Shown here: positions 1-21,868 of the stretch, piece after piece
How positions within the stretch are numbered: position 1 is the first letter of the stretch
Layout: every line of letters starts with the position of its first letter
DNA from: a virus
DNA: 21,868 bases
IMG/VR virus record: IMGVR_UViG_3300009152_000021
Coordinates: 1-21,868 of that record
Reading direction: 5' to 3' (one strand)
Program-made: the position numbers and the translations under genes
The notes under the pieces: generated by a model
Told to the model about the DNA's origin: nothing
Database searches by the model: none
What the model saw: only the letters and a program-made list of their open reading frames with translations

Positions 1-123
1 CATAAGATAAGCCTGCTAAACCTTTTTCTTGCAGAAGTCTTTTATTTCTTATATCAATGCCGCGCTGTTCTATTTCTTGTAATGTTGTGCTTTCACCTAC
101 TAGGGTTTCTAAGGTAACAAGCG
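1..123. repeat. Terminal direct repeat, copy A
   Basis: These 123 bases are identical to 21746-21868 at the other end of the window. Both copies lie inside the tape-measure coding sequence, and joining them keeps that frame open with no stop. The simplest reading is an end overlap from assembling a circular or circularly permuted genome of 21,745 bp, not a functional terminal repeat. Confidence 0.95.
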
Positions 124-937
124 CGGCATCTATTGCGGCTTGACCAAAACCTTTTGAAAAGAAACCAACATTTAAATCTGCCAATTGTGTTGCGGCTTTT
201 TCTAACTTTAAACCAAAGACATCTAAATTATCTGAGCCAACTGCAATATAAGATGCGGCTGTTAAAAATCCTTGCCCTAATGTTTCTGATGCTTCTCCGG
301 CACTAATTTGAAATGATTTTAATTTACCGGCAAATGTATCTGTTTGTTCTTCGGCTGATCCGGCATATTTATCTAAAGCCTGCATTAGTTTTATAAAGCC
401 CATGGCTTTTGCTTCCGCAACCGTAAAGCCAACACCTAATGAAGCAATTGATTTGTAGTTGCCTATTGCGGCTTTATTTATTGCATCAAGAACTGTATTT
501 AAATCCGCGCCTGTTCCGGCTGATATATCTAAGGATTTACCTAATAATGTTTGTGATATTGCCAAGTCACCTGTTTGTGAAATCAGTTGCCGCAATGCAG
601 GTACAAGTTCATTCTCTGTAACATTTGTAGCGCGTTGCAGATCGGCAATAAAAGTTTTAACACTACTTAATGCAAATTCTTCACCAATGCTTCTTAAAGA
701 TAATTGCAATTGTTTATCTAATCTTTCCTGTGCCAATGCCGCTTCAATTGAGCGTTTAGCAAATATGGTTAATCCTGCCGCCGCCGCTATGCCACCGGCT
801 TTACCAAAAGCCTTTAATCTAAATGCGCCTGTTGCAATTGTTTTGTCAAAACCTTTTAATTCTTTTGTGGCACGCTCTAAACCTTTTTTATCAAATTTGG
901 TTAGGAAGTTAATTGCAACATATTGACTTAATGCCAT
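1..937 (-). CDS. Tail tape-measure protein, N-terminal part
   Basis: This is the first half of the tape-measure protein, the ruler that sets siphovirus tail length and is threaded through the tail tube. The ATG at 937 follows an AGGGG Shine-Dalgarno sequence that overlaps the end of the 213-residue gene. The frame then runs open to base 1 and continues at 21745. Joined across the ends the protein is 614 residues. The visible N-terminus (MALSQYVAINFLTKFDKKGL) is followed by Lys/Ala-rich helix and an Ala/Gly-rich hydrophobic stretch near residues 45-60, both usual for tape measures. At about 0.15 nm per residue a 614-residue ruler would predict a tail near 90 nm. Position directly after the chaperone region and before the hub gene supports the call. 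No lysozyme or peptidase domain is evident. Confidence 0.88.
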   Translation of the reverse strand, partial: MALSQYVAINFLTKFDKKGLERATKELKGFDKTIATGAFRLKAFGKAGGIAAAAGLTIFAKRSIEAALAQERLDKQLQLSLRSIGEEFALSSVKTFIADLQRATNVTENELVPALRQLISQTGDLAISQTLLGKSLDISAGTGADLNTVLDAINKAAIGNYKSIASLGVGFTVAEAKAMGFIKLMQALDKYAGSAEEQTDTFAGKLKSFQISAGEASETLGQGFLTAASYIAVGSDNLDVFGLKLEKAATQLADLNVGFFSKGFGQAAIDAALVTLETLVGESTTLQEIEQRGIDIRNKRLLQEKGLAGLSY

Positions 938-939
938 GT

Positions 940-1581
940 TTAACCCCTAAAGTTTTCGCCTAGATATTTTTTTAGCACCCCATATAGATTAGCATTGACC
1001 TGCTCACCTAATTGATAAGATGCTCTGTAAATCAATCTTTTTTCTTTGTACGCACCTGAATTGGCTGTACCTTGTAGTTTGCCAATAAAAGATTCACTGG
1101 CATTTCTATTACGGCTTACACGCCTTGTTCGGCTTCTTGATTTTGATGTACCAAAACCCGCCAACTCATAAATTATACCTGGTACAGATTTATTTACTAT
1201 GGCTAAAGCGGTTACTGAAAATGTTGTGCCTTTAACTCTTTGTACTTTAGTTTTAGCACTGCTCAATTTAATGCCGGCAACCACTTCTGATTGTGACCAT
1301 TTCCACCGGCTTTGTTTAGCATCACCAAAAGTTCTACCACGGTGAACTGTGTCATTAGCCCATCCCCATGCAGGTGGGTATGTTGGTTCAACATCACGCC
1401 ATCCTGGAAATGGAGAATGTGGCACAAAACTTTTAGCCAATTTTGCAACTGGTTTTACCGCTTTGTTTAATTCTTTTCTAAATTCTTTTTGTAGGTCAGC
1501 ATCCATCTTTTTCATTTTATCCATTACGGCATCTAGGTTTTCAACATAGATTGCCTTTAATGATCTATCCGGTGCTAACAT
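940..1581 (-). CDS. Putative tail/neck morphogenesis protein (HK97 gp10-like?)
   Basis: This 213-residue protein is encoded between the tail-assembly chaperones and the tape measure. Its ATG at 1581 overlaps the stop of the frameshifted chaperone ORF as TAATG. The N-terminal 50 residues are a charged helix rich in Lys and Asp/Glu. The middle is aromatic and Pro-rich (FVPHSPFPGW, YPPAWGW), and residues around 128-160 carry a strand-like segment followed by IYELAGFGTSKSRSRTRR. The layout of basic helix, then strand, then a GxG-type turn recalls HK97 gp10-type tail-completion proteins. However, those are normally encoded before the major tail protein, so the position here is unusual. I infer a structural or assembly role from context; the family assignment is weak. 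Confidence 0.55.
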   Translation of the reverse strand: MLAPDRSLKAIYVENLDAVMDKMKKMDADLQKEFRKELNKAVKPVAKLAKSFVPHSPFPGWRDVEPTYPPAWGWANDTVHRGRTFGDAKQSRWKWSQSEVVAGIKLSSAKTKVQRVKGTTFSVTALAIVNKSVPGIIYELAGFGTSKSRSRTRRVSRNRNASESFIGKLQGTANSGAYKEKRLIYRASYQLGEQVNANLYGVLKKYLGENFRG

Positions 1582-1999
1582 TATTTACGCCTAACTGTTG
1601 CCTTCTTATTATTAAAATGCCGTTCTTGCAAGATGGCTTTAATGGCTGAGTAAATCGCTGGATCAACTTCTAATAAATCTTTAGGGCTGATTCCTGTGGC
1701 CACCGACACGGTAGCGACTTCATAGATTGAGCCGTGTCGGTCTATCCATTTTTTGAATCATACAATAAATCAATATCCAAATACTGATTGATGTATTCAT
1801 CACTAAAGGCTAAATCCGTTTTTCCGGCATCTTTTTCTAGTCGCCAAGCAAACCACCACAGATCCGATTCCATTTGTAGTTCGCCTAATCTCTTACGCCA
1901 ACCTGTTTTAAATTCGGCTTCAAAAGCCACTTTTGCAGATGGCGTAAGATCATAGGTAATTTTCTTACCGTCTTTTTTAACAATCTCAATCTTGTGCAT
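1581..1999 (-). CDS. Tail assembly chaperone, -1 frameshift fusion (gpGT-like)
   Basis: This is the extended product made when ribosomes slip one base back at AAAAAAT (1754-1748). The shared part is residues 1-84 of the short chaperone. After the slip, 55 more residues are read in the -1 frame, from WIDRHGSIYE to ATVRRK, and end at TAA 1583-1581. The fusion is 139 residues. The extension reads as a real protein (LLEVDPAIYSAIKAILQE) and has no start codon or SD of its own, and the -1 frame stays open exactly up to the next gene's ATG. In lambda and most siphoviruses the gpG/gpGT pair coats the tape measure before tube polymerisation, and the gene pair sits just before it, as here. The frameshift product is inferred from sequence only. 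Confidence 0.85.
1702..1741 (-). promoter_or_regulatory. Stem-loop stimulating the frameshift
   Basis: The arms ACCGACACGG (1741-1732) and CCGTGTCGGT (1711-1702) pair perfectly over 10 bp, with a 20-nt loop. The stem starts six bases after the slippery heptamer, the distance at which frameshift-stimulating hairpins normally sit. The whole structure lies inside the -1 frame coding sequence. Confidence 0.8.
1742..1999 (-). CDS. Tail assembly chaperone, short form (gpG-like)
   Basis: This 85-residue protein starts at ATG 1999 after an AAGGTGG Shine-Dalgarno sequence and ends at TAG 1744-1742. It lies directly after the major tail protein and before the tape-measure region, the standard place for the tail-assembly chaperone. 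The sequence begins with a strand-rich segment (MHKIEIVKKDGKKITYDLTP) followed by helices with Trp-rich stretches (WWFAW) and an acidic C-terminus. There is no recognised catalytic motif. The last sense codons overlap the slippery heptamer, so a fraction of ribosomes should make the longer fusion. The short form is expected to be the major product. Confidence 0.85.
   Translation of the reverse strand: MHKIEIVKKDGKKITYDLTPSAKVAFEAEFKTGWRKRLGELQMESDLWWFAWRLEKDAGKTDLAFSDEYINQYLDIDLLYDSKNG
1748..1754 (-). promoter_or_regulatory. Programmed -1 frameshift slippery site AAAAAAT
   Basis: In the chaperone frame the codons read TCA AAA AAT GGA TAG. The heptamer A AAA AAT has the canonical X XXY YYZ layout. 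Slipping back one base re-pairs both tRNAs on AAA AAA, and the next codon is TGG of the 55-residue extension. The zero-frame stop lies within the six-base spacer between this site and the stem at 1741-1702. Confidence 0.85.
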
Positions 2000-2017
2000 T
2001 GTCCCACCTTCTCTTTA

Positions 2018-2425
2018 TTACGCGCTTGTTGATTTTGTTAATGCAGTTACAGGAAGCGATACGCTGACCGAACTTACTGCATCCACAGCACCGTTAATTG
2101 GTGTCCAGGATGAAATTAAGCATGACATTGTATAACTAGGATTTGTAGATGTTACTGTACCTGATACCGGAATTAACTTGATATTCAGTTTTGAACCTAG
2201 TGCATCCTCAAACAATGAGTTCACAGATGCAGAAGCAAAATCATTGTACAGTTCAAGATTGAGTGTTGGGCGTTCAATCCCACCAATCATATTTTGTACT
2301 GTATCGTTCATGGCAGTAATTTCTACCTGATCAATTTCGCGTGCAAGGCTTACAGTGCTGACAAAACTGGTAATGGTAGTAGTACCCACAACCACTGAAA
2401 CTTTATTACCCATAAATATGGCCAT
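2018..2425 (-). CDS. Major tail (tube) protein
   Basis: This 135-residue protein is predicted to form the hexameric rings of the non-contractile tail tube. It starts at ATG 2425 with a strong SD (GAGAGG, six bases upstream) and ends just before the chaperone genes. The sequence is rich in beta strand, Ser/Thr and small residues (VSVVVGTTTITSFVSTVSLA, VSSVSVSLPVTALTKS) with few Lys and no Cys except one. This is the usual look of the tube protein beta-sandwich fold. It is shorter than many tube proteins and has no obvious Ig-like extension. Its strong SD and its place between tail terminator and chaperones support high-level expression as the tube subunit. Confidence 0.78.
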   Translation of the reverse strand: MAIFMGNKVSVVVGTTTITSFVSTVSLAREIDQVEITAMNDTVQNMIGGIERPTLNLELYNDFASASVNSLFEDALGSKLNIKLIPVSGTVTSTNPSYTMSCLISSWTPINGAVDAVSSVSVSLPVTALTKSTSA

Positions 2426-2440
2426 ATTTTTCCTCTCTTA

Positions 2441-2851
2441 CTAACCTATCAATTCAACCGAATATTGATAACTTAGGTAGTCAATATTAGCGGATGTAAT
2501 TGTTCCAGGGCTTGCAGACACAACCCTGAGTGTTTGTACAGCACCGCTTAATGTTTTATCAGCCTCAATTGCGGTTTTAATTGAAGTTGAACCGGATGAT
2601 GCAAGTAGCCCATCCAATCTTGATTGTCCATCTTTTTCACTCATTCTACCAACTACAACAATTACCTGACATGTTGCAGAATCAAATCCTCTGTTTAATG
2701 TAAAATCATAATTCATGCTTAATTGGCCAACTATTGCAAAAGCATTGTTGGTTGGGATGTTTGTAGAATCAGGGACATAATCAAATACGCGCATACCTGT
2801 AATTGTGCTTAATGCCGTTTTTAAATTAGTTCTAACCGTACTGGGGGTCAT
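2441..2851 (-). CDS. Tail terminator / tail completion protein
   Basis: This 136-residue protein is encoded between the head-tail connector and the major tail protein, where siphoviruses usually keep the protein that caps the tail tube and joins it to the head. ATG 2851 overlaps the connector stop as ATGA, so the two are probably translated together. The sequence has an N-terminal helix (TPSTVRTNLKTALSTITG), then a strand-rich centre (CQVIVVVGRMSEKDGQ) and a long helix (RLDGLLASSGSTSIKTAIEA) followed by C-terminal strands. This alpha/beta order resembles tail terminators of the lambda gpU type. The assignment rests on order and overall composition; no diagnostic motif is visible. Confidence 0.6.
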   Translation of the reverse strand: MTPSTVRTNLKTALSTITGMRVFDYVPDSTNIPTNNAFAIVGQLSMNYDFTLNRGFDSATCQVIVVVGRMSEKDGQSRLDGLLASSGSTSIKTAIEADKTLSGAVQTLRVVSASPGTITSANIDYLSYQYSVELIG

Positions 2852-3471
2852 GCAATAACTTCTTTTTTATACGCTCTAACCATTGCGGTTACATCTCTAC
2901 CAATTGGCGACATTCTTACAACGCCTAAATCGCCTAATCCTAATATGCCACCTGGGGCATCTTTACGCTTGTATAAGTCGGCAGTTAATATTAAACAAGC
3001 CATATTTAGATCATCCGGTACTGCCGGCCAGCCCCATTTTGCAGTTACTTGTACGCCTGGGCGCAATCCATTTGATGTTAAACCTGGAAATATTGGCCAT
3101 GATTCAGTATTAGATACCATTGTTAATTGTGTAAAAGGCCTGTTTAAAGATTGTGAAGTTAATGGGTCTAAAATAAAATCTGTGTTTAATGTTAATGTTT
3201 TAGAATATGTGCCGTTACCATCTTCATCTGTTTTTACAACTAAACTTGTTGTACTGCCAATATCATCAACAAAAACAAAAATATTAGAGTAAGCACGGTA
3301 AAGCCGTGCGGATGCCGTAGCATCTAAATAAAATCTGCGGTTAGCAATCCGATCAATTGACCTAGATGCTGATTCAACTAAATTTTCTAATAAGGAATCA
3401 TCAGTAGTGTCTGAAATAGACATGTAAGCCTTGATCTCGGCCAATGTTGCATATCCATTTGTTATAGCCAT
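2848..3471 (-). CDS. Head-tail connector (gp6-like adaptor)
   Basis: This protein of 207 residues is read from ATG 3471. A longer frame to 3534 would need a TTG start and adds residues that do not look conserved, so I chose 3471. The N-terminus (MAITNGYATLAEIKAYMSI, then DDSLLENLVESASRSIDRI) has the helical pattern of HK97 gp6/SPP1 gp15-type connector proteins that bind below the portal ring, with the typical phrase of a small acidic helix followed by a Ser/Arg-rich helix and an NRRF-type turn. The remainder is strand-rich with several Trp and Gly residues. It follows the capsid gene and precedes the tail terminator. The weak SD and the inverted repeat over the start codon suggest controlled translation. 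Confidence 0.68.
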   Translation of the reverse strand: MAITNGYATLAEIKAYMSISDTTDDSLLENLVESASRSIDRIANRRFYLDATASARLYRAYSNIFVFVDDIGSTTSLVVKTDEDGNGTYSKTLTLNTDFILDPLTSQSLNRPFTQLTMVSNTESWPIFPGLTSNGLRPGVQVTAKWGWPAVPDDLNMACLILTADLYKRKDAPGGILGLGDLGVVRMSPIGRDVTAMVRAYKKEVIA

Positions 3472-3538
3472 GATTGGTATCCAAATCCTGTATCGCCCTG
3501 GGACATTAGACAAACTCCATTCTTTAAATACCAATCAT
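3470..3538 (-). repeat. Inverted repeat over the connector start codon
   Basis: ATGATTGGTAT (3470-3480) and its exact complement (3528-3538) are separated by 47 bases. In the minus-strand mRNA the 11-bp stem would include the first two bases of the connector start codon at 3471. This could hide the start and lower translation of the connector relative to the capsid protein. Confidence 0.5.
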
Positions 3539-3546
3539 AGTTAGAA

Positions 3547-3576
3547 TCCAGGCCACTGGAAGGGTAGCGGCCTGGA
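3547..3576 (-). terminator. Strong hairpin downstream of the capsid gene
   Basis: TCCAGGCC and GGCCTGGA pair over 8 bp. The stem can extend three further pairs inwards (one G-U) around an eight-base loop. It starts 11 bases after the capsid stop codon. No U-run follows on the transcribed strand, so it is more likely a partial attenuator or an mRNA 3' end stabiliser than a strict intrinsic terminator. It would let capsid transcripts accumulate above those of the tail genes. Confidence 0.55.
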
Positions 3577-3587
3577 AACTTATTTGC

Positions 3588-4946
3588 TTAGAAGGTTGGT
3601 GAGGCTAAGCCTGTACCGTTGATCTGAGCAATTGCGCCTGGATAGCGAAGTGATGTAAAGGCTGACATACCAAACATAACAATGTTGATTGCAACCTTGC
3701 CATTTGGCTCTTCAAACTTAACATAAGTAGGTGAACCAGTTTCTTCCCAAAGATGACACTCATTAAGATCAACCACAAAGATTGTATCTTGATTTGTGCT
3801 AGCACCAATATTGGTTGCAATGTTAGCATCTGTAATAATTGGCAAGCCAAGTATTGAGTAGCCACTATTGCCGTACGGTGGTGTACCTGCGCCTGTACCC
3901 ATTGCGTTCTGTGGGTTATATGCATTTGGTACTACAAGTGGGCGATTTGAACCATCTACTCCAGCCAATAGGAAACCTAAGCGGCGTGGGTGCATGATGA
4001 TTGCATTTGGATTAGCATAAATTGTTGATTGAATCTGTTGGATTGAATCTGCAATTTTTGGATACAAGCCTGCAACTGTACCTGTGGTCGCTGTGTAAGT
4101 TACCAAGATTCCGGTTGTCATGCTCTTTAGGCCTAATGGTTGTCCATTTGAACCTGATCCATTTAGAAGCGCATCATCAAGTTTTGTGTGATAAGCGCGT
4201 AACAAGTCTGCTAATACAATGTTTTCAATGTTGTATCCGCGTAGTAATGCTTGTTTTGAAATGCTGTTTTGTCCAGCAATTGTGTTCACATTTACTGTGA
4301 GTGTTGTGTCATCAGGATCAGTGCTTACTGCGGCAGTGTTCTCTGATGTTTGATAAGCCACATTTGTGCCTGTTGTGATACGAGATATAACCACAGACAT
4401 GCCCTGTGAAGGTAGTGGATGCTTGCGTGCGGCATCAGCGAACGGCCTACCGGCGCGTGCTAATGGTGCATAAAGATCAACTAAATATTGTGGTACAACA
4501 AGGCCTGCGAAGTTACCTGAATCAGATGCTCGCTTCTCAACTGCCATTTCTTTTTGGTGGCGTTGAATACGCTCTGATGCTTCGTAATCATTAGCAAACT
4601 GTGCTTTTAGTGCATCACCTAAGAATTTATCTGCGGTGCGCTCTGAGTAAGTTAGTTCCTCGCGTGTAACACTAAAGCCACCTGCGCGAACTTCTTTCTT
4701 TGGTTCAATGTTCGCATCAACCTTAGCCGCTAAATCAGCCGCCTTTTGATTGCGAATTTCAATATCTGACATCTGCTCAATTCTTTCATCCAACTTTTTG
4801 ATTTCCAAGTTAAGGGCTTCAACATTAGCCAACTCAACTTCTGATAGATCGCGTGCTTCTTCTGCGGCACGATCTAAAGTTGCTTGAATTAGAGATGTCT
4901 TTGATTCGCGCTTCTCGCGTAGAGAAACAAGAAATGTATTTGACAT
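3588..4946 (-). CDS. Major capsid protein (HK97 fold)
   Basis: This 452-residue protein starts at ATG 4946 behind an excellent SD (TAGGAG, four to five bases upstream). Residues 1-90 are charged heptad-rich helix (LREKRESKTSLIQATLDRAA, then ALNLEIKKLDERIEQM), the delta/scaffolding domain found in HK97-type capsid precursors and removed by the prohead protease. The mature part begins after roughly residues 90-150 (SGNFAGLVVPQYLVDLYAP is typical of the N-arm). The spine, P and A domain features include LDDALLNGSGSNGQPLGL, ANPNAIIMHPRR and the C-terminal FTSLRYPGAIAQI. Length and layout are normal for the family. The protease gene lies two genes upstream. The cleavage position is inferred. Confidence 0.93.
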   Translation of the reverse strand: MSNTFLVSLREKRESKTSLIQATLDRAAEEARDLSEVELANVEALNLEIKKLDERIEQMSDIEIRNQKAADLAAKVDANIEPKKEVRAGGFSVTREELTYSERTADKFLGDALKAQFANDYEASERIQRHQKEMAVEKRASDSGNFAGLVVPQYLVDLYAPLARAGRPFADAARKHPLPSQGMSVVISRITTGTNVAYQTSENTAAVSTDPDDTTLTVNVNTIAGQNSISKQALLRGYNIENIVLADLLRAYHTKLDDALLNGSGSNGQPLGLKSMTTGILVTYTATTGTVAGLYPKIADSIQQIQSTIYANPNAIIMHPRRLGFLLAGVDGSNRPLVVPNAYNPQNAMGTGAGTPPYGNSGYSILGLPIITDANIATNIGASTNQDTIFVVDLNECHLWEETGSPTYVKFEEPNGKVAINIVMFGMSAFTSLRYPGAIAQINGTGLASPTF

Positions 4947-5027
4947 AATTCTCCTATTAGTAGTTTTTGTAGTGAGAAGGTGTAACGCGCCGGTAATCGG
5001 GGTTAGGTGTTCTACGACTTATGGAAA
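4947..5027 (-). promoter_or_regulatory. Non-coding leader of the capsid gene
   Basis: These 81 bases carry no supportable ORF. They contain the strong capsid SD at the 3' end. I see no convincing -35/-10 pair: TACTAAT lies too close to the SD to serve as a -10 element for a normal leader. In a genome this compact, a gap before the most highly expressed gene suggests a promoter or an mRNA stability element, but the sequence alone does not settle which. Confidence 0.35.
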
Positions 5028-5264
5028 TTATATCTCTTTTTTTAAATCTTTTAGTATTTCAAGCGCCGTGTTAAATCTTGTTTTTTCCTCAACTACATCA
5101 TTGCTTTCATTTCGGCTTTCGCCATACTCCGCAATGTTAATTGCGGTCATTTGATCATCAGCCTGAGCCTGTGTTTTATGGCAACCTATTACTTCATTGC
5201 TTGCAGTTTTTACAACTGCATAACCTTCACAATCAGGGTGATTACTTACTACGCTGTATGGCAT
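5028..5264 (-). CDS. Small protein with phage CHxT-type domain, before capsid
   Basis: This 78-residue protein starts at ATG 5264 and overlaps the protease C-terminus by 23 bases. An AAGGA SD lies upstream. Residues 1-45 (YSVVSNHPDCEGYAVVK, IGCHKTQAQADDQMTAI) follow a pattern I recognise from actinophages, where a small Cys/His domain of the form 'cp..yaVvk...evvGCH.T...A..Q..Al' is fused to head-region proteins. Residues 46-78 are an acidic then basic helix. Here it is a separate gene between protease and capsid, where scaffolding functions are often encoded. The function is unknown; I would guess an assembly or minor capsid role. Confidence 0.6.
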   Translation of the reverse strand: MPYSVVSNHPDCEGYAVVKTASNEVIGCHKTQAQADDQMTAINIAEYGESRNESNDVVEEKTRFNTALEILKDLKKEI

Positions 5265-5793
5265 CTAATATTTTCCTTGCCTCATCTAGTCTAGGGGTCA
5301 ATTGGGGTTGGCCTTCGCGCATACCTGTAATACTGGCAAGTTCGCCATAAGCGCCAAAGGTAACAAGTGATACTTCTGCTAAATGTGCTTTAAGTCTTTC
5401 CATCACACCATCAGGCCTTTTTTTATTTTTGATTGGCATGAAACCAACTGATAGTTGATCTAACGCGCCATCTTTAACTAATTCCAATGCTTCATCACCT
5501 TCACGCGTTTTTGAGATTTTAAATTCAGCATAAAGGCCATCATCTGTTTCTTTTAATAATGTGGCACGGCCTAGTACATTATTTTCGCCATGACCTCTAA
5601 GAAGTTTAACCCGGTGCGGTGCTTTAATAACTTCTGAAAAAACACCTTTTCTAAAAACTTCAATCATTGTGCTAGTAATTCGCTGTTCTTTGTTATACGG
5701 CACGGCAATACCAAAAATGGTACGGCCATCACTATTGGCACGCAATTCTAAATTTACTGAGTAATTTCTATTTTCCATTTTTTCTTCAGACAT
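5242..5793 (-). CDS. HK97-type prohead protease
   Basis: This 183-residue protein is a serine protease of family U35/S78 that trims the capsid delta domain during head maturation. The N-terminal strand FGIAVPYNKEQRI is typical. The likely catalytic His lies in LRGHGENNVLGR and the Ser in LDQLSVGFMP, with the third region KAHLAEVSLVTFGAY matching the family pattern of helix and strand after the active site. ATG 5793 overlaps the portal stop by eight bases; a second ATG at 5778 is possible. Length fits the family. It is encoded between portal and capsid as usual. Confidence 0.92.
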   Translation of the reverse strand: MSEEKMENRNYSVNLELRANSDGRTIFGIAVPYNKEQRITSTMIEVFRKGVFSEVIKAPHRVKLLRGHGENNVLGRATLLKETDDGLYAEFKISKTREGDEALELVKDGALDQLSVGFMPIKNKKRPDGVMERLKAHLAEVSLVTFGAYGELASITGMREGQPQLTPRLDEARKILDAIQRSK

Positions 5794-6970
5794 AGTTATT
5801 ATCCTCTACTGTATCTTCTACATCATCTTGCAATGAACTTTCAACTTCAGGGTTCATATCTTCTTCGTGATCCATGGGATCAAGGTTTTCATAATCCCTT
5901 ACTTCATCAACAGTTAAGAATCCATTAGATAATGCAACCGCATAAGCATCATATCTACTTGCAGTGTCAGTTTTTAATAATGATTCATACTCAAATGCGG
6001 CTACCTGACCGCGAACAAGTAAATCAGAAAATGCCGCTTCTATTCTTTCGGCTATTGGTTGTATTGACCACTTAACCAATTGTAAGTTTTCTTGTTCAAC
6101 ATTTGAGTAAGTACGACTTGAATTAGGTGAACCTAAAAAGTAGGGCGGCAACCCTAGGATGTTAGCCGCCTCTGTTAATCCGGCTGTTTGTGCCTCAACT
6201 AATTGAGATTCAGCCGCATTGCTACTTAACACTTCAAAGTCAGTTGATGAGTTCATAACTACTGGTGATCTGTTGCGTGATGAATACATTGCCATCCATG
6301 CGTTCTTTAATGCATCCGCTTCTTCTTGCGTTAAATCAGGATTAGCAGATTTAATAACGGCAGTAGGATTTACGCCACCGTCAAAGTATCTTGCCGCATA
6401 TTCATTGATTGCAATCTCTTTACCCAATGCTTGTTTTGCAACGGCAAGAATACCTTTACCAACTAAATCACCTGGCATAGTAAAGTTCTTGATGTGCATA
6501 ATTTCTGATTGATCGTATGACTTGTCATCAATCTTGTAAATGATTCGGCCATTCTCTTTTGCTACTTGCACGCGGTCAGGTGATACCGGATAGATTGAAT
6601 CAGGTAATCCATTAACACCTGGTTCGCCTAATACTGCAATGTAATTACCGTGAACAATTAAAGCGGCGGCCATTGCGCTAATTGTTTCCATTCTAGTTTC
6701 GTTAGGTACTGGCCGCATCAGTATTTGTGGGGTTGGTACTACCTTGCGTTTGTTGCGATAAGCACAAAGCGGTAGCGCACCAATAGCATCACTAATTAAA
6801 GTTATACCGCGATAAATTGCAGGTATGCCTAATGCAGTGTTTTGATCTACATAAGTACCAGCCCAATTACCTTCAAAGAATCTACCAACGCGACCCAAAG
6901 AATCAATGTAACCTGATGATGTATAAACCATTGATGGTTGGATTTGTCTTTTAAGTAATCGGCCTAGCAT
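5786..6970 (-). CDS. Portal protein (HK97 family)
   Basis: This 394-residue protein forms the dodecameric ring at the capsid vertex through which DNA enters and leaves. Recognisable family features are the N-terminal ALGIPAIYRGITLISDAIG, the region AALIVHGNYIAVL, the strand-helix segment with IMHIKNF and the C-terminal half with GLTEAANILGLPPYFLG followed by SNVEQENLQLVKWSIQPIAE, which matches the HK97 portal stem and wing region. ATG 6970 overlaps the 48-residue gene's stop as TAATG, with AGAGG as SD. The C-terminal 40 residues are strongly acidic. Length is at the short end of the normal range. Confidence 0.93.
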   Translation of the reverse strand: MLGRLLKRQIQPSMVYTSSGYIDSLGRVGRFFEGNWAGTYVDQNTALGIPAIYRGITLISDAIGALPLCAYRNKRKVVPTPQILMRPVPNETRMETISAMAAALIVHGNYIAVLGEPGVNGLPDSIYPVSPDRVQVAKENGRIIYKIDDKSYDQSEIMHIKNFTMPGDLVGKGILAVAKQALGKEIAINEYAARYFDGGVNPTAVIKSANPDLTQEEADALKNAWMAMYSSRNRSPVVMNSSTDFEVLSSNAAESQLVEAQTAGLTEAANILGLPPYFLGSPNSSRTYSNVEQENLQLVKWSIQPIAERIEAAFSDLLVRGQVAAFEYESLLKTDTASRYDAYAVALSNGFLTVDEVRDYENLDPMDHEEDMNPEVESSLQDDVEDTVEDNNYV

Positions 6971-7116
6971 TATTTACCTCTGTTTTCCAAAGCAATACCA
7001 AATAAAACTAAAAACACACCTGATAATATTACAGCCACAACTGGGTTAAATGTTGCGACACCTGCAACTGTTACTAAAGAACCTATAACTTGTAAAACTG
7101 ATGGTATGTATTTCAT
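6970..7116 (-). CDS. 48-residue membrane protein between terminase and portal
   Basis: This small gene starts at ATG 7116, which overlaps the terminase stop as TAATG, and ends at TAA 6972-6970, overlapping the portal start in the same way. The exact double coupling makes it very likely real. The protein (MKYIPSVLQVIGSLVTVAGV at the N-terminus) is almost wholly hydrophobic, with two helices separated by an FNP turn and ending in LENRGK, so it should be a helical hairpin in the membrane. I recall similar hairpins near the terminase/portal genes of other actinophages, but no function is known to me. It may be a membrane-modifying or packaging accessory protein. Confidence 0.8.
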   Translation of the reverse strand: MKYIPSVLQVIGSLVTVAGVATFNPVVAVILSGVFLVLFGIALENRGK

Positions 7117-8531
7117 TAGTATATTTTACTCCTTGCCACTGGTAAATCTTCAATTTTGGTTACCACCCCATACCGTGCCAGTGTAGCGGCAACAAGTGGT
7201 GTTATGTTTGTTGTGCTTTGGCGATTCCATGCCCAGGAATCACCCAATGGCCGTTTAGTTGAACCCAGGATTGCAGTTTTTAGATTTGGGTCATCTAAAT
7301 GGCTGATAGTTTTTGCTTGTACTGCATCATAGAAAGAACCACATGCCCTAGCGTAATCACGCAAGTGAATAGACATCACGCCAATGTTTTGTTTTTCTAG
7401 TTCAACTATAAGTGATGCGGCAGGTGATCCGGTATCTATAACTACCATGGTGTTGTGTCTTTTACATAGTTCAACTAATCGCGGCAAAACCCATGATGTG
7501 CCTTCTTTACATTCTATTAACTCAATAGGCGTAAAATCTCTTACTAAGCCGGATACTGCTATTGAAGCGCGGTCACGCTCACGCGATATATCAACTCCAA
7601 ATACAACTTGATTGCCAACAGTTATATCTGTTCTAGCCAATGAATCCCATAACTCAGTATTGATGACCTGTACGGCATCCCTAGATGGCCACACATTCAA
7701 CCATTCCTTTGTAAATATCTCAGGGCTATTAGTTGCCGCCGCTTCTTTAACTGCATCTAGCAAAACACCCCTTTCCTCATGCAATGAAGGTATTGCCTGA
7801 TACCACACATCTTGATCTAAATAATCAAAGTCATCTAAGGATGGACACCATTCAAACCATGCAAGCCTATTTTGCGGTTCGGCAATTTCTCTATGACCAA
7901 TCTCCCGGTAATGCTCTAATAACTCAGATTGTCCAGGGCGACCAGCATTAGAAAGAATCCATAGTTGGCCATTGCGTTTAGTTGCCAGGGTTGGTTGTAA
8001 GTTTGCAATAAGTGATAGCGGATGGGTTAATGCTTCATCAATAACCATTAGGTTTAAACTCAAACCGCGTGCGCCTTTGTCATTAGGTGTAACAATTCCA
8101 TAAGTTGAGCCATTACGCATGTATATCTTCTCACTGCCATTAACCCTAGACACCCTAGCAATGCGCTTTGAAAATTTAGGCGATAACTGAAAACTTAATA
8201 AATGTTCTTCCCATTTACCTTTAGCCATATTGCGATCCTGGGCAGTATAGGCAACATGTCTTTTAGGTTGTAGCAATTCATAAGCAATACGCGTTTCAAT
8301 TAATTTTGACTTTCCATTTTGCCTGCCTACCTGGGCGCACACAGTACGGTATTTATATGATCCGGCTTTGTCTATTTCTAAACCTACATCTGCAACCTTG
8401 CGTTGCCAATCAAAAAGTTCAAAACCTAACAAGCGTGCTACCTGGGCTAATTTGTCGCCTTCTGTTTCATGCGTTTCATCTCTTAGTGATGCCCATCTAG
8501 GCGTACATAAGGTTTTATTCAAACAGATCAT
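7116..8531 (-). CDS. terL: Terminase large subunit
   Basis: This protein of about 471 residues is the packaging motor, with an N-terminal ATPase and a C-terminal nuclease. The Walker A variant is GRQNGKS (residues 69-75) and the Walker B is LMVIDEA (161-167). LFDWQR near residue 40 is the adenine-binding region, and SNAG (194-197) is the likely coupling motif. In the nuclease domain, FGVD at 311-314 and VVIDTG at 363-368 supply acidic residues. The frame is open upstream, but that part overlaps the small terminase gene, and TPRW near the N-terminus fits typical terminase starts. ATG 8531 or 8537 are both possible. The last codon is coupled to the 48-residue membrane gene. Confidence 0.93.
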   Translation of the reverse strand: MICLNKTLCTPRWASLRDETHETEGDKLAQVARLLGFELFDWQRKVADVGLEIDKAGSYKYRTVCAQVGRQNGKSKLIETRIAYELLQPKRHVAYTAQDRNMAKGKWEEHLLSFQLSPKFSKRIARVSRVNGSEKIYMRNGSTYGIVTPNDKGARGLSLNLMVIDEALTHPLSLIANLQPTLATKRNGQLWILSNAGRPGQSELLEHYREIGHREIAEPQNRLAWFEWCPSLDDFDYLDQDVWYQAIPSLHEERGVLLDAVKEAAATNSPEIFTKEWLNVWPSRDAVQVINTELWDSLARTDITVGNQVVFGVDISRERDRASIAVSGLVRDFTPIELIECKEGTSWVLPRLVELCKRHNTMVVIDTGSPAASLIVELEKQNIGVMSIHLRDYARACGSFYDAVQAKTISHLDDPNLKTAILGSTKRPLGDSWAWNRQSTTNITPLVAATLARYGVVTKIEDLPVARSKIY

Positions 8532-8787
8532 CCTCATCAGGTAATGCACATGAATCCCATATTTCGCGCAACTCTTTAGATATGGATGGGATTGTGTGAC
8601 CACCTTTACCGGATTCTTCAATACGATCCCAGGCGCGTGCAAGGCCTAACAGCATCTCACGCTTAACCGTATCAATATCTGTACGGCCAGTAATTGCTTT
8701 AACCATAGCGGTTGTGTGCCTGCCTAACTTTTTCTTAGGCTTACCACTTGCGACTATTTTTAATTGCCTTGCGTTTTGCGTTTCCAT
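8515..8787 (-). CDS. terS: Terminase small subunit
   Basis: This 90-residue protein lies directly upstream of the large terminase and overlaps it by 17 bases. I chose ATG 8787 because AAGGGG sits eight bases upstream; the frame is open further but without an SD. The N-terminus is basic (KIVASGKPKKKLGRH), followed by helices (TDIDTVKREMLLGLARAWDR) and an acidic C-terminus PDEDDLFE. Small terminases usually have an N-terminal DNA-binding helical region, an oligomerising core and a C-terminus that touches the large subunit, and this fits. The sequence is short and diverged, so the call depends partly on position. Confidence 0.75.
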   Translation of the reverse strand: METQNARQLKIVASGKPKKKLGRHTTAMVKAITGRTDIDTVKREMLLGLARAWDRIEESGKGGHTIPSISKELREIWDSCALPDEDDLFE

Positions 8788-9001
8788 ATTTTGCACCCCT
8801 TGAATAGTTGCAACTAGCACATGCCGGCCTTAGACTACCAACCCACAGTTCAGGTGATGGGAAGGAATCAATAGGTGGCTCATGGTCAAGCGTAGTAGCA
8901 ATAGTCTTTTTACAATAAAAACAAAGCGGCTTTTGAGCCAAAACAATTTCTCTAATTTTCTTGTAATTCGCATTGTATTTTCTACTATTTATAGTTTTCA
9001 T
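8741..9001 (-). CDS. HNH endonuclease, terminase-associated
   Basis: This 86-residue protein has the HNH layout with two zinc pairs: CxxC at residues 27-30 (LCFYC), the DH of the first active-site strand at 39-40 (LDHEPP), and CxxCN at 61-65 (CASCN). ATG 9001 is the first codon, with only a weak SD. Small HNH proteins encoded next to the terminase genes in HK97-type phages are known to work with the terminase in cutting cos DNA during packaging. The gene lies immediately upstream of the small terminase and overlaps it by 47 bases, and next to a GC-rich block that could be its target. I think it belongs to the packaging machine and is not a homing endonuclease. Confidence 0.85.
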   Translation of the reverse strand: MKTINSRKYNANYKKIREIVLAQKPLCFYCKKTIATTLDHEPPIDSFPSPELWVGSLRPACASCNYSRGAKYGNAKRKAIKNSRKW

Positions 9002-9030
9002 AAAAACTTTAGTTTTTTTCTAAACTTTTT
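9002..9030. repeat. Imperfect inverted repeat before the HNH gene
   Basis: Arms AAAAACTTTAG (9002-9012) and CTAAACTTTTT (9020-9030) pair in 10 of 11 positions around a seven-T spacer. The element lies directly upstream of the HNH start codon and beside the GC-rich block. It could be a protein-binding site at the packaging region or an operator for the packaging and head genes. Confidence 0.45.
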
Positions 9031-9068
9031 CGCACGCGCCGGGGAGAGAGAAATCGCGAACGGCGGCG
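9031..9068. other. GC-rich block, candidate packaging (cos/pac) site
   Basis: In an otherwise AT-rich genome this stretch is almost all G and C, with CGCACGCGCCGGGGAGAGAG followed shortly by ATCGCGAACGGCGGCG. It is in the non-coding gap 9002-9110 next to HNH and the small terminase. In cos phages the cleavage site often lies close to those genes. No overhang can be read from assembled sequence. The block may instead belong to a promoter region; I see no clear -35/-10 here. Confidence 0.4.
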
Positions 9069-9110
9069 TATTACAAGCACGCTAAAAATAGGAAAAAACA
9101 CGCTCATTGT

Positions 9111-9371
9111 TTAATCTATCTTGCTAACTAAAATGTAAAGGTCTTTAGTCCCTGTGGCTGTTACTGCCCACAAATCTTCACCTTCTTGTAATTCAAACTG
9201 AACCTTATCATCTGAATCCAATAAGTAACCAGCATCGGATGTCACGCCACTGTTACCAATATAAACACCGCCTTGATGAGCATGAATCATTACAAACCTA
9301 CTTACATTATCCACATTGATAACTTTTGATGCAGTTGTAGTTATATCAGGATGTGATGTTGTTATCGCCAT
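9111..9371 (-). CDS. Small virion-type protein (unknown family)
   Basis: This 86-residue protein starts at ATG 9371, which overlaps the glycosyltransferase C-terminus. GAGG lies nine bases upstream. The sequence is strand-rich with features such as SRFVMIHAHQGGVYIGNSGV, SDDKVQFELQEGEDLWAV and GTKDLYILVS. This is the look of a small jelly-roll or beta-sandwich domain found in minor virion proteins of many environmental phages, where the phrase 'G.vyiG...Vt...G..L...e...' recurs. It precedes the packaging genes. I infer a decoration or minor structural role; it carries no catalytic motif. Confidence 0.55.
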   Translation of the reverse strand: MAITTSHPDITTTASKVINVDNVSRFVMIHAHQGGVYIGNSGVTSDAGYLLDSDDKVQFELQEGEDLWAVTATGTKDLYILVSKID

Positions 9372-10095
9372 TGATTTGATCCTCACTCTGTAATCTCTTA
9401 CGCCTAAAGCGTTCAAAGTCTTTGTGCTGTTTAGCACCTATCCACATCTTGCGTTGGTGTTCCATTTGTACACCTGTGTGTGCATATAGTTTATACCCGA
9501 AACTCTTAGCCCTAATGCAGAATAGTAAGTCCTCACCTACCCATTCTTTATGCAGTGGCATATCCTGATAGAAGCCCCACTTATCACCTTGATGTACCTG
9601 GTCAGCCTCTTTAACAAACCTTTCAAACACTGATCTATGAATCAAGATAGCACCTGTACCACACGCATCTATTTCAATGATTGAATCTTCTTCATAGTCA
9701 TGGATAGCATACAAACCATTATCAGTACCCATCTTAAATATGCAAGGCACTGGTTCAAGGTATAACTCACCAACTTCCCAACCACCATGCACAACACCTG
9801 ACACAATAGGGCGTTTATCTTTGTCTGCCGCAATAACTAACTTCTTAAAATGATCTACTGTGAATCTTTGATCTGTATCTATCTGCAATAGCCAATCATC
9901 TGTGGTTTTTTCTAAGAAGGTTGCAACTATCTGATTGCGTAATCTACTGATAACACCTGATCCTTGTAATGATATAAACTGACCCAATTGTTTTTGTGAT
10001 CTTGCCACATCTAAAATGCTTGTCATAAAGTCTGTAACTACATAACCAGGTGATGTAACCCCGATTGTAATTTTCTCTGTATCTTTCAATGCCAC
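9346..10095 (-). CDS. Glycosyltransferase, GT-A like
   Basis: This protein of about 249 residues has GT-A features: a first strand KITIGVTSPG, then SRLRNQIVATFLEK, the acidic DTDQ motif (LLQIDTDQRF) that would bind metal and the sugar nucleotide, a region ACGTGAILIHRSVF and a later DLLFC followed by a His-rich end. This pattern is common in phage-encoded family-2 type glycosyltransferases of environmental phages. The start is GTG 10095 or TTG 10089; AAGGGG fits the TTG better. It overlaps the transglycosylase gene by 10 bases (four if TTG is used). The acceptor is unknown: virion proteins, DNA or host surface glycan are all possible. Confidence 0.78.
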   Translation of the reverse strand: MALKDTEKITIGVTSPGYVVTDFMTSILDVARSQKQLGQFISLQGSGVISRLRNQIVATFLEKTTDDWLLQIDTDQRFTVDHFKKLVIAADKDKRPIVSGVVHGGWEVGELYLEPVPCIFKMGTDNGLYAIHDYEEDSIIEIDACGTGAILIHRSVFERFVKEADQVHQGDKWGFYQDMPLHKEWVGEDLLFCIRAKSFGYKLYAHTGVQMEHQRKMWIGAKQHKDFERFRRKRLQSEDQINGDNNITS

Positions 10096-10541
10096 CCCTT
10101 CTTTAAAAAGTGATCCCAGGCCTTACATGCATTAGGTACTTGATTGACTTCATCAATCCAGCCATAACGGTTGCCAATATAACGCACTCCCCATTGAATC
10201 TGTTGTATCCCGGATGCTTTTTTCAAGTATGTTGATCTACCCTGGGGAATACCTACATGTGAACCATTGACCGCTTTTGGATCCCATTTACTATTTTCTT
10301 TTGAGTATAGGTCTATAAGGCAATAGGTTTGATCAAGATTATTTAAGGTCATTAAAATATATTGCTTATAGTGTGTAGGTTTGTAATTTGAATCAGATAC
10401 ACCTATATCAAAGGATAATGTTACAAATAAACATAGAGTTATCCCGAATCGCCAGCACCTCGCGAACTCACCCTTGCAGGGTTCGCGTTTTTGCCTTTGG
10501 GGCAAATGCTTACTAGAGCCTACCACAGGTCTAAAAATCAT
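10086..10541 (-). CDS. Lytic transglycosylase / Rpf-like cell wall hydrolase
   Basis: This 151-residue protein carries an SLT/resuscitation-factor-like domain at its C-terminus. The likely catalytic Glu is in LYSKENSKWDPKAV, followed by HVGIPQGRS, IQWGVRYIGNRYG and the C-terminal ACKAWDHF with GWH. I recognise this series from actinobacterial transglycosylase-like proteins that cut peptidoglycan between sugars. Residues 33-48 are hydrophobic and could be a signal or anchor. The ATG at 10541 follows AGGAG with 10-base spacing. The first 32 residues are strongly basic and Cys-containing and are encoded by two hairpins of GC-rich DNA, so the true start may be further downstream. The gene has its own promoter region. 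Confidence 0.78.
   Translation of the reverse strand: MIFRPVVGSSKHLPQRQKREPCKGEFARCWRFGITLCLFVTLSFDIGVSDSNYKPTHYKQYILMTLNNLDQTYCLIDLYSKENSKWDPKAVNGSHVGIPQGRSTYLKKASGIQQIQWGVRYIGNRYGWIDEVNQVPNACKAWDHFLKKGWH
10461..10487. other. GC-rich hairpin inside the transglycosylase 5' coding region
   Basis: CGCGAAC and GTTCGCG pair over seven bases, with ACCC/GGG pairs possible inside the loop. On the plus strand it is followed by TTTTT, which would make a terminator if anything were transcribed in that direction. On the minus strand it lies within codons 19-27 of the lysozyme gene. Together with the neighbouring hairpin at 10490-10506 it looks like structured RNA rather than ordinary coding sequence. 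Confidence 0.55.
10490..10506. other. Second hairpin TTTGCC/GGCAAA
   Basis: Six base pairs around a five-base loop, only two bases away from the larger hairpin. In the minus-strand mRNA it comes first, followed by the 7-bp hairpin. Two adjacent stems this close to a start codon suggest translational control. Confidence 0.45.
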
Positions 10542-10562
10542 ATTAGCGTAACTCCTAACATA

Positions 10563-10579
10563 ATCTCACTATATGAGAT
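10563..10579. promoter_or_regulatory. Palindrome over the -10 region of the transglycosylase promoter
   Basis: ATCTCA (10563-10568) and TGAGAT (10574-10579) flank CTATA. The minus strand reads TATAGT at 10573-10568, five of six matches to the -10 consensus. No good -35 hexamer is found 16-18 bases upstream, so the promoter would be weak or activator-dependent. The palindrome touches the GlxR-like box by one base. Confidence 0.4.
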
Positions 10580-10594
10580 GTGATCTACACCACA
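10579..10594. promoter_or_regulatory. GlxR/CRP-like operator, site 2
   Basis: TGTGATCTACACCACA matches the GlxR consensus TGTGANNTANNTCACA at 11 of 12 fixed positions. It lies directly after the stop codon of the 33-residue gene and about 40 bases upstream of the transglycosylase start. Thirteen of the first 14 bases match site 1 at 13579-13594. With the suggested -10 the site would be centred near -25, a position expected to repress. Confidence 0.55.
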
Positions 10595-10696
10595 CTAATT
10601 AAGTTTCTTCTGAGTTCTTGTAATTAGATAACACACATAACAAGATTGACCAGGCATGACCCAGTTACCGCATTTACATCTGATTGGTTCGCTCAT
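10595..10696 (-). CDS. 33-residue zinc-knuckle peptide
   Basis: This ORF starts at ATG 10696 inside the nuclease gene's last codons and ends at TAG 10597-10595. AGAGAG lies five to ten bases upstream. The sequence has CKC near residue 7-9 and CYVC near 20-23 (CKCGNWVMPGQSCYVC), so four cysteines in a spacing able to hold one zinc ion. The rest is basic (RTQKKLN). Tiny zinc-knuckle proteins like this occur in actinophage early regions. It could bind nucleic acid. The ORF is short, so some doubt remains. Confidence 0.6.
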   Translation of the reverse strand: MSEPIRCKCGNWVMPGQSCYVCYLITRTQKKLN

Positions 10697-11177
10697 TGGC
10701 TCTCTCTAACAGTACATCAACCATTTCTATAAATGGTCGGCAGTGGCGCTTCTTAACTAAATAGAAGCGTTCTTCAATTTTCCTATATCCATCATAATAT
10801 TTCTCAATAGTCCAATCATACTTTGTAGATGTAGGTATAACAAAGATTCCCTGTGTAATTTGGCTAATCATTACATAGGCAAATGGCTTGATTATTTTGC
10901 TATCAAAGCCACTTACCGTATCAATAATCACCGGGTTAAATGGGAAATCATCAGCATTAGTAAATGATCGGCTACTACTTTTAACTTCTAAAACTAGATC
11001 ACCAACTATTACATCTTTCTCATTTAGAGTTTTATCTCTAATTTCATCATGGGTAGTCGCAATGGAGAAGTCAGGCACATCTACCTGTGGCACACCAAAG
11101 TGTTGCAATAGATCGGCAACATAAAGGTTGTAGCCATGGCCTTCACGCATGGCTTTGTGATAGTTAAATTTGGTCAT
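10674..11177 (-). CDS. PD-(D/E)xK nuclease
   Basis: This 167-residue protein shows the PD-(D/E)xK core: an acidic residue at D55 or D60 (EKDVIVGDLVL) followed by E64-V-K66 in LEVKSSS. An N-terminal helix (MREGHGYNLYVADLLQHFG) and a C-terminal strand-helix region (KPFAYVMISQ, then IFVIPTS) fit the fold. It could be a Holliday-junction resolvase or a Cas4/RecB-type exonuclease working with the recombinase-like gene upstream. It starts at ATG 11177, overlapping the zinc-ribbon gene by 14 bases. The specific type is not clear from sequence. Confidence 0.68.
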   Translation of the reverse strand: MTKFNYHKAMREGHGYNLYVADLLQHFGVPQVDVPDFSIATTHDEIRDKTLNEKDVIVGDLVLEVKSSSRSFTNADDFPFNPVIIDTVSGFDSKIIKPFAYVMISQITQGIFVIPTSTKYDWTIEKYYDGYRKIEERFYLVKKRHCRPFIEMVDVLLERANERTNQM

Positions 11178-11361
11178 TTTTGTAATCTATGTGATTGATA
11201 CATCCACAACCTGCACACTTGCGTACCCCATTAATATTTAGCATCCTTGGATCATTGCAAACTTCACAACATTCACTTAGCGGCACAATATCCAACTCAA
11301 CACCGTTTTCTGTGAATGTAGCCTTGATCCCATTGGCATCAATCATTTCCATGTCACCCAT
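11164..11361 (-). CDS. Small zinc-ribbon protein
   Basis: This protein of 65 residues starts at ATG 11361, seven bases behind GGAG, and overlaps the previous gene by eight bases. ATG 11352 is an alternative. It has four paired cysteines: CEVC (with the extra Cys just before) in the middle and CAGCGC in the C-terminal part, about 20 residues apart, a zinc-ribbon layout. The N-terminal half is acidic and strand-like. It lies between the Erf-like gene and the nuclease, so a role in DNA metabolism or transcription is likely. I cannot be more specific. Confidence 0.65.
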   Translation of the reverse strand: MGDMEMIDANGIKATFTENGVELDIVPLSECCEVCNDPRMLNINGVRKCAGCGCINHIDYKNDQI

Positions 11362-12082
11362 TGTTTGACTCCGGGTAGTACCACTTGCCATCTTTTGACA
11401 TGATTGCCCATCTAGCCGCACAACCTTTAGGGCATGTGTAACCGTAATAAGGCGTACCGCGACCTTTGGCTATCCCGGTTTTCAAAACCATTTCGCCATG
11501 TTCACAATATTGAACAGCCGGTGTACTGGTTGCAACTGCATCAACTACCTGATCTAAACTCATTGGTACTGGTTCGGCTTGTTGCGGTTTATCTTCAATA
11601 AAAGAATCTCGCAAAACCCTTTCCATTAACGCTGACTTTGATCCAGGTCTGCCATACATAGCCTGTGGCTCAGGTTCAACTGGCCTAGACAATAACTCAG
11701 CATCCAAAGATTGTGTTGGTGTTATAGCCCAGGGTTGCCGGGCTTTAGCCGCCATCACTTCTTGTTTAGATGCAACGCGCTTTGTAGCAGATTTCATAGC
11801 CGCAACTATGGCTCTACCCCAGGCAGAAGTTTCACAGATCATTAATTCTGATCCTGCGGTCATGCCTTTACCTGGTATTTGTTCCCAGGCAACTGCAACA
11901 CCTGGCCTTACATCATGGGGATCACGGTAACAAGCGGCGGTATAAACCACATAGGTTTTACCTTCAACCTGCACAATGTCATAAGGCTTATTAGGGTTAT
12001 ATGGTTGCAACGATGCTTCGGGATAGGCTTCTTTTAGTTGCGCAATGCGCTCAGCCACATCAACATAATCATTCATGTTCAT
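11354..12082 (-). CDS. Erf/Rad52-like single-strand annealing protein (tentative)
   Basis: This 242-residue protein begins at ATG 12082 (overlapping the previous stop as TAATG, SD AGGGA). Its N-terminal 110 residues have VAERIAQLKEAYPEASL, then strands EGKTYVVYTAACY and VAVAWEQIPG, and the motif CETSAWGRAI at 83-92, close to the 'ETSAIGRAL' motif of Erf/Sak-type annealing proteins and their phage relatives. The middle is Pro/Gln/Glu-rich and flexible. The C-terminus has a zinc-ribbon-like pattern (CEHGEM, then CPKGC) ending in Trp/Tyr-rich strands. It likely binds single-stranded DNA during recombination or replication. A nuclease is encoded two genes later. Confidence 0.6.
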   Translation of the reverse strand: MNMNDYVDVAERIAQLKEAYPEASLQPYNPNKPYDIVQVEGKTYVVYTAACYRDPHDVRPGVAVAWEQIPGKGMTAGSELMICETSAWGRAIVAAMKSATKRVASKQEVMAAKARQPWAITPTQSLDAELLSRPVEPEPQAMYGRPGSKSALMERVLRDSFIEDKPQQAEPVPMSLDQVVDAVATSTPAVQYCEHGEMVLKTGIAKGRGTPYYGYTCPKGCAARWAIMSKDGKWYYPESNNG

Positions 12083-12360
12083 TATTTGTTTTCCCTATCC
12101 CAAAGATTTACAACCTTTTCCATTAAGTATTCATTGTCGGCTTCAAGCATCTTCTGCCGCATTGATGGATGTGTTCTAACTGTGAACTTCTCCACCTTTA
12201 CATTTGTTTGTTTTGTATCAACAGTTCCGCGCTTGTATCCGGCTTTAAATCCTTTGTTGTAGCCACTTTCAACCGCAACAATCCAGGTAACACCAATTAA
12301 CAGTGCCACCAAAGTAAATAGGGTGATTGTTACCAACCAACCGTATATTTCAGAGTTCAT
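12082..12360 (-). CDS. Single-pass membrane protein, early region
   Basis: This 92-residue protein starts at ATG 12360, overlapping the previous gene by 11 bases. Residues 7-29 (GWLVTITLFTLVALLIGVTW) form one transmembrane helix. The segment after it has GYNKGFKAGYKRGTVDT, a Gly-rich pattern seen next to membrane helices of small phage proteins. The C-terminal half is charged and helical, probably facing the cytoplasm. It lies in the DNA-metabolism cluster, not with the lysis genes, so a holin role is less likely than anchoring or host interaction. No family recognised. Confidence 0.7.
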   Translation of the reverse strand: MNSEIYGWLVTITLFTLVALLIGVTWIVAVESGYNKGFKAGYKRGTVDTKQTNVKVEKFTVRTHPSMRQKMLEADNEYLMEKVVNLWDRENK

Positions 12361-12547
12361 ATTTCACCGCTTCCTTGAACTTGTCTAACCAATAGGCTTC
12401 AACCATTTTGGCTGATAGCCTTCCTCTAACCTGCTTAGCGCCTATTGCTTTTTTGGCGTGTTTGCGGATTAAAGAAGCCTTTACAAAATGCTTACCTTTT
12501 GCATCAACATAAGCACCTGATTGTTTGTCATATTTGACTAATTCCAA
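12350..12547 (-). CDS. Small basic protein, TTG start
   Basis: This 65-residue protein starts at TTG 12547; AAGG seven bases upstream supports that start, and there is no in-frame ATG near. The sequence is rich in Lys and Arg (SLIRKHAKKAIGAKQVRGRL) with a C-terminal aromatic helix (EAYWLDKFKEAVKYEL). It overlaps the prim-pol gene and the membrane-protein gene. The high charge suggests nucleic acid binding. I do not recognise the family. Confidence 0.65.
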   Translation of the reverse strand: MELVKYDKQSGAYVDAKGKHFVKASLIRKHAKKAIGAKQVRGRLSAKMVEAYWLDKFKEAVKYEL

Positions 12548-13026
12548 CTCATTACCTTTTCTAATTCAGCCGGTAATTCAACCGGATCAACATCATTTAT
12601 CACCTGATAAACAGTGCCGTTTGGATGTATAGATGGTGGCAACACAACATAACCTTTGTGTTTAATATCTATACCTGGTATTACCTTGCCTTTAAATTGC
12701 TTTGTTTTATCGGCAAGATAATAGAAGTGATAGCCGTTATCTGTTTTAACTGTATGCGTATTAGATGTGACACATATCCGGCGGTAAGATTCCCATAAAA
12801 TCCTGGATGCAATATTGCGTATATCAAAATCTAAAACTACAAGATTTGATTGCACAATGGCTAGGCCAATATTTAATTCAGGATCATCTTTAAACCAATT
12901 TTTAACTACTAATTTATTACTACTGGCATCAAGATAACCATGTCGCAAGAACTTACATGGCTCTTTAGATTGTGGCTTTAAAGGTAGAACCCACCAACCT
13001 TTTTCTAAGTATGCAACGGCGTTCAT
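12538..13026 (-). CDS. Stand-alone prim-pol (AEP) domain protein
   Basis: This 162-residue protein is a bifunctional primase/polymerase N-terminal domain. Its start AVAYLEKGWWVLPLKPQSKE is typical of this family. Metal-binding residues are in LDFD (D66 and D68) and a nucleotide-binding His follows in GYHFYY (H100). The third acidic region is GIDIKH (about D120), followed by VVLPPSIHPNG, again typical. It starts at ATG 13026 (ATGA overlap with the previous stop); ATG 13038 is less likely. In most phages and plasmids this domain is fused to a helicase, but here the gene ends after the catalytic domain. It probably primes or copies the phage DNA. Confidence 0.88.
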   Translation of the reverse strand: MNAVAYLEKGWWVLPLKPQSKEPCKFLRHGYLDASSNKLVVKNWFKDDPELNIGLAIVQSNLVVLDFDIRNIASRILWESYRRICVTSNTHTVKTDNGYHFYYLADKTKQFKGKVIPGIDIKHKGYVVLPPSIHPNGTVYQVINDVDPVELPAELEKVMSWN

Positions 13027-13292
13027 GCGTTCACCCATGACCCGGCATAGTTAGATGTAAAACAATACTGACCCATGGCATTATCGTATGAAATGCTGTA
13101 ATCGTATCTATTTTGTTTTAGAAATTCGGTAGCCAATATAACCGATGCATAATTTTCTACCCAATAAATAAACTTATGTGACCAACAGATCGTATCTTCA
13201 AATCTATCTCTTTGAGATGACCACTCTGTATTACCAGCCCATTCCATTTGGGCTTCGGTCAAACCTTCAAATTGATTTTTAGTAAGTTTCAT
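13023..13292 (-). CDS. Hypothetical early protein, 89 residues
   Basis: The gene starts at ATG 13292, overlapping the previous stop as TAATG, and ends in an ATGA overlap with the prim-pol gene. The protein is aromatic-rich (four Trp, many Tyr and Phe) with a mostly helical first half (NQFEGLTEAQMEW, then ENYASVILATEFLKQ) and a strand-like C-terminus (YDYSISYDNAMGQYCFTS). There is no signal peptide or membrane segment. I do not recognise it. Coupling to prim-pol suggests a replication accessory or a host-takeover protein. Confidence 0.65.
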   Translation of the reverse strand: MKLTKNQFEGLTEAQMEWAGNTEWSSQRDRFEDTICWSHKFIYWVENYASVILATEFLKQNRYDYSISYDNAMGQYCFTSNYAGSWVNA

Positions 13293-13492
13293 TATTTTTG
13301 TACCGTAAAGTAATCTGATATGGACATAACATCTTTCATGCGTTCTTTGCTATATGCAATTTCATCTGTTATGTATTGTTGTGCATCTGCTTTTGTATCA
13401 AACCAAATTACTGTTGAATAAGTTAATACTGGATTTTTTGTTACTACATACCATTGATTATTTAACTTATGGTGCTTGATTGTATATTTCAT
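13292..13492 (-). CDS. Hypothetical first early protein, 66 residues
   Basis: The gene starts at ATG 13492 with a very good SD (GGAAGGG, six bases upstream), and it is the first gene after the GlxR-like box and repeats at 13511-13594. It is therefore likely to be the leading gene of the early operon. The protein is Lys/Tyr-rich, with an N-terminal strand region (KYTIKHHKLNNQWYVVT) followed by a helix (TKADAQQYITDEIAYSKERM). This order of short strands then helix resembles small phage-encoded host-takeover or DNA-binding proteins, but I see no recognised motif. Confidence 0.68.
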   Translation of the reverse strand: MKYTIKHHKLNNQWYVVTKNPVLTYSTVIWFDTKADAQQYITDEIAYSKERMKDVMSISDYFTVQK

Positions 13493-13510
13493 AATTAACC
13501 CTTCCTGGTC

Positions 13511-13561
13511 AATTGCGTTTGTAAATGCAATTAAACACTAAGGGTCTGACAAATGCAATTA
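13511..13561. repeat. Repeat cluster in the early promoter region
   Basis: AAATGCAATTA occurs at 13523-13533 and 13551-13561, a 28-bp period. A related inverted copy (AATTGCGTTT) lies at 13511-13520 and can pair with the first copy to make a short hairpin. The two direct copies carry the suggested -35 and -10 hexamers. They may be operator half-sites or iterons. Confidence 0.5.
13530..13558 (-). promoter_or_regulatory. Candidate promoter of the early genes
   Basis: On the minus strand TTGCAT (13558-13553) is followed by a 17-base spacer and TTTAAT (13535-13530), which matches the -10 consensus in five of six bases. The -35 matches only three. Transcription would start near 13523, upstream of the SD at 13505-13499. 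Confidence 0.4.
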
Positions 13562-13578
13562 CCCAGTACGGCGTTTCA

Positions 13579-13594
13579 TGTGATCTACATCACC
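13579..13594. promoter_or_regulatory. GlxR/CRP-like operator, site 1
   Basis: TGTGATCTACATCACC matches TGTGANNTANNTCACA at 11 of 12 fixed positions. It overlaps the last codons of the metallophosphoesterase gene and precedes the early operon. Relative to the suggested start near 13523 it is centred close to -63, a typical activating position for CRP-type regulators. Confidence 0.6.
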
Positions 13595-14354
13595 CAAAGG
13601 CCTTACCCATGGCCGTAAATGACCCATCAACATTGAATGGGATCATCTCTACGCTTACATTGCCACGCTTGATGTGTATGATGACCGCCCCAGCCTGCCA
13701 ATTGGCGTATCCTTTGGTGTAGGACATCTTTTTTAGGTCGCAGGTGTGACCACACTCAACCCCTACTAAAACCCTCTCTAATCGGCCATTAAAGGCTTCT
13801 GAAGCACATGTGTAACCCAACCTGTGCGTGTGACCCGACACGACACTGCGCCCCCAGCGCTTACTAAGGTTCAACGCGGTTTGACCGGCAATATTAGATA
13901 TGACCCCTTCATCTCCATGGCATAAAACAAAGTTAGTGCCTGGGATTGGATAAGGCTTAGATGCGTAGTAAATGCCTAGATCATTAAAGCCCATAAAGTT
14001 TGCATATTGTAATTCGGGTAATCCCATCAAGCCGGGTATGCGTTGGATTGATTTGTACAATCTATCTGAATGGTTTGATCTGCTAACTACATCTGTTTTC
14101 AAATCAAATAAAATATCCTGACATGTTGCCCTATCTTCATCAAGGGTTTGCATAAATGATTCGGCCTTACCATCTGCAAATCTTGAAATGGTATTGAAAT
14201 CCATTTCATCACCAACATTTAAAACTAAATCAAATTTAAAAGCCTTCACCAGTTTCTTTAGGTTGATCACCGCTTCTGAAAACTGAAACGGTACTTGCAG
14301 GTCACTGATTACAAGATATTTTGCGTTAAATGATTTATCGCGCTTAATCTTCAT
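13590..14354 (-). CDS. Metallophosphoesterase (calcineurin-like)
   Basis: This protein of about 254 residues hydrolyses phosphoester bonds with two metal ions. Motifs in order are SDLQVP (residues 17-22, in place of the usual DxH), GDEMD (48-52), SNHSD (about 93-97), CHGDEG and SGHTHR. The first motif has Gln where most members have His, a variant I have seen in phage enzymes. ATG 14354 or 14360 is the start; both overlap the previous gene. An upstream open frame to 14435 is not supported by an SD. The substrate may be a nucleic acid end or a nucleotide. It is the last gene before the GlxR-like box. Confidence 0.85.
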   Translation of the reverse strand: MKIKRDKSFNAKYLVISDLQVPFQFSEAVINLKKLVKAFKFDLVLNVGDEMDFNTISRFADGKAESFMQTLDEDRATCQDILFDLKTDVVSRSNHSDRLYKSIQRIPGLMGLPELQYANFMGFNDLGIYYASKPYPIPGTNFVLCHGDEGVISNIAGQTALNLSKRWGRSVVSGHTHRLGYTCASEAFNGRLERVLVGVECGHTCDLKKMSYTKGYANWQAGAVIIHIKRGNVSVEMIPFNVDGSFTAMGKAFG

Positions 14355-14607
14355 CCTCATCTTCTGTTGGATCAATTCGGGGAATGATCTCAGTGGGTTG
14401 GCTTCCTGGATTGATCCAATCAGGCATTGATGCACCTGGTTCGGTAATTAACCAAAATGCAACATCATGGCTGAAACCTGCGGCTTTGGCCGCTTTAAAA
14501 AGTTCGTTTAAGGTTATGTAATGATTTTCTAATTTATTTAATGCTTCAGCCTTGCGTGGCGCACGCCGCCTACGCTGTGGTGCTTTCCTAGGTTTTTTAG
14601 TAGCCAT
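14344..14607 (-). CDS. Small protein, basic N-terminus and acidic C-terminus
   Basis: This protein of 87 residues starts at ATG 14607; a TTG nine bases upstream is less likely. The first 20 residues are highly basic (TKKPRKAPQRRRRAPRKAEA), followed by a helical region (ENHYITLNELFKAAKAAGFS), a Trp-containing segment (FWLITEP, PDWINPG) and a run of Asp/Glu at the C-terminus. The basic tail suggests DNA or RNA binding. It sits between the epimerase and metallophosphoesterase genes and overlaps the latter by 11 bases. Family unknown; similar proteins exist in other actinophages as far as I recall. Confidence 0.65.
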   Translation of the reverse strand: MATKKPRKAPQRRRRAPRKAEALNKLENHYITLNELFKAAKAAGFSHDVAFWLITEPGASMPDWINPGSQPTEIIPRIDPTEDEDED

Positions 14608-14623
14608 AGTCACCAATTTTAGA

Positions 14624-15502
14624 TCATACTATTCCGCGAATAGCGCGTTCAACGCCTTCTTCAAGACTAATTTTTGGGGTGTAGTAATCGCTAAGCATGG
14701 TTGGATCACCCACCCGATAGGCCACGCCTGCCGGTTTATCGGTCAATACCTTAAACCTTTTGGCAGGTGTGCGCTCATGTCCCAGGATTTTCAAAGCCAT
14801 TTGTGCCAATTCCATAAATGTAGTTGCCCGGCCTGTACAAAGATTTATTGTTTGATTGCAATTGTTTTGAACCATAGTTAATACGGCTTCTACTATGTCA
14901 TCAATGTGTATAAAATCCCTGGTAGTAGTTGATTTACCCCAAATGTTAAAAGGGTTAGCGTTCATAATGGCGCGTTCAATAATTGATGGAAATGGATAAT
15001 CTAAATCCTGATCTGTACCGTATCCGCTAAATGGTCTAAGGGTTAATACCTGTGCACCTTCTTCACGCAAGTAATTCATTAACATTTCACCGGTAAGTTT
15101 TGACCAGCCATAAGACATATCAGGCTTGCCTATTTTATTGAAGTTAATATCTTTCTCTTTTAATTTCTTCTTTTTAGTTAATGTTTGTAGTTCAATTGGA
15201 TAAGCGGCTGATGATGAAAAATAAACAAGATACGGTTGTTTAGTTCTCATTGCCCAAGATGCAAACTCTGCATCAATGGCTAGATCAACCGCTAAGGCTA
15301 ACGGTTCATTCTCTATGAGCATCCGGCCACCTACTACTGCGGCCAAATGAATTACAAGATCATATTGCTTTTTCTCTAATGCAAAAAATTTACGGCAATC
15401 AACACCCTGTTTTAAATCTACCAAAGTTAAATTAACATTAGGTAACGCACGCCTAAAGGCTCTACCTACAAAACCATGTGATCCTGTGATCAATATGTTC
15501 AT
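14624..15502 (-). CDS. NAD-dependent nucleotide-sugar epimerase/dehydratase
   Basis: This 292-residue protein belongs to the extended short-chain dehydrogenase family. The Rossmann motif GSHGFVG is at residues 7-13, the active-site Ser strand FSSSAAYP at 95-102 and the catalytic YxxxK is Y131-G-W-S-K135. Later motifs include LRPFSGYG and RDFIHIDDIV, which are typical of GDP-sugar and UDP-sugar enzymes such as GDP-fucose synthase and GDP-mannose epimerase. The exact substrate cannot be told. ATG 15502 overlaps the glycosyltransferase stop as ATGA, so both should act in one pathway: making and transferring an activated sugar. Confidence 0.88.
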   Translation of the reverse strand: MNILITGSHGFVGRAFRRALPNVNLTLVDLKQGVDCRKFFALEKKQYDLVIHLAAVVGGRMLIENEPLALAVDLAIDAEFASWAMRTKQPYLVYFSSSAAYPIELQTLTKKKKLKEKDINFNKIGKPDMSYGWSKLTGEMLMNYLREEGAQVLTLRPFSGYGTDQDLDYPFPSIIERAIMNANPFNIWGKSTTTRDFIHIDDIVEAVLTMVQNNCNQTINLCTGRATTFMELAQMALKILGHERTPAKRFKVLTDKPAGVAYRVGDPTMLSDYYTPKISLEEGVERAIRGIV

Positions 15503-16182
15503 TTAAGTTTATTAACTAAATCTGCGTACTCTGCCGATCTAACATACTTTTGCAATGTCAATAAATCTTGTTCATACCATAGTGGTTGATTAACTCTTTC
15601 ATACCCTTCATCCATTTCGGCCTTACCTGCAACTGGGTGTAGATGTTCAATAATCACATCAGGTAAATATTTTAAACACTTTAAATCAATGCCTAATTCC
15701 TTAACAAAGTTATCAAAAAATAAATGTATGCATCCAGGAAATGTCATACCTCTAAGTTCATTTACAATACTTCGGGTCATTGCATAGGCGGTTGGTAAAT
15801 TCTCACCCTGCAATAGATCATCACCATAGGCAATGCCTTGATCTAAATTTAACGCTTGAATAAAGGCTTTATCCCAGCCCTGGGTTCTAGGAAGGTGATC
15901 ATCACCCATGAAAACAAAATAATCATATAAAGGATACTTAGTAATATCCAAAAGCATAACCGCACCGGTATTAAGAGATTTAGCACAACCACCTGTTTTA
16001 TTATCCGCAGGTAACTTTTTATAGTTTTCACTTTTGGCGTACTCATTCCATTTAGGATCATCATTATCTATAACAATGTATAGATCGGCTTCTGCCCCGG
16101 TATCTTTAAAAGCCTGGGCTAACCTTTCGGCGCTTTCAGGCCTACCCCTACTAGGCACAACCACACACATCTTCATGGCCAT
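15499..16182 (-). CDS. Glycosyltransferase, GT-A like
   Basis: This 227-residue protein begins with a strand KMCVVVPSRGRP typical of family-2 enzymes, followed by a helix and the strand LYIVIDNDDP. The acidic motif is in FVFMGDDHLPRT, which should hold the metal and nucleotide sugar. Later parts include PGCIHLFFDNF and IIEHLHP, where the final His could also bind metal. The start is ATG 16182 or 16176. It is coupled to the epimerase gene. The two genes together suggest that the phage makes a sugar modification of virion, DNA or host surface. It is distinct from the other glycosyltransferase at 10095. Confidence 0.8.
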   Translation of the reverse strand: MAMKMCVVVPSRGRPESAERLAQAFKDTGAEADLYIVIDNDDPKWNEYAKSENYKKLPADNKTGGCAKSLNTGAVMLLDITKYPLYDYFVFMGDDHLPRTQGWDKAFIQALNLDQGIAYGDDLLQGENLPTAYAMTRSIVNELRGMTFPGCIHLFFDNFVKELGIDLKCLKYLPDVIIEHLHPVAGKAEMDEGYERVNQPLWYEQDLLTLQKYVRSAEYADLVNKLK

Positions 16183-16203
16183 AGGGTAGGGGATAGGGCT
16201 GAC

Positions 16204-16407
16204 TTACTTCTTAGATATAAGGATTTGATACAGCGTGTCTATCTTTTCTTCTATGCGTGCAACGCGGCCTTCTAGGTTATGGCCACCATTGCCATCAGGT
16301 TTTAACTCACTTAGATAATGTTTAACCAACCATCTTACAGAAGCAATAAATGATCCAATTATTGTAACAATAGATACAACTAATGCCATCTGATCGTTTG
16401 CGGTCAT
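16204..16407 (-). CDS. Second holin-like protein, one TM plus coiled coil
   Basis: This 67-residue protein has one transmembrane helix (MALVVSIVTIIGSFIASVRW, residues 7-26) followed by a hydrophilic linker with Gly/Asn and a C-terminal amphipathic helix (EGRVARIEEKIDTLYQILIS). This order resembles DUF2746-type and similar small phage holin-like proteins of actinophages. ATG 16407 overlaps the first holin's stop as ATGA, so they are translated together. It may act as a second holin, an anti-holin or a spanin-like partner. Only membrane topology and position support this. Confidence 0.7.
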   Translation of the reverse strand: MTANDQMALVVSIVTIIGSFIASVRWLVKHYLSELKPDGNGGHNLEGRVARIEEKIDTLYQILISKK

Positions 16408-16598
16408 TTGCTATTGATTCCAAATTTATCATCCGCAGGGTCAAGATAGCGAATTAAAGGTGCAACCAAAGCACCTGCCAAAATTGCATATTCAGGTTTA
16501 ACATCTGCAACCAAAGCCAACAAGGTTGTAACTGTTGCACAGGCAACACTTCTTAAATATGACTTAATCACTTCTTTTTGTTTTGTAGTAATTTTCAT
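16404..16598 (-). CDS. Holin, two TM helices
   Basis: This 64-residue protein has a basic N-terminus (KITTKQKEVIKSYLR), a first hydrophobic helix (SVACATVTTLLALVADV), a short turn with a Pro (KPEY) and a second helix (AILAGALVAPLIRYL), then a charged tail. That is the layout of small class II-like holins. ATG 16598 overlaps the endolysin stop as ATGA, with AGGA upstream. Holins form pores in the inner membrane at a set time so that the endolysin reaches the cell wall. The gene order endolysin, holin, holin is common in actinophages. Confidence 0.82.
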   Translation of the reverse strand: MKITTKQKEVIKSYLRSVACATVTTLLALVADVKPEYAILAGALVAPLIRYLDPADDKFGINSK

Positions 16599-17068
16599 TT
16601 TAATCCTAACTCTTTGATTTTTTCTACAACCTCATGTTGGGTTAATGCTATTTCAAAATGCATATCATCTTTCCGCTTCTTGTAATTGCCGCCCCAGTTC
16701 AACCCATATTTAGTTATCAGTAGGTTAATTGTATTACGCTGATCCTTATTAAATGTATTTGACTTGCCCAAAGGATGCTTAATTGCATTTAAGTCTATGG
16801 CAGTACCGGATGAATGATTGCTTAATACGCGATCTGATGATCTAGTCATTCTAAATGCGTATCCCCAATCATCTAGTTGGCCTTCATCTATTGGCTCAAC
16901 TGATTCATTAAATTCTTTACAGAAATTTACAAACAATGGTGCAACCGCTTTTGCGCAGGCAATTTTAGTTTTAGTGCCAGGTATAGAAAAAGATTGGATA
17001 CCTATCACTTGCCGATCTTCACTAGCAGGCCAACCATTTGGGCTAATCAATTCTCTAATACTTGCCAC
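16595..17068 (-). CDS. Endolysin, M15 peptidase (VanY-like)
   Basis: This 157-residue protein is a zinc D-Ala-D-Ala-type carboxypeptidase or endopeptidase of family M15, acting on peptidoglycan cross-links. Zinc ligands are His85 and Asp92 in SNHSSGTAIDLN and His137 in DDMHFE; Asp134 is the likely catalytic acid. The family has exactly this spacing of HxxxxxxD and DxxH. There is no separate wall-binding domain. It starts at GTG 17068, overlapping the previous gene by 22 bases; the SD is weak. No signal peptide is present, so it needs the holins downstream. Together with the transglycosylase at 10541 the phage has two wall-cutting enzymes of different types. Confidence 0.88.
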   Translation of the reverse strand: MASIRELISPNGWPASEDRQVIGIQSFSIPGTKTKIACAKAVAPLFVNFCKEFNESVEPIDEGQLDDWGYAFRMTRSSDRVLSNHSSGTAIDLNAIKHPLGKSNTFNKDQRNTINLLITKYGLNWGGNYKKRKDDMHFEIALTQHEVVEKIKELGLK

Positions 17069-17388
17069 TGCAAACTTTCTTCATTCCAAATGTATTTTTT
17101 ACCATCAGAAGGCATTGGTGTTGGTGCTTCCCATAAATAAGTATTTAAGTTCTTTGTCCAAGAAGCATAAGGTTGAGGTGCGGCGAATCCTGTGCCATCA
17201 AATGTATATCCAATACCTGCATAATTTTTGTGTAGTGCTACTCCACCTTCACGGCTATTCACATTACCTTGTGTGTTGTATGAAGTCTGAACCCAAGTAC
17301 CACCTAAATTAGCCTCACACCATTCTTTACTATCGGCAACAATAACCTGAGTTACTACGCCATCTTCTACTTTTGCATAATGAGCCAT
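17047..17388 (-). CDS. Small tail/fibre-associated protein
   Basis: This 113-residue protein has N-terminal features AHYAKVEDGVVTQVIVADSK and GGTWVQTSYNTQG, then a Trp-rich C-terminal half (YASWTKNLNTYLWEAP, YIWNEESLQWQVL). This pattern of a 'YAkV.dG.V..VIVad' start followed by 'GvgYtyD...aF.pPqPy.SW.ln..t..W.pP.p.P.dg..Y.Wde....W' is common in aquatic tailed phages in the tail-fibre region, where it is usually annotated as a structural protein. It starts at ATG 17388 right after the previous stop, with AAGGA upstream, and overlaps the endolysin. The exact role is unknown; adsorption or fibre assembly is likely. Confidence 0.72.
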   Translation of the reverse strand: MAHYAKVEDGVVTQVIVADSKEWCEANLGGTWVQTSYNTQGNVNSREGGVALHKNYAGIGYTFDGTGFAAPQPYASWTKNLNTYLWEAPTPMPSDGKKYIWNEESLQWQVLEN

Positions 17389-17586
17389 TTACTTATCCTT
17401 ATCTTCTCCGTAAAGAATTAATGTATTTACTAATTTAACATCTCGTTTTGTAACTATTCCACCTTTTTCATCCAATTGTGATTTAGCAGTTATTTCATCA
17501 TCAGCAATAATATGTACCAACATAACAACTTCATAAGTAAAACATTGGGTTGATTTAATTTTTTTTATTTTACTTACATTATTCAT
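17389..17586 (-). CDS. Hypothetical protein, 65 residues, tail region
   Basis: The gene starts at ATG 17586 with AAAGGGA five bases upstream, and ends directly before the next ATG. The protein has a basic N-terminus (MNNVSKIKKIKSTQCF) followed by strand-like residues (TYEVVMLVHIIADDEITAKS) and a hydrophilic C-terminus (LYGEDKDK). It is too short to place. Position between the fibre-type genes suggests a fibre chaperone or small structural protein; a regulatory role cannot be excluded. Confidence 0.6.
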   Translation of the reverse strand: MNNVSKIKKIKSTQCFTYEVVMLVHIIADDEITAKSQLDEKGGIVTKRDVKLVNTLILYGEDKDK

Positions 17587-17598
17587 ATTATCCCTTTG

Positions 17599-19191
17599 TT
17601 AGATTGCATATCTTACTATTACTATGCCTGAACCGCCTGAGCCACCAGTATCATTTGCACCTGCACCGCCGCCGCCTGTATTTACTGTTCCATTAACACC
17701 AGTTGAAATATTAGATGCTGTGGCTCCGCCACCAGTGCCGCCAGTTCCATAAGTCGGAACTGTAACGCGATTATCAGCACTACCACCACCGCCGCCAGCA
17801 TAAAAAGTTCCTAAAGATTGCCAATTTGTTCCTGCACCACCATTACCAGCAATTGCTATTGCGGATGTAGCAGATGACCCATTGCTTCCTACGGCACTAC
17901 TACCACCGCCACCGCCACCAACTTGAAAAGTAGATATTGCAGTGGCGGAACCGCCAGCAAACCCTTGTGTTGCAGTTCCACCTGTTCTATTTGTAGAACT
18001 ATTTGCCATTGCTCCGCCACCACTACCGCCATTATTGCCATTACCAAATGTTCCACCAGCACCGCCACCGCCGCCATTTGCAGTTGTAGATAATAAACCA
18101 CCAATTAAAGATGAATTTGTACCAGTGCTACTATTACCTACACCACCTGCGCCAATTGTTGCAGTATATGAAGTTCCTGATACAAAAGATTGAGTGTCAA
18201 TGCTTTGATAGCCACCTGCTCCACCACCGCCAGTTCCACCAAGTCCGCTAGTATTACCGCCACCACCACCGCCACCTGCAACTACTAAATAATCAGCAGT
18301 TAAAGAAACTGTTGGAATAAAAGTTCCGCTAGATAAAAATGCGTGGTACCAATATCCACTAGAAAAAGTAATAGTTCCACCAGTTGCCTTAGGAACGGCA
18401 GTAATAAAATTTTCTGAAGATGTAAAAGTATGAATTGAATTGCCGCCTGAAGTTGTATAAGTTCCGCCGTAGGCTTTTTGTGTAGTGCCTGAATATTTGG
18501 CTATAACAATTCCTGAGCCGCCAGCCGCAGAAGTAATTGAACCGCCACCTTCTCCGCCACCAACTCCGCCATTTCCAGTATTGGCAGTTGCATTTGTTGG
18601 ATTACCTGATGAACCAATGTTTGCACCATTACCGCCAGTAGCATAAGTTACAGATGAACCTGAAATTGAATTAGCAGTTCCTGCGCCACCAGTTCCCGGT
18701 GTAGCACCTACCGCATCTGTTCCTATGGCAGATGAACCACCACCGCCGCCACCTGAAGATGAAGCACCTGCGCTAACTCCAGTACCACCACCAAAACCTT
18801 CAACTGGAGAATAAGAACCAGCATTACCAGTTCCCGGTGCGGTGCCACCACTGGTAGATGCACCACCGCCACCTGAACCACCATTACCAGCAGTAGCACC
18901 ATCACGACTTGCGCCACGACCACCACCAGTTGATGATGTTGAATTCAAAGATGAATTTGTACCATTGGTTGGATTTATTGAACTATAAGTTCCACGAGTT
19001 CCACCAGCGCCAACTACAACAGGAAATACAGTATTTAAATTTAAAGTTTGAGCAATAAAATAGCGATAACCACCAGCGCCGCCACCGCCACCCATATCAA
19101 AACCACCGCCGCCACCGCCTGCAACCACAAGATAATCAACGGAAAGTACAACAGGTGCTGACGGTTGAGTTAATATCCCTAGAATATTCAT
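17599..19191 (-). CDS. Glycine-rich tail fibre/adhesin protein with duplicated domain
   Basis: This 530-residue protein is almost wholly glycine, serine and threonine. Two halves repeat the same plan: a start DYLVVAGGGGGG at residues 18-29 and again near 296, each followed by a Gly-rich stretch and GGAGGYR or GGAGGYQ, and by segments ending GGSGIVIAKYS and GGSGIVIVRYAI. Between them is a linker with IHTFTSSENFI and similar text. Such glycine-rich domains form tightly packed helices in phage adhesins (as in the T-even-type gp38 adhesin of phage S16) and are common in aquatic phages. I chose ATG 19191, just after the previous gene, over a longer frame. It probably binds the host surface. Confidence 0.8.
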   Translation of the reverse strand: MNILGILTQPSAPVVLSVDYLVVAGGGGGGFDMGGGGGAGGYRYFIAQTLNLNTVFPVVVGAGGTRGTYSSINPTNGTNSSLNSTSSTGGGRGASRDGATAGNGGSGGGGASTSGGTAPGTGNAGSYSPVEGFGGGTGVSAGASSSGGGGGGSSAIGTDAVGATPGTGGAGTANSISGSSVTYATGGNGANIGSSGNPTNATANTGNGGVGGGEGGGSITSAAGGSGIVIAKYSGTTQKAYGGTYTTSGGNSIHTFTSSENFITAVPKATGGTITFSSGYWYHAFLSSGTFIPTVSLTADYLVVAGGGGGGGNTSGLGGTGGGGAGGYQSIDTQSFVSGTSYTATIGAGGVGNSSTGTNSSLIGGLLSTTANGGGGGAGGTFGNGNNGGSGGGAMANSSTNRTGGTATQGFAGGSATAISTFQVGGGGGGSSAVGSNGSSATSAIAIAGNGGAGTNWQSLGTFYAGGGGGSADNRVTVPTYGTGGTGGGATASNISTGVNGTVNTGGGGAGANDTGGSGGSGIVIVRYAI

Positions 19192-19193
19192 TG

Positions 19194-19577
19194 TTACTCG
19201 GCTACTCTGCCAATCACATACCAACTATCGGTGCTCACTTTTATTGCAGATACCGCACCAAAGGTTTTAGTAATTGTAGGATTTGTAGATGTTGTACCGG
19301 TTGATGCAATAGTCACACCTGAACCTTGCACAATAGATACTGTGCCGGCTGAGCCAATTTTAATAAAATTTACAACTGATCCGGTAGTCATTGCCACGCT
19401 TGAATAAGGTGGAATAGTAATTGTAGTTGTACCAGTATTTGAATAGGTAATAAGTTTATTATCTGCATCCGCAAGCACCAAAGTATCTGATGTAGCCGTA
19501 ACTGCTCTAACGGTCAAATTGGCTACGCTGTTCATCTGAGCCGCCGTTAAAACCTGACCAACTGAAAATGTTGCCAT
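19194..19577 (-). CDS. Small beta-rich tail fibre protein
   Basis: This 127-residue protein starts at ATG 19577 with TTAGGAG as SD in front. The N-terminus ATFSVGQVLTAAQMNSVANL is a recurrent start of phage tail-fibre proteins, a short piece that attaches the fibre to the baseplate. The remainder is strand-rich Thr/Ser/Val/Ile sequence (TLVLADADNKLITYSNTGTT, TITIPPYSSVAMTTGSVVNF) like a beta-helical or beta-sandwich domain. It ends three bases before the glycine-rich gene. I propose it is a fibre base or tip protein in the adsorption apparatus. Confidence 0.7.
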   Translation of the reverse strand: MATFSVGQVLTAAQMNSVANLTVRAVTATSDTLVLADADNKLITYSNTGTTTITIPPYSSVAMTTGSVVNFIKIGSAGTVSIVQGSGVTIASTGTTSTNPTITKTFGAVSAIKVSTDSWYVIGRVAE

Positions 19578-19587
19578 TTATATTCTC

Positions 19588-20838
19588 CTAATAGGCCAAA
19601 GAATCTTGATCCAAAATTCCATCAACGGTAGAGTCTAGCAAAAAACCTACGGCAAAAGGCTGAGCGCAACTAAAAGTGACCATAAAAGTTTTAGGTGTTA
19701 TTTGATAAGTTAAACCGGCTATAACTGAATCTGTAACCACATTACCTGCCGGCAAGGTTTGGGTTACCTCTATTGGGTCAAATATATCTAAGTTTAAAGC
19801 GGCCACAACCCGGCTAGGATCATTTGAGCCATAGGCATCTACGGTTAATGAATTAAGTTGGATATTAACGCCTTGTTCTTTTCGGGATGCAATAATTGTT
19901 TTGGCTTGATTTAAAGCATCTGCCTCTGTTTGCATAATGCCGCCTCTAACCCGGCTATGCTGAAAATAATCATCAATGCTTGCAGTATCGCTAGCAGTTT
20001 GCCCGGTCAATCCACTGGGCGTAACTGTAACTTTATTGATCATTTGATAATCTGAAATATCAAACTCTACTGCCTGATAGGTAATATCACCTGATCCTGG
20101 CACATCACTAAATTTTGTAACTGCGCCACCTTCTGCAACTATGATGTCATTGCGTGAGTAAAATTTGGCATACCCTCTTTGATCCATCCAAAAAGCCCCC
20201 AGGTCTGTGGCTTCTGTAATTTGGCAGGCCGCTAACAATGATCTTGATGACCCATCATCTGCCTGTACCGTAGTGGTTGCAGTGGTTGAAATATCACGCA
20301 TACCACCTGGCCAATCTCCTGAATCTAACAAACTTGTAATTCTTTGTGCAGTAGTTTGCCCGGCTGTGCCGCCGCTTATAGAAGTGATAGTAGTTAAATT
20401 TAATAACTGAAATCCATCCACGCAAGATAATGTTACATAGGCTGGATCAAACCCAGTAGGGCTTTGGTAATTCCATTCTTGTACATAAAAAGAACCTAAG
20501 TTATATGTTGTGCCTGAGTATGTGGCTGTAAAGCGAATCTTACGCATTGGTTTAATCTTGCCGTATAAACTTGATCCAGTATTGGCAGGATTAAATTGAC
20601 CTGTTTCATCTACAAAAGTTATGCGTGCAGTGCCACCCGTAAAAGAATCTGATGATCTATTAAACGCCCGGCGAATATAGCATTGAGTTACATAGGGTGT
20701 TATATCAACTGTATCTGCCGCCGCCGTACCCAATATTGCTACATCAAGTGGGGTTGCAGGGTTATCTAATACTAACGCTGGATCAAAACTTGCGCCGTTA
20801 CTAAAATCAATTTCTGCTTTAAATATAGCGGCTGACAT
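19588..20838 (-). CDS. Tail hub / minor tail protein
   Basis: This 416-residue protein starts at ATG 20838, coupled to the tape-measure stop as TAATG. Its N-terminal part (FKAEIDFSNGASFDPALVLD, ITPYVTQCYIRRAFNR, TARITFVDETGQFNP) matches the distal tail/hub proteins of actinophage siphoviruses that assemble around the tape-measure end and hold the fibres. The middle has FYVQEWNYQSP and TLSCVDGFQLLN, typical of the hub beta domain, and the C-terminal half alternates strand with short helix and ends in LLDSTVDGILDQDSLAY. No peptidase or lysozyme motif is visible. Position after the tape measure and before the fibre genes supports it. Confidence 0.78.
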   Translation of the reverse strand: MSAAIFKAEIDFSNGASFDPALVLDNPATPLDVAILGTAAADTVDITPYVTQCYIRRAFNRSSDSFTGGTARITFVDETGQFNPANTGSSLYGKIKPMRKIRFTATYSGTTYNLGSFYVQEWNYQSPTGFDPAYVTLSCVDGFQLLNLTTITSISGGTAGQTTAQRITSLLDSGDWPGGMRDISTTATTTVQADDGSSRSLLAACQITEATDLGAFWMDQRGYAKFYSRNDIIVAEGGAVTKFSDVPGSGDITYQAVEFDISDYQMINKVTVTPSGLTGQTASDTASIDDYFQHSRVRGGIMQTEADALNQAKTIIASRKEQGVNIQLNSLTVDAYGSNDPSRVVAALNLDIFDPIEVTQTLPAGNVVTDSVIAGLTYQITPKTFMVTFSCAQPFAVGFLLDSTVDGILDQDSLAY

Positions 20839-21868
20839 TATCTACCTAAGTTAGTTAATTGAGTAACCGCACCTGATCTGTTTAAATTGTACAAAGCATC
20901 TTGAATTACAGATTGCAATTCACCTTCTGATATAACTGATCCGGCTACATTTATATTTACTGTTGTGCCAAAACCACCCATTTTATCTAAAGGTATAACT
21001 GCCTCTGCGCCTGATTCTCCAATCAAAGCATTAGTTGGTGAAGTTACGATACCGCCTTCTGCCATTGCAACACGGCGGCCACCTGTTAATGGATCAATGT
21101 TTGGATTAGCGGCAAAATAAGCATCTGCCTGCGCTTGTAGTCTTGCAGAAGAAGCGGCCAATCCTGCCGCCGCACCTGATGGGATACCCATTGCAATGTT
21201 TTGCGCTGTTAAATCTGATGCTATTTGACGGTATTTATTTTCAGCCGAAACTGATGTACCACCGGATGTAGGCGCAGTTACCTGACCCATTAACCCAATC
21301 ATTTTGCGTATCTCATCATTGGCTACCATTAGTTTTTGAATATAAAGCAAAACTTCAGTATTTGTTATTCCCCACTTTTTGCTAAGCATGTCAATTTCAC
21401 CTGTGGTTATTTGGCCATCTTCAATAACTTTTAAAATGTCTGCATAGCGTTGTGCCTCATTAACTGCGGCGGCTGTGCCATCTGATAACTTCTGCAAAAT
21501 CTTTACACGCAGTTCATCTTCGGCTGATAACTTGCGTGTTAAAGCCGCTTGTAAATTGATTTTGTCAAGGTCAAACATAGCCGACAATGCGGCTTTCTTT
21601 TTATCTAATTCTTCCTGTGCGCGTTTTTCAGATGTTAATTTTTTCTCTCTTGCCAATATATCGGCCTGTATTTTTGCCAACATTTCAGCATAGGTTAATT
21701 GTTTCTTTGATTTTTTATTTTGATTTTCTTTAATTATTATTTCATCATAAGATAAGCCTGCTAAACCTTTTTCTTGCAGAAGTCTTTTATTTCTTATATC
21801 AATGCCGCGCTGTTCTATTTCTTGTAATGTTGTGCTTTCACCTACTAGGGTTTCTAAGGTAACAAGCG
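20838..21868 (-). CDS. Tail tape-measure protein, C-terminal part
   Basis: This is the second half of the gene that starts at 937. It enters at the right-hand edge and stops with TAA at 20840-20838. The stop overlaps the ATG of the next gene as TAATG, which suggests translational coupling. An internal ATG at 21683 is in frame, but the reading frame is open well upstream of it, so it is not the real start. The region just before it is very Lys-rich (KENQNKKSKK), followed by long charged helix (residues such as ILAREKKLTSEKRAQEELDK), which looks like coiled coil. The C-terminus has a Gly/Ala-rich segment and ends in a short hydrophobic and polar domain. This matches tape-measure C-termini in general, although I cannot name a subfamily. 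Confidence 0.88.
   Translation of the reverse strand, partial: LVTLETLVGESTTLQEIEQRGIDIRNKRLLQEKGLAGLSYDEIIIKENQNKKSKKQLTYAEMLAKIQADILAREKKLTSEKRAQEELDKKKAALSAMFDLDKINLQAALTRKLSAEDELRVKILQKLSDGTAAAVNEAQRYADILKVIEDGQITTGEIDMLSKKWGITNTEVLLYIQKLMVANDEIRKMIGLMGQVTAPTSGGTSVSAENKYRQIASDLTAQNIAMGIPSGAAAGLAASSARLQAQADAYFAANPNIDPLTGGRRVAMAEGGIVTSPTNALIGESGAEAVIPLDKMGGFGTTVNINVAGSVISEGELQSVIQDALYNLNRSGAVTQLTNLGR
21746..21868. repeat. Terminal direct repeat, copy B
   Basis: This is the second copy of bases 1-123, with every base matching. It marks the point where the molecule closes on itself. A natural direct terminal repeat would rarely sit in the middle of a tail gene, so I treat it as redundancy and not as a biological element. 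Confidence 0.95.

Follow-up and report, generated by a model that had tools for sequence, protein, structure and literature searches.

The DNA analysed here, referred to throughout as the window, is a virus record of 21,868 nt whose minus strand carries a tail gene locus (Table 1). The genes are arranged in the order major tail protein, chaperone candidate, extension, a gene of 160-240 aa, and tape measure; in the window, the tape measure was assigned from its position and from phage phiPsal1. The chaperone candidate ends GAT TCA AAA AAT GGA TAG, which places an in-frame X XXY YYZ heptamer at the 3' end of the zero-frame gene. Six nucleotides past the heptamer begins a hairpin, presumed to be stimulatory, whose arms ACCGACACGG (1741-1732) and CCGTGTCGGT (1711-1702) are perfect complements that form 10 bp around a 20-nt loop. 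The -1 frame remains open for 55 codons past the heptamer, and its stop (TAA, 1583-1581) overlaps the ATG of the next ORF as TAATG. Because the -1 frame also has a stop at 1760-1758, directly before the heptamer, the extension is unreachable from any in-frame start upstream. The predicted fusion has 139 residues, with the junction ...DSKN-WIDRHG..., and the peptides NWIDR and HGSIYEVATVSVATGISPK would mark the -1 fusion beyond the 85-aa part. Thus, two predicted products with a common N-terminus are encoded between the major tail protein and the tape measure. The 213-aa gene that follows resembles HK97 gp10 weakly, although a tail terminator is already present upstream, and a gene of similar size fills its place in distant relatives too.

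Table 1. Features of the tail gene locus, in window coordinates
Feature	Position	Strand	Basis
Tail terminator	2441..2851	-	phrog_17840, E 4.2e-22
Major tail protein	2018..2425	-	phrog_4574, E 2.8e-13
Zero-frame ORF, 85 aa, gpG-like tail assembly chaperone candidate	1742..1999	-	Homologues in relatives
Slippery heptamer A AAA AAT	1748..1754	-	Invariant in 174/174 window-clade loci
6-nt spacer GGATAG, including zero-frame stop TAG (1744-1742)	1742..1747	-	Sequence
Presumed stimulatory hairpin (stem 1741-1732/1711-1702, loop 1731-1712)	1702..1741	-	Fold and covariation
-1 frame extension, gpT-like, without its own start at the junction	1581..1754	-	Selection in -1 frame only; distant homologues
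Next gene, 213 aa, weakly HK97-gp10-like (below Pfam cut-off)	940..1581	-	ATG overlaps extension stop

A first-pass annotation of the window had already described this arrangement, and its placement of the heptamer, the stop-containing spacer and the stem, together with the 55 open codons, the TAATG end and the 85- and 139-residue products, was reproduced from the sequence. It had also called the stem unusually clean. In the window, this is the sole perfect, non-overlapping 10-bp inverted repeat within 60 nt, and a perfect stem of at least 10 pairs starting 3-12 nt downstream is found at just 0.14% of window positions. Among ORFs of at least 60 codons, five end with an in-frame heptamer, and only the one described here also has a stem of at least 9 pairs together with a -1 frame that stays open over a long distance. 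The cassette RNA folds at -20.3 kcal/mol (z = -2.4 relative to shuffles). Elsewhere on the minus strand, a T TTA AAG heptamer occurs at about 10107, near the end of ORF 10541-10086 and without a long stem downstream; its long open -1 frame contains the next gene (10095-9346), and the heptamer is possibly there by chance.

The first-pass annotation rested on one sequence; the convincing evidence is comparative. An IMG/VR scan produced 253 matching stretches, a set that later scans widened. The heptamer is unchanged and the extension open in all 174 loci of the window clade, a count that includes some contigs more than once and comprises 60 distinct 70-nt regions. Across these loci the TAG stop stays 3 nt past the heptamer, and the extension has 53-55 open codons, except in one locus where it runs for 51 codons to the end of the available DNA. 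One group has GCA in place of TCA before the A-run but retains the third A; the amino acid is therefore changed, while the A needed by the heptamer is kept. When loci were fetched with the major tail protein alone, so that the chaperone played no part in their retrieval, the cassette was intact in 73 of 74, largely on the same contigs as before. The exception, L342, has an intact heptamer and an internal loss in the upstream gene.

The substitution pattern in 76 aligned sequences indicates that the extension is under purifying selection as a protein, and in the -1 frame only. In that frame, 55 synonymous and 23 nonsynonymous change types were seen, out of 111 and 330 possible, respectively, while the other two frames gave 7/69 and 11/62 (synonymous/nonsynonymous). 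The stem is also conserved by pairing. Covariation in related phages had been proposed as a check, and among 61 distinct sequences pairing is kept in 99.0% of stem cells, 24 cells are altered on both sides, and compensatory changes occur at two pairs. Pair 18-49 is seen as A-U, C-G, G-U and U-G, and pair 21-46 as C-G, U-G and U-A. None of 500 shuffles matched the observed percentage paired or the covariation score, pairing fell to 29-51% in a control in which the stem partner was slid by one to three columns, and RNAalifold recovered the same stem minus one pair.

Distant relatives, with 17-28% identity, have the same two-frame layout with either A AAA AAA followed by the stop or C CCA AAA. 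Comparison of window and distant profiles gave E-values of 5.7e-9 for the first part and 1.4e-9 for the extension. The whole 139-aa query matched no named phage, and the window-clade profile matched no cellular genome; named relatives surfaced via the major tail protein and via the fusion of phiPsal1. (Rhodococcus phage Shagrat, which matched by its major tail protein and has annotated chaperones, was left out as a homologue.) Pontimonas phage phiPsal1 (MG835450) was reached through its major tail protein. Its gene 016 encodes a homologous 83-aa protein that ends DSKK, from the sequence GAC TCA AAA AAA TAA, and continues in the -1 frame into a homologous extension, for a total of 138 residues. 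The gene order is that of the window, as it is in most distant loci with enough sequence, where an intervening gene, mostly of 160-240 aa, precedes a long ORF. phiPsal1 differs from the window in having A AAA AAA followed by TAA and another downstream structure. EBPR siphovirus 6 (JF412301; L229, 1481-1850), reached via the phiPsal1 fusion, likewise encodes a homologous -1 extension, but C CCT TTG, 24 nt ahead of the stop, is its sole candidate heptamer.

The extension had been expected to escape automatic annotation, and it is indeed omitted from both of these records. GenBank lists only the short phiPsal1 protein, as hypothetical, with no gene covering the extension as such; the stretch concerned corresponds to 4574-4744 of our locus L110. 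Such omissions are consistent with a tool paper, which remarks that the joined chaperone annotation is missing from many phage records (PMC10885494). According to the paper on its host, phiPsal1 was lytic and then disappeared; the paper gives the phage no further discussion (PMC6106888). This frameshift goes undiscussed in papers on freshwater actinophages and phiPsal1.

Scans with the phiPsal1 fusion and with the extension family yielded 51 loci and at least 590 stretches, respectively. Fetching by the extension gave 79 loci. In 78 of them a -1 heptamer is followed 0-3 nt later by the zero-frame stop, the heptamer being A AAA AAA in 72 and C CCA AAA in 6; a Microbacteriaceae MAG has four loci with C CCA AAA. 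Relatives in which the slippery site is broken while the -1 frame is still read would have spoken against frameshifting. We sought them and found departures only in L117/L280 and, more loosely, in EBPR siphovirus 6. L280, the one exception among the 79, lies on the same contig as L117 and has a 1-nt difference (at about 3000) directly after an intact A7 run, which moves the extension out of the -1 frame. It is the sole such relative fetched, and the difference is either an error or a broken allele. Folding downstream of the heptamer in the distant lineages is better (mean z of -1.39) than in an upstream control stretch (-0.30), and 72 distinct A AAA AAA relatives yielded no consensus stem. The strong covarying hairpin belongs to the A AAA AAT clade, whereas distant lineages keep a heptamer without a common stem.

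Scans of both halves of the fusion against Pfam and PHROG returned no Pfam match and no characterized PHROG; the only PHROG common to many relatives is phrog_6889, of unknown function. AlphaFold2 predicts a strand-helix domain for the 85-aa part (mean pLDDT 89.8) and a helical extension (pLDDT 82.6). A profile search of the sequences of solved structures gave no match, fold searches against solved structures returned only weak, unrelated rows and no convincing PDB match, and the close matches among viral models are uncharacterized proteins of uncultured phages.

From its anatomy, heptamer conservation, selection in the -1 frame, stem covariation and synteny, we infer that the locus is a programmed -1 ribosomal frameshift of the lambda G/GT type in a tail chaperone gene, as the first-pass annotation had proposed, and we put the probability of this reading at about 0.93. 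Several points count against it: no Pfam model matches and phrog_6889 has no known function, the L117/L280 contig differs by 1 nt right behind its A-run, a 213-aa gene rather than the tape measure follows the extension, and in E. coli AAT in the A site is a weaker shifter than AAA or AAG. The main rival is transcriptional slippage, in which RNA polymerase would gain or lose an A within the A6/A7 run and no ribosomal slip would be required. The run itself would suit such a mechanism (the window clade has A6, most distant relatives A7), but several lineages, including the Microbacteriaceae MAG loci, have only four A's in C CCA AAA, which weakens it, and a covarying hairpin six nucleotides downstream fits a ribosomal pause. 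We therefore consider transcriptional slippage improbable. Still less likely is that the extension is a separate small gene translated by re-initiation, for example from GTG 1709, which does open a 42-aa ORF. Protein-level conservation in the -1 frame already covers the segment between the heptamer and this GTG, a -1 frame stop stands immediately before the heptamer, and the GTG codon is ATT in relatives such as L209. Decay or mis-sequencing of a single original ORF, split by a one-base error of the kind conceivable in any one contig, has a negligible chance of being correct, given that hundreds of contigs, drawn from many samples, repeat the two-frame layout, as do distant relatives whose heptamers differ.

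If programmed frameshifting operates here, the majority of ribosomes would terminate at TAG and release the 85-residue protein. A minority would be paused by the hairpin with AAA in the P site and AAT in the A site; tandem slippage of the two tRNAs would shift their pairing to AAA AAA, one base back, and the slipped ribosomes would read 55 more codons to produce the 139-residue fusion. In lambda, the short form has the tape measure as its binding partner, and the T part the major tail protein (PMC5009743). By analogy, the 85-residue protein would coat the tape measure protein, the fusion would bring in the major tail protein through its C-terminal part, and the shift rate would thereby set the ratio of short to long forms. 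In the A site, the heptamer of the window clade presents AAT (tRNA-Asn), where most relatives have AAA. It is conceivable, if rather doubtful, that the strong, precisely spaced, covarying hairpin evolved in the AAT clade to hold the frameshift rate, such that the members of a single family could set one chaperone ratio by heptamer or stem interchangeably.

The putative frameshift is ordinary in kind, long known from phage lambda; the family has neither a Pfam name nor a characterized PHROG. These results add a large, unnamed family of candidate chaperones across uncultured phages, the C-terminal part of which is missed by ordinary gene calling, and phiPsal1 and the MAG point to Microbacteriaceae hosts for some of its members. 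The several heptamer types and variable hairpins would also serve as a natural series in which to study what keeps a frameshift rate within range. Compared to lambda, where the heptamer is G GGA AAG, the window has A AAA AAT, a further gene before its tape measure, and proteins that the chaperone models we used do not recognize. It nonetheless shares with lambda G/GT a slippery heptamer near the zero-frame stop and a short protein with a -1 extension from the end of its gene, located between the major tail protein and the tape measure.

Follow-up and report, generated by a model that had tools for sequence, protein, structure and literature searches.

The two 16-mers designated here as sites 1 and 2, both of which lie before gene starts in the DNA of a small freshwater phage, are predicted to be CRP/GlxR-type operators, an assignment that is well supported by sequence comparison. 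The mechanism considered fairly probable is that a CRP/GlxR-family regulator of the host binds site 1 and activates the early operon, and that at site 2 it more likely blocks or tunes transcription. Taken separately, activation at site 1 by host CRP is predicted to be likely, and repression at site 2 by the same protein is a possible reading. The window, meaning the whole stretch of DNA that was analysed, is a 21,868-base virus record whose family-matched genes lie on the minus strand; these include structural and terminase genes together with glycosyltransferase, lysis, tail and Prim-Pol primase genes. The features needed below are as follows (positions are those of the window):

13579-13594, site 1, predicted CRP/GlxR-type operator TGTGATCTACATCACC, read on the minus strand as GGTGATGTAGATCACA; found at one and the same position in all 81 family sequences
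10579-10594, site 2, predicted CRP/GlxR-type operator TGTGATCTACACCACA, read on the minus strand as TGTGGTGTAGATCACA; present in 51 of 81 sequences
13590-14435, minus strand, metallophosphoesterase gene with its stop codon TGA inside site 1
13568-13574, ACGGCGT/ACGCCGT motif beside site 1, likewise found near CRP-like sites of other phages
13553-13558, minus strand, predicted -35 hexamer TTGCAT of the early promoter, assigned by eye and conservation
13530-13535, minus strand, predicted -10 hexamer TTTAAT, with the predicted transcription start near 13523
13511-13532, inverted repeat AATTGC-N10-GCAATT overlapping the -10 hexamer and the start, candidate second operator
13292-13492, minus strand, 66-aa gene that comes first after the site 1 promoter, without a Pfam match
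12538-13038, minus strand, Prim-Pol-type primase gene of the same presumed early operon (PF09250, E 1.2e-29)
10595-10696, minus strand, 33-codon ORF with a zinc-finger-like CxC...CxxC arrangement, its stop codon abutting site 2
10564-10578, inverted repeat TCTCATATAGTGAGA abutting site 2, preceded by a CRP-like 16-mer in 51 of 51 cases
10568-10573, TATAGT, a -10-like element within the TCTCATATAGTGAGA repeat
10461-10509, minus strand, pair of neighbouring hairpins showing paired changes, located within the 5' end of ORF 10086-10541

Both 16-mers are found where the original prediction had placed them, and each matches 11 of the 12 fixed positions of TGTGANNTANNTCACA, the fit that it had reported for site 1. 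When up to one mismatch is allowed, sites 1 and 2 are the sole matches in the window (0.06 expected, mean of 100 shuffles), in agreement with the earlier statement that no other such sites occur there; two matches were reached by one shuffle in 100. Allowing up to two mismatches again returns these sites alone, however 1.54 matches are then expected by chance, so the strength of the result lies in the quality of the match. The full palindrome TGTGATCTAGATCACA, which we take to be the E. coli CRP consensus, is matched by each site with two mismatches in 16; at up to three mismatches they are once more the only matches in the window, with 0.07 expected. A DNA search of window positions 10000-14500 against phage records gave zero matches.

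Related loci were collected through three overlapping searches, with the terminase (best 80 of 161), the metallophosphoesterase (best 80 of 173) and the glycosyltransferase (best 80 of 160); the set used for site 1 (n = 81) consists of the window and the best 80 of the 173 metallophosphoesterase relatives. Conservation of the 16-mers among relatives, proposed earlier as a check, extends to 81 of 81 sequences for site 1 and 51 of 81 for site 2. Site 1 occupies the same place throughout, with one mismatch in 77 sequences and two in four (L026 carries a two-mismatch form), and takes 13 distinct forms. Positions 3-5 and 12-16, eight of the twelve fixed ones, are invariant in all 81 sequences and positions 2, 8 and 9 are kept in 79-80; positions 6, 7, 10 and 11 and the flank at 17-22 vary. 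Position 1 is G in 81 of 81, where the consensus has T; with this position excepted, the distribution of invariant and variable letters is that of a putative CRP/GlxR operator. The left GTGA of site 1 is partly coding, since the site overlaps the stop codon of ORF 13590-14435.

A sister clade, whose metallophosphoesterase is 71-74% identical to that of the window family, has the same core promoter in all five loci read, without the CRP-bearing 31-base insert; its form is ...TTTGGGTAATTGCATTTGTC or a TAG variant, in which the stop codon directly adjoins the core promoter. The window family has approximately 31-41 extra bases between the stop codon and the core promoter, and the CRP site lies within them. 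Because the sister clade has the core promoter without the insert, the CRP site appears to be a discrete addition (or loss), and the core promoter is, as judged from these loci, older than the CRP site or at least independent of it.

A search of 48 whole records, many of which stop short of the two gaps, gave matches in 23; the backwards pattern gave matches in 0 of 48. One of the positive records, G035, has its sole match in a coding-looking VSQ(I/V)T stretch, and L054 and L055 have a two-mismatch match far from both gaps. Equally good matches in coding DNA, which had been named as evidence against the sites, are absent from the window; L011, L039, L045 and L061 do have a one-mismatch match that looks coding. 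These four records carry a near-consensus CRP-like 16-mer approximately 2.24-2.26 kb upstream of the terminase; as candidates for site 2 these matches were set aside, as they lie in a VSQ(I/V)T stretch (read by eye).

In coding-strand order the site 1 region opens with the metallophosphoesterase end (...TTT GGG TGA, whose stop codon falls within the site), followed by site 1 and some 20 variable bases that include ACGCCG; then come TTGCAT, 17 bases, TTTAAT, the AATTGC-N10-GCAATT repeat, a ribosome site and the ATG that starts the 66-aa gene. Site 1 is centred 51 bases upstream of the -10 element, which places it near -63.5 relative to the predicted start, close to the -63 given earlier. The TTGCAT-17-TTTAAT arrangement is found in 51 of 81 sequences, with variants in 29 and one unmatched. 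This promoter was assigned by eye and by conservation; a generic promoter scan of the window did not list it, and found seven promoters where 14.7 are expected in shuffles. Among the 79 family members in which the distance from site centre to -10 is measurable (L266 stops short of the promoter and L288 lacks a -10 match), it is 51 bases in 51, 61 in 16 and 56-57 in 12; the last group is half a helical turn off 51 and 61. Site 1 would serve as the binding site of the host's CRP/GlxR-family regulator, which, from about 63.5 bp upstream of the predicted early start, would contact RNA polymerase on the same helical face and, early in infection, increase transcription of the primase gene, the 66-aa gene and the genes around them, in a class I-like activation.

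Two further elements accompany this promoter. The motif beside site 1 takes the form A.ACGCCG in 41 of the 81 sequences and ACACG in six, with none in 34. It is a shortened form of ACACGSCGT, a second motif seen near CRP-like sites in L105, L115, L183 and L191; its full palindrome ACACGNCGTGT is absent from 1.194 Mb of an acI genome. The AATTGC-N10-GCAATT repeat over the early -10 and start is a candidate operator for a phage repressor; it is kept in most of the family sequences printed, altered in some and missing from L310. Its right arm is seen in two of the five sister-clade loci, which have no CRP site.

Site 2 is present in 51 of 81 loci (a count that takes in L382, L383 and L388), with TCTCAYATANTGAGA always following it; this leader is missing from the remaining 30, of which two are too short to judge, so that the site is absent from 28 of the 79 loci long enough to tell. 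Its GTG, TA and TCACA letters are kept in 50-51 of 51 sequences, and position 5 is free (A in 21, T in 18, G in 12). The TATAGT element is only 13 nt from the site centre, which is not class I promoter spacing; because of this short distance, bound CRP would cover the -35 region, and a role of CRP at site 2 is more likely to be inhibitory. Where the original prediction put both sites in promoter-bearing gaps, the activator-like position of site 1 agrees with it and site 2 lacks activator spacing; the gaps themselves need qualification as well, as site 1 overlaps the metallophosphoesterase stop codon and site 2 abuts the stop codon of the unlisted 33-codon ORF. This ORF falls below the 60-aa cut-off and is recovered in 78 of 81 loci with a loose pattern; two loci are too short and L367 has lost the stretch.

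The hairpins behind site 2 show paired changes at eight of 19 pairs, as counted in 14 sequences hand-chosen from 41 distinct ones, and an Rfam search of the window gave zero matches. A terminator-like TTTTT comes after hairpin 2 when the plus strand is read. Many related contigs start approximately 420 bases upstream of the terminase with a common CTCTCTCCCC stretch (about 9065 in the window; L013, L021, L022, L038, L041, L042, L048 and others), which is likely to be a physical genome end (cos). Since the contig starts point to such an end, the operon behind site 2 would run over the joined ends into the terminase. The same regulator would bind site 2 too close to the -10-like element for activation, and would more likely block or tune a transglycosylase operon that probably reads across the genome end into the terminase and structural genes.

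Sites of this kind are also found in other phages. Scanning virus contigs for exact copies of TGTGATCTACAYCACM gave at least 119 stretches, 17 of which match the window by tblastx; from the remaining 102, 25 loci were hand-picked, mostly for non-coding placement, having been found through the 16-mer itself. These 25 loci contain 96 CRP-like sites against one for the backwards motif, and 25 of the 96 are present by construction; ten of the 25 have no site beyond the recruiting one, and some loci are near-duplicates. Four long WhiB-bearing actinophage records carry six, nine, five and ten sites (permuted controls average 0.4-0.7), of which 23 of 30 are non-coding, and in each record they are found in one region of 6-10 kb. 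A phage stoperator array of the L5 type has many sites spread over the genome; this model was rejected, given two sites in the window and confined regions in the four large phages. The sequence TTATCCACA, presumably a DnaA box, occurs close to CRP-like sites in two records (G261 near 78,224-78,290 and G263 near 11,789-12,137), and for this reason these regions may be replication origins too.

Helical phasing to promoters was assessed in 138 site-orientation contexts from 18 sources, of which 48 are followed by a promoter-like pair at 25-110 bases. From site to -10, the best distances cluster at 40-42 (10 contexts), 51-52 (12), 62-63 (7) and 72-73 (5), followed by 78-81 (4), 89-90 (3), 96-97 (4) and three others; beyond approximately 75 bases the phasing blurs, partly as neighbouring sites share one promoter. 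After removal of contexts less than 35% different, 106 remained, and 20 of these have a promoter at 35-85 bases, with R 0.77 at 10.5 bp and 0.80 at 10 bp; the Rayleigh p of approximately 8e-6 (at 10.5 bp) is a guide only, as related phages remain in the set and the sites are not independent. Permuted motifs gave 18 of 301 with R 0.09. The spacings of 51 and 61 in the window family are in phase with the 52 and 62 of other phages.

Cultured phages of a known host share the motif. AprF5 and AprE7 were isolated on 'Ca. Planktophila' LanE-43, according to PMC10202952. Each has two sites at up to one mismatch, a perfect one included, and all are non-coding (AprE7 was scanned to base 39,000 of 39,112); permuted controls average 0.15 for AprF5 and 0.20 for AprE7. 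The AprE7 sites are on the side of small genes, an anti-restriction gene among them, and their distances to weak -10 elements, which follow TTGACT and TTTACA, are 62 and 42 bases; these elements match only three of six letters and were picked out with the pattern already known. At the AprF5 sites (22684 and 22761) a rule-based promoter is absent, except for one pair at 57 bases on the minus strand. Corynebacteriophage BFK20 has no sites at up to one mismatch in 42,900 of its 42,972 bases, and P1201 has one in the first 50,000 of 70,579 bases (permuted mean 0.02); two phages are too few to judge generality. The P1201 site (L542 12676, one mismatch) is inside the gene putatively encoding the small terminase, and the large subunit gene starts 124 bases after it. 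The recurrence of the phased motif suggests that a number of unrelated phages infecting similar bacteria probably rely on a regulatory switch of the host to turn on their genes.

The host of the window phage is inferred to be an acI-type actinobacterium, based on composition, actinophage-like terminase and capsid genes, WhiB in the sister clade and the phages of known host that share the motif. The tetranucleotide composition of the window is closest to low-GC acI genomes (r 0.73) among 20 samples, a panel drawn from one order, 19 genomes being sampled at 20 kb and another at 5 kb, with no other bacteria compared. Its terminase and capsid genes are actinophage-like at approximately 30-35% identity, and a few non-actinobacterial phages match too; WhiB is found in one sister-clade record (G041) and in none of the family's own records searched, and no relative turned up when named genomes were scanned for the terminase. 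A cNMP-binding domain was not found in the window, and a CRP-type HTH is absent from 22 virus records, a set to which AprE7 and AprF5 do not belong.

The likely host group has a CRP/GlxR orthologue, so the objection raised with the original prediction, a host without any CRP-family protein, would not hold if the host is an acI bacterium. The FISH probe AcI-852, whose sequence was taken from PMC3699509, gave 17 stretches in named genomes, one of which, labelled Omnitrophota, was left out. Eight of ten AcI-852 genomes have one cNMP-binding protein each, the two misses being the smallest assemblies; six of eight genomes of the order, low-GC ones included, have a CRP orthologue, the misses being small or incomplete, and one genome is common to both sets. 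The LanE-43 genome has a CRP gene and no sites at up to one mismatch. Against solved chains the acI CRP is closest to 3d0s (E 2e-76) and 3i54, which we take to be M. tuberculosis CRP, followed by 4byy (E 1e-72), 4cyd and 3r6s, presumably C. glutamicum GlxR; in the alignment, acI CRP and 3d0s have VGASRETVNKALADFA in common, which we take to be the CRP recognition helix.

As for the presumed ligand, class III (PF00211), CYTH (PF01928) and class I (PF01295) cyclases were each not found in ten acI genomes, the three families covered; C. glutamicum or E. coli gave matches as positive controls. The consensus itself is not enriched in these bacteria: six acI genomes have three matches against 12 for the backwards control, and among 201 genomes of the order 72 have any match, at 0-4 each (control 0-5). 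One low-GC acI genome, scanned over 1.194 Mb, has no intergenic sites at up to one mismatch and a single one at up to two, where the permuted mean is 3.4. The operator part of the original prediction is supported by conservation in relatives, and its cAMP-responsive part, by which the phage would sense host cAMP state and carbon supply, is unsupported, with the three cyclase families not found and acI genomes without consensus enrichment. Either weaker sites serve the host regulon, or strong sites are carried mainly by phages. It is possible, if doubtful, that the strong operators of the single acI CRP now reside mainly on phages, of which several unrelated lineages would have built early promoters phased to CRP, that the streamlined hosts have lost both the consensus sites and every recognised adenylate cyclase, and that CRP is chiefly a phage dependency factor or defence sensor without classical cAMP control.

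Another explanation is that host CRP binds but represses, with the sites acting as brakes on the early and late operons in the manner of coliphage T1 pir; at site 2 the two readings overlap. Site 1 and most phased sites are upstream of the -35 at helical steps, as is typical of activation, and repression throughout is on this account unlikely, albeit plausible; it draws on the covered -35 region of the element adjoining site 2, the out-of-phase 56-57 subgroup and the repression of T1 pir by cAMP-CRP described in PMC6737242. It seems rather unlikely that the palindromes are operators for another phage- or host-encoded regulator whose site resembles that of CRP by coincidence. The invariant and variable positions, including the central TA, follow the CRP/GlxR pattern, acI CRP shares VGASRETVNKALADFA with the solved mycobacterial CRP, and the 22 virus records (AprE7 and AprF5 outside the set) lack a CRP-type HTH; set against this, the putative host genome has no consensus CRP regulon, so that acI CRP may prefer other sites, and several small phage proteins have no family match.

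Two readings that dispense with a DNA-binding protein were rejected. RNA hairpins, acting as attenuators or processing sites, are very improbable: GTGA and TCAC are able to pair and hairpins with paired changes come after site 2, but the central TA is kept although it would be a loop, the commonest form of site 1 (29 of 81) cannot pair at 6/11 or 7/10, site 1 is upstream of the predicted transcription start, and similar sites are helically phased to promoters in other phages. That chance and coding constraint suffice, the left arm of site 1 being merely a Gly codon and a stop and the relatives too close to inform, can be almost wholly discounted. The left GGTGA is indeed made by GGG TGA, and GGG is used in the sister clade without the site as well; however, neither the right arm nor the central TA is coding, and both are kept amid varying neighbours, and the window uses GGG for 39 of 559 Gly codons and TGA for 13 of 35 stops, compared with 80 of 81 and 81 of 81 here. 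The motif also recurs in site 2 and in other phages, and the position pattern of sites 1 and 2 speaks against a purely coding origin.

Binding of a host CRP, with activation at site 1, would bear on a group of bacteria that is among the most abundant in fresh water (acI actinobacteria; PMC10202952) and for whose phages little is known about the timing of expression. If true, unrelated phages would have one host protein as their common point of entry, the physiology of the host would directly gate infection, and it would become testable why streamlined genomes that lack a recognised cyclase have kept CRP; AprE7, AprF5 and LanE-43 are cultured phages and host for such work.

Among the matches listed, mostly outside subscription journals, there is no report of CRP/GlxR operators in actinophages, and coliphage T1 is the closest published case; its pir, dam and recE promoters are repressed by host cAMP-CRP according to PMC6737242. 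As in T1, host CRP would act on phage promoters; the T1 case differs in being one of repression in a lysogeny-lysis setting, in E. coli with cyaA, whereas the geometry seen here is activator-like, the phages are other ones and their likely acI hosts have no recognised cyclase. The GlxR (C. glutamicum) and CRP (Mycobacterium) operator consensus is the same palindrome with central TA as the phage sites, which differ in being on phage genomes, with one putative host genome lacking a consensus regulon. The hairpins behind site 2 resemble HK022 put RNA, a hairpin pair, in being two adjacent hairpins near the start of a possible long late operon; unlike put RNA they are inside an ORF, and an Rfam match is absent. 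As in class I CRP promoters, such as lac, site 1 is upstream of the -35 with its spacing in helical steps, although 12 of 79 window family members are out of phase; compared with the E. coli class I series, in which the centre is 49 or 59 bases from the -10, the predicted spacings of 51-52 and 61-62 are approximately 2-3 bp longer.
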